A stretch of DNA of 64,000 bases, from NCBI RefSeq assembly GCF_022844445.1, contig NZ_JALHLS010000002.1, positions 327,451 through 391,450 of the forward strand. Direction: 5' to 3'. The notes under the pieces were generated by a model that worked only from the letters and a program-made list of their open reading frames with translations, did not search any database and was not told where the DNA came from. Position 1 is the stretch's first letter, and every line of letters starts with the position of its first letter. Made by a program: the position numbers and the translations under genes. Of this stretch, positions 1 to 64,000 are shown in pieces. This DNA comes from Hyphomonas sp. Lineage in GTDB: Bacteria; Pseudomonadota; Alphaproteobacteria; Caulobacterales; Hyphomonadaceae.

Positions 1-914
1 CTCTTTCGGTCTAGTCCGTTTCTGACCCCGGGTGATGGCAGATTTAGAGGCACAAGAAAACACTTGTGCCTACATTTTCTGGGTAAGCGGCAATAAAAAA
101 TTCCTAACGATTCAAAGCATCGGGAAATACAGGCTGCAAATCGCGCCGCTTGGGTCCGGTAAGGGGTGCGGCGGGGTTTGCTTCATGGCCGTGCAGACAG
201 ACAGCGCGCGGCCAGGCCGCCATGACATCGACATGGCCTTTTGGAATCAGAGCGCAGGCCAGTGCGCAGCGCGCGGGATGCGGGGTAGCGGATCTGCGGC
301 GCTTACCTGCGCAACGCAGTGGGGTACAGGCGTGTGCGGATGGTTGCAGAAGTGGCAGCGGTGTTGCTGCTGCGCAGCCGAGCCATGCAGCCGGTAGGGG
401 ATTCAGCGTCTTGCTGAAGGCCTGGGCGATCCGTGGGCGGACGGGTCAGCAGCGTATGGTGCGCCGCAAGGCAGAATGCTGGATACCGATGCTGCAGGCG
501 ATCCTTTTCCATCCGGCGGCGGAACTCCGGCCGGACCTGACCTGGAAGGTGGGCGGTAGAAGAACACCGACGCTCGCCGTCACCCGCCAGGACAACCTGC
601 CCTGGCAGCCGTACCGCCTTCGCGTTCGCACCGGGCTCGGCCGCTGATGGCGCCGGGGACGGTACCTCGCGCATAGCCGGGCCTGCCCGGAGGCGCCGAA
701 TGCCGGGCGGGCTGCGGGGGAGTTCGGCCTCGGCGGCAGTTACGAAAAGGCCGGATCGAGACCGAATCGGCCGGCCGCGCCGTGCCGGAAGGCACGATTC
801 CGGCCGCCGGCCGCTGAGACAGGGCCGGATGGCCGCACCGGGCCATGGCTTTCAATCCGGCCCGGATCACCTTACCTGTAGGTCCAACACGGCATTTGCG
901 GCGAGGAGCCCGGT
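1..914. other. Gene-free stretch at left edge
   Basis: I see no convincing gene here. Several overlapping open frames of 60-165 codons run on both strands, but their translations are rich in Arg, Pro and Ala, have no recognisable motif and lack good ribosome binding sites. The first 130 bases are more AT-rich than the rest. The stretch could hold decayed sequence or an RNA; nothing in the sequence decides this. Confidence 0.4.
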
Positions 915-1778
915 TTGGCGCTCGATCCATATTCAGTTCTGGGAGTTTCCCGCTCGGCCACGGAGGCCGAGATCAAGAAAGCGTTCCGCGCGAAGGCGAA
1001 GACGCTGCACCCGGACCAGCACCCCGGCGACAAGGCTAAGGAAGAAGAGTTCAAGCGCCTGTCCGGTGCGTTCGAGATCCTTGGTGATGCGGAAAAGCGC
1101 GCCAAGTTCGACCGCGGCGAGATAGATGGCGACGGCAATCCGAAAGGCTTTGCCGGTGGCGGCTTTCCGGGCGGCGGCGGCGGGCGCTGGGAAGGCGGCG
1201 GCAGTCCGTTCGGAGCGCAGGGCGATCCTTTCGAGGACATTCTCTCCGGCATGTTTGGCGGGGGCGGACGGCGCCGTAACCCGGGTCCGCAGAAGGGCCG
1301 CGATGTCCGCTACCGCGTGGAGATCAGCTTCGAAGACGCGGTGACCGGCGCGCGCCGGCGCATGTCGATGGCCGATGGCAGCGCGCTGGACGTGAACATA
1401 CCGGCGGGTATCACCAGCGGCCAAACGCTGCGGCTGAAGAGCCAGGGCCAGCCCTCGCCTTCCGGGGGTGCGCCGGGTGATGCGCTGCTGGAAGTTGATG
1501 TGGCCGAGAGCCAGATCTGGACCCGCGACGGCAAGGACTTGCGGATGGCGCTGAGCGTGGACCTGCGCACGGCGGTGCTCGGCGGCACGGTCGAAGTGCG
1601 CACGCCGTCCGGGCCGGTCTCATTGAAGATCCCGGCGGGATCGAACACGGGCTCCCAGCTGCGGCTGAAAGGCAAGGGCGTGCAGCTGACACCGCCCGGC
1701 GATCTTTATGTCCGCTTGGAGATTGTCCTCAGCGATCCGAAAGACGACGGTCTGCGCCGCTGGGCGGAGGGTCGGTAA
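915..1778 (+). CDS. J-domain protein, class B DnaJ/CbpA-like co-chaperone
   Basis: The 287-residue product is a type II (class B) Hsp40. The J domain covers about residues 4-68, with the HPD tripeptide at 32-34 that stimulates DnaK ATPase. A Gly/Phe-rich linker follows at about 75-117, then the two beta-barrel substrate-binding domains of the DnaJ C-terminal family (about 130-275). The Cys-rich zinc domain of true DnaJ is absent, so it is CbpA-like and probably cytoplasmic. The start is a TTG with a GAGGAG ribosome site 6 bases upstream; no ATG gives a full J domain. It stands alone, ahead of a broken lipoprotein gene. A role as general co-chaperone is inferred from the family. Confidence 0.88.
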   Translation: MALDPYSVLGVSRSATEAEIKKAFRAKAKTLHPDQHPGDKAKEEEFKRLSGAFEILGDAEKRAKFDRGEIDGDGNPKGFAGGGFPGGGGGRWEGGGSPFGAQGDPFEDILSGMFGGGGRRRNPGPQKGRDVRYRVEISFEDAVTGARRRMSMADGSALDVNIPAGITSGQTLRLKSQGQPSPSGGAPGDALLEVDVAESQIWTRDGKDLRMALSVDLRTAVLGGTVEVRTPSGPVSLKIPAGSNTGSQLRLKGKGVQLTPPGDLYVRLEIVLSDPKDDGLRRWAEGR

Positions 1779-1887
1779 GGCTTCGCACCAAACTCCTTCC
1801 GGCGGAGGTGTTAGGAATGCCTCTCGATAGGCGTCACCTGTCGAAGCCAGTGACTTGGCCAACAGGGCAGGAAAAACGAAAATCAGG

Positions 1888-3113
1888 ATGGTACTGTTGT
1901 CGGCGGGCGCTCTGATGCTCGGAGGCTGTCAGACGATTGACGGCTGGTGCAGTCCGGATGCAACGCCCGTGGTCTCTCTGGACGCGCCCGCCGCTGAAAA
2001 CAGCAGCAGTCTCGCCGAACGCGCCGGAGCGCTGCTGTTCGAGGGCAGGGGAAAAACTTCACAGCACGATATCGACTTCAAACCCTGATGCCCAACGATA
2101 CTCGATCAGGGGATGGTCCTCTCCTTCGGGCTCAATCATGCCGAGAGCATCCGCTCGTTCCGCGCGGCGCAGAGGCTCGATCCGGATTGCGCAATGTGTG
2201 TCTGGGGAGCGGCGCTGGCGACGGGTCCGAACATCAATGTGACGAGCAAGGGCAAGGCCGTGATGTCGATGGCCGACCGGCAGGCGGCCTATGCGGAGAT
2301 CCGGAAGGTGGTACAGCTGAACGGTAAGGCGACAGCGCTAGAGCAGGCGCTGATCGATACGCTCGCCGCACGCTGCAGCGCGGACTTTGATGCAGAGCGC
2401 GATCCGCAGGACATTGCCTGGGCGAATGCCATCGGGGCATACGCCGCTGCTTATCCGGAGGACGACGATGCCGCCGCGATCTATGCCGAAGCACGAATGA
2501 ACACGATGCATTGGAACTATTGGTCCGTAGACGGATTGCCCAGGGAGGGTACGGTCCAGTTGATCAATGCGCCCGAAACAATCTTGGAGCGTTCGCCGAA
2601 CCATCCGCTCGCGCTGCACCTCTATCTGCATGCAGTAGAGGCCTCGCCTGATGCCGCGCGGGCAGAGGATGAGGCCGATCGCCTCTCCACGCTGGTGCCC
2701 GTTTGCGGGCATCTCGTTCACATGCCTTCACATGTTTTCTGGCGGGTCGGCCGCTATGAAGATGCCGCGCAGGCCAATATCCGGGCGGCGAAGGTGGGTG
2801 AGGACTACATCGCCCAATGCAATGCGCAGGGCTTCTATCCGGCGATGTGCTACCCGCACAACCTACACTTCCTGTGGGCCGCTGCCGGGATGTCCGGCCA
2901 GAGCGCGCTGACCCTTCAGACGGCTGAAAAGCTGGCAGCGAATGTCCGTTTCGAGCAGATCGAGGCGTATCCTCATAGCGGCTCGTCCATGGCAGGTCTT
3001 GCAGGCGCGTTGGAAGCGCAAGGCAAAAAAGCCATCAGGCGAAACACCTGCGCGAGCACTTCGAGCATGTCTGGATGCACGCCAATGCGCAGATCGAAGC
3101 ATCCCGGCTCTGA
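1888..3113 (+). pseudogene. TPR-repeat lipoprotein, broken by three frameshifts
   Basis: The reading frame starts with a lipoprotein signal (lipobox LGGC) and continues as a TPR family protein with the blocks DQGMVLSFGLNHAES, LDPDCAMCVWGAA and HMPSHVFWRVGRY. The frame must shift three times: by one extra base near 2041-2060 (GGGGAAAAAC), by one missing base near 2101 (RY|LDQG), and by one missing base near the six-A run at 3025-3030. After the last shift the natural C-terminus (REHFEHVWMHANAQIEASRL) ends at TGA 3111-3113. A TTG at 1855 is an alternative start. Family members are periplasmic lipoproteins of unknown role. Either a real pseudogene or sequence errors at homopolymers; the coding signal itself is clear. 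Confidence 0.75.
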
Positions 3114-3188
3114 CGGTCTCTGGGAGCGGCTCGACATAGCCCCGCATGAAGCATAGCTTCACTCCGAGGCATCTCCGGGGAGGGAAAC

Positions 3189-3608
3189 ATGCCGCATTCG
3201 GATACGATAATACTTGCCGGCGACAACTGGCTGGCGGTATTGGCGGCGGCGGCCGCAGTCTATGCTGTCGGGTTCCTGATCTACGGACTTGTCTTCTCGG
3301 GCCTCTGGCTCCGCCTTTCCGGATATACCAAAGAGCTGCTGCAGCCACACGCGTGGAAGATGGCCGTTTCCCCGGTCATGCCGATTCTGACGGCCATCGG
3401 CCTTGCCATCCTGTTCAAGCTGGCACGGGTCGACAATCTCGCCATGGGCGTCCTGCTGGCGGTGCAGGTCTGGTTTTTCATCGTGCTGTCGACACGGCTA
3501 TACTCTTTTGTTTATAGCCCTGAAAAAGCTGGACTTTTACTGATGGACGCGGTCCATCTGCTGCTTGGATACATTGCGGCCGGGGCGATCATCGGGGGGT
3601 GGCGTTAG
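3189..3608 (+). CDS. DUF1761-family small membrane protein
   Basis: This 139-residue protein is almost entirely hydrophobic, with about four membrane segments (roughly 12-37, 59-76, 82-99 and 115-136), and matches the DUF1761 pattern as I know it: an N-terminal helix with a GxxxY-like motif, a short SGLW loop and a polar KELLQPH stretch. No function is established for the family. The start ATG has a strong GGGGAGGG ribosome site 5 bases upstream. It is probably a single-gene unit in the inner membrane. Confidence 0.7.
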   Translation: MPHSDTIILAGDNWLAVLAAAAAVYAVGFLIYGLVFSGLWLRLSGYTKELLQPHAWKMAVSPVMPILTAIGLAILFKLARVDNLAMGVLLAVQVWFFIVLSTRLYSFVYSPEKAGLLLMDAVHLLLGYIAAGAIIGGWR

Positions 3609-3672
3609 GCTGACTGCAGCTCAACTGCACCATTCACTTAACGTTCAGAGCCTCGCCCGCATATGGAGCCTC

Positions 3673-3999
3673 ATGAAACGCACCCTTGCCTCCCTCGCCG
3701 CCCTCGGCCTGATGCTCGCCCCCTCTGCCCTCGGCCAGGGGCAGGACCAGGGCTGGGGCAACCAGTTCTCGCCGGGTGAGGCCCGCGATGCCGTGAAAGA
3801 GGGGCGCACGGTGCCTCTCAGCAAGATCTTCCAGACGCTGAAGCGTGAGTATGGTGGTTACCAGCTCGGCGCCGACCTCTACTCGCAGGGCTCCGGCGAA
3901 GCGGTGTACGAAATAGACTGGCTGACCGATGACGGCCGCAAGGTTCATGTTACGGTCGACGCGCAAACGGGCGCGATCATCAGCCGTAGTGGCGGCTGA
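3673..3999 (+). CDS. PepSY-domain periplasmic protein next to a two-component system
   Basis: The start at 3673 gives a 108-residue protein with a clear signal peptide (MKRTLASLAALGLMLAPSALG), followed by one PepSY-like domain ending in VDAQTGAIISR, the typical PepSY tail. PepSY domains are small secreted modules thought to inhibit proteases or to act as periplasmic modulators. The gene lies 33 bases before a FeuP-like regulator and on the same strand, so a role as periplasmic modulator of the FeuQ-like kinase is likely but inferred. A longer frame reaching back to 3565 would remove the signal peptide from the N-terminus and was rejected. Confidence 0.8.
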   Translation: MKRTLASLAALGLMLAPSALGQGQDQGWGNQFSPGEARDAVKEGRTVPLSKIFQTLKREYGGYQLGADLYSQGSGEAVYEIDWLTDDGRKVHVTVDAQTGAIISRSGG

Positions 4000-4032
4000 C
4001 GCGTTCAAAAGGTAATTGAAGAGGCAGTACTG

Positions 4033-4716
4033 ATGAGAATCCTGGTCGTCGAAGATGATGCAGACCTGCGCCGCCAGCTGGCGGACGCGCTCTCGCAGGC
4101 CGGCTATGCAGTCGACCTTGCAGCAGATGGTGAAGACGGCCAGTTCCTCGGCGAGACCGAACCCTATGACGCCGTGATCCTCGATCTCGGCCTGCCCAAG
4201 ATCGACGGTGTCAGCGTGCTGAAGAGCTGGCGCAAGGAAGGTAAGGCTTTCCCGGTGCTGATCCTGACTGCCCGCGACCAGTGGAGCGAGAAGGTAGCCG
4301 GCTTCGATGCGGGCGCGGACGACTATCTGACGAAGCCCTTCATCACCGAAGAATTGCTGGCCCGCCTGCGTGCCCTGCTGCGCCGGGCGACCGGCCATTC
4401 GGCGGCGACACTGGAGTGCGGCAAGCTGATGGTAGACACGCGCGCCGCGCGGGCGACCGTCAATGGCGAGCCGATCAAGCTGACTGCCCACGAGTACCGC
4501 GTCCTGTCTTACCTGATGCACCATCAGGGCCGGGTCGTGCCGCGGACGGAACTGGTGGAACATATCTATGATCAGGATTTCGACCGCGACTCGAACACGA
4601 TCGAGGTGTTCATCGGGCGCCTCCGCCGCAAGATCGGCCAGGACCGTATCCAGACTGAGCGGGGCCTCGGCTACCGCCTGATTGTGCCGGATGAAGAGGC
4701 GCGCGTTGCGGGATGA
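4033..4716 (+). CDS. feuP: OmpR-family response regulator (FeuP/PhoP-like)
   Basis: The 227-residue protein has an N-terminal receiver domain (acidic pair D8-D9, phospho-acceptor D51 in ILDLGLP, T79, K101) and a C-terminal winged-helix DNA-binding domain (LTAHEYRVLSYL...TIEVFIGRLRRKI...GLGYRL). It is the transcription factor partner of the histidine kinase 25 bases downstream. In Rhizobium a FeuP-FeuQ pair sits directly upstream of the cytochrome c maturation genes cycHJKL, the same arrangement as here, so the feuP name rests on context and class. Regulon is not visible in the sequence. Confidence 0.82.
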   Translation: MRILVVEDDADLRRQLADALSQAGYAVDLAADGEDGQFLGETEPYDAVILDLGLPKIDGVSVLKSWRKEGKAFPVLILTARDQWSEKVAGFDAGADDYLTKPFITEELLARLRALLRRATGHSAATLECGKLMVDTRAARATVNGEPIKLTAHEYRVLSYLMHHQGRVVPRTELVEHIYDQDFDRDSNTIEVFIGRLRRKIGQDRIQTERGLGYRLIVPDEEARVAG

Positions 4717-4741
4717 CGCAAACAGAGGCTAAACCGCCTCT

Positions 4742-6172
4742 ATGAGCGAAACGACCGGCGCCCCGCAGAAAAGCCTGATAGACCGCTGGTCGAGCGTCTC
4801 GTTGGCGCGCCGCATTACCATTGCGGCCGCCGTCTGGGGCCTTTTCGTGCTGATCGGGGGGGCGCTGGCCTTGTCGGCAGTCTACCGGGCGCAGACGCTG
4901 GCGCTGGTGGAACGCGACCTGCAGGAAACGCTGGTGACCCTGTCGCGCGAGCTGATCCGCGAGGATGCCTTCCTGCCGGATGGCCGGATCACCAATACCA
5001 ACCGAGACTTCTTCCCGAGCGATGTCCGCTTCCAGACCCAGTATTCGGGGCAATACTGGGCCGTGGTAGGCCTCAACGAAGATGGCAGCATCGCCGGTGA
5101 CTTCCGGTCAAAGAGCCTGTGGGATGAGGATGTGCCGATCACGGCAGAGCTGATCGAGCGTGCCGTCACCGCACCGGGCATCACGCAATATGGCAACTAT
5201 AACGGCCCGGCGGACCAGCGCTCGCGCGTGGCGGTGCAAGCCATCGTGATCGAGAACCGGGCGACGCCGCTGATACTCGTCGCGGCCTCGGACCGCACAC
5301 CGAACGATGCTTCGGCGACGCAGTTCCGCAATCTCTTGCTGGGTACGATGATCGCGCTGTTCGGCGGCGTGTTTGCGGCCATGCTGCTCGGCATCCGCTA
5401 CTCCCTCAATCCGCTCGCCAAGCTGCAGGCCGATGTGGCGAAAGTACGCGAGGGCGATGCACAGAAGCTGGGCGGCGACTATCCCTCCGAAGTTCGTCCC
5501 CTGACGGAGGAACTGAACAAGCTGATCGAGCATAACCGCGAGGTCGTGGACCGCGCGCGCACCCACGTGGGTAACCTCGCACATGCGTTGAAGACACCGC
5601 TGGCGGTGTTGAAGAACGAAGCAGCCGGGCAGACGCAGCTGGATAATGTCGTGCGCCGGCAGGCCGAAGCGATGCAGACCAATGTGGAGCATTACCTGAA
5701 GCGTGCCCGCGTTGCGGCGCGGGCCGAGACGATCGGCGCACGGACGGAAATCCGCCCCGTGATCGACGGTCTCGCGCGGCTGCTGAACCGCCTGTTCGAT
5801 GCCAAGGGTATCGAGGTGACGGTGGAGGGCAGCGCGTCAGCCATCTTCCGGGGCGAGCAGCAGGATTTCGAGGAAATGATCGGAAACCTGATGGAAAACG
5901 CCTGCAAATGGGCGTCCACCGAAGTGAAGGTCACGGTATCCGATACGCCGCAGGGGCTGACGATCATCGTCGAAGATGACGGCAAGGGGCTCAGCGAAGA
6001 AGAGCGGGAAGCAGCGATGAAGCGCGGCGTCCGGCTGGACGAGACGACGCCGGGCACGGGGCTGGGCCTGTCGATTGTCAAGGAACTCGCCGAACTGCAT
6101 AAGGGCCGCTTCGAACTCGGCGTGGCTGCATTGGGCGGCCTCAGCGCCACACTCCGGTTTCCGCGCCCATGA
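4742..6172 (+). CDS. feuQ: Sensor histidine kinase (FeuQ/PhoQ-like)
   Basis: The 476-residue protein has two membrane segments (about 25-47 and 198-219) flanking a periplasmic sensor domain of about 150 residues, then HAMP, dimerisation and ATPase regions. The phospho-acceptor is H281 in LAHALKTPL; the N box (NLMENACKW, 382-390), G1 box (DDGKG, 412-416) and G2 box (GTGLGLSIV) are intact. It should phosphorylate the regulator just upstream. The stop overlaps the next start by 4 bases (ATGA), so it is translationally coupled to ccmI. The overall shape is PhoQ-like, which in other bacteria senses cations or membrane stress; the signal here is unknown. Confidence 0.85.
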   Translation: MSETTGAPQKSLIDRWSSVSLARRITIAAAVWGLFVLIGGALALSAVYRAQTLALVERDLQETLVTLSRELIREDAFLPDGRITNTNRDFFPSDVRFQTQYSGQYWAVVGLNEDGSIAGDFRSKSLWDEDVPITAELIERAVTAPGITQYGNYNGPADQRSRVAVQAIVIENRATPLILVAASDRTPNDASATQFRNLLLGTMIALFGGVFAAMLLGIRYSLNPLAKLQADVAKVREGDAQKLGGDYPSEVRPLTEELNKLIEHNREVVDRARTHVGNLAHALKTPLAVLKNEAAGQTQLDNVVRRQAEAMQTNVEHYLKRARVAARAETIGARTEIRPVIDGLARLLNRLFDAKGIEVTVEGSASAIFRGEQQDFEEMIGNLMENACKWASTEVKVTVSDTPQGLTIIVEDDGKGLSEEEREAAMKRGVRLDETTPGTGLGLSIVKELAELHKGRFELGVAALGGLSATLRFPRP

Positions 6173-6783
6173 CGACTTCCCTGATGTCCCGCTCCAACTG
6201 GCTGATCCTCGGCGGCGCGCTTGCGCTCGGTGCGGCCGGCTATTTCGTATTCGGCAAGCCCGGCATGGGCGACCTGCCGATGAGCCTGCGCCAGGAAGCG
6301 CTGGCCGAGAAGATACGCACCGATCCGCAATCACTGTCTGCGGCCGAGACATTGTCTCGGCTCGAGCAGGCCATCAAGGACCAGCCTACCGCGCCGGAGC
6401 CACATTTCTTCATCGGCGAGATGCTGCGCGCGCAGAACCGGCCGGATGATGCCCTCCGGGCCTACCAGTCGGCCCTTCGCCGCAACCCGGACTATGTACC
6501 GGCGCTGGTGGCACTGTCCGACGTGCTGGTCGAACTGGGTGGCGGGGCGGTCAGCGCAGACGCGACGCGCCTCTATGCCCGAGCCTATGAGCTGGACGAA
6601 ACGCAGGTCCGCGCGGGGATGTTTGCTGCCATGGGCGCCGCGCAGGCGGGCGATCAGGCCAAGGCCGAACAGGCCATGCGCTACATTTACGCACGCCTTC
6701 CGGAAGACGACCCGCGGCGCGAGCGGTTCCGTGCGATGATCGAGGCGATCGGCGAGCAAGGGGCGGCGGCGCCCCCTCAGTAG
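6169..6783 (+). CDS. ccmI: CcmI/CycH-like TPR protein of cytochrome c maturation
   Basis: A short N-terminal membrane anchor (about 11-25) is followed by TPR-like helices (HFFIGEMLRAQNRPDDALRAY, YVPALVALSDVL). CcmI/CycH holds apocytochrome c for haem ligation in the periplasm. At 204 residues it is shorter than many CcmI proteins, which have two membrane helices, so it represents mainly the TPR part. The assignment is supported by position directly before ccmE and ccmF. Start ATG 6169 overlaps feuQ; an internal ATG at 6184 is also possible. Confidence 0.75.
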   Translation: MTTSLMSRSNWLILGGALALGAAGYFVFGKPGMGDLPMSLRQEALAEKIRTDPQSLSAAETLSRLEQAIKDQPTAPEPHFFIGEMLRAQNRPDDALRAYQSALRRNPDYVPALVALSDVLVELGGGAVSADATRLYARAYELDETQVRAGMFAAMGAAQAGDQAKAEQAMRYIYARLPEDDPRRERFRAMIEAIGEQGAAAPPQ

Positions 6784-6837
6784 CCCGCCGCATTGCCGCA
6801 CTCCCCAAACCGGCCGGTGCGCCCTATACATTCTTCC

Positions 6838-7263
6838 ATGCGCGCCCGTACCCGCCGACTCTACACCTTTGGACTCGCCGCCCTCCTGGTGCTGGGCGCA
6901 GCCATACTCGCCTTCTTCGCCCTGCGGGAGAATGCGAACCTGTTCTACACGCCGGAAGTACTGGCCGAAAAAGGCCTGCCGCGGGAGGGCAAGGAAGTGA
7001 AGGTTGGCGGTTGGGTCGAGCCGGGGACGCTGACCTATTCTGACGGCGGCACGACCATGCAGTTCATCGTCATCGATAACAGCCCGAACATCATCACTGT
7101 GCGGTTCAACGGCGTGGCGCCGGACCTGTTCCGCGAGGGGCAGGGCGTTGTCGCCACAGGCTCCTTCGCACCGGATGGCACGTTCACGGCGAAGCAACTG
7201 CTGGCCAAGCATGACGAGAATTACCAGCCGCGCGAACTGAAACCGCTCGAGGCGGGCGGATGA
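6838..7263 (+). CDS. ccmE: Cytochrome c maturation haem chaperone CcmE
   Basis: The 141-residue protein has one N-terminal membrane anchor (about 9-28) and a periplasmic OB-fold domain. The conserved haem-binding motif is present as HDENY, with the covalent haem ligand H125 and Y129. CcmE takes haem from CcmC/ABCD and passes it to CcmF/H. ATG 6838 is chosen rather than the upstream TTG at 6793 because it places a short basic segment (MRARTRR) right before the helix, as in the family. The stop overlaps the ccmF start (ATGA). Confidence 0.95.
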   Translation: MRARTRRLYTFGLAALLVLGAAILAFFALRENANLFYTPEVLAEKGLPREGKEVKVGGWVEPGTLTYSDGGTTMQFIVIDNSPNIITVRFNGVAPDLFREGQGVVATGSFAPDGTFTAKQLLAKHDENYQPRELKPLEAGG

Positions 7264-9173
7264 TCGAGGCCGGTCATTTCGCTGCCTTCCTTGCCATTGC
7301 TCTGTCGCTTGCGCAGGGCATCTTCGGCCTGCGCGGAGAGCGCCGGCTTGCTGGTCTTGCGGCCATCTCTGCCTTCGCCGTGATGGCGTTGTCCTTCCTC
7401 ACGCTGATCAACGCCTTCGTGACGTCGGATTTCTCGGTCGCGCTCGTCGCCAACAATTCCCACACGCTGAAGCCGATGGTCTACAAGATCGCCGGCACAT
7501 GGGGAAACCATGAAGGCTCGATGGCGCTCTGGTGCCTCGTCACCATTGGCTTCGGCGCGATTGCGGCGGCGACCATGAATACGGGCCGCCAGGTTTTCGA
7601 AGCGCGCGCGCTCGGCATTCAGGGCTTGCTCGGTGTCGGCGCGCTCGCCTATCTCCTGTTTGCGTCCTCGCCCTACCTGCGCCTTGACCCCGCGCCGTTT
7701 CAGGGCGGCGAACTGAATCCGCTGCTGCAGGACCCAGCGCTCGCGATCCACCCGCCGATGCTCTATCTCGGCTATGTCGGCTACTCTTTCATCTTCGCGC
7801 TCGCCGCCGCCGGTCTGATGGAAGGCCGCATCGACCGCGTATGGGCGAAGGAAGTGCGCATCTGGTCGCTCGCCGCCTTTGCGCCGCTCACCTTCGGTAT
7901 CGCGCTCGGATCTTACTGGGCCTATTACGAACTGGGCTGGGGTGGCTGGTGGTTCTGGGACCCCGTAGAGAATGCATCGCTGATGCCCTGGCTGATCGGC
8001 GCCGCGTTGCTGCACTCCGTCGTCGTCACCGAAAAGCGGGAAGGCTTTGCTGCATGGACCGCGCTGCTTGCGGTCCTCGCCTTCCTGTTTTCGATCCTCG
8101 GCGCCTTCCTTGTGCGTTCCGGCGTGCTGACATCGGTGCACGCCTTCGCGGTAGACCCTGAACGCGGCACGGTGTTGCTGATGGGGCTTCTGGCCTATGG
8201 AGGTTTTGCGCTCGGCCTCTTTGCGTGGCGCGCGCCGAAGCTTGAAGGCGGCAAGGCCTGGACGCTGATCAGCCGCGAAGGCGCGCTGATGGCGAACAAT
8301 GTCGTGCTGATCGTGGCGGCGCTGACTGTGCTGCTGGGCACGCTGTTCCCGCTGATCGCCGAAGCCTTCGGGCGCACCATTTCGGTCGGCGAGCCCTACT
8401 TCAATCTCACCTTCGTGCCGATCCTCACGCTGATCCTCATCCTGTTGCCAATCGTCCAGGCCTGGGCTTGGGGGAAGGCGGACGTAAAGGGCTGGCTGCG
8501 CTGGGCAGCTGCAGGTGCGGCGCTGGTCGCAGTCTTCCTGCTACTGGGTGTCGGGCTGCTCGACATTTCTGCAGGCGCCGCCTTTGGTCTTGCGCTCGGC
8601 GTCTGGCTTGTGGGCGGGGCGATCTGGGAATTGAAACGCCGGGCGATCACGCCGGGCCGCGTGTTCAAGTTGCCGCGCCGCGTCTGGTCGATGACCCTGG
8701 CGCATATCGGGCTCGGTCTGTTCGTGATCGGAGCGGTGGTCGAGACGACCGGGCGCTACGAGGCCACGCTGGCGCTGCCGGAGGGTGGCTCGGGCACGGT
8801 AGCAGGGTGGAACATCACGCTCGACGAGATCCGCGCGATCGAAGGCCCCAACTGGTATGCTGACCGCGCGGTGCTGACAGCCCGTAAGGACGGCCAGACG
8901 GCAACGCTGACGCCGATGAAACGCTACTATCCGGCGGCGGCCATGCCCACGACTGAAACAGCGATCCACAAGACCGGCGCCGGTGACCTCTACATCGCGC
9001 TGGGCGAAGCGCGCGAAGTGGACGGGGAATCGCGGTGGGTATTCCGCGTTTACTTCAACCCGCTGGTCGACGTTCTCTTTCTGGGCGTTACGCTGATCGG
9101 GCTCGGCGGCTTCCTCGGCCTGTGGCCTTCGCGCCGCGCAGCTAGGCCCGCGGCAGCCGAAGCGTCGCTTTAA
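7260..9173 (+). CDS. ccmF: Haem lyase subunit CcmF
   Basis: This 637-residue polytopic inner-membrane protein carries the haem-handling tryptophan-rich WWD motif at about residues 227-239 (WGGWWFWDPVENAS), an upstream WGNHEGS motif and the usual large C-terminal periplasmic loop before the last helix. With CcmH it forms the complex that attaches haem to the CxxCH of apocytochromes. It is coupled to ccmE by a 4-base overlap. Its last 32 bases overlap the 3' end of a convergent histidine kinase gene, and the usual next gene, ccmH, lies 4 kb away on the other strand. Confidence 0.96.
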   Translation: MIEAGHFAAFLAIALSLAQGIFGLRGERRLAGLAAISAFAVMALSFLTLINAFVTSDFSVALVANNSHTLKPMVYKIAGTWGNHEGSMALWCLVTIGFGAIAAATMNTGRQVFEARALGIQGLLGVGALAYLLFASSPYLRLDPAPFQGGELNPLLQDPALAIHPPMLYLGYVGYSFIFALAAAGLMEGRIDRVWAKEVRIWSLAAFAPLTFGIALGSYWAYYELGWGGWWFWDPVENASLMPWLIGAALLHSVVVTEKREGFAAWTALLAVLAFLFSILGAFLVRSGVLTSVHAFAVDPERGTVLLMGLLAYGGFALGLFAWRAPKLEGGKAWTLISREGALMANNVVLIVAALTVLLGTLFPLIAEAFGRTISVGEPYFNLTFVPILTLILILLPIVQAWAWGKADVKGWLRWAAAGAALVAVFLLLGVGLLDISAGAAFGLALGVWLVGGAIWELKRRAITPGRVFKLPRRVWSMTLAHIGLGLFVIGAVVETTGRYEATLALPEGGSGTVAGWNITLDEIRAIEGPNWYADRAVLTARKDGQTATLTPMKRYYPAAAMPTTETAIHKTGAGDLYIALGEAREVDGESRWVFRVYFNPLVDVLFLGVTLIGLGGFLGLWPSRRAARPAAAEASL

Positions 9174-10665
9174 GGCCGGGGCAATCCTTCGGGCCCACGC
9201 CGTCCGCCAACACCAGTTCGCCGCCGTGCAGGTCGGCCACCGATTGCACCAGCGACAGGCCGAGGCCAGAGCCGGGCTGGGTGCGCGCCGAGTCCATCCG
9301 GTGGAACCGTTCGATCACCTTGGGGCGCTCGTCAGCCGGAATGCCGGGGCCGGTATCGAGCACCGTCAGGTCGATCATCGCTTCGGGACCGCGTGACACG
9401 CTGAGCGAGATCGAGCCGCCTTCTGGCGTATACTTGATGGCATTGTCGATCAGGTTCGAGATGGCCTGTCCGATCAGTTCGCGGTCGCCCAACACCAGCT
9501 GATTGCGCGTGATCTGGCTGCGGAACTTGAGGCCGGCTTCTTCGCAGGCCGGATCGAACAGCTCGGCGAGTTCTTCGGCCACCTCGCTGAGGTCCATCCG
9601 AACACGCAGGCCCTCGGTGCCGGCGTCGAGCCGGGCAAGGCGCAGGATGGCGTTGAACGTGTCGAGCACGCGGTCCACCTCTTCTACCGTTTCGCCGAGC
9701 GTGGTGTTCGCGTCCTCCTCCGACATTGGCCGCGAAAGCGCGATCTCCAGACGGTTGCGCAGGCGTGTCAGCGGCGAGCGCAGGTCGTGCGCGATGGCGT
9801 TTCCTGTATTTTGCGAGGCTTCGACCAGCTTGCCGATCTGGTCGAGCATGGCGTTTATGCGCTGGGCGAGGCGGTCGAATTCGTCGCCCGTCCCGCGCAC
9901 CGGCACGCGCCGGCTGAGCTCACCGCCGATGACCGCCTCAGCCGTCTTCGCCAGTTCCTCGGCGCGCCGGGCCGCGCCGCGCGTGATCAGAACGCCGCCG
10001 AACAGGGAAAGGATCAGCGCAACGGGCGCGGCGACGAGAATGGCGCTCTGGATTCGGTCCACGATGACCGTCTGCTGCGCGGTATCGAACGCCACCATCA
10101 GGGCGCCGCCATTGTCGACCAGCCGCACGATCCGGCCAGCGGCCGGGCGAAGGACCTTCGTTCCATCCGTCTGCGGAAGTTCGAAATCGAAATAGACCGT
10201 CTTCGTACCCGATTCTGGCGGCTCGTCTGGCAGGCGCGGGAAGTGGCCCGCAATCTTCCGGCCGGACGTGTCTTCGAGGTAGTAGTAGAAGGGCGAGCCT
10301 GACAGCGTCATCCGCTCGAACACCGACTGGCTGAGGCGTTCCATGCCGCCGGTATAGTAGGCATTCGCCAGCTGCTCGAACTCCACGGTGATGCGGCGTT
10401 CGGATTCAACGCGAATGTAATAGACGGTGGAGTAATACAGATAGGCCAGCAAAGCGCCTGAGAAGGCCGCAATCATCAAGCTGTAGAGCAGGGCAAGCTT
10501 GAACGTCGTCGTGCGCACGAAGATCGGCATGGCCTTGCGAACCCGCTCCGGGATCGGCAGGCGAAAATCGTCCGGGAATCGCGAAAACTGCCCGGCGAAT
10601 TTCGCGGGCAGCTTGGCGATATGCTCAGGACTGAGCCAGGCCGGCCAGTTGGGGGGCAGCTTCAT
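9142..10665 (-). CDS. Sensor histidine kinase with HAMP domain
   Basis: The 507-residue protein has two membrane segments (about 54-79 and 206-228) with a periplasmic domain between, a HAMP linker, and the kinase core with H293 in IAHDLRSPL, an N box (NLIDNAIKY), DTGPGIP and GSGLGLSLV. The N-terminal 50 residues before the first helix are unusually long and Pro-rich. It follows its cognate regulator gene (10699-11397) on the same strand. In other alphaproteobacteria this RR-HK pair lies after degP and before glnE. The end overlaps ccmF by 32 bases. Confidence 0.88.
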   Translation of the reverse strand: MKLPPNWPAWLSPEHIAKLPAKFAGQFSRFPDDFRLPIPERVRKAMPIFVRTTTFKLALLYSLMIAAFSGALLAYLYYSTVYYIRVESERRITVEFEQLANAYYTGGMERLSQSVFERMTLSGSPFYYYLEDTSGRKIAGHFPRLPDEPPESGTKTVYFDFELPQTDGTKVLRPAAGRIVRLVDNGGALMVAFDTAQQTVIVDRIQSAILVAAPVALILSLFGGVLITRGAARRAEELAKTAEAVIGGELSRRVPVRGTGDEFDRLAQRINAMLDQIGKLVEASQNTGNAIAHDLRSPLTRLRNRLEIALSRPMSEEDANTTLGETVEEVDRVLDTFNAILRLARLDAGTEGLRVRMDLSEVAEELAELFDPACEEAGLKFRSQITRNQLVLGDRELIGQAISNLIDNAIKYTPEGGSISLSVSRGPEAMIDLTVLDTGPGIPADERPKVIERFHRMDSARTQPGSGLGLSLVQSVADLHGGELVLADGVGPKDCPGLKATLRLPRA

Positions 10666-10698
10666 GGGCGCCTAGGTGCCAGCCCCCTTGATCGCCGT

Positions 10699-11397
10699 CT
10701 AGCCTTGAAGGCGGTAACCTGCGCCCCGCACGGTCTGCAGCAGGGGCTCGGGGAAGTCCTTGTCGATCTTCGCGCGCAGGCGGGAGACGTGCACGTCGAT
10801 GACATTGGTCTGGGGATCGAAATTGTAGTCCCAGACCTTCTCCAGCAGCATCGTGCGTGTCACGACCTGGCCGGCATGGCGCATCAGATACTCCAGCAGG
10901 CGAAATTCGCGTGGCTGGAGATCGATCTTCTTGCCGGCTCGGGTGACCTTGCGGGTCAGGAGGTTCATTTCCAGGTCGCCGGCCTTCAGGGTGGTGACCT
11001 GCGGCTCGGCTGTCGTCCGCCGGCCGAGGGCTTCCACCCGGGCGGCCAGTTCGGCGGGCACGAAGGGTTTGCCGAGATAGTCCTCTGCGCCGGCCTTCAG
11101 GCCCTGCACCTTGTTGTGCGCATCACCGAGCGCCGACAGGAAAAGGGCAGGCGTCGTGCCGCCGGCATCTCTGAACTCCTTGATCAGGGTGAGGCCGTCC
11201 TTTTCGGGCAGCATCCGGTCCACGACGAGGGCATCGAAATCTGCCGCGCGGGCCCGGGCAAGCCCGGCAGCCCCGTCACGGGCACATTCGACGTCATGTC
11301 CGGCATCCGCGAGAACTTTCTCGATGAAGTCGGCCATCTCGTGATCGTCCTCGATCACGAGAACCTTGAGGGATCGATGGTGAAGCGTATCCGCCAT
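10699..11397 (-). CDS. OmpR-family response regulator downstream of degP
   Basis: The receiver domain carries the acidic pair in VIEDDHEM, phospho-acceptor Asp in VVDRMLP (residue 60 with this start) and Lys in LGKPFVP; the C-terminal winged helix shows LQPREFRLLEYLMRHAG and VIDVHVSRLRAKI. A GGAG site lies 6 bases before ATG 11397, which favours it over the upstream ATG at 11409. It comes 9-21 bases after degP and before the kinase gene, so degP-RR-HK look like one transcript. A role in envelope stress control is inferred from this linkage. Confidence 0.87.
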   Translation of the reverse strand: MADTLHHRSLKVLVIEDDHEMADFIEKVLADAGHDVECARDGAAGLARARAADFDALVVDRMLPEKDGLTLIKEFRDAGGTTPALFLSALGDAHNKVQGLKAGAEDYLGKPFVPAELAARVEALGRRTTAEPQVTTLKAGDLEMNLLTRKVTRAGKKIDLQPREFRLLEYLMRHAGQVVTRTMLLEKVWDYNFDPQTNVIDVHVSRLRAKIDKDFPEPLLQTVRGAGYRLQG

Positions 11398-11418
11398 CAG
11401 GGGCTCCATTAACGCGGG

Positions 11419-12966
11419 TTACTTGGGAAGGTCGATCGTGCGGTAGTTAGTGACTTGGCCAATGCGGAGGGCCAGCAGCACCTTGGAACGGTTGGCCGCC
11501 TTGGCTTCGACAATGGCGCGTTGGAACGCGTCCACGGTCGGAACGGCGCGGCCGTTGGCTTCAAGGATCACAATGCCGTTCTCGAAGCCGGCTTTCTCGA
11601 AGATGCCGTCCGTGACGACTTCCGTGATGGCCAGGCCGGTATCGCCGGGGCGAAGGCCGAGGCGCGTGCGCGTCTCTTCATCCATCGGGGCGAGGCGTAC
11701 GCCGAAGTCCGGAAGCAGCGTGCCGGGCAGGGCAGACGGGGCGCCGGGGCCGACGCTGTTGCCGTTGCCGTCGCCGGCAGGGGTCGCAGCACTCGGGTCT
11801 GCCGGGCGCTCGCCCACTGTAACGCTGATCGACTGGGGCTTGCCATCTCGCAGGATCGCGAACTCGTTCTTGGTGTTGGCGATAAGCTTGGCCACGAGAC
11901 GCGTGGTCGAGGTGGAATCGGTGACCTTCTGGCCGTTGACAGAAAGGATGATATCATTGCGCTTCAGGCCGGCACGTTCAGCAGGGCTGCCGCTCGTGAC
12001 GTCGGCGATCAGGGCGCCCTTGACATCTTCAAGGCCGAGAGCTTCGGCAAACTCGGGCGTCAGGTCGCCGATCTGCACGCCGAGCCAGCCGCGCGAGACG
12101 CGGCCATTGCGGATCAGCGTATCGGTAACTTCGCGGGCGAGTTCGGCCGGGATGGCAAAGCCGATGCCGACAGAGCCGCCGGTGGGTGAAAGGATCTGCG
12201 AGTTCACGCCAATCACGTTGCCCTTGAGGTCAAAGGTCGGGCCGCCGGAGTTGCCGCGGTTGATCGGCGCGTCGATCTGGAGGAAGTCCGTATACGGGCT
12301 GCCGGCGCCGAGTTCGCGGCCGTCAGCCGAAAGGATGCCTGCGGTGGCCGAGCCGCCGAGCCCGAACGGGTTGCCGAGCGCGACCACCCAGTCACCTTTA
12401 CGGATGTCCTTGGACGTGCCGAACGACACATAGGGATAAGGGCCGGGTTGTTTCACGCGGACGACGGCAAGATCTGTCAGCGGGTCTGTACCGACAAGTT
12501 CGGCGTCCAGTTCACGTCCGTCGCTCATCACGATCTGGATCTGCGTGGCGCGTTCGATGACGTGATTGTTCGTCACCACCAGGCCATCCTGTGAAATGAA
12601 GAAGCCGGAACCCAGGGAGCGGGCCTCGCGGGTGCGCGGGCTTTCCTGCTCCTGCTGCTGGCGGCGCTGTTCGAAGAAATCTTCAAGGCCTGGCATGCCG
12701 CGGAACTGCTCGAAGAACTCATCCATGTCGCCAAGTTCGCTCATGTCCTGCGTCGAGACGACGTTGACCGAGACGACAGCGGGTTCGACTTTTTCGATCA
12801 GGTCAGCGAAGCTGAGCGGGGCGCCGGGGGGCGCCTGGATCGCGATCGGCTGAGCTCCGGCTTCCGACGGGATCAGCTTTGGAATGGCGAATGCGGATCC
12901 CATGAGCGCGGCGCCGACGGCTGCCGCCACAAGTGTCTGCGCCGAAACGCCAAATTTGTTCATCAA
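11419..12966 (-). CDS. degP: Do-family periplasmic serine protease DegP/HtrA
   Basis: The 515-residue protein begins with a signal/anchor segment, then a trypsin-like domain with the triad H135 (VTNNHVIER), D165 (DPLTDLAVV) and S240 (NRGNSGGP), and two PDZ domains at about 285-370 and 420-505. It degrades or refolds misfolded periplasmic proteins. A Gln/Glu-rich LA-loop insert (about 80-115) precedes the triad His. It precedes the RR-HK pair on the same strand. A dyad at 13023-13042 lies in its promoter region. Confidence 0.95.
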   Translation of the reverse strand: MMNKFGVSAQTLVAAAVGAALMGSAFAIPKLIPSEAGAQPIAIQAPPGAPLSFADLIEKVEPAVVSVNVVSTQDMSELGDMDEFFEQFRGMPGLEDFFEQRRQQQEQESPRTREARSLGSGFFISQDGLVVTNNHVIERATQIQIVMSDGRELDAELVGTDPLTDLAVVRVKQPGPYPYVSFGTSKDIRKGDWVVALGNPFGLGGSATAGILSADGRELGAGSPYTDFLQIDAPINRGNSGGPTFDLKGNVIGVNSQILSPTGGSVGIGFAIPAELAREVTDTLIRNGRVSRGWLGVQIGDLTPEFAEALGLEDVKGALIADVTSGSPAERAGLKRNDIILSVNGQKVTDSTSTTRLVAKLIANTKNEFAILRDGKPQSISVTVGERPADPSAATPAGDGNGNSVGPGAPSALPGTLLPDFGVRLAPMDEETRTRLGLRPGDTGLAITEVVTDGIFEKAGFENGIVILEANGRAVPTVDAFQRAIVEAKAANRSKVLLALRIGQVTNYRTIDLPK

Positions 12967-13022
12967 CCTCTCCAGAGAAGTGAATTTGCCGCCCGTTCAG
13001 GCTGCGTGGGTGCACTTAAACA

Positions 13023-13042
13023 TGACACACGTAATGTGGTCA
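13023..13042 (-). promoter_or_regulatory. Inverted repeat upstream of degP
   Basis: The arms TGAC-a-CAC and GTG-GTCA pair perfectly around GTAAT, 57-76 bases upstream of the degP start, and flanking TTAA on both sides extends the symmetry. This is a plausible operator for degP. The binding protein is unknown; the linked response regulator is one candidate, although OmpR-type regulators usually prefer direct repeats. Confidence 0.4.
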
Positions 13043-13107
13043 TTAAAAGACAGTTAGGTGATTTCCCGCGAATGTGAACTGCCTGCAGCAGGCGCTGCGG
13101 CAGGCGG

Positions 13108-13506
13108 TCAGACGTCTTCCGCCTCAATTTCGGTTGATTTCCGGCCGGCTTTCCGCGCGAGGATCAGGCCGGTCACCACACCTGTTGCGAGCAGACCAAA
13201 CGGCAGCCCCCAGAGCAGCCAGCCAGAAGGGTCACGGGCCGGCGGACGGAACAGGACGAATTCACCATATCGGCTGACAAACCAGTCCCGGACTTCTTTG
13301 TCTGAGGCACCCGCCTCGACCATTTCCCGGATGCGGATGCGCATGTCTTCGGCAATCGCCGCTGAGGACTGGGAGGCAGGTTCATTCTCGCAGGCCACGC
13401 AACGGATTTCCCGCATCAGCGATTGGGCGCGTGCTTCCTCGGCAGGGTCCGCCAGGGGCGTCTCGGCCAGAAAAGCTATGAAGGCGGCGGCAAGGAGACT
13501 TTTCAT
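13108..13506 (-). CDS. ccmH: Cytochrome c maturation thiol reductase CcmH
   Basis: With the start at 13506 this is a 132-residue protein: signal peptide, the redox motif RCVAC (C36, C39), the family helices (IAEDMRIRIREM, DWFVSRYGEFVLF) and a C-terminal membrane helix (about 95-117). It reduces apocytochrome cysteines and works with CcmF. The open frame continues upstream into a TerB-like gene, but that part has its own start and a frame shift. Separation from ccmIEF and reversed direction are unusual. Confidence 0.93.
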   Translation of the reverse strand: MKSLLAAAFIAFLAETPLADPAEEARAQSLMREIRCVACENEPASQSSAAIAEDMRIRIREMVEAGASDKEVRDWFVSRYGEFVLFRPPARDPSGWLLWGLPFGLLATGVVTGLILARKAGRKSTEIEAEDV

Positions 13507-13555
13507 GCTCGCCAGATAGCAAATCCGCGCCGGGCATGAAACCGGCCATGGCGCC

Positions 13556-13992
13556 TCAGCCTGGCCATGGGGGCTCAGACTTGAGAGAGGCGTCCAGCTG
13601 GTCGAGCAGCCGGGCCTCTTCGTCCTGCACCACGCCGTCCGCGCTGCGATCTTCCGCAGCACCAGCTTCAGGTTTTCGATGCCCGTTTCGGTCAGCAGCT
13701 TGTCGGCAAAGGAGACCCTCCTGTCGAGCGAAGGGATTTGGTCCGGCGTCCGGCAGCGCTCACGGCATCCGTCGCGGTCAAAATTGCCGAAGAGCTCTGC
13801 CGCCCGCACTTGGGCTTCGAGGATTTCCCGATCGTCGACTGCGCCGTCAGCGGCGACCATCAGCGCCAGGACGTCGATGAGCAGGACAAGGAAGATTTCG
13901 TCCACCGACCGTTCTGCGTCGTCGTCCTTGGGCCAGGGCTCGGAATAGAGGTGGTACTGCAATGCGGTCAGGTCTTCTTCCAGCGCGGCCAT
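13556..13992 (-). pseudogene. TerB-like gene with a frameshift
   Basis: From ATG 13992 the frame encodes an acidic helical protein with TerB-type motifs (LALMVAADGAVDDREILE, then FADKLL...LKLVLRKIA). The expected second repeat of the motif, ADGVVQDEEARLLDQL, continues in a different frame from about 13655 and stops at 13558-13556. One base therefore appears to be missing near 13645-13660. TerB domains bind metal and are linked to tellurite and stress responses. The intact frame instead runs on into ccmH. The gap to glnE is 94 bases. Confidence 0.6.
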
Positions 13993-14086
13993 GTTGTCGA
14001 GGCCATCGGTGACCGTCGCCGCGCCGCCGAAGGCCTTGGCCTGCTTGGCATTTGTCGCGCGCCGCCTCCTCGGCTAAGCGTTTAGC

Positions 14087-16780
14087 ATGCTCACGATCCG
14101 CCCCATCGCCCCGATACCCGAAGCCGCGCTCGCCGCCGCTGAAGCGCACGCCCCTTACCTGCGCCGGCTGCGCGACCGGGGCGTCGGAACGAACTTCCCG
14201 GCTGCACTCGAGGCGGCGCGCACACTCCCAGCGAGCACGTCGCTGGACGAAGCCATGACGGTGTTGCGGGCCGCGAAACTGGCGGTACACCTGTCACTCG
14301 CGGGCGATGATCTCTCCGGTCAGCGGGACGTGATGGACGTCACGCGGTGCCTCACGGAGTTTGCCGGCGAAAGCCTTGATGCCGCCCTGCGCGTCGCGCT
14401 GGCCGCACGTGGCCTGAACGCAGAGGGCATCTTCGCCATCGCGCTCGGCAAGATGGGCGCCTTCGAGCTCAATTACTCCAGCGATATCGACATCGCTGTC
14501 TTCTACGACCGCGAACGCTTCGATGGCGGCCAACGCGATCCCGGAGAAGCCGCGCAGCGCGTGGTGCGTGATGTCGTGAAGATCATGGATGAGATCACGT
14601 CAGGCGGCTATGTCTTCCGCACCGATCTGCGCCTGCGCCCGGATCCATCCTCCACGCCCATCGCCGTCTCAACCGAAATGGCCGAACTTTACTACGAGAG
14701 CGTCGGGCAGAACTGGGAGCGCATGGTCTGGATCAAGGGACGGCCAGCGGCGGGCGACCGTGGCGCAGCCGAAAAGTTCCTTGGACGGATGGAGCCCTAT
14801 GTCTGGCGCCGTAATCTCGACTACTGGGCCATTGGCGACATCCAGGCCATCAAGCGCATGATCAATACAAAAGTCGGCGCAGGCGAATTCGATATCCGCT
14901 CGCCCGATGTCAAACTTGCGCCGGGCGGAATCCGCGAGATCGAGTTCTTCGTCCAGACGCAGCAGCTGATCCTCGGCGGCCGGGAGCCGTCGCTGCGCGA
15001 CAACACCACGCTCGGCGCGATGGCCGCGCTGGAAGCCGAAGGCATCGTTGCGAAGTCCACCGCCGAGACTCTGTCGACCGCATACCGCGCGCTGCGAAAT
15101 GTCGAGCACCGCATCCAGATGCGCCAGGACGAGCAGACGCACACGGTGCCCGCCGATCCGGCAGAGCGCGAAAGCCTGGCCTATCTCTGCGGCTACGGCG
15201 CACTCGCAGACTTTGACCGCGACCTGCTCGATACGCGCCGCCAGGTTCAGGCAGCCTATGATGCGCTGTTCGCGCAGCAGGACCGTGCCGCCAGCAGCCA
15301 CGGGCTGGGCAATCTTGTCTTCACCGGCGTTGATGATGATCCGGGTACGGTTCAAACACTGGCGGGTCTCGGCTTTTCTGATCCGTCTGCCGCCATCGAT
15401 ACGATCCGCAACTGGCACCGTGGCCGCGTGCCCGCCACGCGCACGGCGCGCGGACGCGAACTTCTGACCTCTATCCTGCCGGGCATGCTGGAAGCGATGG
15501 GTGCGACCGGCGAACCCGATCAGGCCTTTCACTGGTTCTCGCGCTTCTTCGAGGGGCTTTCGTCCGGCGTTCAGACGCTGTCCATGCTGCTCGCGCGGCC
15601 AGATCTCCTGTCCGACCTTGTCGCCACGCTTGCCCTCGCGCCGCGCCTTGCCCGCATCCTTGCGCGCCGGCCGGATCTTCTGGAAGCGCTTGTCTCGAAT
15701 GCTATCCCCAAGGCGCCTGAAGTTTCCGCGGCCGTATCCTTCGACGCAGCGCTGGACAATTGGCGCCGCTATCACCGCGAGCAGGGCTTCCTCACCGGGC
15801 ACCGCCTGTTGCACGGGCTGATCGCGCCCGAGGAGGCCGCGCTGGTCTGGACCCGTCTTGCCGATGAGACGATCCGCTACATGGCGGCCGTGGGCGAAGC
15901 GGAGACGGCGCGGCGCTACGGTGAGGTGCCGGGACGCTGGGCCGTGTTCGGTATGGGCAAGCTGGGCGGCGAGGAAATGACCGCGGGCTCGGATCTCGAC
16001 CTCATCGTGATCTACGATTCTGCCTCAGACAACGCACAGAACTGGTTCACGCGCCTCACGCAGCGCCTGATCACCGGTCTCACTGCGCCGACGGCCGAGG
16101 GCGATCTCTATGAGGTCGACATGCGCCTGCGCCCCTCGGGCAGGGCGGGTCCGGTGGCCGTCAGCCTGGAGGCGTTCCGCCACTACCAGAATGAAGAAGC
16201 CTGGACATGGGAACACATGGCGCTGACGCGTCTGCGCTTCGTGGCAGGTGATGCCTCGCTCGGCGACGCGGTGCGCCAGATCGGCGCCGATGCCATCTCC
16301 ATCCGCGCGCGCAGTCCGCGGCGCAAGCAGATACCTGCCGATGTGTCCGACATGCGCCAGACGCTCTACCGCGAAAAGCCAGGGCACGGACTCTGGGACT
16401 TCAAGACCGCAAAGGGCGGCCTCGTTGATATCGAGTTCATGGCGCAGCAGGAAATGTTGCTCCGTGCCCGGCCGGAGCTGGTGCGCCCCAATACCGGGAT
16501 GGCGCTGTCCGGGCTCGCAGATGCCGACGGGGCAGATAGCTTGGACTGGTGCTTCCTGCGAGCTGCGCTCAACCTCCTGTCGGCCATGCAGCAGCTGCAA
16601 CGCCTCGCCATCGGCAGCGACCCGGTGGACGCCGAGATGCCCGAAGGCCTGAAAGCCCGGATGTGCCGGGCAGCCGGCGAGGACGACTTCGAGGGCCTGG
16701 AAGAGCGCCTGACCGCCGTAAAATCAAGGGTTCACGCCCTTGCTGCAGAAAAACTTCACCTCCCGGCGACGGAATCCTGA
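14087..16780 (+). CDS. glnE: Bifunctional glutamine synthetase adenylyltransferase/deadenylase
   Basis: The 897-residue protein has the two nucleotidyltransferase halves of GlnE. The N-terminal deadenylase half carries LGKMGAFELNYSSDIDIAVFYD-type residues near 125-145, and the C-terminal adenylylase half carries GMGKLGGEEMTAGSDLDLI near 625-645. Each has the metal-binding DxD. Helical PII-responsive linkers join them. GlnE switches glutamine synthetase activity according to PII/2-oxoglutarate signals. It is somewhat shorter than many family members at the N-terminus, but no earlier start is available. Divergent from the TerB-like/ccmH/degP block. Confidence 0.96.
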   Translation: MLTIRPIAPIPEAALAAAEAHAPYLRRLRDRGVGTNFPAALEAARTLPASTSLDEAMTVLRAAKLAVHLSLAGDDLSGQRDVMDVTRCLTEFAGESLDAALRVALAARGLNAEGIFAIALGKMGAFELNYSSDIDIAVFYDRERFDGGQRDPGEAAQRVVRDVVKIMDEITSGGYVFRTDLRLRPDPSSTPIAVSTEMAELYYESVGQNWERMVWIKGRPAAGDRGAAEKFLGRMEPYVWRRNLDYWAIGDIQAIKRMINTKVGAGEFDIRSPDVKLAPGGIREIEFFVQTQQLILGGREPSLRDNTTLGAMAALEAEGIVAKSTAETLSTAYRALRNVEHRIQMRQDEQTHTVPADPAERESLAYLCGYGALADFDRDLLDTRRQVQAAYDALFAQQDRAASSHGLGNLVFTGVDDDPGTVQTLAGLGFSDPSAAIDTIRNWHRGRVPATRTARGRELLTSILPGMLEAMGATGEPDQAFHWFSRFFEGLSSGVQTLSMLLARPDLLSDLVATLALAPRLARILARRPDLLEALVSNAIPKAPEVSAAVSFDAALDNWRRYHREQGFLTGHRLLHGLIAPEEAALVWTRLADETIRYMAAVGEAETARRYGEVPGRWAVFGMGKLGGEEMTAGSDLDLIVIYDSASDNAQNWFTRLTQRLITGLTAPTAEGDLYEVDMRLRPSGRAGPVAVSLEAFRHYQNEEAWTWEHMALTRLRFVAGDASLGDAVRQIGADAISIRARSPRRKQIPADVSDMRQTLYREKPGHGLWDFKTAKGGLVDIEFMAQQEMLLRARPELVRPNTGMALSGLADADGADSLDWCFLRAALNLLSAMQQLQRLAIGSDPVDAEMPEGLKARMCRAAGEDDFEGLEERLTAVKSRVHALAAEKLHLPATES

Positions 16781-16824
16781 GGTTTCCCCGTTTCATCAGC
16801 GCTGGGATCAACAAGGAGCTCACA

Positions 16825-17403
16825 ATGAAGAAACTCACTCTCGCCGCAGCCTCGGCGCTGACACTCGCGCTGGCTGTCCCGATGATTGCCCAAGCCGGTG
16901 GCCACAAGGGCGGCATGCATTTCGAGCAGATGGACACCAATGGCGACGGCATGATTGCCCGCCCCGAAGCCGAGCGGTCTGCCGCTGAATCGTTTGCCAA
17001 GATTGACACCAATACGGACGGTTTTCTCACGCAGGAAGAGCTGAAAGCCGGCCATGAAGCCCACCGAGCCGAAATGAAGGCGAAATGGGCCGAAAAATCC
17101 GAAGGCAAGCCGGCCCGCGAGCCGAAGGCGGACATGGACCCGGCCAAGGCCGAAGCCTGGAAGGCCCAGAAGGAGGGGCGCATGGCAAAGATGGTCGAGA
17201 AATCGGCTGAACGCTTTGCCGCCGTCGATACCGACAATGACGGCCGCTGGAACCAGGCTGAGTATGTCGCGCACCGCCTTGAGCACTTCACCAAGCTCGA
17301 CACTGACGGCGACGACAACATCACGGCCGCCGAGCAGGAAGCGGCCAAAGCCAAGATGAAGGAGAAACGCGGCAAATGGCGGGACAAGCCGGCCGAGCAA
17401 TAA
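16825..17403 (+). CDS. Secreted EF-hand calcium-binding protein
   Basis: The start at 16825, with AAGGAG 9 bases upstream, gives 192 residues with a signal peptide (cleavage after AQA, about residue 24). Four EF-hand loops are visible at 37-48 (DTNGDGMIARPE), 61-72 (DTNTDGFLTQEE), 135-146 (DTDNDGRWNQAE) and 159-170 (DTDGDDNITAAE), separated by a charged Lys/Glu/Ala linker. It should bind Ca2+ in the periplasm. Its position before an ECF sigma operon suggests a metal or envelope-stress link, but a shared transcript is not shown. The fourth loop has Asp at the usual Gly position 6, which may weaken it. Confidence 0.88.
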   Translation: MKKLTLAAASALTLALAVPMIAQAGGHKGGMHFEQMDTNGDGMIARPEAERSAAESFAKIDTNTDGFLTQEELKAGHEAHRAEMKAKWAEKSEGKPAREPKADMDPAKAEAWKAQKEGRMAKMVEKSAERFAAVDTDNDGRWNQAEYVAHRLEHFTKLDTDGDDNITAAEQEAAKAKMKEKRGKWRDKPAEQ

Positions 17404-17500
17404 GCGCCTCTGAGCCGGGCCGGAGCCATGTTGTGGCGATTGCATCCCCCCTGCGATTGCCTATCGGGTCGCCGGCCCGGAATCGGATAGATGCTGCTGC

Positions 17501-18046
17501 GTGGCTTTCACGTCTGACCTCGACCAGATCACACGTGCCGCAGCGGGCGATCCGGCTGCGGTACGTGCCCTTGTCAACCGCTACAGCCCGGGTGTCCTTG
17601 GTTTGGCTACCCGCATGCTGGCAGACCGCGCAGAGGCCGAAGACGTGACACAGGAAACCTTCCTTCGCGCCTGGAAAGCGCTGCCCGGCTGGGAACCACG
17701 TGCCAAATTTTCGACCTGGCTGCACCGGGTCGCGCTCAACCTTTGCTACGACCGTCTGCGCAAGCGGAAGGAATCGCTGCCAGGCGCGTTGCCGGACCAG
17801 GCCGACACGCGCCTCGCCCCGCACGAGGCGCTCGACCAGGCCCAGCGCGTCTCCGCCATCGAAGGCGCGATCACCGCGCTGCCGGAACGCCAGAGCGCCG
17901 CCTTGACGCTGTGCGCTTTGCAGGGACACTCGCAGGCCGAAGCGGCGGAGATTCTCGAAATCAGTGTGGAGGCCCTCGAAAGCCTTCTCGCCCGCGCGCG
18001 GCGGACCTTGCGCGCACAATTGCTGGAAGGGAGAACCAGCGCATGA
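17501..18046 (+). CDS. ECF-type RNA polymerase sigma factor
   Basis: The 181-residue product has sigma region 2 (YSPGVLGLATRML...AEDVTQETFLRAWKAL, then FSTWLHRVALNLCYDRLRKRK) and region 4 (LPERQSAALTLCALQGHSQAEAA...LLARARRTLRAQL). It directs polymerase to a small regulon, controlled by the anti-sigma gene that overlaps its stop (ATGA). The start is a GTG. No clear ECF -35/-10 pair could be recognised upstream, so autoregulation is undecided. Confidence 0.9.
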   Translation: MAFTSDLDQITRAAAGDPAAVRALVNRYSPGVLGLATRMLADRAEAEDVTQETFLRAWKALPGWEPRAKFSTWLHRVALNLCYDRLRKRKESLPGALPDQADTRLAPHEALDQAQRVSAIEGAITALPERQSAALTLCALQGHSQAEAAEILEISVEALESLLARARRTLRAQLLEGRTSA

Positions 18047-18474
18047 CAGAAGACCGTCTGATCGAACTCATCGAGGCCTGGGGCGCGGACCCGTCAGCTT
18101 ACCCGGAAGCTGACCGCGCCGCCGCCCGGGCCTTGCTCGCGGCGCATCCGCAGCGCTTTGCCGACGCTCTCGCCGAAGCGCGCGTTCTGGACGCGGCGCT
18201 TGCCCGGATGCCGGAAATTCTCCCCTCCACCACGCTCACCGACGCGCTCGTCGCCTCGGCGCCGAAGCCGCGCCGCGCAGCTGGCGGCTTCGGCCTTCCG
18301 AAGTTTGCGCCCTGGGCGCCGGCAAGCGGTTTTGCCGCGCTGGCCGCGGGTCTCTTCATGGGCGTGATGGTGGCCCCGGCCGCCAGCGCAGCCAGCGAAA
18401 CGGAAGAAGTTGAACGCGTTCTCGAACACGCGCTTGGATTTGATCCGGCGGCGTTTGCTGAGGAACTGGGCTGA
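18043..18474 (+). CDS. Probable membrane anti-sigma factor
   Basis: This 143-residue protein starts 4 bases inside the sigma gene end. It has an acidic helical N-terminal domain (about 1-65), a basic stretch, one membrane helix (about 95-115) and a short periplasmic tail. That is the layout of a single-pass anti-sigma factor. There is no ZAS zinc motif (HxxxCxxC), so it belongs to another class. Function is inferred from position and topology. Confidence 0.75.
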   Translation: MTEDRLIELIEAWGADPSAYPEADRAAARALLAAHPQRFADALAEARVLDAALARMPEILPSTTLTDALVASAPKPRRAAGGFGLPKFAPWAPASGFAALAAGLFMGVMVAPAASAASETEEVERVLEHALGFDPAAFAEELG

Positions 18475-19010
18475 TGAGCGAACAACAACAACCGCAGGTC
18501 CGCCGCTTCCCGTTCTGGCTTACATTGTCCGTGCTCGGAAATCTCGTACTGATCGGCTTGCTGGCGGGCATTTTCCTGAAGGGACCAGCCGGACACGATC
18601 CCGGCCGCGATCGCGGCAAGGGCGGGGCAGGAATTGAGCTGACGGAAGCAGAGCGCGAAGGCGTGCGCCAGCTAATGCGCGAAAGCTTTGAAGCCGGGCG
18701 AGATGCCATGGCCGCGCGGCGCGAAGCCGAACGCGAACTGGCTACCGTGCTCAGGGCCGAAGTCTATGATGATGCCGCCGCCCGCGCGGCGCTCATGCGG
18801 CTGCGCGAAACGGACCGTGTCGCTCGGGAGACCGTGGGCAACCACATGTTTGACGGTCTCGCAGAGCTTTCGCCGGCGCAGCGCGCTCTGGTCGCCAGGA
18901 TAATGTCCGGCAACATGGAAAAGCGCGGCAAGCGCGGTGAACGACTTGAGAAGTGGCGCGAGCGCCGCGACCAGCGCACCGATGCGACGCCGGAGACCGG
19001 TCCGAACTAG
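18474..19010 (+). CDS. Periplasmic metal-sensor-like protein (CnrX/ZraP type)
   Basis: A membrane anchor (about 13-36) is followed by a long, charged, helical periplasmic domain with repeated Arg/Glu/Ala heptads and a C-terminal basic tail, as in the heavy-metal-resistance (CnrX/CnrY-linked, ZraP-like) family. The 178-residue gene starts within the stop of the anti-sigma gene (TGATG), giving a sigma/anti-sigma/sensor operon like cnrYXH. The family senses metals through His/Met ligands; few His are visible here, so the true signal may differ. Confidence 0.72.
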   Translation: MSEQQQPQVRRFPFWLTLSVLGNLVLIGLLAGIFLKGPAGHDPGRDRGKGGAGIELTEAEREGVRQLMRESFEAGRDAMAARREAERELATVLRAEVYDDAAARAALMRLRETDRVARETVGNHMFDGLAELSPAQRALVARIMSGNMEKRGKRGERLEKWRERRDQRTDATPETGPN

Positions 19011-19417
19011 TCCTTCGACTTGTGGGCCAGGCGCCCTGCGTTGGCTTCCCAGTTCTGCCCGTCAAACGGCGTGACCGTCACATTGAGCGCGTTCCAGTCA
19101 TCTAGGCACCGCCAGGTCACCGCATAGCCGTCCGGATTCGACCGGGGGACATAGAAACACTTGATCCCGCAAGTTTTGCAGAACAGGTGCCGCGCCCGGC
19201 GCGTGTTGAACGTGTACTCGGCCAGATTGTCAGCCCCCTGTACCAGCCGGAACCGGTTTGAAGGCACGATCACATGGATGTTGCCGCTCATCGCGCACAT
19301 CGAACAGTTGCAGTCTTCAACTTCGAAGGCCTGCGGCAGTTCGACCTCGAAGCGCACCGCGCCGCAATGGCAGCCGCCCGTACGCCAGCTCCGCGCGTTC
19401 ACGCTCAGCCAACCCAT
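19007..19417 (-). CDS. GFA-family zinc protein (glutathione-dependent formaldehyde-activating fold)
   Basis: The 136-residue protein carries the GFA zinc ligands: GGCHCGAV (C16, C18), EDCNCSMC (C36, C38, C41) and FCKTCGIKC (C80, C83). GFA proteins bind zinc and S-hydroxymethyl glutathione or related thiol adducts, but many have no tested function. It converges on the metal-sensor gene with a 4-base overlap and overlaps the amidase 3' end by 13 bases. Confidence 0.85.
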   Translation of the reverse strand: MGWLSVNARSWRTGGCHCGAVRFEVELPQAFEVEDCNCSMCAMSGNIHVIVPSNRFRLVQGADNLAEYTFNTRRARHLFCKTCGIKCFYVPRSNPDGYAVTWRCLDDWNALNVTVTPFDGQNWEANAGRLAHKSKD

Positions 19418-20853
19418 TGCGGCGGCTTGCGATGCGCCCAGGGCGCGGCTCGTTCCAGTTGTCCGGCAAGGGCCAGCAGCAGGCCTTCTTGCCCGAAGCG
19501 GGCGCCGAACATCATGCCGATCGGCAGGCCTCCCGGCGCGGTCGCCGTCGGCGCCGTCCAGTGTAGCGGCACTGACATCGCCGGCGCGCCCATATGGTTG
19601 AACACCGCGCAGTGCGGCGCAAAGCCGAATATGGCCTCGCCCATCTTCTGCGGGTCCGCCGTCAGCGCCATCGTGCCCAGCAGATCCGGTGCCCGGTGCA
19701 GTGTGGGAGACAGCGTCAGGTCGAACCCGCCCGCATCCAGAAAGTGTTCAAACTGGATAGCGGCCGTGATGAACACGTTGTTCGCCTTGGCAAGTTCCAT
19801 CATGGGCACTGTGCGTCCTAGCCGCACCATTCCTGCTGTCACTGGCTCGATTTCATCATCCGTGACCGGACGGCCGCGCGCCGCGCCATACTCGTCCAAC
19901 TGCGCCGCGATATTCGCCGAGATTGTGAACAGCCCGGCCTTGCCGAGCGCTTCACCATCCAGCAACGGCCCCGCCTCCACCACGATATGCCCGAGGTTTT
20001 CGAGCAGCTTCGCCGTTGCTGCGAGCCCGGCCGCTGCCTCGGCGTCCGGCTTCGTGCCGTTCGGCGCTGTGCGCCAGAGCGCGATGCGGAGCTGCTTCGG
20101 GTCGCGGTCGAGCTCGTTGAGATAAGGCCGCACCGGCGGCGTCGCGATATAGCGGCTGCCGGTCTCCGGTCCATGCGTGAGATCCAGCAGCGCCGCTGTG
20201 TCCCGTACCGACCGGCTGACGACATGCACGGTCGAGAGGCCATTCCAGCCTTCCGTCCGCGAGGGGCCCATCGGGATGCGGCCGCGTGAGGGCTTAAGGC
20301 CGAAGACGCCGCAGCAGGCGGCCGGGATGCGGATCGAGCCGCCCCCATCGCTCGCCTGCGCCACCGGCAGCACACCGGACGCCACCGCCGCCGCCGCGCC
20401 GCCGGAGGAGCCGCCGGCAATGCGTGTGCGGTCCCAGGGATTGCGCGTCTGACCGTAGAGCGTGGACTCGGTCGTCAACGTCAGTCCGAATTCCGGTGTT
20501 GTGGTCGAGCCGAAGAAGACGAGCCCGGCTTCGCGGTAGCGTTTCACCAGAGTTGTATCGTCCGTGCACACTACATCCCTATAAGCCCGGCTGCCTCCCG
20601 TCAGGGGTGCGCCCTTTGCGCCGACCGCTAGGTCCTTGGTGACAAACGGAACGCCCGCATAAGGCCCTTCAAGTCCGCCCTTCGCAATTTGCTCGCGCGC
20701 GAGATCGGGATAGAGCGCTGCAAAACAGTTCACCCGCGCCTGTGCCTTCTCGGCCCGGCTCAAAACCGCTTCCAGCAGCTCAGACGGTGAAATTTGCCGT
20801 GTCCGGACAAGTTCCGCAAGGCTCAGGCCGTCCAGTTCCGATGTATCCGCCAT
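19405..20853 (-). CDS. Amidase signature-family hydrolase
   Basis: The 482-residue protein has the Ser-cisSer-Lys triad of amidases: K73 (FVTKDLAV), the GGSSGG loop near 147-152 and nucleophile S173 ([10 protein letters not shown]). It hydrolyses an amide bond, but the substrate cannot be told; the close family includes 6-aminohexanoate-cyclic-dimer hydrolase-like enzymes. It precedes the GFA gene on the same strand, with a 13-base overlap. Confidence 0.85.
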
Positions 20854-20923
20854 GTGCTCTTCTCCCGCGTTCGTCGATGATGCATGCCTTCATAGGTCAG
20901 TCTGGAGAAACCGGAAACAGGGA

Positions 20924-21325
20924 TCAGTCCTCTTCGAGTTTCGCGTCGATCTCCTCGTCCGACCAACCGAAATGGTGGCCAAGTTCGTGAATGAACACGT
21001 GGGTCACAAGTTCCTCGATGGTGGTGTCGCCGCGTTGCGCCCATTCGAACAGGATCGGCAAGCGGTAGAGATAGATCAGGGGCCGCTCGATCGTCGGCTG
21101 CGTCACGCTTTCAATCGTCAGCGGTACGCCGACATAAAGCCCCGTCAGGTCCAGCGGGTCGTCAATCTCCATGTCATCGAGCAGGGCGTCCTCGGCATAG
21201 TCCATCACGAGGATGCGCACGTCACCCGCCGCACTGCGCATGAACTCCGGTAGCTCGGCGAAACACTTCTCCGCGCAGGCCAGCATTTCGTCGGCGCCGG
21301 GCGCTATCTGGTCAAACGCGCTCAC
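20924..21325 (-). CDS. Zincin-like metallopeptidase family protein
   Basis: A compact 133-residue protein with the zincin motif [14 protein letters not shown]: zinc ligands H113 and H117, catalytic E114, third ligand probably D123. This is the minimal-zincin family (pfam Zincin_1), known structurally but with unclear substrates. The start overlaps the ybjQ stop by 4 bases, so the two are co-translated. Confidence 0.85.
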
Positions 21326-21642
21326 GCGACCAGGACGGCCGTGCCGGAAACGGCGACCATCATCATTGAGCCCTGCTGGCCGACCACGCCATAGTCGAAC
21401 TTGATGCCGACGATCGCATTCGCGCCCAGCTTGCCCGCTTCCTCGATCATCTCGCGGATCGCGTCATCCCGAGTCTCGCGCAGCGTACTCTCATAGGATT
21501 CCGAACGCCCGCCCACGAGGTTGGTGAAGCTTGCCAGGATATCCTTGCCGAGGTGCGCCCCGATCACGACCTCTCCGCAGACGAGGCCCTTGTAGGCCGT
21601 GATGCTGCGTCCTTCGATGGACGAGGTGGTCGAGAGGATCAT
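21322..21642 (-). CDS. ybjQ: YbjQ-family pentameric protein (DUF74)
   Basis: The 106-residue product matches the YbjQ/DUF74 family throughout: [17 protein letters not shown], then [22 protein letters not shown] and [13 protein letters not shown]. These small pentamers have no settled role, although heavy-metal binding has been proposed. It lies 10 bases after the methylmalonyl-CoA mutase large subunit gene and overlaps the zincin-like gene. Confidence 0.88.
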
Positions 21643-21652
21643 GCGCGAGTCC

Positions 21653-23815
21653 TTATTCTGCTGCCGTCAGGGCCGGATCCGTCTTGCCGTCCAGCAATTC
21701 GAGCATGCGAATCGCGCTGTCGGCAATCACGGTGCCCGGTGGGAAGATGGCGGCGGCGCCGGCTGTGCGCAAGGCGTCGAAGTCCTGCGGCGGGATCACG
21801 CCGCCCACGATGATCCGCGCATTCGCCGCGCCTTCGTTGCCGAGGGCGCGTTTCAGCTCCGGCACCAGCGTCAGGTGACCTGCGGCCAACGACGAAGCCG
21901 CGACGATGTCGACACCTGCCTTGCGCGCATCGCGTGCGGCTTCTTCCGGCGTCTGGAACAGCGGGCCTATCTCGACTTCCCAGCCAAGGTCCATCAGCGC
22001 GGAGGCGACCACCTTCTGCCCACGGTCATGCCCGTCCTGGCCCATCTTGGCGATGTAGATCTTCGGCCGGCGGCCGTGCGCCGTCTCGAAGCTCGCGGCC
22101 AGCCTCTTGGCGTACTCGGCCTTGTCATTGCCCTTCACGCCGCCGCCATAGACGCCCTTGATCGAGCGGATCACCGCGCTGTGGCGGCCCTGGCTGCGCT
22201 CCACGGCTTCCGAAATCTCGCCTACGGTCGCCTTGGCACGCGCCGCGTCCACCGCCAGCGCGAGCAGGTTGCCGCTGGTGCCCGCGGCGGCTGCCGCAAT
22301 CGCGTTCAGCTTCGCCTCGACCTCTGCGCCGTTGCGTTCGGCCTTCAGGCGCGCGAGCTTCTCGAGCTGCATCCGGCGCACGGCGGCATTGTCGACCTTC
22401 AGCACAGGGACTTCCTCGTCCTCGTCCAGAAGGAACTTGTTGACGCCGACCACGGTCTGCGTGCCGCTGTCGATGCGCGCCTGCGTATTGGCGGCAGCTT
22501 CCTCGATGCGCAGCTTCGGCAGGCCTTCCTCGATGGCCTTCGCCATGCCGCCCATCGCCTCGACTTCGGCAATGTGCTTGAGCGCCTTGGCGGCCAGGTC
22601 ATGCGTCAGGCGCTCGACATAATATGAGCCGCCGAACAGGTCGATGGACTGGCAGGCGCCCGCTTCCTGTTGCAGCAAGATCTGTGTGTTGCGCGCAATC
22701 CGGGCCGAGAAATCCGTGGGCAGCGCGAGTGCTTCGTCAAAGCTGTTGGTGTGCAGGCTCTGCGTTTGTCCGCCCGCCGCCGCGATGGCTTCAAGGCAGG
22801 TGCGGATCACGTTGTTGTAGACGTCCTGCGCCGTCAGGCTCCAGCCGGAGGTCTGTGAATGTGTGCGCAGGCTGAGCGATTTGTCAGACTTCGGGCTGAA
22901 ATTCTCCTTCACGAGCTTCGCCCAGATCAGGCGCGCGGCGCGCATCTTTGCGACTTCCATGAACGTGTTCATGCCGATAGCCCAGAAGAAGGACAGGCGC
23001 GGCGCAAACGCGTCAACGTCCAGCCCGGCGGCTACGCCAGCACGGATGTACTCGATGCCATCGGCGAGCGTGTAGGCAAGTTCAAGGTCCGCCGTCGCGC
23101 CCGCTTCCTGCATGTGATAGCCGGAAATCGAGATCGAGTTGAATTTCGGCATCTTCTGCGACGTGAAGGCAAAAATGTCCGAAATGATCCGCATGCTGGG
23201 TTTCGGCGGATAGATATAGGTGTTGCGCACCATGAACTCTTTCAGAATGTCGTTCTGAATCGTTCCGGCCAGCTTCTCCGGCGGCACGCCCTGTTCCTCG
23301 GCGGCCACGATGTAGAGCGCCAGGATCGGCAAGACCGCGCCGTTCATCGTCATCGACACCGACATCTGGTCCAGCGGGATGCCGGAGAACAGCGTGCGCA
23401 TGTCGAGGATCGAATCGATTGCCACGCCCGCCATGCCGACATCACCAGAGACGCGCACGTGATCGGAATCATAGCCCCGGTGGGTGGCTAGGTCGAACGC
23501 AACCGAAAGCCCCTTCTGCCCGGCAGCGAGGTTGCGCCGGTAGAAGGCGTTGGAATCCTCAGCCGTCGAAAAGCCGGCATACTGACGGATCGTCCAGGGC
23601 TGGTTTGTGTACATGGTCGGGTAGGGGCCCCGGCCGAATGGGGTCAGGCCGGGATAGTCGTCCACGAAGTCCAGCCCCGCGCTGTCCGCAGCGGTGAAGG
23701 CAGTCTTCACCGCGATGCCTTCCGGCGTTTCCCAGGCCTCGCCCAGCGTCGGCTTGCCCGCCTTCACGGCAGGGGTCTCTAAAGCGAGTTTCGTGAAATC
23801 TGGAAACTTGGTCAT
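21653..23815 (-). CDS. mutB: Methylmalonyl-CoA mutase, large (catalytic) subunit
   Basis: The 720-residue protein has the TIM-barrel acyl-CoA domain ([33 protein letters not shown]) and a C-terminal cobalamin domain with the DxHxxG motif (DGHDRG, axial H596). It interconverts (R)-methylmalonyl-CoA and succinyl-CoA in propionate/methylmalonate metabolism. The start at 23815 overlaps the mutA stop by 4 bases; a longer in-frame extension to 24019 is only the shadow of mutA. No epimerase or MeaB chaperone gene is nearby. Confidence 0.96.
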
Positions 23816-25731
23816 TGGGCCACTCCGAGTTCGGCATGGGCAAGCTTGAGGAGATGTACCACATCCGCGCCCGCAAAGATGTTGGCGTCGATGCCGGCGC
23901 CTTCCAGCCTGCCCGCGAGCCAGACGCGCTGGGCGCCGGCTTTCTTCAGGGCGTCGGCGGCCCCGGCGGCCTCGGCTTCGTAATTCTTGTCGGTGCTGCA
24001 CAGCACCGCGATCCGGCAACCGGACGCCTTGAATGCTGAGGCCAGTTCTGCAACCGTCTTAGGCGGCACGGGCGGCTCTTTCGAGACGATCCCGCCGGCC
24101 GCAAACAGGTTGCGTGCAAAATCGGCCCGCGCGGTAAACTCCGCGAGGCTCCCGAGCGTGGCGAGAAACACCGCAGGCGGACGATCCGCCTTTGCCGCCG
24201 CGTCGCGCAGCGTCTCGAACGGCGCAGCCAGGCGGGTGGGCGTAAGGGCAGGGGCCGACGCATCTGCGCCGCCCGCAATCGCCGCCTTCACGAAATGCTG
24301 GATGCCTGCCGTCGAGAAGCCAGCACGCGGCGTCGGTGTCTCTACGTCCGCGACCGGCGCGCCGATTTCCTCGATCAGCGGATACTCGCTGACGCCCGTC
24401 ACCGGGATCTTGCGCCGCGCAATGTCTTTGGCCCGCGTCTCGCGCACGGCTGCCACACGGCCCTGGAACGCGCCGGCGGCCAGCGAGGCCGCAAAACCGC
24501 CTTCGCCCTCGATCTTCTGGAATTCGACCCACGCCGCCTTGGCGAGGTCGTCTGCCAGCGTTTCCGTAAACCACGCCCCGCCGGTCGCATCAGCGACCCG
24601 GCCCAGCTGGCTCTCTTCCATCGCGATGATCTGCGTGTTGCGCGCGATCCGGCGGCCAAGTTCCTCCGGCAGGCCCAGCGCTTCATTGAAGGCGCGCACC
24701 GTGAGGATGTCGGCCCCGCCGACTGCGCCCGCAAAGGCCGCCGCCGTCCCGCGCAGCATGTTCGTCCACGGATCATATTTCGTCAGCATCCGCAGGGACG
24801 TCACCCCCTGCAAGCGCATCGGCGAGGCTGCCAGCCCCAGCGCGTCAAGGCAGCGCGCCCAGAGACGCCGCGCCGCACGCAGCTTGGCAATGCCGATGCC
24901 GTAATTTGCGTCCAGCGACAGCGCGAACGTGAAGTTCGCCGCGATCTTCGCGGTGTCCGCATGCCCGTCCAGCCGGCGCAGCGTGTCGATGGCTGAAGCG
25001 ATCAGGGCGCCGAGTTCCTGCGCCTCCGATCCGCCCGCCTCGTGCACCATGCGCGCATCGATGCGGAAAAGCCCTGCCAGCGCAAACTTCGCGCCGAGCG
25101 CGTTCGCTACCGCGCCATGCCGCACAAATGCCGCGTCCACGCCGCCTGCCAGCGTGCCGGTGCGCGCCAGGGCGCCCAGCGGATCCATGTTGAAGTCAAT
25201 CTTCAGGCCGGCGGCGTTTTCCTGCGTCTCGGCCCAGAGGCCTAGCAGCGCGGCCGCCGGTGCGCCGGGAGAGGTTGCATGGTCGAGCGCCACGCCGGCA
25301 AAGTCGGCGCGCACGCCGGCCAGCGCCGTGTCGAAGTCCGCTGCCTCTGTGATCTGCACGCCGGCTGTTCCGGCCGGGTCGAGTGCGATCTCGATAGACG
25401 AGACACCGCGCTCCAGGTCGCGCAGGATTTCCGCATTGGCCTGCTCGGCAGAAGGGTGGGCAAAGGATTGTCGGATGTCCCAGGGCAGCCACTTGTCCGG
25501 CGCTGCGGTTTTCCCGCGCAGGAAGGGCGCTGCGCCGGGAATGCCGAGGGGGTCGTGACCGGCGGCAAAATCGCTCTCGCGGTAGAGCGCCTTGATGCCC
25601 ACGCCATCCGCCGTCTTGCGGGTCAGCGTGTCGGGCCCTTTGCCTTTCAAGGCCTTTTCGACCTCGCGCAGCCAGTCGGCTTCGGTGGCTTCGGGGAATG
25701 CGGAACTGAAGGGGAGGATGTCGTCTGCCAT
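23812..25731 (-). CDS. mutA: Methylmalonyl-CoA mutase, small subunit
   Basis: The 639-residue protein is homologous to the large subunit ([37 protein letters not shown]) but lacks the cobalamin-ligating DxHxxG His, as expected for the non-catalytic MutA partner. The start at 25731 was chosen because [20 protein letters not shown] is the family N-terminus and GGGGAGG-like sequence is absent from upstream alternatives. mutA and mutB are coupled by ATGA. Confidence 0.93.
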
Positions 25732-25833
25732 GGCGCGGGATTTAGGGCATTCCGGGTGCGCTTGTGAACCGTTTCCTTTGGGACACCGCGACACCGAGTC
25801 TGCCCACTTGACGCACTGCCCAGATTCTGCGAT

Positions 25834-25848
25834 TGAGAATTATTCGCA
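25834..25848 (+). promoter_or_regulatory. Fur-box-like palindrome
   Basis: TGAGAAT-T-ATTCGCA forms a 7-1-7 dyad with one mismatch, 18 bases before the start of a small hypothetical gene. The arms resemble the GAGAAT/GCGAAT half-sites of bacterial Fur boxes. A -35-like TTGACG lies at 25808-25813. Binding of Fur (or Irr/Mur) is inference. Confidence 0.35.
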
Positions 25849-25865
25849 AAACTGGAGACCAAGCC

Positions 25866-26171
25866 ATGCGCCCGTCCCGTCTAGCCGATGCAAGCCCGCT
25901 CCACCCGGCGTCGCCGGCGGATGGTCCGGCTTCCGAAATGACGGGGCTCTGCCGGACCTGTCCGGCCAGTCCACATCTGCCTGCCGGCACCGTTTCCTCC
26001 CCGATGCCCGCCAGTGCACCTTTGTGCGACTGGATCGATTCCCAGGCGACTGTGCTTGGTCTCTGGCTCGACCGCCTGATCGAGCAGGGCGACCCGGAGG
26101 ATCTGATCTCGATGGTCCACCGCCAGCAGGCGTGGCTGGAAATGCTGCGCACGCGGATGGTTCGTGGCTGA
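25866..26171 (+). CDS. Small hypothetical protein
   Basis: The 101-residue protein starts at ATG 25866, with GGAGACC 6 bases upstream. The first half is Pro/Ser/Ala-rich with an LCRTCP motif. The second half is a predicted amphipathic helical pair (WIDSQATVLGLWLDRLIEQ and SMVHRQQAWLEMLRTRM). No signal peptide or membrane segment. I do not recognise the family. The Fur-like palindrome just upstream suggests iron-linked control. It is divergent from mutA. Confidence 0.6.
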   Translation: MRPSRLADASPLHPASPADGPASEMTGLCRTCPASPHLPAGTVSSPMPASAPLCDWIDSQATVLGLWLDRLIEQGDPEDLISMVHRQQAWLEMLRTRMVRG

Positions 26172-26348
26172 AACCTGTTCAAGGCTGCTGCGTTCATGCT
26201 TCGCCGCCTGAGTGAATCAGGTGGCGCACGCAATAGGAAGCATGATTTACACTCTATAGGCGGCAATCCGGCGTATGCCGGTGCCCAGCCTCGCGGCGCT
26301 CCGGCCAATCCTGTCCTTCGACGCGCCGCCGAACCACAGGTGACCCTA

Positions 26349-26696
26349 ATGTCCGATTCCGCCTCCAACGCTTCAAAACGCGCCAAAGCCGCCGCCGACA
26401 AGGCGACCCGTGAACTCGAAGCACGCCTCGAAGCGCTGCGCGAGGAAATGGACGAAATCCTGAGTACGCTCGGCAAAAAGACCGAGACCAAGGCCGATGC
26501 GCTGGCCGACATCTTCTCCGGCGAGGCCGCCGAGGAAGTCCTCGGCGAGTTGCGCGCCATCGTTACTGAAATCAAGGAAAAGGCTGTTGCGGCCGAGAAG
26601 AAGGTCGTCGAGACGGCCCGCGAGAATCCGCTCCAGACGCTGCTTGTCGCCTTCGGCGTCGGCTTCCTCGCCTCGCTCCTTCTGCGTAACAAGTAA
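26349..26696 (+). CDS. ElaB/YqjD/DUF883-type membrane-anchored protein
   Basis: The 115-residue protein has a long charged coiled-coil region (about 5-90, rich in Lys, Glu and Ala) and a C-terminal membrane helix (about 95-111) ending in RNK. That is the layout of the ElaB/YqjD (DUF883) family, inner-membrane proteins that can bind ribosomes in E. coli. Start ATG 26349 is chosen; the open frame upstream has no coding character. Followed 9 bases later by a holin-like gene. Confidence 0.78.
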   Translation: MSDSASNASKRAKAAADKATRELEARLEALREEMDEILSTLGKKTETKADALADIFSGEAAEEVLGELRAIVTEIKEKAVAAEKKVVETARENPLQTLLVAFGVGFLASLLLRNK

Positions 26697-26705
26697 TTCC
26701 GCGCA

Positions 26706-27137
26706 ATGCGCCTTCTGCCACTGCTCAGCTCTCTCCTGTCGGTCGCCAGCCTTGACGTGGGCGGCGCTGTATCGCGCCGCGCCAAGGGGCTCGGCTACGC
26801 ATTGGCGGCAGGGCTGTTTCTGTTCACCGCCTATGTGCTGGCTGTGGGCGCGCTCGCGTTCTTCCTGGCCGAGCGGATGAGCCCCTGGGCCGCCCTCAGC
26901 GCTGTCGCGCTCGGTTTCATCGGCATGGCGGCCATCGTCTACCTGTTGGGCGTCCGGTCGGCGCAGGCTGCGGAGGCGCGCGCCAAGGAAGTCGCCGACG
27001 CCCGCCAGAAAGCCACCCTCAGCACGCTCAGCGGCCTTGCCATGGGCGGCGGCTCGGCCAAGACGCTGATCATCGCCGCGCTCGCCGGTTTGCTGGCCGG
27101 CGGCCTGCTCGACGGCAAGTCCGGCAAGGACGACTGA
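26706..27137 (+). CDS. Phage-holin-family-like integral membrane protein
   Basis: The 143-residue protein has two strong membrane helices (about 26-55 and 60-85), a polar linker (QAAEARAKEVADARQK) and a third weaker hydrophobic C-terminal segment (about 117-136). It resembles the holin-superfamily III/DUF proteins that commonly follow DUF883 genes. Despite the family name, pore formation has not been shown for these chromosomal members. It is operonic with the DUF883 gene and lies 104 bases before a lysin-like gene. Confidence 0.68.
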   Translation: MRLLPLLSSLLSVASLDVGGAVSRRAKGLGYALAAGLFLFTAYVLAVGALAFFLAERMSPWAALSAVALGFIGMAAIVYLLGVRSAQAAEARAKEVADARQKATLSTLSGLAMGGGSAKTLIIAALAGLLAGGLLDGKSGKDD

Positions 27138-27240
27138 TTCGGCTCCGGCGCCATCGCCTGATTGTCACGCTTTCGACTTAAATCCGTGTAGGGTCTGCCT
27201 TCAAGGCGTGGCACAACGATGCCATGCGGGAGGGCAGCTC

Positions 27241-28263
27241 ATGGCAAAAATCGTCACCATCAACGGCGTCGGGGACGTAGACCTCGATAAGATCGCAAAG
27301 CTGCTGCCCGGCCGCAACGGCTGGGACATCCTGCAGCTCGGCACGCAGGGCCGCTACATCAAGGCCATCATAGACTCCTGGCCAACGCTCGAGCGCTACG
27401 ACATCTACACGCCCCTGCGCCTCGGTCACTTCTTCGGGCAGGGCCTCGTCGAAACCGGCTGGCTGAAATACACCGAGGAAGGCTTCAGCTATTCCGCCGA
27501 AGGCCTGATCAAGACCTTCCGCCACTACCGCCGCAATCCGGACCTTGCCAGGCAGCACGCCCGCAAGCCGGAGCTGATCGCCAACACCGTCTATGGCGGC
27601 CGCGCCGACCTCGGCAACACGCAGGAAGGCGATGGCTGGAAATTTCGTGGCCGCGGTTTCATCCAGCTGACTGGCCGCGACAACTACACCCGCTATGGCG
27701 ACGCCGCGGGCATCGACCTTGTGAATGATCCCGACATCATCAAGCGCGACCTCACCAAGTCCGTCGAAGTGGCTGCTGCCTTCTGGAAAACCAATGGCCT
27801 CAATGCCTACGCCGACCAGAACGACGCCGTGAAAGTCTCGCGCGGTGTAAATCGCGGCAACCCGAACGATCCCGCCGCCGCCAATCACGAAGACCTGCGG
27901 ATCCTGTGGACGAACACCGCACTCTCGGTCACCCAGTCCCCGCAGAACGTCGCGCCGGAACCCGCGCCGACCACGCCCTCGCTGAAACCGCTGCAGGCCG
28001 GCAATCGGGGTGAGCGCGTGCGCGAACTGCAACAGGATCTCGAAACCCTCGGCATCGCGACTGGCGGTGTGGACGGTATATACGGCCAGGGAACCCGCCG
28101 CGCCGTCGTCGCCTTCCAGCAGGAAAACGGCCTGCCGGTCACCGGCATCGCCGACGCCGCCACCATCACCGCGATCGACCTTGCCGCCGCCGATCCCGCC
28201 CGCACCCGCGCCGCCGCGCTCGACCGCAACAACACGCCTATCTTCGGCCCACCTCAAACCTGA
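27241..28263 (+). CDS. GH19-like endolysin with peptidoglycan-binding domain
   Basis: The 340-residue protein has a family-19 glycoside hydrolase (chitinase/lysozyme-like) domain at about 20-215, with catalytic-type E71 in GHFFGQGLVETGW and the signature GWKFRGRGFIQLTGRDNY. A Pro-rich linker leads to a PG_binding_1 domain at about 250-315 (LQQDLETLGI...GIYGQGTRRAVVAFQ). It should cleave glycan chains of peptidoglycan. There is no signal peptide, as in phage endolysins needing a holin. Start ATG 27241 is preferred over an upstream in-frame start at 27208. No phage genes flank it. Confidence 0.85.
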   Translation: MAKIVTINGVGDVDLDKIAKLLPGRNGWDILQLGTQGRYIKAIIDSWPTLERYDIYTPLRLGHFFGQGLVETGWLKYTEEGFSYSAEGLIKTFRHYRRNPDLARQHARKPELIANTVYGGRADLGNTQEGDGWKFRGRGFIQLTGRDNYTRYGDAAGIDLVNDPDIIKRDLTKSVEVAAAFWKTNGLNAYADQNDAVKVSRGVNRGNPNDPAAANHEDLRILWTNTALSVTQSPQNVAPEPAPTTPSLKPLQAGNRGERVRELQQDLETLGIATGGVDGIYGQGTRRAVVAFQQENGLPVTGIADAATITAIDLAAADPARTRAAALDRNNTPIFGPPQT

Positions 28264-28336
28264 TTCCGCAGGCACTTGCTGCCAGCGCCGGACCGGCCTT
28301 TAATCCTTCGAACAGAAAAACCGGAGGAACAGGAAG

Positions 28337-28900
28337 ATGCGGCTCAAAGCGCCAAGGATTGCCCCACTCGCAGACGCGGACATGAACGCCGATCACCGCG
28401 AAGCGCTTGCCGCCCAGTTCGGCCGCGGCAATGTCTACAACATCTTTCGCACGCTTGCCCGCGCCCCGGAGGCCTACCGGGGCTTCATGCGCTGGGGCGG
28501 TTACATCCTTTCGGACAAGAACAGCCTCGCCCCGCGCGAGCGGGAAATCGTCATCCTGCGGGCCGGCTTCAACTGGAAGTCCGGCTACGAATGGGCGCAG
28601 CATGTGCGCATCGGCAAGCAGTGCGGCCTCACCGATGACGAGATCGTCCGCATCAAGGCCGGCCCCGACGCGCCCGGCTGGAGCGCCATCGACGCGGCCC
28701 TCCTGCGCGCCACCGACGAGCTGACCTCCGACGCCTTCGTCACTGACAAGACCTGGGGGCAACTGGCCCCGCTGACCGAAAAGCAACGTATGGATCTTGT
28801 GATGACGGTTGGTCAGTACACTCAGGTCTCGATGATGCTGAATTCCTTCGGTGTGCAGCTCGACGATGACCTGACCCTTGATCCGGACCTCGCCAAGTGA
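28337..28900 (+). CDS. Carboxymuconolactone decarboxylase (CMD) family protein lacking the redox Cys pair
   Basis: The 187-residue protein has the CMD/AhpD helical fold signature (SLAPREREIVILRAGFNWKSGYEWAQHVRIG). The EWxxH motif is present but the CxxC/CxxxH peroxidatic cysteines are missing, so it is not an AhpD-type peroxidase. The family includes gamma-carboxymuconolactone decarboxylases and many uncharacterised enzymes. Strong GGAGGA ribosome site. Coupled to the SDR gene by GTGA overlap, suggesting a shared catabolic step. Confidence 0.82.
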   Translation: MRLKAPRIAPLADADMNADHREALAAQFGRGNVYNIFRTLARAPEAYRGFMRWGGYILSDKNSLAPREREIVILRAGFNWKSGYEWAQHVRIGKQCGLTDDEIVRIKAGPDAPGWSAIDAALLRATDELTSDAFVTDKTWGQLAPLTEKQRMDLVMTVGQYTQVSMMLNSFGVQLDDDLTLDPDLAK

Positions 28901-29712
28901 GCGGCGCGCCTGTCACCGGGCGCCTCGGCGGAAAGATCGCCATCGTCAGCGGAGCCGGGCAGGCCCCTGGCGAAACTATAGGTAACGGCAAGGCCATCGC
29001 CATCCTCTTCGCCCGTGCCGGGGCGCAGGTGCTCTGCGTCGATCGGGATCAGGCCCGCGGCCAGCTTACCGTGGAAGCGATCACCGCCGAAGGCGGCGCC
29101 GCAACGCTGTGCGTGGCGGACGTTTCCTCCGCTGAAGGCGCCGCCACCATCATCGCCGCCTGCGATGCCGCGTTCGGCCCGCCGGACATCCTCGTGAACA
29201 ATGTCGGCATCGGCGACGCGGGCGACGGTCCCGCCCACAAGGCCAGCGAAGAAGCCTTCGACCGCACACTCCGTATCAACCTGAAAAGTGCCTGGCTGCT
29301 AACGAAAGCCGTCATGCCCGGCATGCTCACGCGCCAGCGCGGCGTCATCGTCAACATCTCCTCGCTCGCCTCGATCGCAGGCGGACACCAGCTTGCCTAC
29401 GAAATCTCCAAAGCCGGCATGAACCGTCTCACGCAGAGCGCCGCGGTGGCCGGTGCCTCCTGCGGTGTGCGAGTCAACGCCGTCACGCCCGGTCTGATGG
29501 ATACGCCGATGGCCATCGGCGGCATCGCCCGCATGCGAGGCATTCCGGAGGAGGAGCTGCGCGCCGAACGCGCCGCCCGCGTGCCGATGCGCTTCATGGG
29601 CACCGGCTGGGACACGGCTCACGCCGCGCTTTTTCTCGCCAGCGACGAAGCCCGTTTCATCACCGGTGCCATCCTGCCTGTCGATGGCGGCGCGAGCGCC
29701 CGGATCGGCTGA
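28897..29712 (+). CDS. Short-chain dehydrogenase/reductase
   Basis: A classical 271-residue SDR. The nucleotide site is GAGQAPGETIGNGKA near 18-32, followed by the NNVG motif (LVNNVGIGDAG), catalytic Ser in ISSLAS and YxxxK in AYEISKAG. The D at the end of beta-2 (CVDRD) suggests NAD(H) preference. The substrate is unknown. The GTG start overlaps the CMD gene stop, so both are likely one transcript. Confidence 0.88.
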   Translation: MSGAPVTGRLGGKIAIVSGAGQAPGETIGNGKAIAILFARAGAQVLCVDRDQARGQLTVEAITAEGGAATLCVADVSSAEGAATIIAACDAAFGPPDILVNNVGIGDAGDGPAHKASEEAFDRTLRINLKSAWLLTKAVMPGMLTRQRGVIVNISSLASIAGGHQLAYEISKAGMNRLTQSAAVAGASCGVRVNAVTPGLMDTPMAIGGIARMRGIPEEELRAERAARVPMRFMGTGWDTAHAALFLASDEARFITGAILPVDGGASARIG

Positions 29713-29774
29713 AACTGCTTCCCTTTACGTAATGGGTTGCCGTCCTCCGGCGGAGCGCTAAATTCGCGCTGAAT

Positions 29775-29789
29775 GTAAACACTGTTCAC
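29775..29789 (+). promoter_or_regulatory. TetR-type palindromic operator candidate
   Basis: GTAAACA-C-TGTTCAC is a 7-1-7 dyad with one mismatch, 20 bases before the nitronate monooxygenase start. Its size and centre resemble operators of TetR-family repressors. A second partial half-site (CTTTTAC) overlaps the right side. No TetR gene is adjacent. Confidence 0.38.
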
Positions 29790-29809
29790 TTTTACTCAGA
29801 GGTAGTCTC

Positions 29810-30805
29810 ATGGCCTTGCCGCCCGTCCTTCAGAACCTGCGCATCCCGGTGATCGCCTCGCCGCTCTTTATCATTTCGGGACCTGACCTGGTCATCGCGC
29901 AGTGCAAGGCGGGCGTCGTCGGCAGCTTCCCGGCGCTGAACGCGCGTCCGGGGCCCGTGCTGCACGAATGGCTGGACCGGATCACCACCGAACTCGGCGA
30001 ATACAACATTAAGAACCCTGACCGTCCGGCCGCGCCGTTCGCCGTCAACCAGATCGTCCACAAGACGAACAACCGCCTCGACCACGACATTGAAGCCTGC
30101 GTGAAGTTCAAAGTGCCTGTGATCATCACCTCGCTCGGCGCCCGCAAGGACGTGAATGACGCGATCCACTCCTATGGCGGCATCGTTCTGCACGACGTGA
30201 TCGACACCTGGTTCGCCAAGAAGGCCCTCGAGAAGGGCGCCGATGGCCTTATCGCTGTGTGCACCGGTGCCGGCGGCCATGCCGGCGTGCTCTCGCCTTT
30301 TGCGCTGATCCAGGAAATCCGCGAATTCTTTGACGGCCCGCTCGCCCTCTCCGGTTCAATCGCCACCGGCGGCGCCGTCGCTGCCGCGCTCGCGATGGGC
30401 GCCGACATGGGCTATATTGGCTCTGCCTTTATCTCCTGCGACGAAGCCAACGCGATGGAAGGCTACAAGGACGCCATCGTGAAATACGGCGCCGAAGACA
30501 TCACCTACTCGAACCTCTTCACCGGCGTGCACGGCAACTATCTCACGCCGTCGATCATCGCCGCCGGGCTTGACCCGAAAAACCTGCCGGAAAGCGATCC
30601 CTCGAAGATGAACTTCGGCTCTGGCGGCAACACAGAAGCAAAGGCCTGGAAAGACATCTGGGGCTGCGGGCAGGGCATCGGCGCCATCAAGGCCCGCGTG
30701 CCGACGCAGGTTTTCGTCGACCAGCTTGTGCGTGAATACGAAGACTCCCGCGCCGCAGTCGCCAAGGGCCTGGGTTTCGTCCGTAAGCAGACTGTTACCG
30801 CCTGA
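29810..30805 (+). CDS. Nitronate monooxygenase (2-nitropropane dioxygenase family)
   Basis: The 331-residue FMN TIM-barrel protein carries the family motifs PLFIISGPDLVIAQCKAG, the GADGLIAVCTGAGGHAG block and GSIATGGAVAAALAMGADMGYIGSAF. It oxidises nitronates or related toxic compounds. AGAGG lies 6 bases upstream of ATG 29810. A TetR-like palindrome sits in the leader, so a substrate-responsive repressor is likely. Confidence 0.88.
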   Translation: MALPPVLQNLRIPVIASPLFIISGPDLVIAQCKAGVVGSFPALNARPGPVLHEWLDRITTELGEYNIKNPDRPAAPFAVNQIVHKTNNRLDHDIEACVKFKVPVIITSLGARKDVNDAIHSYGGIVLHDVIDTWFAKKALEKGADGLIAVCTGAGGHAGVLSPFALIQEIREFFDGPLALSGSIATGGAVAAALAMGADMGYIGSAFISCDEANAMEGYKDAIVKYGAEDITYSNLFTGVHGNYLTPSIIAAGLDPKNLPESDPSKMNFGSGGNTEAKAWKDIWGCGQGIGAIKARVPTQVFVDQLVREYEDSRAAVAKGLGFVRKQTVTA

Positions 30806-30816
30806 GCCTTCGGCGC

Positions 30817-30842
30817 GTCATCCTGGCGAAAGCCGGGGTGAC
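30817..30842. terminator. GAAA-loop hairpin, bidirectional terminator / REP-like repeat
   Basis: An 11-base stem with two or three G-U pairs closes a GAAA loop (GGC-GAAA-GCC). It lies between the convergent nitronate monooxygenase and AEC transporter genes. The same core recurs at 32807-32832, so it may be a dispersed REP-like element. No T tract follows. Confidence 0.5.
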
Positions 30843-30847
30843 AGCGG

Positions 30848-31774
30848 CTACACCGCTCCGAGCCAGAGGATCACGCCCCAGGTCAGCGGCAGCGTGAGGG
30901 CGGCCAGCAGCGTCTGAGCCGCAATGAAGTTGGCCGCCAGCGTCGTATCCCCGCCCAGCTCCCGCGCGAGCACATAGGAGTTTGGCGCGGTTGGCGTCGC
31001 CGCGCAGATCAGCGCAATGGCCAGCGGCAGTCCGCTCAGACCAATCGCGAGTCCGATCACCAACGTCGCCGCCGGCAGGCCGATCAGCCGCACAAAGGAC
31101 CAGGTGAAGGTGCGCAGGCCTGCCCGCTTCAGCGCGCCAAGGTCGACGCCCGCGCCCGCGCTCAGCAAACCCAGGGCAATCGCGGCATTCGCCAGCATCT
31201 TTAATGTCTCGTCCGCAATCGGGGGCAGGCGCACATGGAAACTCGCCAGCGCAATTCCGATCAAGCAGGCATAGATCAGCGGATTTCGCGTCAGAGCCAG
31301 CAGCGGCCGGGGCTTCTCGCCTGGCGGGCGCTCGGCATGGCTCACCAGGGCGTACACGGAAATGACGTTCGCCACCGGGATCATTGCCGCCGCCGCAAGG
31401 CTGACGAGCGCAAGGCCTTCGTCGCCGAACAGCAGCCCGCCCAGCGACAGGCCGATAATCGTATTCCAGCGCACATTGGATTGGATGATCGTGCCCACCC
31501 CCGGCGCGCTCATCCCGGGCCAGAGGCGCGCCGTCAGGCCGAACCCGCCCATCACGATCTGCGCCGCCATCAGCGCGGCGATCATCACCCAGGGCGCGCC
31601 GTCAAAATCCGCATTTGCCAGTGCACGGATGATCAACGCCGGCAGCAGCACAAGGAAGGAAAGCCGGTCCAGCGCCCGGAAAGCCTCACCCGGCACGAGG
31701 CCTCGCCGAGCCAGCAGCTGCCCCAGCGTGACGATCAGGATGACCGGCACCAGCGCGGTGAGGAAAGCGCTCAT
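30848..31774 (-). CDS. AEC-family transporter
   Basis: The 308-residue protein is an auxin-efflux-carrier family permease with about ten membrane helices in two halves: [23 protein letters not shown] at the N-terminus, an internal polar region ([25 protein letters not shown]), and [14 protein letters not shown] near the C-terminus. AEC proteins move organic acids or other anions; the substrate is unknown. The start at 31774 overlaps the ruvX stop (ATGA). An upstream in-frame extension to 32119 covers ruvX and was rejected. Confidence 0.88.
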
Positions 31775-32238
31775 GCGCCTTTCTCCAGCCGCTCCAGCGC
31801 CGCATGCAGGATCATCGCCGCCGCCATTGCATCGATCCGGTCGGCGCGCCGCTGCTCGGTGAAGGACAGCTCCCGGACGATCTCGTCTGCCGCCACGGTG
31901 GAATAGCGCTCGTCCTGGAAGGCCACCGGAATGTCGCGCACCTTCAGCAGGTTCGACACCAGCGTGCGCACCGACTGCACGCGCGGGCCCTGCGTGCCGT
32001 CCGTGTTCAGCGGCAGGCCCGCCACGAGGCCGACGCCCCCCCGCTCGTCCCAGATCTCGAAAAACCGCGCCAGGGCAGGGGCCAGCTTCACCTTCGGGAT
32101 CGTCTCCACCGGGCTGCACAGAATGCGGCTGAGGTCGGTCGCCGCCACGCCCAGCGTCTTGGTCCCCGGGTCGAGGCCGATCAGGACGCCCTTCGCGGGC
32201 AGGTCGAACAGGTCAACAACGGGCATCGCAGGGCACAT
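31771..32238 (-). CDS. ruvX: Putative pre-16S rRNA nuclease/Holliday junction resolvase RuvX (YqgF)
   Basis: The 155-residue protein shows the RNase H-like YqgF motifs [31 protein letters not shown] and the C-terminal DAMAAAMIL with conserved Asp. It acts on the 5' end of pre-16S rRNA and is also discussed as a resolvase. An alternative start is ATG 32226. Divergent from gatC, as in other alphaproteobacteria, and coupled to the AEC gene. Confidence 0.9.
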
Positions 32239-32296
32239 ACCGCCTTGAAGCCGCTTTGCCTATCGCGTAATCGGGCAGTCCGACTGGAGCCTTCCC

Positions 32297-32584
32297 ATGA
32301 CCGTTACCCGCGACGACGTCCGCAAAGTTGCCCGCCTGTCTCGTATTGCGGTGCCGGAAGAGCGACTTGACGAACTTGCCGGCGAGCTGAACGGCATCAT
32401 GGGCTGGATCGACCAGCTGAACGAAGTTGATGTCGAAGGCGTCGAGCCGATGACTTCGGTCGTCGAGACGAAACTCCCCATGCGCGACGATGTGGTCACC
32501 GACGGCAACATCCAGGACCAGGTCCTCGCCAACGCCCCTCGCACCGAGCACGGCTTTTTCGTTGTGCCCAAGGCTGTGGAATAG
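32297..32584 (+). CDS. gatC: Asp/Glu-tRNA amidotransferase subunit C
   Basis: The 95-residue protein has the GatC pattern: VRKVARLSRIAV, LAGELNGIMGWIDQLNEVDVEGVEPM and the C-terminal GFFVVPKAVE. GatC stabilises the GatAB complex that converts Glu-tRNAGln (and Asp-tRNAAsn) to the amide form. gatA begins 2.5 kb downstream on the same strand; the DNA between holds a small gene and an opposite-strand group. Confidence 0.95.
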   Translation: MTVTRDDVRKVARLSRIAVPEERLDELAGELNGIMGWIDQLNEVDVEGVEPMTSVVETKLPMRDDVVTDGNIQDQVLANAPRTEHGFFVVPKAVE

Positions 32585-32664
32585 CGCGCCTTACAATCCG
32601 CCCCGAAGCGCCTTACGTCAGAGGCAGAGGTCCATTCCGGCCTCGGTTGCTGAAAGCACACGCC

Positions 32665-32793
32665 ATGGCCAAGGGTCAGAAGAAGTCCAACAAGGAAATC
32701 CGCAAACCGAAAGCCGAAAAGGTGAAACCGAAACTCGGCGCCCCCGTCGCCCGCCCCGGTGACCTCAAGGGCATGGAACATCTGAAGCGGTAG
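32665..32793 (+). CDS. Small conserved basic protein, 42 residues
   Basis: An ORF starting MAKGQKKSNKEIRKPKAEKV and ending HLKR, very rich in Lys. Short proteins with the same MAKGQ.KSN.E.RKPK opening are widespread in proteobacteria and have no assigned role; their charge suggests nucleic-acid binding. It lies 80 bases after gatC, with no strong ribosome site. The resemblance to the family is recalled, not searched. Confidence 0.7.
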   Translation: MAKGQKKSNKEIRKPKAEKVKPKLGAPVARPGDLKGMEHLKR

Positions 32794-32806
32794 GCTTTGG
32801 TGTCAT

Positions 32807-32832
32807 CTCACCCCGGCGAAAGCCGGGATGAG
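32807..32832. repeat. GAAA-loop hairpin, REP-like
   Basis: Arms of 11 bases with one mismatch (CCCGGC-GAAA-GCCGGG core) lie 13 bases after the small basic gene and before the convergent MDR gene. It shares its core with 30817-30842. It may end transcription on both sides or belong to a dispersed repeat family. Confidence 0.5.
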
Positions 32833-32967
32833 CAGAGCACAAGAAGCTTATCGCAAGCGAAGTCGGCGCAGAGAGCGGGCTCACCAACCCGCCGGTCCAG
32901 GCCCATGCCTCGACACCGCTCAGCATGAGCTATCCGGACGGGAACCCGCTCCCTTTTCGCAGCAGCG

Positions 32968-34107
32968 CTATTTCGCCGGATTGATCAGGTACTTCGTCCC
33001 AGTCGCCTTCGCGTTGTAGGCTTGGAGCGTTTTCAGATCGAGCGCCTCGGCGAGCGAGATTTCCGCCGTGTAGTGACTGGCAAACGTCGTCGTCAGTTCG
33101 TCGACAACGCGCTGGCGCATCTTCGCGCGCACTTCCGGGCCAACCTTCTGAAGGAACGGCGTCAGCAGGTAGCCGCCCAGGTTCCAAGCAAAGCCCACGC
33201 CCGGCGGCACCTGGGTCTGCGACATGTCGAGCCGGCCATAGATATAGACCTGCGTCTCCTGGCCCGAGCCATAGCGGCTGAATTCCTTCATGTTACGGCT
33301 CGCCGCCGCTTCCATCGCCACCAGCAACTGACCGGCCAGCGGCCCGCCGCCGATCGCATCAAAGCCCAGCGTCGTCTTCGTTTCGGCCAGTGCCGTGATC
33401 AGCTCTTCCATGAAGGTCGGCGAGGAAGAATCGACGATGTATTTCGCACCGAGGCCCTTGAGCAGGTCCGCCTGCTCCTTCTTGCGTACCACGTTGACCA
33501 GCGGAACATTGTCCTTCTGGCAGATCTTCACCAGCATTTGGCCGAGGTTGGAGGCCGCCGCCGTATGCACGATACCGGTGCGCTTCTGCATCCGCATCGT
33601 CTCGACGAAGGACAGCGCCGTCAGAGGGTTTACGAAGCAGGACGCGCCATCCTTGGCCGAAGTGCCATCCGGCAGGGGCAGCACCTGCGCCACGTTCAGC
33701 ATCCGGTACTGCGAGTACATTTCGCCGCCGAGGCCGGCCACCATCTTGCCGAGCAGCGCCTGCGCGGCCGGCGACGAGCCTGCCTTCACCACCACGCCCG
33801 CGCCCTCGTTGCCGACCGGCATGGACTGGTCCATCCGCGCCGCCATCGCCCGCATCGCCGGAGCAGGCACTTTCGCGGTGATCACCGGGCGGTCCTTCGT
33901 GCCGGACTGCACCGCCGTGCTCATGTCCGCCCCGCCGACCAGCAGGCCGAGGTCTGACGGGTTGATCGGCGTTGCCTCGACGCGGATCACCACGTCATCG
34001 GGGCCCGGCTCCGGCACGGCGACGTCCGCCAGGGAAATCTCGAGTTCGCCCGAAGCCTTCAGATGGCTGCGGAGCTGGAGCGCGGTCTTGGGAACCGTGT
34101 TGGTCAT
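32968..34107 (-). CDS. MDR-family quinone/enoyl reductase-like protein
   Basis: The 379-residue protein is a medium-chain dehydrogenase without zinc ligands: GroES-like N-terminal domain (VIRVEATPINPSDLGLLVG, NEGAGVVVKAG), then a Rossmann domain (TAAASNLGQMLVKICQ, NVVRKKEQADLL, GFDAIGGG). It resembles trans-2-enoyl-CoA or quinone reductases using NADPH. The start at 34107 with GGAGGA upstream is preferred to an open extension to 34173. Substrate unknown. Confidence 0.82.
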   Translation of the reverse strand: MTNTVPKTALQLRSHLKASGELEISLADVAVPEPGPDDVVIRVEATPINPSDLGLLVGGADMSTAVQSGTKDRPVITAKVPAPAMRAMAARMDQSMPVGNEGAGVVVKAGSSPAAQALLGKMVAGLGGEMYSQYRMLNVAQVLPLPDGTSAKDGASCFVNPLTALSFVETMRMQKRTGIVHTAAASNLGQMLVKICQKDNVPLVNVVRKKEQADLLKGLGAKYIVDSSSPTFMEELITALAETKTTLGFDAIGGGPLAGQLLVAMEAAASRNMKEFSRYGSGQETQVYIYGRLDMSQTQVPPGVGFAWNLGGYLLTPFLQKVGPEVRAKMRQRVVDELTTTFASHYTAEISLAEALDLKTLQAYNAKATGTKYLINPAK

Positions 34108-34138
34108 TGTGTTGTCCTCCCGGAACAGGGTTGCTGCG

Positions 34139-34522
34139 CTAAAGCGCTTCTTCGGCAAAGTCCTGATAGTCAATCAGAATTTCGGCGTCCGATGCGATAT
34201 CGGTCAGCGCGGTCAGGGTGACGGTTTGTGCGTCCGCGTCAACCTCAAACCCGGCATTCGCGTCCGGGCTGTGATTGCACATCGAGATTTCCCCGAACGC
34301 CACCGCGCAGCGCACGGCGCCGTCCGACCGCTCATCGACATAGAAAACATAGTGATAGAGCCGTGTTGCCTTCAGGTGCGCTGTATCCTCATGGCTGAGG
34401 ATCAAAAGCGGGAAAACGCCGACAATGCTGCCGGCCGCTATCCTACCCGAAGCAAACAAACCGCGTCCATGCAGGGGCGAGGTGCGAACCTCGGCGCGGC
34501 CCCCTTCGTTTCGTGCCAGCAT
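34139..34522 (-). CDS. SET-domain protein (predicted lysine methyltransferase)
   Basis: The 127-residue protein has the compact SET fold: HGRGLFASGRIAAGSIVGVFP at the N-terminus, ISMCNHSPDANAGFE (the NHxxxAN cofactor/substrate motif) and the C-terminal EILIDYQDF. Bacterial SET proteins methylate lysines on few known targets. No pre-SET or post-SET Cys domain is present. It lies 31 bases before the MDR gene and 53 bases after the DUF6491 gene, on the same strand. Confidence 0.8.
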   Translation of the reverse strand: MLARNEGGRAEVRTSPLHGRGLFASGRIAAGSIVGVFPLLILSHEDTAHLKATRLYHYVFYVDERSDGAVRCAVAFGEISMCNHSPDANAGFEVDADAQTVTLTALTDIASDAEILIDYQDFAEEAL

Positions 34523-34575
34523 GGCGCCGTCTGTAGCATGCGCCGAAGCGCGCGCCAGCCGGGTCAGGCTGGATT

Positions 34576-35004
34576 TTATTCCGCAGCTGGGGCCGCCTCA
34601 GTCTCGGCCTTCTTCGCCTTCTCGTCCCATTCGCGCATCTCGGTGATCAGGCACCGGTTGTTTCCGAACGAGTCGCCCAGCGTGCGCGCCACGATGATCG
34701 CATCGCCCGGCGTCAGGCAGCCCGTCGCGCTGTCCACTGCAATCGCTTCGGCAAACTCGAGGTCCGGGCATCCGGCCGTGACTTCCACCATGAACCGGTC
34801 GCGTCCCTCGTGCAGCACCACGGTCCGGCGTTCGTTCAGGCTGAACCCGTCGATGTTAGAGGAAAAGCAAATGCGCTTTGCCTCCTCGCCAAGGCGCGGG
34901 TCATCAGCATAGTCCGCCAGGCTCTGTTTGCGCGGCTCTGCCGGCCCGCTGGCGCAGGAGACAAGGGCGACTGTAGCCGCAAGAGCCAGGGCGACGTGTT
35001 TCAT
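34576..35004 (-). CDS. DUF6491-like lipoprotein
   Basis: The 142-residue protein has a lipoprotein signal (MKHVALALAATVALVSCAS; lipobox VSC) and a conserved domain with paired cysteines (RICFSSNIDGFS, TAGCPDL, ATGCLTPGD, NNRCLITEM), the pattern of DUF6491. The tail is Lys/Ala-rich. Role unknown. Start ATG 35004 replaces an open extension to 35079, which lacks a signal. It is divergent from gatA. Confidence 0.75.
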   Translation of the reverse strand: MKHVALALAATVALVSCASGPAEPRKQSLADYADDPRLGEEAKRICFSSNIDGFSLNERRTVVLHEGRDRFMVEVTAGCPDLEFAEAIAVDSATGCLTPGDAIIVARTLGDSFGNNRCLITEMREWDEKAKKAETEAAPAAE

Positions 35005-35140
35005 GGCGGAATCCTCCAGGGCGGCTTCTGTCTGCCCGGTCAGTTTGCGCCCCCGGCGGCGCTGCCGCAATGGGCTCACGGAGACTTGAACTTTTGCCCC
35101 GAGGGCCCTAGCAGGCGGAGTTCATGTAAAGGGACGCCCC

Positions 35141-36613
35141 ATGACCGATCTCACCGCCCTGACCCTCGCCAAAGCGCTGGATGGGCTGAAATCGAAACAG
35201 TTTTCCTCAGTCGAGCTGACGCAGGCATTCGTCAGCGCCATCGAGGGCGCGCGCGTTCTGAACGCCTTCATCGTCGAGACGCCCGAAAAGGCGCTGGACA
35301 TGGCCAGGGCGTCGGATGCCCGCCGCGCCAAGGGTAAGGCCGGCAAGCTCGACGGCGCTCCCCTCGGCATCAAGGACCTCTATTGTACCAAAGGTGTGCG
35401 CACGACCGCCTGCTCAGGCATCCTCGGCGAGTTCACGCCCACCTACGAATCCACCGTCACGCAAAACCTGTGGGACGAGGGCGCCGTCATGCTGGGCAAG
35501 CTCAACATGGACGAGTTCGCCATGGGCTCGTCCAACGAGACTTCGCGTTTCGGCAACGTGATCAACCCCTGGCGCCGCAAGGGCGACAATCAGGGGCTCA
35601 CCCCCGGCGGCTCCTCGGGCGGCTCGGCCGCCTCGGTCGCCGCCAATCTCTGCCTCGCCGCCACCGCCTCCGACACCGGCGGCTCGATCCGCCAGCCCGC
35701 GGCGTTCACGGGCACCGTCGGCATCAAGCCGACTTATGGCCGCGCCAGCCGCTACGGCATGGTCGCCTTCGCCTCGTCGCTCGACCAGGCCGGCCCGATC
35801 GCCAAGACGGTCGAAGACAGCGCCATCCTCCTCGAAGTCATGTGCAGCCATGACCCGAAGGATTCCACCTCGCTGGACATCAAGACGCCGGACTGGCGAA
35901 AAGATGTCCGCAAGGGTGTGAAGGGCATGAAGATCGGCATCCCGAAGGAATACCGGATCGAAGGCCTCTCCGAAGAAATCGACGCGCTCTGGCAACAGGG
36001 CATCAAGTGGCTGAAGGAAGCCGGCGCCGAAATCGTCGATATCTCGCTGCCGCATACAAAGTATGCGCTGCCCGCCTATTACATCGTCGCTCCGGCCGAA
36101 GCCTCGTCCAACCTCGCCCGCTATGACGGGATGCGCTACGGCGCGCGCGTCGAGGGAAATAATCTGACAGGCACCTATGAAGGCACCCGCGCCTCCGGTT
36201 TCGGCAAGGAAGTCCAGCGCCGCCTGATGATCGGCACCTACGTGCTTTCCTCCGGCTACTACGACGCCTACTACCTGCGCGCCCAGAAAGTCCGTACTAA
36301 GATCTTTCAGGATTTCGTAGAAGCCTTCGAGAAGTGCGACGCCATCCTGACACCCGCCTGTCCGTCGCCCGCTTTTGCCTTCGGTGAAAAGTCGGGTGAC
36401 CCGGTGGAAATGTACCTCAACGACGTCTTCACGGTGACCGCAAACCTCGCCGGCCTGCCGGGCATCGCCGTGCCGGCGGGCCTGTCCGCCAACGGATTGC
36501 CGCTCGGCCTGCAGGTCATCGGCAAGGCACTCGGCGAGGCTGCCTGCTTCCGGGTCGGCGGCGCGCTAGAAGATGCAGCCGGCTTTGTGGCCAAGCCGGA
36601 ACGCTGGTGGTAA
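35141..36613 (+). CDS. gatA: Asp/Glu-tRNA amidotransferase subunit A
   Basis: The 490-residue amidase subunit has the triad K78 (LGIKDLY), the GGSSGG loop (157-162) and nucleophile S182 (DTGGSIRQP). It liberates ammonia from glutamine and channels it to GatB. The Met at 35141 gives the full family length. It leads a gatA-(membrane protein)-gatB run on the plus strand. Confidence 0.96.
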
Positions 36614-36622
36614 TCTGGCCGC

Positions 36623-37096
36623 ATGGCTCGTTTTTTCGCAATCTTCTCGATCGTCCTCATCCTGGGCGTGATCATGATGAGCGGGATCCTCTCCCGCTAT
36701 GGCTACAGCCTGGCTGATCCCGAAATGCGGATCATGCTGGGCATCTGCCTGTTCGTCGCGCTGTATGTTGCCTGGCGCATCAACGGCGTGCTGAAAGCCC
36801 GCTCGCTGAAGCTGTCTGATCGCGAGGCGCCCGGCGGGGCAGGGCAGGGCAAGCTTGCCGGCCTGTTCGCCCCGCGCAGCAAGGCGCTCGCCGCGCGTGA
36901 GGCCCAGCTCGCCGCCCGCCGGCGCAAGCTGGTCGCCGAAGGTAAGCTCGCCCCCGAGGAGGCTGGCCCTGAGCCCGCCCCGGCGCCCGAACCCGTACCC
37001 GTCCCGATCGCCACGTCGCCCACAAACGTCAAGGACCGTATGGCCGCCCGCCGCGAGCGGGTCCGCAAAGCCCGCGAAGAAGGCAAGCTGGACTGA
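36623..37096 (+). CDS. Membrane protein with Ala/Pro-rich tail, between gatA and gatB
   Basis: Two N-terminal membrane helices (about 4-24 and 36-53) are followed by a basic region, a coiled Ala/Arg segment ([14 protein letters not shown]) and a Pro-rich linker ([14 protein letters not shown]), ending in [21 protein letters not shown]. The 157-residue protein has no recognised domain. It starts 9 bases after gatA, so it is probably co-transcribed. Confidence 0.72.
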
Positions 37097-37152
37097 ACGG
37101 CCCAGCTTCTCCTAGAAGCGCAACAGATCACCCGAAAGCACCCGAGACCCCG

Positions 37153-38661
37153 ATGACCGACCGACCCACCTTCCGCATCAAAGGCGACACCGGCGATTGG
37201 GAAGTCGTCATGGGACTGGAAATCCACGCTCAGGTCGCCTCCAATGCGAAACTGTTCTCCGGCGCCTCCACGGCTTTCGGTTCGGACCCGAACTGCAACG
37301 TCTCGCTGGTTGACGCTGCCATGCCCGGCATGCTGCCGGTCATCAACAAGTTCTGCGTCGAACAGGCCATCCGCACCGGCCTCGGCCTGAAAGCGCAGAT
37401 CAACGAATACAGCCGCTTCGACCGGAAGAACTATTTCTATCCGGACCTGCCGCAGGGCTACCAGATCTCACAGTTCGCGCATCCCATCGTCGGCGAGGGC
37501 GAGATCGACGTGGACGTCGAAGTGCCCGGCAAGGAGGGCTACACCTTCGCCTGCCGCATCGAGCGCCTGCACCTCGAGCAGGACGCCGGCAAGTCGATCC
37601 ATGACATGGACCCGCACGCGACCTACGTTGACCTCAACCGCTCCGGCGTTGCCCTGATGGAAATCGTCTCCAAGCCGGACGTGCGCTCGCCGGCCGAAGC
37701 TGCCGCCTATGTAAAGAAGCTGCGCGCCATCGTCATCGCGCTCGGCACTTGCGACGGCGACATGGAAAAAGGCAACCTGCGCGCCGACGTCAACGTGTCC
37801 GTCTGCAAGCCAGGCCAGTACGAGAAATTCCGCGAGACCGGAGACTTCAAACACCTCGGCACGCGCTGCGAGCTGAAGAACATGAACTCCTACCGCTTCA
37901 TCCAGCAGGCGATCGAGTACGAAGCCCGCCGTCAGATCGAGATCATCGAAGGCGGCGGCAAAGTCGACCAGGAAACCCGTCTGTTCGATCCGGTGAAGGG
38001 CGAAACGCGCTCCATGCGCTCGAAGGAAGACGCGCACGATTACCGCTACTTCCCGGACCCTGACCTTCTGCCGCTCGAACTCGAGAAGGCCTGGATCGAA
38101 GAGATCCGCAAGTCGCTGCCCGAGCTGCCGGACCAGAAACGCGCCCGCTTCGAGATGGATTACGGCCTCTCGCGTTACGACGCTGGCGTCCTGACGTCCG
38201 ACGCCGACAAGGCATTGTTCTTCGAGGAAGTCGCCAAGGGCCGTGATGCCAAGCTCGCCGCCAACTGGGTCACACAGGAACTCTTCGGATACCTGAACAA
38301 GGAAGGCCTGGAGCTGTCCCAAAGCCCGGTCTCCGCCAGCGCGCTCGGCGGCCTGATCGGCCTGATCTCCGACAACACGATCAGCGGCAAGATCGCCAAG
38401 GATGTCTTTGCCCGGATGATCGCAGGTGAGGGCGAGGCCGCGGCCATCGTTGAGAAGCATGGCCTGAAACAGGTCACCGATACGGGCGCCATCGAGAAGG
38501 TTGTCGACGAGATCATCGCGGCGAACCCCGAACAGGTCGCCAAGGTGAAAGACAAGCCGCAGACGCTCGGCTGGTTCGTCGGCCAGGTGATGAAAGCCTC
38601 CGGCGGCAAGGCCAATCCGCAGGCGGTCAACGATATCCTGAAAGCGAAGCTAGGTATCTGA
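37153..38661 (+). CDS. gatB: Asp/Glu-tRNA amidotransferase subunit B
   Basis: The 502-residue protein opens with the GatB signature ([13 protein letters not shown]) and has the catalytic cradle ([44 protein letters not shown]) plus the C-terminal YqeY-like tail domain. It binds Glu-tRNA, activates it with ATP and accepts ammonia from GatA. A terminator-like hairpin follows. Confidence 0.97.
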
Positions 38662-38669
38662 CCTTTCAA

Positions 38670-38695
38670 CCCCTATCCCGGAAATGGGAGAGGGG
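38670..38695. terminator. Bidirectional terminator between gatB and the HIT gene
   Basis: CCCCT.TCCC pairs with GGGA.AGGGG (one mismatch) around GGAAAT. It lies 9 bases after gatB and 9 bases past the end of the convergent HIT gene. There is little T-run. Confidence 0.5.
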
Positions 38696-38703
38696 AGAAG
38701 GGC

Positions 38704-39138
38704 TCAGAGCCCCGCGCGAATCTTCGCCGCCACAGGCTCCAACTCCGCAGCACTCTTCATGCCGCCGCTCGCATGCGGGCCAACGGTGCGTCCCTCCCAC
38801 ACAGGTAGCACATGGAAGTGCAGGTGGAACACGCTCTGCCCGGCGGGCGCGCCGTTGAACTGGAAGATGCGCACGCCGTCAGGCTGCAGGCCCTTCTCGA
38901 CCGCGCGGGCAACCTTCTGCACACGGATCATGTAATTGCCGACTTCCGCTTCCGGCAGATCGATGAAATGCCGAGCCCCGCCCCGCTTAGGAATCACCAA
39001 GGTATGGCCTTCGCCCATCGGGAACACGTCCATAAAGGCCAGCGCTACATCGTCCTCGAAAACTTTCACGCTCGGCATCTCGCCGCGCAGGATTTTAGCA
39101 AAGATGTTATTGGTGTCGTAAGGGGCGTGCAGGGTCAT
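38704..39138 (-). CDS. HIT-family nucleotide hydrolase
   Basis: The 144-residue protein has the histidine triad H105-F-H107-F-H109 in HLHFHVLPVW, plus HTLVIPKR and FQFNGAPAGQSV typical of HINT-like purine phosphoramidases. It is the last gene of a minus-strand run (RidA, GDPD, FemAB-like, HIT), overlapping the previous gene by 4 bases. Confidence 0.9.
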   Translation of the reverse strand: MTLHAPYDTNNIFAKILRGEMPSVKVFEDDVALAFMDVFPMGEGHTLVIPKRGGARHFIDLPEAEVGNYMIRVQKVARAVEKGLQPDGVRIFQFNGAPAGQSVFHLHFHVLPVWEGRTVGPHASGGMKSAAELEPVAAKIRAGL

Positions 39139-40298
39139 GTGTCTTTCCTGAATGGGGTTCTGTCTTTGAGATACTCGAAATCCGCGTCCACGGCCTGCCG
39201 TTCGCGCTCAAGATAATCGGCCACGGCCGCGCGAAAGCCGGCATGCGTGATCCAGTGCGCCGAATGCGTCAGCACGGGCGCGTAACCACGCGCCAGCTTG
39301 TGCCCTCCCTGTGCGCCGGCCTCCACCGTCTTCAGGCCACGCGCAATCGCAAAATCGATGGCCTGATAGTAGCATGTCTCGAAATGCAGCATCGGACGCT
39401 GGTCAAGTGTACCCCAGTAACGGCCATAGAGCGTGTCCGATCCGATGAGGTTCATCGCCCCCGCAATCGGCTCGTTTCCCTCATACGCAAAAATGAAGAG
39501 TAGGTCATCGGCCATCCGCTCCCGAAGCAGAGAAAAGCTCTGGCGCGTTAGGTAGGGTGATCCCCACTTGCGGCTTCCGGTGTCCATGTAGAACTCGAAG
39601 AAGATGTCGAGATGCCCCTCGGTGATCTCGCTGCCACTGATATGCCGGAAGATCAGGCCCTCCTGCGCCTTCGCTCGCTCCTTACGCAGGTTCTTGCGCT
39701 TCTCGGAGGAGAGGGAGCCAAGGAAACCGTCAAACGATCCGTACCCGGCATTCTGCCAGTGGAATTGCTGGTCCGTCCGGATCAGCAGGCCCGCATGTTC
39801 CAGCGCCGGCGCTTCGCTTTCTTCAATGAAGTTCATGTGGAAGGAGGAGACATTCGTCTCCGCCACCAGTTGCAACGCGCCCTGCAGCAGCGCGGACTTG
39901 TACAGCGCCTCGTCCGTCCCCGGCGCCACCAGCCGCCGCCGCCCGGTCACCGGGGTGAACGGCACTGCCGTGAGCAGCTTCGGATAATACGCCCCGCCCG
40001 CGCGCTCCCACGCCTCGGCCCAGCTCTGGTCGAACACGAACTCGCCGCGCGAATGGCTCTTGAACCACATCGGCATCGCCCCGCGCAGGCGCCCGCCCGC
40101 GTCATGGGCCAGCACATGCGCGCCCCGCCAGCCCGTGCGCGGGGTCGCGGCGCCGGAGGATTCCATGGCCTCCAGGAACTGCCAGCTGACAAACGGATCA
40201 TACGCAAGCCCAGGCGGGTTTGCGACCGCGTTCCAGGCGGCCGGGTCCACGGCGTCGAGCGATTTTATAATCGTGATACGAGGCAGGGCTGAGTCCAT
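39135..40298 (-). CDS. FemAB-like GNAT-fold protein (DUF482)
   Basis: The 387-residue protein matches the peptidoglycan-related FemAB_like (DUF482) family: WNAVANPPGLAYDPFVSWQFLEAMESSG at the N-terminus, SSEKRKNLRKERAK and YWGTLDQRPMLHFETCYYQAIDFAI in the body, and EAGAQGGHKLARGY near the end. FemAB folds transfer aminoacyl groups to peptidoglycan, but DUF482 members are untested. The start at 40298 replaces an extension to 40343. It overlaps the HIT gene by 4 bases. Confidence 0.82.
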   Translation of the reverse strand: MDSALPRITIIKSLDAVDPAAWNAVANPPGLAYDPFVSWQFLEAMESSGAATPRTGWRGAHVLAHDAGGRLRGAMPMWFKSHSRGEFVFDQSWAEAWERAGGAYYPKLLTAVPFTPVTGRRRLVAPGTDEALYKSALLQGALQLVAETNVSSFHMNFIEESEAPALEHAGLLIRTDQQFHWQNAGYGSFDGFLGSLSSEKRKNLRKERAKAQEGLIFRHISGSEITEGHLDIFFEFYMDTGSRKWGSPYLTRQSFSLLRERMADDLLFIFAYEGNEPIAGAMNLIGSDTLYGRYWGTLDQRPMLHFETCYYQAIDFAIARGLKTVEAGAQGGHKLARGYAPVLTHSAHWITHAGFRAAVADYLERERQAVDADFEYLKDRTPFRKDT

Positions 40299-40308
40299 GC
40301 CGTGCAAT

Positions 40309-41031
40309 TTAGGGCGCTGCGCGCGCCGGGTCGATATGCTCAAAGATGATTGCCGGATTGTAAGCGCGCGCTAGGGCCAGCTCTGCCTCGCTGCGTACGG
40401 TCCATGTCACCAACGGCCTTCCCGCAGCGGCAGCCAGCGGCGCCGTCCGCGCCAGGTCTGAATGGTGCACGGCGAGGTAGTCGATCCCGTCCGCAATCGC
40501 GCGCTGCACGATGGCGTCAAAGGTTTCCGCATCGGTATAGCTCATCGGCACAACCAGCTGCCCGCGCATCAGGCTCTCCGGCAGCGCGCGTACGCAGGCT
40601 TCGGAAAAGCTCATCGCGGCAGCCAGGCCCGGCCAGTCGGCCAGCCGGCGGGCAATCGTCTGCGCAAACGCCGCCGGGTCCGTCGTCCCGTCGATCTTCA
40701 TTTCGCACAGCAGCGGCAGGTCGTGCGGCCAGAGGTCCAGGAGGTCCTCGAAGGCGGGGATCCGCTCGTCATGCCCCTTCAGGCCGATGGCTCTCAGCGC
40801 GCGGGCCTCACGTTCCTCGAACAGGCCTGTCGTATCGGTCATCCGCTCCAGCACCGGATCATGGAAGATCATCGCTGTGCCGCCTGCGGCCGGGCGCAGG
40901 TCGAACTCCACGCCGAGGCCCGCTTTCGCCGCCGCGCGAAACGCCGCCAGCGAGTTTTCCGGCGGTCCTTCCTTCAGCCACAGGCCCCGGTGGGCATAGG
41001 AATGGGCGGCAAGATCAAACCGGCGTGCCAT
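40309..41031 (-). CDS. Glycerophosphodiester phosphodiesterase family protein
   Basis: The 240-residue TIM-barrel protein has the GDPD motifs: AHRG (H14), ENSLAAF and VEFDLRPA with metal ligands, and FHDPVLERMTDTTG. It cleaves glycerophosphodiesters to glycerol-3-phosphate and an alcohol, probably in the cytoplasm (no signal peptide). It follows the RidA gene by 3 bases and precedes the FemAB-like gene by 10 bases. Confidence 0.88.
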   Translation of the reverse strand: MARRFDLAAHSYAHRGLWLKEGPPENSLAAFRAAAKAGLGVEFDLRPAAGGTAMIFHDPVLERMTDTTGLFEEREARALRAIGLKGHDERIPAFEDLLDLWPHDLPLLCEMKIDGTTDPAAFAQTIARRLADWPGLAAAMSFSEACVRALPESLMRGQLVVPMSYTDAETFDAIVQRAIADGIDYLAVHHSDLARTAPLAAAAGRPLVTWTVRSEAELALARAYNPAIIFEHIDPARAAP

Positions 41032-41034
41032 CGC

Positions 41035-41493
41035 TCAACCGATCTCGAACACGCCGTCGACCTCCACTGCCACACCCAGTGGCAGCGTCGGGCAGGCGAC
41101 TGCCGAGCGCGCATGCTTGCCCGCCTCGCCGAACACTTCAACCATCAGATCCGAACAGCCGTTCACCACCTGCGGAATGTCCACGAAGCTCGGCGCGGCA
41201 TTCACGAACCCGCCCAGCTTCACCACGCGCTTGATGCGCGACAGATCACCCATCGCCGCCTTGCATTGCGCGATCAGGTTGATGCCGCAGATGCGCGCGG
41301 CATGCTGACCGGCAGAGAGTTCCATGTTCTCACCCAGCCGGCCGAGGATGCGACCTTCGGCGGTCGCGCTTACCTGGCCGGACACGTAGAGCAGGTTGCC
41401 GGTGATCACGAACGGCACATAGGTGGCCACCGGCTTCATCGGCGCGGGCAGCACGATGCCAAGGGCGTCAAGCTTTTCTTCGGGCGTAGGCAT
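41035..41493 (-). CDS. RidA/YjgF-family protein
   Basis: The 152-residue protein has the YjgF pattern (LLYVSGQVSA, AGQHAARICGINLIAQCKAAMGDLSRIKRVVKL, HARSAVACPTLPLGVAVEVDGVFEI). It is the longer subgroup rather than canonical 125-residue RidA, so imine deaminase activity is not certain. First gene of the RidA-GDPD-FemAB-HIT run. Confidence 0.88.
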   Translation of the reverse strand: MPTPEEKLDALGIVLPAPMKPVATYVPFVITGNLLYVSGQVSATAEGRILGRLGENMELSAGQHAARICGINLIAQCKAAMGDLSRIKRVVKLGGFVNAAPSFVDIPQVVNGCSDLMVEVFGEAGKHARSAVACPTLPLGVAVEVDGVFEIG

Positions 41494-41557
41494 GGGTTAG
41501 CTCCCTGAAATGGTTATGTCCCGTCCTAGCCGTTGACGGCGATCAAGTCAGCCCCGC

Positions 41558-42835
41558 TCAATCCTTCTCCCGGTCCTTCGCCATCCGCGCGCTTCGCCCG
41601 GTGATCACTGCGCCGGAGCCGAACTTCGCCCGCGCCCTGTCGGACGCCCGCTCTGCGGCGGCGCGCTTGGCCACCTTTGGGTCAATCAAGTCGGTCCCGT
41701 CCGAACGGAAGGGCGAAAGGCCGGAGAGGCCAACGCCGATCAGCCGGAACTTCACGCGCCCGCCAGCTTCCTTCGCCAGCAGGGGGCGCGCCGTGCGGAA
41801 CAATTCCTGGGCAAGCTGCGTCGGCGCATGCAGCGAGATGCGCCGCGTGATCGGCTTGAAGTCTGCGGTCTTCAGTTTCAGCGTCACCACGACGCCGACC
41901 ACCCCTTCGGCCTTGGCGCGGTCGGCCGTCTTCACGCTGAGGCGCCAGAGATGGTCCTCCAGCAGGGCCAGGTCTGCCGTATCCTCGAAGAAGGTTGTCT
42001 CGCTGGAGACGGACTTTCGGTCATCGTGCGGGCTCACCTTGCGGTTGTCCCGCCCGTGCGCGCATTTCTTCAGCCACTCGCCCGTCTCGCCATAACGGCG
42101 GATCAGGTCCTTAAGGTCCGCATGCTGAATATCGGCGATCGTGTGGAAGCCATCCTTTGCCAGCGACTCGGCAAATTTCGGGCCTACCCCGTGCAGGAAG
42201 GCGGCGGGCTTGTCGGCGAGGAAAGCCTCGGCCTCATCCGGGGCAAGCACGGCAAAGCCGCGCGGCTTGTCGAGTTCGCTGGCGGTCTTGGCGAGGAACT
42301 TGTTGGCCGAGAGGCCGATGGAGACCGTCACGCCCACCTTCTTCTCCACCTCCAGCGCCAGCCGGGCAAGGCTCGCCGCCGGGGGCGCGCCGTGCAATCG
42401 TTCGGTGCCGGAAAGGTCCAGATACGCCTCGTCGATCGACACCGGCTGCACCAGCGGCGTCAGCTCGTCCATCAGCCCACGGATGGCCCGGCCGGCCTCG
42501 CTGTACTTGCGGAAATCCGGCGCCACCACCACCGCCTCGGGACACAGCTTCAGAGCCTTGAACATCGGCATGGCCGAGCGCACGCCGTAAAGCCGGGCCA
42601 TGTAGCAACAGGTCGTCACCACCCCGCGCGTGCCCCCGCCCACGATCAGCGGTTTCTCCCGCAGGGCCGGATTGTCCCGCTTCTCGACCGAGGCGTAGAA
42701 AGCGTCACAATCGACATGCGCTATTCCCAGGGTTGCCAAAGCGTTATGGCTCACGACGCGCAGGCTGCCGCAGCTTGGGCAGCGGTCAAAATCTCCTGTC
42801 TTTACAAAGAGACAATCGCGGCAGAGGCTGGTCAT
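41558..42835 (-). CDS. dinB: DNA polymerase IV with N-terminal zinc ribbon
   Basis: The 425-residue Y-family polymerase has catalytic Asp in HVDCDAFYASVE (D42) and SIDEAYLD (D135-E136), the HhH region (GVGPKFAESLAKDG) and the little-finger domain. Before the palm lies a small Cys4 ribbon, CRDC (5-8) and CPSC (19-22), absent from E. coli DinB. The C-terminus lacks an obvious QLxLF clamp motif. The start at 42835 is used so the ribbon is complete. Confidence 0.92.
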   Translation of the reverse strand: MTSLCRDCLFVKTGDFDRCPSCGSLRVVSHNALATLGIAHVDCDAFYASVEKRDNPALREKPLIVGGGTRGVVTTCCYMARLYGVRSAMPMFKALKLCPEAVVVAPDFRKYSEAGRAIRGLMDELTPLVQPVSIDEAYLDLSGTERLHGAPPAASLARLALEVEKKVGVTVSIGLSANKFLAKTASELDKPRGFAVLAPDEAEAFLADKPAAFLHGVGPKFAESLAKDGFHTIADIQHADLKDLIRRYGETGEWLKKCAHGRDNRKVSPHDDRKSVSSETTFFEDTADLALLEDHLWRLSVKTADRAKAEGVVGVVVTLKLKTADFKPITRRISLHAPTQLAQELFRTARPLLAKEAGGRVKFRLIGVGLSGLSPFRSDGTDLIDPKVAKRAAAERASDRARAKFGSGAVITGRSARMAKDREKD

Positions 42836-42971
42836 GGCGCTGTTTTCCCGCCGCTTTTGTCTGTCGCCGCAAACCCGCCGCCGGACCGGCATAAAAGCGT
42901 GTTAACTTTTGACAGTATAACTGAATAACGTTGAGCAGCATTCGTGCGAATCGTCAGCAAAATCGAGCAGT

Positions 42972-43361
42972 ATGGCCAAGGACACCCCCCGAACAGTGCT
43001 GGTTGTTGAGGATAACGACCTCAACATGCGCCTGTTCTGTGACTTGTTAGGCGCCTACGGCTTCAAGACCTTCCAGTGCCGGGACGGGGCGAAGGCGGTG
43101 GAAATCGCCCGCAAGGAACTACCCGACCTGATCATCATGGACATCCAGCTGCCGGAAGTCTCCGGCCTCGACATCACCCGCTGGCTGAAGGACGATAAGA
43201 AGGTTGCCCACATTCCGGTGCTCGCCGTCACCGCCTTTGCGATGCGCACTGACGAACAGCGCGTGCGCGAAGCCGGATGCGAAGGTTACCTTTCCAAGCC
43301 GATCCAGATTGCCTCCTTCATCCGAGCAGTCGAATCGCTGATGCCAAAGGAACCGGCATGA
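42972..43361 (+). CDS. divK: Cell-cycle single-domain response regulator DivK
   Basis: The 129-residue receiver has E13-D14, phospho-acceptor D57 (IIMDIQLPEVSG), T87 and K109, and no output domain. In Caulobacter DivK controls the CckA-CtrA pathway through PleC/DivJ. Directly followed by pleD with an ATGA overlap, the usual alphaproteobacterial order. A -35-like TTGACA lies at 42909-42914. Confidence 0.94.
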   Translation: MAKDTPRTVLVVEDNDLNMRLFCDLLGAYGFKTFQCRDGAKAVEIARKELPDLIIMDIQLPEVSGLDITRWLKDDKKVAHIPVLAVTAFAMRTDEQRVREAGCEGYLSKPIQIASFIRAVESLMPKEPA

Positions 43362-44725
43362 GTGCAAGGATCCTGGTTGTTGACGATATCGAAGCCAACC
43401 GGCGCCTCCTGCAAGCCAAGCTGGAGGCGCAATACCATTCGGTGATCCTCGCCAGCAGCGGTCCGCAGGCGCTCGAAATTGCAAGATCGCAAGACCCTGA
43501 AATCATCCTGCTCGACGTGATGATGCCCGGCATGGACGGCTACGAAGTCTGCCGACGGCTCAAGGCCGATCCGGTCACGGCGCATATTCCGGTCGTGATG
43601 GTCACCGCGCTCAGCGACGCGGAAGACCGGGTGCGCGGACTTGATGCAGGTGCGGAAGATTTCCTCACCAAGCCTGTGGATGATTTTCTCCTGAATTCGC
43701 GCGTCAACACGCTGATGCGCTATAACGCCGTTACTTCGGAATTGCGCAAGCGCGAGGCCAGCGGCCTCAAGACCGGCGCGATGGAGAACGGCGGTGGCGA
43801 GGAGCCGGAAGGCCCGGCTCGTGTCTTCCTGATCGACGACAATCCGCGCACCTCCGCCCGCATTGCTACGCTGTTGCGGGACAACGGCCACAAGGTGATG
43901 ACGCTGCTGGAGTCCGGCAACATGGGCGACCTGGCGCAGGAGCGCACGGATGTGCTGCTCCTGTCGCTGTTGTCGAAGAGCTTCGATCCGCTGAAACTCT
44001 GCGCCCATTTCAAGACGAACGATGTCACCCGCGCCGTCTCGATCCTGCTGATCTGCGATCCGCTGGAGCGCGCCAAGGCGGTAAAAGGCCTCGAGATCGG
44101 CGCGAGCGATATGATCATGGCGCCCGTTGACACGCAGGAACTGCTTGCCCGCGTCCGCACGCAGACGCGCCGTACACGGTATGTCGAGATTCTGCGCGAG
44201 CGGGTGGACCGCGGCCTTGAGCTGTCAGTGATTGACCAGCTCACCGGGCTGTACAATCGCCGCTACATGACCAGCCAGCTGCAGCAATACATGCACCGTG
44301 CCGTGATGGGCGCAAAGCCGCTGTCGGTGATGATGCTCGACATCGACCATTTCAAACCGATCAATGACACGCATGGCCACCAGGCAGGCGACGAGGTGCT
44401 GCAGGAACTGGCTGACCGCCTGCGCCACAATATCCGCCCGATGGACGTGGCCTGTCGTCCGGGTGGGGAAGAGTTTCTCGTGATCCTTCCCGAGACATCG
44501 GGCGAACTCGCCTATGCGGCGGCCGAACGCGTGCGAAAGGCAATTGCCGCCGATGCCTTCAGCGTCCTCAGCGACACGCAGCGAATTTCGGTCACCGTCA
44601 GCGCCGGAGTCTCCAGCCTTCAGGGGGCGGAAGACACGATGGCGGAATTGCTCGCCCGGGCCGATTCGGCGCTTTACCAAGCCAAGGCCGCCGGTCGCAA
44701 CCGCGTGCAGACCCTCGCTGCCTGA
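43358..44725 (+). CDS. pleD: Diguanylate cyclase response regulator PleD
   Basis: The 455-residue protein has a first receiver (D53 in LLDVMMPGMDG), a second degenerate receiver (about 155-275) whose phospho-acceptor position reads LLSLLSKSF without Asp, and a GGDEF domain with active GGEEF (369-373). The product-inhibition I-site RxxD is intact (RPMD, 360-363). It makes cyclic di-GMP when phosphorylated and governs polar development. Coupled to divK. Confidence 0.95.
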   Translation: MSARILVVDDIEANRRLLQAKLEAQYHSVILASSGPQALEIARSQDPEIILLDVMMPGMDGYEVCRRLKADPVTAHIPVVMVTALSDAEDRVRGLDAGAEDFLTKPVDDFLLNSRVNTLMRYNAVTSELRKREASGLKTGAMENGGGEEPEGPARVFLIDDNPRTSARIATLLRDNGHKVMTLLESGNMGDLAQERTDVLLLSLLSKSFDPLKLCAHFKTNDVTRAVSILLICDPLERAKAVKGLEIGASDMIMAPVDTQELLARVRTQTRRTRYVEILRERVDRGLELSVIDQLTGLYNRRYMTSQLQQYMHRAVMGAKPLSVMMLDIDHFKPINDTHGHQAGDEVLQELADRLRHNIRPMDVACRPGGEEFLVILPETSGELAYAAAERVRKAIAADAFSVLSDTQRISVTVSAGVSSLQGAEDTMAELLARADSALYQAKAAGRNRVQTLAA

Positions 44726-44787
44726 TTGACAGGCACGCGCGCCCGCGCGACAGCCGGACATGACCAGATCGTCGGGCAGCGCGAACC

Positions 44788-46026
44788 ATGTCTAACCGTT
44801 TCGCGGCTTTCCGGCATTCCTCCTATACCCGCTATTTCCTCTCCCGCTTCCTGACGTCCTTCTCGGCGCAGATCGTGTCGGTCTCCGTGGCCTGGCAGAT
44901 GTATGACGAGACGCGCAGCGCGGCGCTGCTCGGCTGGATCGGGCTCGTGCAATTCCTGCCGGCGCTGCTGCTGGTCGTCGTCACCGGCAATGCCGCCGAC
45001 CGGCTGGGCCGGCGCCTTGTGATGGGCTGCGGGGCGCTGGTGATGATGAGTTGCGCCGCCAGTATCCTCCTTCTGGTGCTGAACGGCCGGTTCGAACCCG
45101 TCCTCGTGCTCGCCATCCTCACGCTGTTCGGCGCCGCCCGCGCCTTCTATGGCCCTGCCGCGACGAGCCTCGCGGTGAACCTGGTGCCACGCGAGGATTT
45201 CCCGAACGCGGTCGGCTGGATCACCTCGTCCTGGCAGATGGCCACCATCGCCGGCCCAGTGGTCGGCTCGCTGCTCTACGGCCTCGCGCCGGAGGCGTCT
45301 TATGGCACCGCCACCTGCCTGTTCATTGCGGCCGCCGCACTGATCTTCTCGATCCCGAAGCCCAACCAGATCGTCAGCCGTGAGCCGCCGACCCTGGCGA
45401 GCATCCTTGGCGGCTTCCGCTATGTCTGGAAGGACAAAGTGGTCCTGGGGGCGATCTCGCTGGACCTGTTCGCCGTGCTGCTTGGCGGGGCGGTAGCCCT
45501 GATGCCTATCTATGCGCGCGACATCCTGCATGTCGGCGAGTTGGGCCTCGGCCTCCTGCGCGCCTCGCCCGGAATCGGCGCGATCATCGCAATCGCGCTG
45601 ATCACGGCGTTTCCGATCAAGGATCATGCCGGCTGGATCCTGCTGGCAGCGGTGGCGATGTTCGGCCTTGCGACGGCCGTGTTTGGGGGCTCGACGCTGG
45701 CCTGGGTGTCGATCCTGGCGCTGATGTGCGTCGGCGGGTTCGACATGATCTCGGTCTATGTGCGCGAGATCATCCTGCAGCTCTGGACACCCGATGAGGT
45801 AAGGGGCCGGGTCAACGCCGTGAACTCTATCTTTGTCGGCGCCTCAAACGAGCTGGGCGAGACACGCGCAGGCTTCATGGCGGCTGTGACCGGACCGGTG
45901 TTTACCGTGGTGGCAGGCGGGGTCGCCGCCATCGGCGTCGCCGCCGCCGCAATCTTCATCTTTCCCGGTCTGCGCCGGATCCGTTACCTGAACGAGCGGG
46001 ACGTGGCCGCCGAAAAGGCCTCCTGA
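44788..46026 (+). CDS. MFS exporter, EntS-like (MFS_3)
   Basis: The 412-residue protein has about eleven to twelve membrane helices, an N-terminal RYFLSRFLTSFSAQIVSVSVAWQMYD block and motif A-like GNAADRLGRRLVMG. MFS_3 members export siderophores, macrolides or other small molecules. The terminus is a short basic tail. Substrate unknown. It ends at a hairpin shared with convergent rpmG. Confidence 0.86.
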   Translation: MSNRFAAFRHSSYTRYFLSRFLTSFSAQIVSVSVAWQMYDETRSAALLGWIGLVQFLPALLLVVVTGNAADRLGRRLVMGCGALVMMSCAASILLLVLNGRFEPVLVLAILTLFGAARAFYGPAATSLAVNLVPREDFPNAVGWITSSWQMATIAGPVVGSLLYGLAPEASYGTATCLFIAAAALIFSIPKPNQIVSREPPTLASILGGFRYVWKDKVVLGAISLDLFAVLLGGAVALMPIYARDILHVGELGLGLLRASPGIGAIIAIALITAFPIKDHAGWILLAAVAMFGLATAVFGGSTLAWVSILALMCVGGFDMISVYVREIILQLWTPDEVRGRVNAVNSIFVGASNELGETRAGFMAAVTGPVFTVVAGGVAAIGVAAAAIFIFPGLRRIRYLNERDVAAEKAS

Positions 46027-46032
46027 TACGCG

Positions 46033-46062
46033 AAAACCCGCGCCGTTAAAGCGCGGGCTTTC
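46033..46062. terminator. Terminator between MFS gene and rpmG
   Basis: A 7-base GC stem (CCCGCGC / GCGCGGG) has A runs on one side and TTT on the other, so it can act as intrinsic terminator for rpmG on the minus strand (U-tract from AAAA at 46033-46036) and for the MFS gene on the plus strand. Confidence 0.7.
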
Positions 46063-46086
46063 AAAAATTCCCTAAAGAACAGGATC

Positions 46087-46254
46087 TTACTTGATCTTGC
46101 CTTCTTTGAAGTCGACGTGCTTCTTGGCAACCGGATCGTACTTACGCTTCACCATTTTCTCGGTCATCGTGCGCGGATTCTTCTTCGTCACGTAGAAAAA
46201 GCCCGTGTCAGCCGTCGAATTGAGGCGAATCTTGATCGTGGCGGGTTTGGCCAT
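46087..46254 (-). CDS. rpmG: 50S ribosomal protein L33
   Basis: A 55-residue gene. The product starts [20 protein letters not shown] and contains [20 protein letters not shown], the bacterial L33 signature without the zinc CxxC pair (the C- form). GAGAAGGG precedes the start. It sits alone between the MFS exporter and the Nudix gene; a terminator follows. Confidence 0.95.
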
Positions 46255-46329
46255 GGGGTGGCCCTTCTCGAATGGGGTTGAAACCGGAAACCGGGCTTAT
46301 TGACGATCTGGCTGTCTTAAGTCAAGCGC

Positions 46330-47046
46330 TCAAAGCCTGTCGGTTGCGTGGCCGGACCGGCTCCAGCGCAGGAATGGCGGGCCGGGCTCGTGGCCGGGCT
46401 TGGCGAGGCGCTCGCCGATCTCGCCCAGCATGAAGCGGGTCACCGAAGGCAGGTCCAGCTTCAGGGCGTCCGACAGGGTCACCCATTGCAGGTCCGACAG
46501 TTCGGCGCCGTCCACCGGGGGACGCTCGTCGATCAGGGCCTGTTCGGCTTCGGCCATGAAGAAACGGGCATCGAAGCGGCGGGGCCGGGATGGCGGCGTG
46601 ACCGCGCGGCCGATGAAGACGAGGGACGAGAGGTCCGCCACAACGTCCAGCTTGTGGAAATCTTCCCAGCCGGCCGGCGCTATGTCCGGCATCTCGGCAG
46701 AGCGGCCGACGATCAGTCCGGTTTCCTCGAAGGTTTCGCGGATCGCAGTCAGCGCGAAAGCGCGGGGGATGCGGCGCGACTGGATGCGCAGTTTCGCCTC
46801 GACTTCAGGGCGCAGTTCCTGCCAGGCGATGGCCTTGGAATCCTTTGGGTCCACGCGGCCGCCCGGAAATACATACTTGTCCGGCATGAAGGCATTGGTG
46901 CCCGCGCGCTTGCCCATCAGCACGCGCGGCTGGGTCTGGTCGCGGCGCACAAGAATCAGTGTCGCCGCATCGCGCGGCCGCAGGCTCGGTACGCCCTTGA
47001 TGACCGCGACGCCGTCCTCGTCCTTGTCAAAAACAGTGTTCAGCAT
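46330..47046 (-). CDS. Nudix hydrolase
   Basis: The Nudix fold is clear: YVFPGGRVDPKD at the start of the box, then ALTAIRETFEETGLIVG with the catalytic REtxEE. A helical insert of about 40 residues separates the Gly-Gly from the RE helix. The enzyme hydrolyses X-linked nucleoside diphosphates of unknown type. Start choice is uncertain: ATGs at 47046, 47055, 47058 and 47109 are in frame; 47046 (238 residues) gives the MLNTVFDKDEDG opening. Confidence 0.85.
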   Translation of the reverse strand: MLNTVFDKDEDGVAVIKGVPSLRPRDAATLILVRRDQTQPRVLMGKRAGTNAFMPDKYVFPGGRVDPKDSKAIAWQELRPEVEAKLRIQSRRIPRAFALTAIRETFEETGLIVGRSAEMPDIAPAGWEDFHKLDVVADLSSLVFIGRAVTPPSRPRRFDARFFMAEAEQALIDERPPVDGAELSDLQWVTLSDALKLDLPSVTRFMLGEIGERLAKPGHEPGPPFLRWSRSGHATDRL

Positions 47047-47136
47047 GTGCGGCATCATCAATGCCAAATGGGCGATTGCAAGGCGCACTGCACCATGACG
47101 TTGGGTCACGCCGCCATTCGCATATGCCTGCTAAGG

Positions 47137-47186
47137 CGGGTCTCGGGAATGGCAGGTCCTCGCGAGATTCCCGCCTTTGCGGGAAT
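47137..47186 (-). terminator. Hairpin downstream of rnr
   Basis: A perfect 8-base stem (ATTCCCGC-CTTT-GCGGGAAT, 47167-47186) lies just past the RNase R stop, nested beside a longer imperfect repeat with GGCGGGTCTCG at 47137. It probably ends the rnr transcript. Confidence 0.5.
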
Positions 47187-47198
47187 GAACGGCGAGGG

Positions 47199-49490
47199 TT
47201 ATCTGCGCTTCTTCTTCGTCGAACCCGGCGGCAATGTCCGCTTGTCGAACTTCGGTTTGCCGCGGCGGGGCGGACCGCTGCCGCCGCCCCGGTGGCCGCG
47301 TCCGCCACCTGAATCGCGGCTAATCGACTTGCGGGCTTCGCGCCGGCCGGCAGGGGCGGGCAGTGGCTCGGAGATCATTTCCAGCAGCAGCCCACCTTGC
47401 AGGGGCGTGACCTCACGCAGACGTACACGGACGATCTGGCCGAGCGAGAAGGTTTTCCCCGAGCCGCGCGCATAGACGGCCATCGCCGCTGCATCATGAA
47501 CCCAATAGTCTTCCGACAGGGACGAGATGGGGATGAACCCGTCCGCGCCCGAACCTGCGAGCGCGACAAAGAGGCCGGCCGGCGTGACGCCGGTGATGCG
47601 GCCATCGAATTCGGCGCCGACGCGGTCGGCGAGGAAAATCGCAAGGTAGCGATCGGTCGCGTCGCGTTCAGCGGTCATCGAGCGGCGCTCGGTCATCGAG
47701 ATGTGGCTGGCGATTTCCTCGAGCCGCGCGGCCGAGCGCTCGGAGAGGCCGTCCGGTCCGAAATCATGGGCGCTGATCAGCGCGCGGTGGACGACGAGAT
47801 CCGCGTAGCGGCGTATGGGCGAGGTGAAGTGCGCGTAGCGCGCGAGATTGAGTCCGAAGTGGCCAAGGTTCTCTTCTGAATAGATTGCCTGCGCCTGCGA
47901 GCGCAGTACCATCTGCTGGATCATGCCCTCATAGTCACCGCCGCGGATCTCGGCGAGCAGCTTGTTGAATTTGTGCGTCTGCGGACGTTCTCCGATGTTC
48001 CATTTCATGTCGAGCGTCTGCAGGAATTCGGCAAACGCCGCGATCTTGGCTTCCGACGGCGTATCGTGCACGCGGTAGACAACGGGGCTGCGCTTTTCTT
48101 CCAGCGTTTCGGCGGCAGCGACGTTGGCCTGGATCATGAACTCCTCGATCAGGCGGTGCGCCTCCAGGCGCTCCTTCGTCACGATTCCGGTGATCTCGCC
48201 TTCCGGATTGAACTGGATGCGACGCTCCGGCATATCGAGGTCGAGAGGGCTGCGGATGTCGCGTGCCTTCGTCACTGCCGAATAGGCGCCCCAAAGGGGG
48301 CGCAGCACGGAGTCCAGAATGTCTTCGGCCTTGCCGCCCGGTTTGCCATCGATAGCGGCCTGCGCCTCTTCATAGGCAAGCTTCGCTGCCGAGCGCATTG
48401 TCGCGCGCAGGAAGCGGTGGGATTTCTTGTGGCCGTCCCTGGAGAAGATCATTTCGACGGCGAGGCAGGGGCGCAGTTCGCCTTCCTTCAGCGAACATGC
48501 TTCTGCCGAGAGCTCGAACGGCAGCATCGGCACGACGCGGTCCGGGAAATAGGTCGAGTTGCCGCGCTTCTCGGCTTCCTTGTCAAGTGCAGAGCCTTCG
48601 GTGACGTAAGCCGACACGTCAGCGATGGCGACGATCACTTTCCAGCTCCCATCGGGCAGCTCTTCGGCATACACGGCGTCGTCATGGTCGCGTGCGTCAT
48701 GCGGGTCGATGGTAATCAGCGGCACGCGGGTCAAGTCCGTGCGCTGAACTTTCGCAGGCTCTTTCGATTGCGCCTCGGCAATCACCTCGTCCGGGAAATC
48801 CATCGGGATTTCGTTAGCATGAATTGCGATGAGGCTGGCCGAGCGCGCATCCGTGATATGGCCGATCACTTCGGTGATCACGCCCAAGGCTGGGCCATAC
48901 TGGCGGCGGCCTTGCGGTTTCGGTTCGGCAACGACGAGATCGCCGTCTTTGGCGCCCTTGCGGTCAGCTTCCTGGATCAGGAATTCGCGGCGCTCCTTGC
49001 GGCTCGCCGGCGTAACGCGCCCGCCATGCGGGGTCTTGTTGTAGAGGCCGACGATGCGGTCCGAGACGCGCTTCTCCAGCAGTGTGACCACATAGGCGCG
49101 CCATTCGCCATTGTCGCGCTCAGCAATCTTGCAGACCGCCCGGTCGCCCTTGGCCGGCGCGCGGGAGCGGGTCTTGCCGGACGGGCCGCCATAGATGAGT
49201 TCAGGGCCGAACAGGCCATGGTCGCTGACGCACTGGCCGATCAGGTCGCCCTCACGGGTGAGGCGGGTGAACTCGACGAGGCCGCTCGGGGGCGGGCGGT
49301 CGGTCTGGGCGAAGCTGCGCTTGCCGGTGCGTTCCAGCTTACCCTCGCGCTCCAGCTCCTCCAGCACTTCGCGCAGGATCGCGCGCTCCTTGCCCTTTAC
49401 TTTGAGGCCGCGTGCAATGTCGGCCTTGGACGTGGCGGCCGGGTTTTCCTTCAGGAAATCAAGGACAGTCTGACGATCTGGAAAGCTCAT
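47199..49490 (-). CDS. rnr: Exoribonuclease RNase R
   Basis: The 763-residue protein has an N-terminal winged-helix domain (about 5-65), cold-shock domains, the RNB catalytic domain with acidic residues in TIDPHDARDHDDAVYAEE, an S1 domain near the C-terminus (GRITGVTPAGLFVALAGSGADG) and a basic Gly/Arg-rich tail. It degrades structured RNA 3' to 5'. Start 49490 is used; the 39-codon extension to 49607 has no coding character. topA, which often precedes rnr, is absent here. Confidence 0.94.
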   Translation of the reverse strand: MSFPDRQTVLDFLKENPAATSKADIARGLKVKGKERAILREVLEELEREGKLERTGKRSFAQTDRPPPSGLVEFTRLTREGDLIGQCVSDHGLFGPELIYGGPSGKTRSRAPAKGDRAVCKIAERDNGEWRAYVVTLLEKRVSDRIVGLYNKTPHGGRVTPASRKERREFLIQEADRKGAKDGDLVVAEPKPQGRRQYGPALGVITEVIGHITDARSASLIAIHANEIPMDFPDEVIAEAQSKEPAKVQRTDLTRVPLITIDPHDARDHDDAVYAEELPDGSWKVIVAIADVSAYVTEGSALDKEAEKRGNSTYFPDRVVPMLPFELSAEACSLKEGELRPCLAVEMIFSRDGHKKSHRFLRATMRSAAKLAYEEAQAAIDGKPGGKAEDILDSVLRPLWGAYSAVTKARDIRSPLDLDMPERRIQFNPEGEITGIVTKERLEAHRLIEEFMIQANVAAAETLEEKRSPVVYRVHDTPSEAKIAAFAEFLQTLDMKWNIGERPQTHKFNKLLAEIRGGDYEGMIQQMVLRSQAQAIYSEENLGHFGLNLARYAHFTSPIRRYADLVVHRALISAHDFGPDGLSERSAARLEEIASHISMTERRSMTAERDATDRYLAIFLADRVGAEFDGRITGVTPAGLFVALAGSGADGFIPISSLSEDYWVHDAAAMAVYARGSGKTFSLGQIVRVRLREVTPLQGGLLLEMISEPLPAPAGRREARKSISRDSGGGRGHRGGGSGPPRRGKPKFDKRTLPPGSTKKKRR

Positions 49491-50228
49491 GACCGGGCAT
49501 ATAGGCGACTTTGCGCCGGATTGCGCGGGGAAATTGCGCAGGGACGGCGTGGCAGTGCAGCGAGGCGCCCTTTCCGGCATCGCGCCGGATTTCGGTGCAT
49601 AAGACATGACGTGTTCAACAGATTTGCGGGGTTTGCGCGGCGCGGCGCACCATTCCTGCCGGTGCCGGGGCAGGGAAACTTCATACCATCCGGAACTTGT
49701 CGGTTGATTGGGGGCGAGGCCGCCCCGCGCCGGTCAGAATTTACCCGTTTCGAATCCGGCAGGGTGCGCGGCTGCAGAATACTCCCGGAAGAATGTTTGC
49801 TTCGTGCAAGGACTTTTCCATGGCTGGCCGGCGCTCGCGCCTTGACAGGCCCTGAGCGCTGGCTCGCCATGCCCATGCGCGGTTGCCGGCGTGCATACGG
49901 CATGCCCAGGCCTTCTTCGAGGGAATGGGGGCTCTGCGTGCAACTGTGGCTGCGCCGACAAGGATCCTTTCAGCCAATTGCTGCGCCGCGCGCAACACTG
50001 TCGAGGGCGGCGCGGCCCCGTCACTGGCGCATCGCGGCAGGCATCGCGCGTCGGCCATCACCGACACGCGCTGCTGACGCGGCGGTGGTGGCTCTTCACG
50101 AAACTAGTTTGCGACAGCGCAGCTGCCGGTACGAAGGCAGGAACCGCGGAGACGCCGGCTTCGCTCAGCTGGTCCGGCGACAAGGGCACCAATACCCGCT
50201 GCAACAAGGCAAAGCGGCGGCGGGGGGC
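49491..50228. other. 738-base gap without a supported gene, between rnr and map
   Basis: Open frames of 90-140 codons occur on the minus strand and a frame runs through on the plus strand, but none has recognisable motifs, good starts or normal amino-acid composition. I see no tRNA or known structured RNA. Decay of a former gene is possible. Confidence 0.4.
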
Positions 50229-51017
50229 TCAGCCCGCGGCGGTCTTTTGCTGAAGCATGCGGCGCTCGTCCTGGCGCAGCGTCAGGACGGATACGCCAAA
50301 GTCCGTGACGGCGACTGTGTGCTCGAACTGGGCAGACAGGCGGCCATCCTGCGTACGCACCGTCCAGCCATCGTTTTCGGTGAACACCTGGCGGCTGCCC
50401 TGGTTCAGCATTGGTTCGATCGTAAAGGTCATGCCGGGGCGCAGCGCCATGCCCGCGCCGCGCCGTCCGAAGTGCAGGACCTGCGGGTCCTCGTGCATCT
50501 CCCGGCCGATCCCGTGGCCGCAGAATTCGCGTACCACCGAATAGCCCGCCTGCTTGGCATGGCGCTCGATCGCAAAGCCGATATCGCCCAACGTCGCGCC
50601 GGGTCGCACCGAGCGGATACCTTTCCACATGGCCTCATACGTGGTGCGCACCAGCCGGCGGGCGGGCGCGTTCACGTTACCGAGCATGTAGGTCTTGCTG
50701 GAGTCGGCGATATAGCCATTCTTCTCGAGCGTGATGTCGAAGTTCACGATGTCGCCGTCGCGCAGGATGTCCGCGGGCGAGGGCACGCCGTGGCAGACGA
50801 CGTCATTAATGGAGGCATTCAGCACATAGGCAAAGCCATACTGCCCCTTGCTGGCCGGGCGCGATTTGAGCTCATCCACGATAAAGCGCTCGGCCAGGTC
50901 GTTCACGTCCTTGGTGGACATCCCGATCAGGTCCATCCTGTCAATCAGTCCGAACACGGACGACAGCAGCCGGCCGGACTCTGCCATCAGCCCGAGTTCT
51001 TCAGGTCGTTTTGTCAT
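50229..51017 (-). CDS. map: Type I methionine aminopeptidase, coupled to a ParD-like gene
   Basis: The 262-residue protein has the pita-bread fold residues: NFDITLEKNGYIADSSKTY (two Asp ligands), FCGHGIGREMHEDP (His), MTFTIEPML (Glu) and QFEHTVAVTD (Glu), with HGVPS. It removes N-terminal Met. Start ATG 51017 overlaps the ParD-like stop by 4 bases, so the two are one translational unit. An extension to 51113 was rejected. Whether the genome holds another map cannot be seen. Confidence 0.93.
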   Translation of the reverse strand: MTKRPEELGLMAESGRLLSSVFGLIDRMDLIGMSTKDVNDLAERFIVDELKSRPASKGQYGFAYVLNASINDVVCHGVPSPADILRDGDIVNFDITLEKNGYIADSSKTYMLGNVNAPARRLVRTTYEAMWKGIRSVRPGATLGDIGFAIERHAKQAGYSVVREFCGHGIGREMHEDPQVLHFGRRGAGMALRPGMTFTIEPMLNQGSRQVFTENDGWTVRTQDGRLSAQFEHTVAVTDFGVSVLTLRQDERRMLQQKTAAG

Positions 51018-51226
51018 GCGGCGTGGGCGCCCAGCGGAGGCGGGGTGATGCCGGCAGCGGCCATCTCGCGCTGAATGATCTCGTTGAAGGAAAGGGACGG
51101 GTTCATCTCGCACAGCATGCCGATGCGGATCCAGTAGGCGGCCTGGGCATTGATCGAGCGGTAGGTGACAGTGCTCGCCCTGCGCACCTGATCGTGCAGT
51201 TCGTGGTCGATGTTCACGATGCCCAT
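51014..51226 (-). CDS. ParD-like ribbon-helix-helix protein
   Basis: The 70-residue protein starts MGIVNIDHELHDQVRRAS, an RHH beta-strand plus helix, then a second helix (SINAQAAYWIRIGMLCEMN) and LSFNEIIQREM. It matches the ParD-like family (PF11903 as I recall). A GGAGTG site lies about 8 bases before ATG 51226; a GTG at 51235 is also in frame. It sits upstream of map with ATGA overlap, the gene order of an antitoxin. Repeats in its leader suggest it represses itself. Confidence 0.8.
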   Translation of the reverse strand: MGIVNIDHELHDQVRRASTVTYRSINAQAAYWIRIGMLCEMNPSLSFNEIIQREMAAAGITPPPLGAHAA

Positions 51227-51250
51227 AGGTATCACTCCGCTTTAAGAACT

Positions 51251-51276
51251 ATATGAAACATATACATACCATATAC
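51251..51276 (-). promoter_or_regulatory. AT-rich repeat operator upstream of the ParD-like gene
   Basis: ATATG-AAA-CATAT (51251-51263) is a perfect 5-3-5 palindrome, and CATATAC occurs twice with an 11-base period (51259 and 51270). The run is very AT-rich for this genome and lies 25-50 bases before the RHH start, as for an RHH operator covering a promoter. Confidence 0.6.
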
Positions 51277-51364
51277 GCTTTGAAAATGAACTTGTGTAGC
51301 GAAACGGGGGATGCGTTGAGCTTCGCGGCCCCCGTGTTAGGCTTCCTGCAAAAGGGAGGAAGCC

Positions 51365-52726
51365 TTGAGCGCTTCAGCGACGGACGATCTTGCAAAACTG
51401 GGCGCCCGGGCCACGGCAGAGGCCGTACGGACGGGCAATATTTCGGCGCTGGAGGCCTGCGACGCTGCCATCGCCCGCATCGAGGCGCTGGACGGGGCGA
51501 TCAACGCGGTGGTCGTGCGTGATTTCGAGCGCGCGCGGGCGACCGCAAAGCGGATCGATCAGACGAAGTTGGCCGGCGACCCGCGCCGTCTGCTTGGCGT
51601 GCCGATGACGGTAAAGGAGTCCAACGATGTCGAGGGGTTGCCCTCAACCTGGGGCTTCGAGATGTTCGCCAATGTCGATGCACCCCGCGACGGTGTGGTC
51701 GTCCAGCGGCTCAAGGCGGAAGGCGCGGTAATCGTTGGCAAGACCAATGTGCCGGTGGCGCTGGGCGACTGGCAGTCCGAAAACCCGGTCTATGGCCGCA
51801 CCGTGAACCCCTACGATCCTACGCGCTCGCCGGGCGGCTCGTCCGGCGGGGCGGCAGCGGCGCTGGCGACCGGGATGGTGCCGCTGGAAATCGGCTCCGA
51901 CATCGGCGGCTCGATCCGAAAGCCGTCGCACATGTGCGGTGTGTTCGGTCACAAGCCGAGCTATGGCATCGTGCCGCTGCGCGGGCATGGATTTCCGGGT
52001 ACGGACGGCCTCGATGTGCCGCTCGCCGTGGTCGGGCCGATGGCGCGCAATGTCGGCGACCTGATCGAGACGCTGGACATCATTGCCGGGCCGGAGATGC
52101 CCGGCTACAAGCTGGACCTGCCTCCCGCGCGCCATGGCCGGCTGACCGATTTCCGCGTTCGCGTGATCCGCAGCATGCCCGGTGTACCGATTGATTCCGA
52201 TACTTCGGCGGCGCTGGAGGGATTTTTGGCCGGGCTCGACAAGGCCGGTGTTCGCGTGACGGAATCCGTCGAAGGCTATCCGGACCTCGCGCACATGAAC
52301 GCCGCCTATGTCCGCATGCTGATGACCGTCATCTCGCGCGGTACGCCCGAGGCATCGCCGATGAACGCGCACGACTGGATGAACCTGCAGGACGAACAGC
52401 TCGCGGCCGCGCGCCAGTGGGCGAACGTGTTCGACGAGACCGATATCATCATCTCGCCGATCTTCTCGACGCCCGCTTTCACTTACATGACCGATCCGGA
52501 CTGGACGAAACGGCAGTTGCCGATCGACAATGCCCTTCATCCCTATGGCGGCCAGCTCGCCTGGGCGAGCATCGCCACCTATGCCGGCCTGCCTGCAACC
52601 GCCGTGCCGGTGGCGCGTACGCGTTCCGGGCTGCCTGTCGGCTTCCAGCTGATCGGCCCGCCCTTCGGCGACCGTACGAGCTTGCGCTTCGCGCAGCTGC
52701 TCGAAGCTGCAGGCCTCACGGCTTGA
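51365..52726 (+). CDS. Amidase signature-family hydrolase
   Basis: The 453-residue protein has the triad K84 (MTVKESNDV), GGSSGG (157-162) and S183 (SDIGGSIRKP). The start is TTG with a strong AGGGAGGAAG site. Close relatives are called amidases without tested substrates; it is distinct from GatA and from the amidase at 19.4 kb. It leads a plus-strand run to an NTF2-like gene and glpK. Confidence 0.85.
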   Translation: MSASATDDLAKLGARATAEAVRTGNISALEACDAAIARIEALDGAINAVVVRDFERARATAKRIDQTKLAGDPRRLLGVPMTVKESNDVEGLPSTWGFEMFANVDAPRDGVVVQRLKAEGAVIVGKTNVPVALGDWQSENPVYGRTVNPYDPTRSPGGSSGGAAAALATGMVPLEIGSDIGGSIRKPSHMCGVFGHKPSYGIVPLRGHGFPGTDGLDVPLAVVGPMARNVGDLIETLDIIAGPEMPGYKLDLPPARHGRLTDFRVRVIRSMPGVPIDSDTSAALEGFLAGLDKAGVRVTESVEGYPDLAHMNAAYVRMLMTVISRGTPEASPMNAHDWMNLQDEQLAAARQWANVFDETDIIISPIFSTPAFTYMTDPDWTKRQLPIDNALHPYGGQLAWASIATYAGLPATAVPVARTRSGLPVGFQLIGPPFGDRTSLRFAQLLEAAGLTA

Positions 52727-52740
52727 CGCAGGGTACACTC

Positions 52741-53106
52741 ATGCCCTCCAGCGAAACCGTCCGCCGCTTCACGGCGCAGGTCCTCAGCGGCGATCATGCC
52801 GGCGCCATCCGTGACTGGTACACGGACGATGCCACCATGCAGGAGAACCAGGCCGAGCCGCGCCGGGGAAAGGACGAGCTGATCCGGCAGGAGCAGGCGA
52901 CGCTCGATCGGATGGAGAGGGTGGAAACCGAACTGCTCGCGCCGCCCGTCATCAATGAGGACACGGTTGTCATCCGCTGGCGGTTCACCTTGTATCCGAA
53001 AGGTGGCGGCAGGCGGTCACTGGAAGAAGTCGCCTGGCAAACCTGGCGCGGTGAGCGTATTGCCGCCGAGACGTTTTTCTATGATCCCGCGCAGATGAAG
53101 GGGTAA
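52741..53106 (+). CDS. SnoaL/NTF2-like fold protein
   Basis: The 121-residue product has the cone-fold NTF2 pattern: RRFTAQVLSGDHAGAIRDWYTDDATMQEN, then KDELIRQEQATLDRM and a C-terminal WRFTLYPKGGGRRSLEEVAWQTWRGERIAAETFFYDP. Such proteins are isomerases, binding proteins or of unknown role. It lies 14 bases after the amidase and 5 before glpK. Confidence 0.8.
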   Translation: MPSSETVRRFTAQVLSGDHAGAIRDWYTDDATMQENQAEPRRGKDELIRQEQATLDRMERVETELLAPPVINEDTVVIRWRFTLYPKGGGRRSLEEVAWQTWRGERIAAETFFYDPAQMKG

Positions 53107-53111
53107 TTTCC

Positions 53112-54593
<1,482 letters not shown>

Positions 54594-54659
54594 TTTTTTT
54601 GCATCTGGCGACGGATTGCGCGGCGCTCTGCGTTACAGTGAAGTTGCTCGGAGTGAGAC

Positions 54660-56057
54660 ATGCCGGACTCCCTTGCCGCCGCCATCGCTGTGAACCGCTT
54701 TGGGCTGGGTGCCCGGCAGGGTGAACTTGAGGCTGCCGCCCCTGACCCGAAAGCCTGGCTTTCGCGCCAGCTGAAGGACAATTCGGTGTTTGTGCTGAGC
54801 GCGCCCGGCCTTCCAACCACCCGTGTGGCCGCAGAAGCGCTGGGCAGTTATCTCGAAGACCTCAAGACGAAGACAGCCGGCAACGCAGGCAAGATGACTC
54901 CCGAGGCGCAGGAGGCGGCCATCCTCAAGCCGCTGCAGCAGTTGCGCGACATCAACATGAACGAGATCGAGGCGCGCACGCTCCATGGCCTGACGACCGG
55001 GAACAGCTTCGCCGAACGGCTGGTGCTGTTCTGGTCGAACCACTTTACCGTATCGGCCAACAAGGCGGTGACGATTCCTTTTGCGGGTGTGTTCGAACGC
55101 GAGGTGATCCGGGCCGGCATGACGGGCACGTTTGCCGATCTGCTCGTCGCCGCCACCCGGCATCCGGGAATGCTGCTTTATCTGGATCAGGCCCAGTCGA
55201 TGGGGCCGAACTCGAAAACCGGCAAGCGCCGGGACAAGGGCCTCAACGAAAACCTCGCCCGCGAGATCCTTGAGCTGCAGACGCTGGGCGCGCAGGGCGG
55301 CTATACGCAGTCGGACGTCACCGAGTTCGCCAAGGCGCTGACCGGCTGGTCGTTGGCCGGGGGTCGCACGAAGGTGCTTGTCCCCGGTGCAGTGCCGGGG
55401 GATTTCATTTTCATCGACCGGTTCCATGAGCCCGGCGTGCGCACCGTGATGGGCAAGCGCTATGCCGAGACCGGAGAAGAGCAGGGCGAAGCGATCCTGC
55501 GCGACCTCGCTATTCATCCGTCAACGGCGCAACGCATTGCCACGAAGCTCGCGCGCCATTTCATCTCGGATGATCCGCCGGCTGCAGCTGTCGAGGCGCT
55601 GGCGAAGCGTTTTCGTAACAGCGGTGGCCGGTTGCCGGCATTGCACGAAACGCTGATTTCGCTGGAGGCGGCATGGCAGCCGGAGGCGCGGAAGTTCAAG
55701 TCGCCGAACGAATTCTTCCTGTCTGCGCTGCGCCTGGTGGGCCTGCCGAAAATCGAGCGCAAGGGGATCGTTGCGGGTTACGGCCTGCTGGGCCAGGTGC
55801 CCTTTCAGGCGCCATCGCCGGAAGGCTGGCCTGACGACGCGGTCAGCTGGGCAGGGCCGGACGCCGTGATCAAGCGGGTCGAGTGGGCGCAGGGCCTGTC
55901 CGACCGGATGGGCAGCAAGATCCGGCCCGAGACCCTCGTGCGGGGCGGTCTCGGCCCGGCCTTGTCGGTGCAGACGGTGCAGAGCATGGCGCGTGCCGAA
56001 AGCGCCTCGCAGGGTCTGACACTGGGCCTGATGAGTCCTGAATTCCAGCGCCGGTAG
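54660..56057 (+). CDS. DUF1800-family protein
   Basis: The 465-residue protein matches DUF1800: AAIAVNRFGLGARQGE near the N-terminus, LVLFWSNHFTVSANK, YLDQAQSMGPNSK and NLAREILELQTLGAQGGYTQSDV. Members co-occur with DUF1501 genes and are thought to be exported; no signal peptide is visible here. Function is unknown. It lies 9 bases before the DUF1501 gene. Confidence 0.85.
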   Translation: MPDSLAAAIAVNRFGLGARQGELEAAAPDPKAWLSRQLKDNSVFVLSAPGLPTTRVAAEALGSYLEDLKTKTAGNAGKMTPEAQEAAILKPLQQLRDINMNEIEARTLHGLTTGNSFAERLVLFWSNHFTVSANKAVTIPFAGVFEREVIRAGMTGTFADLLVAATRHPGMLLYLDQAQSMGPNSKTGKRRDKGLNENLAREILELQTLGAQGGYTQSDVTEFAKALTGWSLAGGRTKVLVPGAVPGDFIFIDRFHEPGVRTVMGKRYAETGEEQGEAILRDLAIHPSTAQRIATKLARHFISDDPPAAAVEALAKRFRNSGGRLPALHETLISLEAAWQPEARKFKSPNEFFLSALRLVGLPKIERKGIVAGYGLLGQVPFQAPSPEGWPDDAVSWAGPDAVIKRVEWAQGLSDRMGSKIRPETLVRGGLGPALSVQTVQSMARAESASQGLTLGLMSPEFQRR

Positions 56058-56066
56058 GAGTACGAT

Positions 56067-57284
56067 ATGACCTTGCCCCTGATGACACGGCGCGCTGCAC
56101 TGATCGCCGGCGGCAGTTTTTTCCTCGCCAGCTCGGCCGGCGCGCTGACCGTCTCCAAACAGGCTGGAGACCGGAAGTTTGTTCTGGTCATCCTCCGCGG
56201 CGCAATGGACGGCCTCGCCGCGGTTGCCCCGTACGCCGACCCGCACTACCGCGCCGCGCGCGGAAAGCTGGCACTTGCCGCACCGGGCGAGGCGGACGGT
56301 GTCCTTCCGCTCACGGAGGGTTTCGGCCTTCACCCCAATCTGGCCTTCCTGCATGATCGCTGGACAAGTAAGGAACTGGCCATCCTGCCGGCTTGCGCGT
56401 CGCCCTATCGGGAGCGATCGCACTTCGATGCGCAGGACGTGTTGGAAAGCGGCGCCGCTGAGGTGTTCGGTGCCAGTGATGGCTGGCTCGGCCGCGCGCT
56501 CAATGCGCTGCCGCCGGAGGCCGCGCGCGAGGCCGTGGCGATTTCCGGCGCGCTGCCGCTGGTGCTGCGCGGGTCAGGCGCCGCGACCAGCTGGGCGCCG
56601 TCGTTTGCGCCGTCTGCGAGTGACGATACGCTGAACCGTCTGATGGATCTCTATGCCGGTGACACCCTGCTGGGCCCGGCGCTTGCCTCAGCCATCGAGA
56701 CCAACGCCGTCGCCAGCGCCTCGGGCATGGATACGATGGACGGCAAAGGCAAGCGGCGGGGCGGAGCCGGCGCCTACAAGGGCCTCGCCGAAGCGGCGGG
56801 CCGGTTGTTGTCGGCGGCGGGCGGCCCGGCGGCGGCCGTTCTCTCCTTCGATGGCTGGGACACGCATGCCAATCAGGGCGCCGCCAATGGCCAGTTGGCT
56901 TTGCGTCTCGCCGGGCTGGACGCGGCGCTGCGCGCGCTCAAGGACGGCCTCGGTCTGCACTGGCAGAAAACGGTGGTCGCCGTGGTCACCGAGTTTGGTC
57001 GCACGGTTGCGGGTAATGGCACCGGCGGAACCGATCACGGCACCGGGAGCGCGGCTTTCCTTCTCGGCGGGGCGGTGTCCGGCGGCAGATTCGCGGGCGA
57101 CTGGCCTGGCCTTGCCCCCAGGGCGCTGTTCGAAGGGCGGGATGTTGCCCCCGCAAATGACCTGCGCTCGCTATTCATGGCCGTGTTGCAGGACCATTGG
57201 GGGCTGGAGCACAGCGTGCTGGGCGCAAAGGTGTTTCCCGACGCGGCAGGTGTGCAAGCGATAGACCGGCTGGTGCGGGTTTAG
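56067..57284 (+). CDS. DUF1501-family protein with Tat signal
   Basis: The 405-residue protein starts with a twin-arginine leader (MTRRAALIAGGSFFLASSAGA from its fourth residues) and has an alkaline-phosphatase-like fold: VILRGAMDGLAAVAPYADPHY, SFDGWDTHANQG and EFGRTVAGNGTGGTDHGTGS, with possible metal ligands Asp/His. The family pairs with DUF1800 and is secreted; enzymatic role is unknown. Confidence 0.85.
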   Translation: MTLPLMTRRAALIAGGSFFLASSAGALTVSKQAGDRKFVLVILRGAMDGLAAVAPYADPHYRAARGKLALAAPGEADGVLPLTEGFGLHPNLAFLHDRWTSKELAILPACASPYRERSHFDAQDVLESGAAEVFGASDGWLGRALNALPPEAAREAVAISGALPLVLRGSGAATSWAPSFAPSASDDTLNRLMDLYAGDTLLGPALASAIETNAVASASGMDTMDGKGKRRGGAGAYKGLAEAAGRLLSAAGGPAAAVLSFDGWDTHANQGAANGQLALRLAGLDAALRALKDGLGLHWQKTVVAVVTEFGRTVAGNGTGGTDHGTGSAAFLLGGAVSGGRFAGDWPGLAPRALFEGRDVAPANDLRSLFMAVLQDHWGLEHSVLGAKVFPDAAGVQAIDRLVRV

Positions 57285-57324
57285 GTAACGCCCGGCGCAT
57301 TAGCTGTGCGAAACCAGTGACCGG

Positions 57325-57399
57325 TGGTGCCACCTGACAGAATTGAACTGTCGACCTCGTCATTACCAATGACGCGCTCTACCCCTGAGCTAAGGCGGC
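57325..57399 (-). tRNA. tRNA-Thr (anticodon GGT)
   Basis: A complete cloverleaf is readable on the minus strand: a 7-base acceptor stem starting GCCGCCT, D arm with AGCTCAGGGG, anticodon loop TTGGTAA giving GGT, T arm with GTTCAATTC, and encoded CCA at the 3' end. It stands alone between the DUF1501 gene and a small ORF. Confidence 0.95.
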
Positions 57400-57467
57400 A
57401 TTGCCGGTTCGGTTCGCGGGCTTTAGCCTAAGGTTTCCCAGATGAAAAGAGAGTTTAGGCGCCCATT

Positions 57468-57617
57468 ATGACCTACAAGCAGCCACGATCGTCAAACGAA
57501 GACCGTACCGCCCGCCAGGCTGAGGCTTTGCGGGCCAATCTGAAGCGCCGGAAGGCCGCTGCCCGCAAGGATTCGGGCGGCGCGGCGGGCGCCCCGACAC
57601 CCGCTGACAAACCCTAG
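57468..57617 (+). CDS. Small conserved basic protein, 49 residues
   Basis: The product contains RQAEALRANLKRRKAAARK, a motif seen in short uncharacterised alphaproteobacterial proteins near murA. It is Arg/Lys/Ala-rich with a disordered Gly/Pro tail. A GAGAG site lies upstream of ATG. The end overlaps the convergent nitroreductase stop by 4 bases. Function unknown; family resemblance is from memory. Confidence 0.65.
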   Translation: MTYKQPRSSNEDRTARQAEALRANLKRRKAAARKDSGGAAGAPTPADKP

Positions 57618-58171
57618 GGGGCCCAGATCACCGGTGGTCGCTCACGCGGCTTTCCTGTGGGCGTCCCCTCGGCATATCCGAGCGTGAAAGCGGCGTAAGC
57701 CAGGTGTGTATCGGGGATCGTCAGTTCGGCGCGCGTCATCGGCTCGCGCAGCCAGTGCATCGGTGAGCCGACCCAGCAGGTACCGAGCCCGCGCGCCTGC
57801 GCGGACAGCATAAGGTTCTGCCCCGCGCGGGTGCAATCGAACGCCGCCTGGCCGAGTTCGTCAGGCACGGCGCAAATGAGGATGACGACCGGAGCATCGA
57901 AGAAGACCGAGAAATCCTCCTGATCAAGCCAGGCATAGCCTGGTCCCTGGGGGCGGCTGGCGCGGGCGAAGGCGAGGGCGCGGGCCCCGCAGAGGGCGAC
58001 CTTGTCGGCCCCTTCGATCACGACGAACGTGAAGGGCTCGGCTCCGCTGACGGGCGGGGTGGGGGCCTGCGCGGCGTCCCACAGGATTTCCTCGATGAGA
58101 TGCCGGTCGACCGGCCGGGGCTGGTAAGCCCGGACGGAGCGGCGGGTATGGATGGCATCAACCGTGTGCAT
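57614..58171 (-). CDS. Nitroreductase-family flavoprotein
   Basis: The 185-residue FMN enzyme has the nitroreductase motifs AIHTRRSVRAYQPRPVDR, ILWDAAQAPTPP and AGQNLMLSAQARGLGTCWVG. It reduces nitro compounds or related substrates with NAD(P)H. The start at 58171 is the Met before HTVDAIHTRRSV; a longer frame runs to 58375 but lacks coding character and crosses the murA promoter region. Confidence 0.88.
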   Translation of the reverse strand: MHTVDAIHTRRSVRAYQPRPVDRHLIEEILWDAAQAPTPPVSGAEPFTFVVIEGADKVALCGARALAFARASRPQGPGYAWLDQEDFSVFFDAPVVILICAVPDELGQAAFDCTRAGQNLMLSAQARGLGTCWVGSPMHWLREPMTRAELTIPDTHLAYAAFTLGYAEGTPTGKPRERPPVIWAP

Positions 58172-58324
58172 CGGTGAACCCTCAGCATATGCCCCAGAGT
58201 AAGCTGATCCGGCGCCCAAGTCAGCCACTTTGAGGCCCGCCGGCCCACAAGGCCCTGAAGAATTGCAAATTCCGCGCACATTCCGGTCCTGACAAAGCCG
58301 CGAAGCACAGTATACCTCGCGCCC

Positions 58325-59605
58325 ATGGACAGACTTCACATCACGGGCGGCACACCGCTCAACGGCCGCATCCACGTCTCCGGCGCCAAGAACTCGGCGC
58401 TGAAGCTGATGGTCACCTGCCTGCTGACCGATCAGCCGGTGGAACTCACCAACATGCCGAACCTGGCGGACACCCGCTTCCTGGCGCAGCTGCTGGAGAC
58501 GCTGGGTGTAGAAGTCTACTGGCCGAAGGGCTCATCGACCTGCCATCTAAATGCGGCGGAGCTGAAGTCCACGATCGCGCCCTACGAACAGGTGCGGAAG
58601 ATGCGGGCGAGTTTCAACGTGCTCGGTCCGCTGATCGCGCGCTCCGGCCATGCCACCGTGTCGCTGCCCGGTGGCTGCGCCATCGGCGCTCGCCCGGTGG
58701 ACCTGCACCTGAAAGCTCTGGAAGCCATGGGCGCGGACCTGCGCGTCGAAGGCGGCTACGTGAAGGCCGCCGCGATCCATGGCCTGACCGGCGCGCATAT
58801 CAACTTCTCGACCGTCTCGGTCGGCGCCACGGAGCATGCGATGCTGACGGCGACACTCGCGAAGGGCGAGACCATCCTCGAGAATGCCGCGCGCGAGCCG
58901 GAGATCGAAGACCTCGCCAACTGCCTTAACTCCATGGGCGCGAACGTGACGGGCGCCGGCACGCCGATCATCCGCATCAAGGGCGTCGAAGCCTTGAAGG
59001 GCACGACCTATGCCGTGATGCCGGACCGGATCGAGGCGGGCACCTATGCCATGGCGGCTGCCGGCGCAGGCGGGGATGTGACGCTGGATGGCTGCCCCGT
59101 GGCCGCTCTCGGCGCGATGATTTCCAAGCTGCGCGAAGCGGGCGTGACCATCGATGCCGATGAGGCCGCTTCGACGCTGCGCATCCGCCGCAACGGCTCG
59201 CCGCTGAAGGCCGTGAGCCTCTCGACCCAGCCGCATCCCGGCTTCCCGACCGACCTGCAGGCTCAGTTCATGGCTCTGATGTGCACGGCCGAAGGCACCA
59301 GCATCATCCGCGAAACGATCTTCGAGAACCGCTTCATGCACGCCCCGGAACTTTCGCGCCTCGGCGCGGACATCACGGTGCGCGGCCAGGAAGCGGTCGT
59401 GAAAGGCGTCCATCACCTCACCGCCGCCCCGGTCATGGCGACGGACCTGCGCGCGTCGGTCTCGCTCGTCATCGCCGCGCTCGGCGCCAGGGGCGAGACG
59501 GTCGTGAACCGCATTTACCATCTCGATCGCGGTTTCGAGAGGCTGGAAGCAAAGCTCGGGGCTTGCGGCGCGAAGATCGAACGCCGATCTGGCGAAGACG
59601 AGTAA
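58325..59605 (+). CDS. murA: UDP-N-acetylglucosamine 1-carboxyvinyltransferase
   Basis: The 426-residue protein has K22-N23 ([10 protein letters not shown]), the catalytic loop Cys C118 ([11 protein letters not shown]), and the C-terminal signature ([14 protein letters not shown]). It commits UDP-GlcNAc to peptidoglycan synthesis and is the fosfomycin target; the Cys is intact. Divergent from the nitroreductase. Confidence 0.97.
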
Positions 59606-59621
59606 TCGAGGGCGGGGCTGT

Positions 59622-60077
59622 ATGACCGATCCGAAACCGCTGCGCCTGCTCGCCGAGGAGGCCGAAGACCTCAAGATCATCGCGGCGGCCGTTCAGGACG
59701 CGGTGGTGAAGGCCGGCAACCTCAAATACGAGAAGCGGAATCGCCGTTTTGCCGTGGAGCTGAACCGCTATCGCTGGGAAACCGCACCAGCCCGCAAGGG
59801 CCAGCCGGGCGAGCGGGTGCGTGCGCTGCTCGCGTTTGACGGAGTTCTTGGCGTGAAAACGCGCGGCATTACCAAGGCCGACCCGGAGCTGATCCTGTCG
59901 CTGCTGAGTGTTGAGTTCACTCCGGACGCCGAGCCGCCGGGCGGCAAGGTCACCCTCCTATTCGCCGGCGACGGCGAGATCGTGCTGGCCGTGGAAGCCC
60001 TCGACGGCACGCTGCTCGACAGCGATTATGTCTGGCCGACCCGGCATGTGCCGAGCCATGAGCGGCGGAAGAGGTAG
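59622..60077 (+). CDS. DUF2948-family protein
   Basis: The 151-residue protein matches DUF2948: LRLLAEEAEDLKIIAAAVQDAVVKAG, then RRFAVELNRYRWE and LLFAGDGEIVLAVEALDG. It lies between murA and hisD throughout alphaproteobacteria; function is unknown. It is followed by a hairpin. Confidence 0.88.
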   Translation: MTDPKPLRLLAEEAEDLKIIAAAVQDAVVKAGNLKYEKRNRRFAVELNRYRWETAPARKGQPGERVRALLAFDGVLGVKTRGITKADPELILSLLSVEFTPDAEPPGGKVTLLFAGDGEIVLAVEALDGTLLDSDYVWPTRHVPSHERRKR

Positions 60078-60099
60078 GGGGCACTGGGCCGAAGTTCGT

Positions 60100-60122
60100 A
60101 TTGCGCCCTGCGGGGCGCCAAT
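60100..60122 (+). terminator. Hairpin between DUF2948 and hisD
   Basis: ATT-GCGCCC pairs with GGGCGC-(C)-AAT around TGCG: 9 pairs with one bulge. It lies 23 bases after the DUF2948 stop and 80 bases before hisD. It could end or attenuate transcription; no U-run follows. Confidence 0.4.
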
Positions 60123-60203
60123 TAGCCCATGCGCCGCCTTGCCAGCCTGCCAGCCCCGGTCCATGTAGCGAGGCTGCAACAATCCCGGAAACAGGCCCGC
60201 CCC

Positions 60204-61514
60204 ATGGCCCGCCATCTCGACGCCACCAAGCCTCAGTTTAATGAGGCCCTGACGCGCTTCCTCGCAGAAGATCGCGGGCAGGGGGATGACGTGTTCGGGG
60301 TGGTGAAGGACATCCTTGCCGATGTCAGGAAACGCGGCGGGGCTGCGGTGGCCGATTATACGGCGAAGTTTGACGGGCTGCAGCTTGACCCCTCGACCCT
60401 GCAGACCGACAATGTGGACCTGCACGCGCTCGCGGCGACTTGCCCCCCGGACCTGCGCGCAGCCATCGATTTCGCGCATGACCGGATCGCGGCCTATCAC
60501 GGCGCGCAGCGTCCGGCCGATCATCGCTTCACGGACGATGCCGGCATCGAGCTTGGCTGGCGCTGGACTTCGCTGGATTCGGTGGGTGTCTACGTGCCGG
60601 GCGGGCGGGCGAGCTACCCCTCGTCGGTACTGATGAACATCGTCCCGGCACGGATTGCCGGCGTGGAGCGGATCGTCATGGTCGCCCCGGCGCCGAACGG
60701 GGAGCTGTCGAATGCGGTCGCCTATGCGGCGCTTAAGGCGGGCGTGGACGAGTATTACCCCATCGGCGGCGCGCAGGCGGTCGGCGCGCTGGCCTTCGGT
60801 GCGGGCGCGCTGGTGCCGGTGGACAAGATTGTCGGGCCGGGAAATGCGTGGGTCGCGGAAGCCAAGCGCCAGGTGTTCGGCCACGTCGGCATCGATACGA
60901 TAGCCGGGCCATCAGAGATTCTTATCATCGCCGACGCGACGGCGAATCCGGACTGGATCGCCGCCGACCTGCTGAGTCAGGCCGAGCATGATCCGTCCAG
61001 CCAATCCATTCTCATCACTGTGGATGACGCTGTGGGTAAGGCTGTGGAAAAGGCTGTGGAAAACCAGCTGAAAACGCTGCTCACCGGCGAGCGGGCGCGG
61101 GAGTCCTGGATCAATCATGGCGCGATCATCCTTGTGCGCGATCGCCTGCAGGCGGCGGAAGTCGCCAATCGGATCGCGGCGGAACACCTTGAGCTTTGCA
61201 TCGACGACCCGGACGGCTTGCTGCCGCTGATCCGCCATGCGGGCGCGGTGTTTCTGGGCCACCACACGCCGGAAGCGTTGGGCGACTATGTGACCGGTTC
61301 TAACCACGTGCTGCCTACGAGCCGCGCCGCGCGGTTTTCGTCCGGACTCGGACTGTATGATTTCCTGAAGCGGATGAGCGTGCAACGCGCCGGCCCGAAA
61401 GGGCTGGAAGTCCTCGCGCCGGCAGCCCTCCGCCTGGCTGAGGCCGAACGCCTGCCGGCGCATGCCCGCTCGGTGTCCATTCGCACAAACCGGGGTGGAG
61501 GGGATGGGCAATAA
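60204..61514 (+). CDS. hisD: Histidinol dehydrogenase
   Basis: The 436-residue enzyme carries the family blocks [58 protein letters not shown] and the C-terminal [21 protein letters not shown] with zinc ligands nearby. It performs the last two oxidations of histidine synthesis. ATG 60204 opens with [12 protein letters not shown] as in the family; an extension to 60129 is less likely. Overlaps the UPF0262 start. Confidence 0.95.
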
Positions 61515-61992
61515 TCGCCTGATCGCCGTCCATATTGACGACGACACGCTCGGCGCCTCCGGTCCCGACGCGGAGCACGAGCGGCGCGTTGCGATTTTCG
61601 ACCTCATCGAGGAGAACAGCTTCGCGATCGCCGGTCAGGACAAGGGGCCTTATGTGCTCTGGCTCAGCCAGGCCGAACGCCGTCTGATCTTCGGCGTGCG
61701 CGATGAGGAAGGCGGAGAGGTTCACACATTCATCCTGTCGCTCGGGCCGTTCCGGGGTGTGATCCGCGACTATTTCATGATCTGTGACAGCTATTACGAA
61801 GCCATCCGGACTCAGACGCCGCACCAGATCGAGGCCATCGATATGGCGCGGCGCGGCATCCACAATGAGGGCTCCGAACTGCTAAAAGAGCGCCTCGAAG
61901 GCAAGATCGACATTGATCACGCAACGGCGCGGCGCCTGTTCACCCTGATCTGCGCATTGCATGCCGGTCAGGGCAGGGCGCCGGGCACCTGA
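61504..61992 (+). CDS. UPF0262-family protein
   Basis: The 162-residue protein matches UPF0262: [51 protein letters not shown] and [22 protein letters not shown]. It always lies near hisD in alphaproteobacteria and has no known role. It starts 11 bases inside hisD. Confidence 0.9.
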
Positions 61993-62007
61993 AAGGTGAG
62001 ACGGCAG

Positions 62008-62589
62008 ATGAAGCGCAAGTTGTTCCTTATCGCCGCCAGCTTCGCTGCCCTCGCGGCCTGCGAGGCGCGCAATCCGACACCGGCGCTGGAAGAACCCGCC
62101 GCGCCGGACACGGTCATTGAGGAATCCGGGCTTGCGGAAATCGAGGCGCCGGTGCGCTATGAAGACGGGCTCGAACTGTTCGACAGCGAGACCGGGATCT
62201 CGGTTCTGGATGTCGGCCCGCAGGATGCTGTATCGGGATTGCAGCCGCCGAAGTTCGCGGTGCATTGCGATGCGGCCGCCAAGACCCTGGAAGCCGTCGC
62301 CCCGGCACGCCAGCTCGGTCCGTATGCCGTGGCAGGGCCAGCGCAGCTCGTAGCTTCTGGCGATGTGTTTGACGGCGCCGCCGTGCTGACCGAAACGGAG
62401 GACGGCGCCGCTGTCAGCCTGACACTGCCCCTGTCGCCCGAATTGCTTGCGGCAGTTGCGACCACCCTCACCGTGCGCGTGGCCATCGGCGACGGATATG
62501 CCGAATCCCATCTCGACCAGAACGGCACCTTCCCGGGTTTTGCGGGACAGTGCAGCCTGAAGTCCGGCGTGCCGCTGCCGGTGCGCTGA
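62008..62589 (+). CDS. Hypothetical lipoprotein
   Basis: Start ATG 62008 (AAAGGTGAG upstream). The 193-residue product has a lipoprotein signal (MKRKLFLIAASFAALAACEA; lipobox LAAC), then an acidic, Ala/Val-rich beta domain. I do not recognise a family. It lies where many relatives have a low-molecular-weight phosphatase gene between the UPF0262 and infA genes. Confidence 0.75.
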   Translation: MKRKLFLIAASFAALAACEARNPTPALEEPAAPDTVIEESGLAEIEAPVRYEDGLELFDSETGISVLDVGPQDAVSGLQPPKFAVHCDAAAKTLEAVAPARQLGPYAVAGPAQLVASGDVFDGAAVLTETEDGAAVSLTLPLSPELLAAVATTLTVRVAIGDGYAESHLDQNGTFPGFAGQCSLKSGVPLPVR

Positions 62590-62885
62590 TCAGCCGAGAC
62601 CGGCGCGGAAGCGTCGGCTGCCTTGCAGCGTCCGGCGGCCGCCAATCGTCACTTCGAAATCACCGGAGGCGGTCGGCTGCAGCGCGCCAATCTTCGCCTT
62701 GTTGACGAGGCGCGACCGGTGGATGCCCACCAAGCCAAGGCCGGCGAGCTTCTGCTCCCACGCGCGGGCGTGCCGCCGATCAGGTGCGTTGCCTCGGCGG
62801 TGTTGATCCCGACATAGTTGCCGGCCGCTTCGAGGAAGAGGATCTTGGCGGGGGCGGTAGACGCCGTCCGGCACCACCTGGACAA
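62590..62885 (-). pseudogene. Relic of a LytTR-type regulator
   Basis: The LytTR core is readable in three frames: VVPDGVYR, then ILFLEAAGNYVGINTAEATHLI, then WEQKLAGLGLVGIHRSRLVN and a C-terminal KAKIGALQ. Joining them needs one shift at a five-G run (62850-62854) and one near 62761-62775. No receiver or membrane domain precedes it. The DNA-binding remnant is therefore non-functional as it stands. Confidence 0.65.
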
Positions 62886-63042
62886 TTTCGGCTTGCCGCT
62901 CTGGGTGGAAGCGCCTTTGCTGATCGGGGCAACAACGCTCGGCTGCTGGTTACTTTATGGACTGGGCCTGCGGGCAGGGCCGCTGCGGGCCTGGTTCGGC
63001 CTGTCCGCAACGGAACCTCGCGCCCGGGTGAAACCGGCCTGA
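62878..63042 (+). pseudogene. C-terminal relic of an acyltransferase-3-like membrane protein
   Basis: A short frame reads LPLWVEAPLLIGATTLGCWL followed by LRAGPLRAWFGL and a basic tail, which resembles the last helix of acyltransferase-3 proteins. The rest of the gene is missing; the relic abuts the LytTR relic tail to tail of opposite strand. Identification is by pattern only. Confidence 0.45.
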
Positions 63043-63060
63043 GCCTGCGGGGTTCGGGAC

Positions 63061-63080
63061 GGGGGAGGCCCGACTCCCCC
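63061..63080 (+). terminator. Hairpin before infA
   Basis: GGGGGAG pairs with CTCCCCC around GCCCGA, seven perfect base pairs. It lies 19 bases after the acyltransferase relic and 88 bases before infA, and probably isolates infA from upstream transcription. Confidence 0.5.
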
Positions 63081-63168
63081 TCGCGCTTGCCGGAATCCCT
63101 TCAAGCCTGTATGGCGCAGCCCAGCATTGCGAAGTCCTGGCCGGAATGGCCGGACAGCTGGAGAAGGC

Positions 63169-63387
63169 ATGTCGAAAGAAGAACTCATCGAATTCGAAGG
63201 TACAGTTGTTGAACTGCTGCCGAACGCGACGTTCCGCGTGAAACTTGAGAACAACCACGAAATCATTGCGCACACCGCCGGCAAGATGCGGAAAAACCGC
63301 ATCCGTGTGCTCACCGGTGACAAGGTCATGGTCGAGATGACCCCGTATGACCTGACCAAGGGCCGTATCACCTACCGCTTCAAATAA
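63169..63387 (+). CDS. infA: Translation initiation factor IF-1
   Basis: The 72-residue OB-fold protein has the IF-1 pattern [39 protein letters not shown] and [13 protein letters not shown]. It binds the 30S A site during initiation. GGAGAAGG precedes ATG. It is followed after 6 bases by maf. Confidence 0.97.
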
Positions 63388-63393
63388 ATTCCC

Positions 63394-63966
63394 ATGCCGG
63401 ACCGGGCGCCGCTCATTCTCGCCAGTGCCAGCCCCCGGCGTCTCGAACTGCTCGCCCAGATCGGCCTCGTGCCGGACAAGGTCGCACCTACCGACATCGA
63501 CGAATCCCGCCGCAAGGATGAATCGCCCCGCGCCCTGGCCGAACGGCTGGCGCGGGAAAAAGCGGCTGCGTGTTCGGAGGCGGGCTTCGTGCTGGCCGCT
63601 GATACGGTCGTCGCGCTCGGCCAGCGCAACCTCGAAAAGGCGGCGGATGAGGCCGAGGCGGAAGCCTTTCTGAAATTGCTGTCCGGGCGGGCCCACCAGT
63701 GCATCACGGGCGTTGCCGTCCGGGCGCCGGATGGCCGAGTGGTGTCGCGCGCGGTGCTGGCCCGGGTGAAGGTCAAACGCCTGACCGACGCCGAGATCGC
63801 GGCCTATGTCGCCAGCGGGGAATGGAAGGGCAAGGCGGGCGGATATGGCATCCAGGGCATGGCCGGCGGGTTCATCACGGCTATAAATGGCAGCTATACC
63901 GCCATCGTCGGACTGCCTCTTTACGAGACGCGCATGCTGCTGGAAGGCCTTGGATTCCGGCGCTAA
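63394..63966 (+). CDS. maf: Maf-family nucleoside triphosphate pyrophosphatase
   Basis: The 190-residue protein has LILASASPRRLELLAQIG, DIDES, LAADTVVALGQRNLEKAADE and GGYGIQGMAGGFITAINGSY. Maf enzymes hydrolyse non-canonical or UTP/dTTP nucleotides to monophosphates. It is the usual neighbour of infA. The remaining 34 bases of the window hold nothing recognisable. Confidence 0.93.
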   Translation: MPDRAPLILASASPRRLELLAQIGLVPDKVAPTDIDESRRKDESPRALAERLAREKAAACSEAGFVLAADTVVALGQRNLEKAADEAEAEAFLKLLSGRAHQCITGVAVRAPDGRVVSRAVLARVKVKRLTDAEIAAYVASGEWKGKAGGYGIQGMAGGFITAINGSYTAIVGLPLYETRMLLEGLGFRR

Positions 63967-64000
63967 GTCGGTCTCACCGGCACCCACCGTGACCGGCGCA

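Follow-up and report, generated by a model that had tools for sequence, protein, structure and literature searches.

Methionine aminopeptidase (MetAP), an essential enzyme, removes the first amino acid of newly made proteins, and the locus described here raises the question of why a second gene for such an enzyme should directly follow a small RHH gene in a layout resembling a toxin-antitoxin operon. The pair lies on the minus strand of a 64,000-nucleotide stretch of Hyphomonas sp. DNA, referred to throughout as the window. The first-pass annotation of this DNA had described a 70-residue ParD-like RHH protein upstream of map in antitoxin-first order with an ATGA overlap, and had proposed either control of MetAP dose by the RHH protein or a toxin-antitoxin-like module built around a MetAP paralogue. 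The described layout holds, the overlap lying at 51017-51014; the span assigned to it, 51014-51276, ends one base short of the first palindrome. The features of the locus are as follows.

50229..51017, minus strand: MetAP gene, 262 aa, a second type I methionine aminopeptidase of clade B (S59 Q62 N70 M177, E. coli numbering)
51014..51226, minus strand: RHH gene, 70 aa, PF11903 ParD_like, predicted autorepressor, N-terminus Met-Gly-Ile-Val-Asn-Ile
51014..51017, minus strand: ATGA, overlap of the RHH stop and the MetAP start; a -4 overlap is also found in 23 of 61 paired loci
51221..51226, minus strand: Met1-Gly2 codons of the RHH gene, invariant across paired loci and encoding a MetAP-type substrate where the predicted DNA-reading strand begins
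51270..51277, minus strand: operator-like site 1, CGTATATG, 0 mismatches against CRTATAYG
51259..51266, minus strand: operator-like site 2, TGTATATG, 1 mismatch against CRTATAYG
51248..51255, minus strand: operator-like site 3, CATATAGT, 2 mismatches against CRTATAYG

The gene pair and the second aminopeptidase

In profile searches the window RHH protein scores 70.7 bits against PF11903 ParD_like (cut-off 23), which makes it a member of that family, and the MetAP scores 278.5 bits against TIGR00500 (cut-off 171.35), as a type I MetAP should. The RHH start is placed at ATG 51226, with GTG 51235 as a possible alternative; this placement is supported by a start codon at the same position in 141 of 141 paired loci. 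The partner is a PF00557/TIGR00500 protein, an M24 peptidase, and not the ParE-family protein that a ParDE system would have. The catalytic ligands D97, D108, H171, E204 and E235 are all present together with H79 (E. coli full-length numbering, which is the window numbering plus 3), as the annotation had claimed, and among 139 paired MetAPs each of these positions is conserved in at least 138. Two loci of one genome (L012, L195), in which the MetAP is cut by a contig end after 61 residues, enter the RHH counts and are left out of the MetAP counts. The window's genome contains one PF11903 place and two TIGR00500 maps, namely the window copy and an unlinked copy on contig 5 that is 41.7% identical to it, and the suspicion that the enzyme is a paralogue, rather than the only map of the genome, was correct. 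A third PF00557 place, a 622-aa frame on contig 1, is unmatched by TIGR00500. Between the RNase R frame and the end of the MetAP gene, some 620 bp (49608-50228) hold no evident gene in the frame list.

The paired enzymes differ from other maps in the pocket that receives the first residue. Table 2 of PMC10724148, the part of that source used here, gives C59, Y62, Y65, C70, F177 and W221 as the six residues that make up the P1 subsite of the E. coli enzyme. In a first group of paired MetAPs, clade B (125 rows including the named loci, which are the best 80 of 362 by similarity), S59, Q62 and N70 are found in 125 of 125 rows and M177 in 124, so that four of the six methionine-pocket residues are replaced, in the window copy as well, and the usual P1 subsite is lost; the TIGR00500 cut-off does not require a P1 subsite of the Y62/C70 type. 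The 120 listed homologues of the window MetAP, from 8000 scored, all have S/Q/N/M at positions 59/62/70/177. The P1' subsite of clade B is essentially unchanged. All 14 rows of clade A, the second group, carry N59, Y62 and Y177, with C70 in 11 and L70 in three. Y62 and C70 occur together in every one of the 58 other maps in this count, from which L170 and L185, two highly divergent MetAPs, were excluded. As clade A keeps Tyr62 and mostly Cys70, the pocket change would lie outside any mechanism shared by all the pairs. When 60 paired MetAPs are placed in one tree with 60 others, they form two clades, of 46 rows (support 99/100) and 14 rows (99/89), which are separated by other maps; grouping them in one clade is rejected, but weakly (AU p 0.043). 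Two MetAP clades against a single RHH lineage suggest two acquisitions of the MetAP partner, by exchange or recruitment.

Distribution and mobility of the pair

Conservation of the pair had been proposed as a check within the alphaproteobacteria, and the pair is found there and beyond. PF11903 occurs in 17 of 61 relatives, directly before a second over-cut-off map in 14; in one further relative (G029) it directly precedes a MetAP cut by a contig end, and in two (G055, G031) no map adjoins it. A second over-cut-off map is present in 14 of the 17 relatives with PF11903 versus two of the 44 without (G010 and G053), a difference with a Fisher p of 3e-9 uncorrected for kinship. Within the genus sample any PF11903 is found in 15 of 37 genomes and the pair in 14 of those; within the phylum sample PF11903 is found in 109 of 398 genomes at 117 places, five of which were left out and two of which were already among the relatives. 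The resulting 127 places (17 from relatives and 110 from the phylum) divide into 61 that directly precede a MetAP and 66 that do not. The estimated gap between the two genes is -4 in 23 of the 61 paired loci, and L045 (+103) is the one locus outside the range -17 to +37. Every one of the 61 paired genomes, 15 from the relatives and all 46 from the phylum sample, has a further over-cut-off type I map, such that the spare MetAP accompanies and never replaces the housekeeping map. The 80 named loci give no coupling rate, since they were chosen as the best 80 of 362 by similarity, and at least 10 of them, judged by the lengths of the contigs, lie on the same contigs as genome-set loci.

A sample of 289 genomes from the class contains seven with a window-like MetAP (E up to 1e-78), six of which have the RHH gene upstream. 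The seventh, G459, has a clade B-type MetAP (L296, G459:C1:704329-705093) with neither an RHH gene nor a palindrome array upstream, and this orphan indicates that the RHH protein has been dispensable at least once. Another genome of the same genus, G576, carries the full pair.

Several observations concern the movement of the two genes. In the 80 named loci (the best 80 of 362), 79 loci and 33 genus labels are covered by the RHH cluster and as many by the MetAP cluster, and among the 22 widest neighbour clusters it is RHH and MetAP alone that recur beyond two genera; four of the 22 overlap the pair and are taken, from their position, as shadow frames. The paired MetAPs of the window's genus require four label changes on the tree, and the 17 housekeeping rows of the genus form one clade. 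The Solimonas, Cupriavidus and Bordetella hinzii loci have 8.2 kb in common at 97.5-98.4% identity and Extensimonas has 5.25 kb; in Solimonas this common stretch encodes the integrating-conjugative-element proteins TIGR03755 and TIGR03756. At E up to 1e-5 the RHH protein has matches in 161 of 72,556 plasmid records, and 22 of these reach at least 60% identity. The top 11 Klebsiella and Salmonella plasmid rows have the pair annotated as a 'ParD-like family protein' followed by map, and on small Acinetobacter and Psychrobacter plasmids the pair adjoins a recombinase gene. No near match to the Klebsiella plasmid copy is found in E. coli genomes. Taken together, these comparisons indicate that RHH and MetAP form a conserved module of two genes, and a mobile one.

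Individual loci add some detail. In four loci from four genera (L238, L244, L245, L250) the pair lies within a nearly identical stretch, and in L238 it stands between an MFS-type gene and the TIGR03755/TIGR03756 integrating-conjugative-element genes. A 24.7-kb mobilizable plasmid of Acinetobacter seifertii (L273) carries the pair along with annotated OXA-58 and APH(3')-VIa genes. A phage origin is rejected, as no match occurs in 50,697 phage records; IMG/VR contains two loci with the pair, one of them cut by a contig end, and on one contig of the viral collection (L294) the pair lies approximately 0.9 kb from a frame that looks by eye like an endolysin. Co-regulation with the amidase gene at 51365-52726 was also considered, and the amidase is taken as incidental because it stands divergently beside the pair in six of 19 amidase-bearing genus genomes and is absent from the neighbours recurring beyond two genera. 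For the amidase in G023 and G026, an empty-site comparison found other frames upstream and no clean empty site. No co-duplication of deformylase with the spare MetAP was seen.

The RHH N-terminus and the palindrome array

All 66 members of the RHH alignment (A2) match PF11903 in a profile search, and 22 of them match FitA-like_RHH, with a best E of 0.0023. A monomer model of the RHH protein has helices at residues 8-21 and 25-41 and no strand (mean pLDDT 80.5), and comparison with solved structures returned no PDB sequence match and no fold match. The 141 paired loci (61 genome-set and 80 named) represent 126 distinct leaders and 129 distinct RHH genes. In all of them a start codon (133 ATG, 5 GTG, 3 TTG) directly precedes Gly-(Ile/Leu), and the conserved Arg of an R-S-x-N-x-Q motif is residue 23. 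Gly2 is encoded by GGC in 92, GGT in 41, GGA in seven and GGG in one, and since all four Gly codons are used and the start codons vary, it is conserved as protein and not as DNA. Nine more paired loci (L272-L274, L294, L295, L297-L300) likewise have a start codon followed by Gly.

The unpaired relatives are built differently at this end. An in-frame start that would place the Arg at residue 23 is found in 0 of 64 measurable unpaired loci, two of the 66 being without the ruler motif; counted from the nearest ATG the Arg is residue 24 in 43, and the paired N-terminus is accordingly one residue shorter than that of most unpaired relatives. None of the nearest-ATG starts of the 66 unpaired loci is Met-Gly. 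When all in-frame upstream starts are counted, a start with Gly after it is present in eight of the 66; among these eight, L065 has an in-frame ATG-Gly that is off the paired position but near enough to the core to serve as a genuine start. In the unpaired relatives the column of Gly2 holds Val or Ile (39 of 59) and that of Met1 holds Ala, Ser, Pro or Thr (48 of 59). Among the 127 PF11903 places no Met-Gly-type RHH stands without a MetAP. Mean pairwise identity over residues 3-47 is 64% for paired and 50% for unpaired RHHs in the phylum-wide sample. A single branch (SH-aLRT 100, in a quick tree of 63 columns where long branches meet) separates the paired RHHs from other PF11903 proteins. With the Met-Gly start, the operator and the map coupling all on this one branch, 141 of 141 does not count as 141 independent events, and the tree points to features held constant by shared descent rather than to many independent origins.

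The tight repeats noticed earlier in the window leader are three 8-bp palindromes at 11-bp steps, counted from site to site, and they prove to be part of an operator-like array conserved across the family. A pair of sites 11 bp apart, with at most one mismatch each, is found in 45 of 61 genome-set paired leaders (0.02 expected from shuffles) and in 69 of the 80 named ones, the best 80 of 362 (0.12 from shuffles), versus 0 of 65 unpaired leaders, where shuffles predict 0; it is lacking in 16 of the genome-set and 11 of the named paired leaders. A run of three CRTATAYG sites with at most two mismatches each occurs in 111 of 141 paired leaders. Over the 126 distinct leaders, spacings of 11 bp (157), 22 bp (60) and 33 bp (11) dominate, any other spacing being seen three times at most. 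The array is thus a feature of the family beyond chance. It is also private to the rhh-map locus: the double motif, at up to one mismatch, occurs in the window's genome at its own locus only, and in 60 paired genomes the 19-bp double motif (at most one mismatch) was found at the own locus in 33, with seven hits elsewhere versus 15 for a reversed control. These same counts give no support to a wide regulon. A sigma-70 scan of the window leader gave no promoter, a TTG box lying upstream of the array shows weak enrichment (44 of 122 leaders versus 19 in the control), and overlap of array and promoter is for these reasons not established. Tandem CRTATAYG-like arrays are also seen in two genus genomes that lack the pair (G004:C2:540598-540627 and G032:C2:50660-50689), where they are possibly operators of another RHH protein.

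Candidate roles of the pair

The best-supported part of an explanation is that a dedicated RHH protein, with an operator-like array of its own, is combined with a MetAP that is paralogous and ligand-complete, a combination that probably reflects autorepression. We hold, with moderate confidence, that the pair is a mobile module in which the RHH protein represses its own operon and keeps the second MetAP low until needed, and this confidence applies to the core, an autorepressed spare MetAP. As the RHH fold suggests, the palindromes, spaced by about one helical turn, would be occupied by adjacent dimers that block rhh-map transcription. In this respect the protein would resemble the CopG, MetJ and Arc repressors, which, in the portion of PMC9731233 available, bind repeated or palindromic sites as RHH dimers with an N-terminal beta-ribbon as reading head, all of which is predicted here; it differs in its 8-bp palindromes, its 11-bp steps and its fixed Met-Gly N-terminus. 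The altered pocket of clade B might give tolerance of an inhibitor or of damage that stops the housekeeping MetAP, or might instead accept a somewhat different first residue.

What would release the repression is the least certain step. MetAP cleaves Met preceding Gly and other small residues. According to the parts of PMC4803016 and PMC9731233 at hand, the N-terminal beta-ribbon of RHH proteins enters the DNA major groove, which would place a removable Met1 at the edge of the predicted reading head. Because Met1 is both of a kind that MetAP removes and at the start of the predicted groove-entering strand, we tentatively suggest that the signal is MetAP failure, sensed via the RHH protein's own Met1-Gly2. 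The Met1-processed form would be the repressing one, and when the housekeeping MetAP is blocked, metal-starved or oxidised, the RHH protein would keep Met1, repression would be lost and the spare MetAP would be made. In its fullest form the proposal is more speculative still: the RHH protein would be a self-reporting sensor whose Met1 is at once a MetAP substrate and part of the DNA-reading head, so that loss of MetAP would release a private operator and induce a pocket-altered, mobile spare MetAP, all within approximately 1 kb. Against sensing, a cleavable Met1 is not special, as a small residue 2 that would permit MetAP action (Ala, Pro, Ser, Thr or Val, counted from the nearest ATG) is found in 61 of 66 unpaired relatives too. 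We know of no dedicated sensor of MetAP shortage. If the proposal is true, a mobile repressor with a spare MetAP would constitute a ready-made route to N-terminal processing when the main enzyme fails, and the module bears on MetAP as a drug target.

The strongest competitor, which we regard as a real though lesser prospect, is a plain autorepressed spare MetAP whose dose the RHH protein sets by negative feedback or by binding MetAP, with no sensing role for Met1-Gly2. It draws on the same operator and paralogy evidence, fits the small residue 2 usual in unpaired relatives, and has a bacterial precedent in B. subtilis YflG, in the available part of PMC1266368 a second, functional, non-essential MetAP of low expression, in a genome that also has an essential map, and weakly repressed by YvoA. 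The likeness lies in a second MetAP in addition to a further map and in a repressor (predicted here, YvoA acting weakly on yflG), and the difference in that YvoA is not described, in that part of the source, as an RHH protein or as encoded beside yflG. Shared descent aside, this reading leaves the invariant Gly2 and the exact N-terminal length, variable in unpaired relatives, unexplained.

A specialised aminopeptidase, in which clade B would act on another first residue such as oxidised methionine and be induced under that stress, is unlikely; the near-invariant replacement of the pocket that sets clade B apart from the Tyr62/Cys70 maps argues for it, and its absence from clade A, despite the same kind of RHH protein and operator, together with the essentially unchanged P1' subsite, argues against it.

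A type II toxin-antitoxin system, with the paralogous MetAP as a toxin that would, for example, strip wrong residues and the RHH protein as an antitoxin that would bind this toxin and act with it to repress the operon, is a less favoured possibility, and we consider it unlikely. The layout proposed earlier is indeed present in the sequence, with the RHH gene first, the frequent 4-base overlap and a predicted palindromic auto-operator, as in ParDE and other RHH-antitoxin operons (PMC4803016, as far as the part consulted describes them), and the patchy occurrence in the genus, the small plasmids where the pair lies near recombinase and annotated toxin-antitoxin genes, the coupling of every Met-Gly-type RHH among the 127 places to a MetAP and the changed pocket of clade B all point the same way. 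Unlike ParDE, however, the pair has no ParE, and its partner is a ligand-complete M24 MetAP that retains the metal ligands and P1' residues of an ordinary one; moreover, the clade A pocket is nearly ordinary, the orphan MetAP of G459 persists without an RHH gene as a toxin should not, the 64% identity of paired RHHs is judged high for an antitoxin, and a PADLOC defence-system search gave no match. The toxin-antitoxin and plain-dose readings overlap in part with the autorepressed spare MetAP preferred here and differ from it in signal or in the role of the enzyme. A conditional spare enzyme is favoured as the better fit than a toxin, and the earlier interpretation as a whole is partly supported.

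No description of an RHH or ParD-like protein paired with MetAP was found in the literature searched; PMC3948609 has both terms, and in the part of it available the MetAP is not in a toxin-antitoxin pair. Of the name 'ParD-like', the PF11903 match stands, but it is a family name only, the paired RHHs keeping to their own side of the branch and the partner not being ParE. At least two kinds of protein are annotated in this way, and one of them has a housekeeping-type enzyme for a partner. On contig 98 of another genome (G197), a MetAP gene, 41.8% identical, lies 778 bp downstream of an RHH gene of the unpaired PF11903 type (L190/L106).
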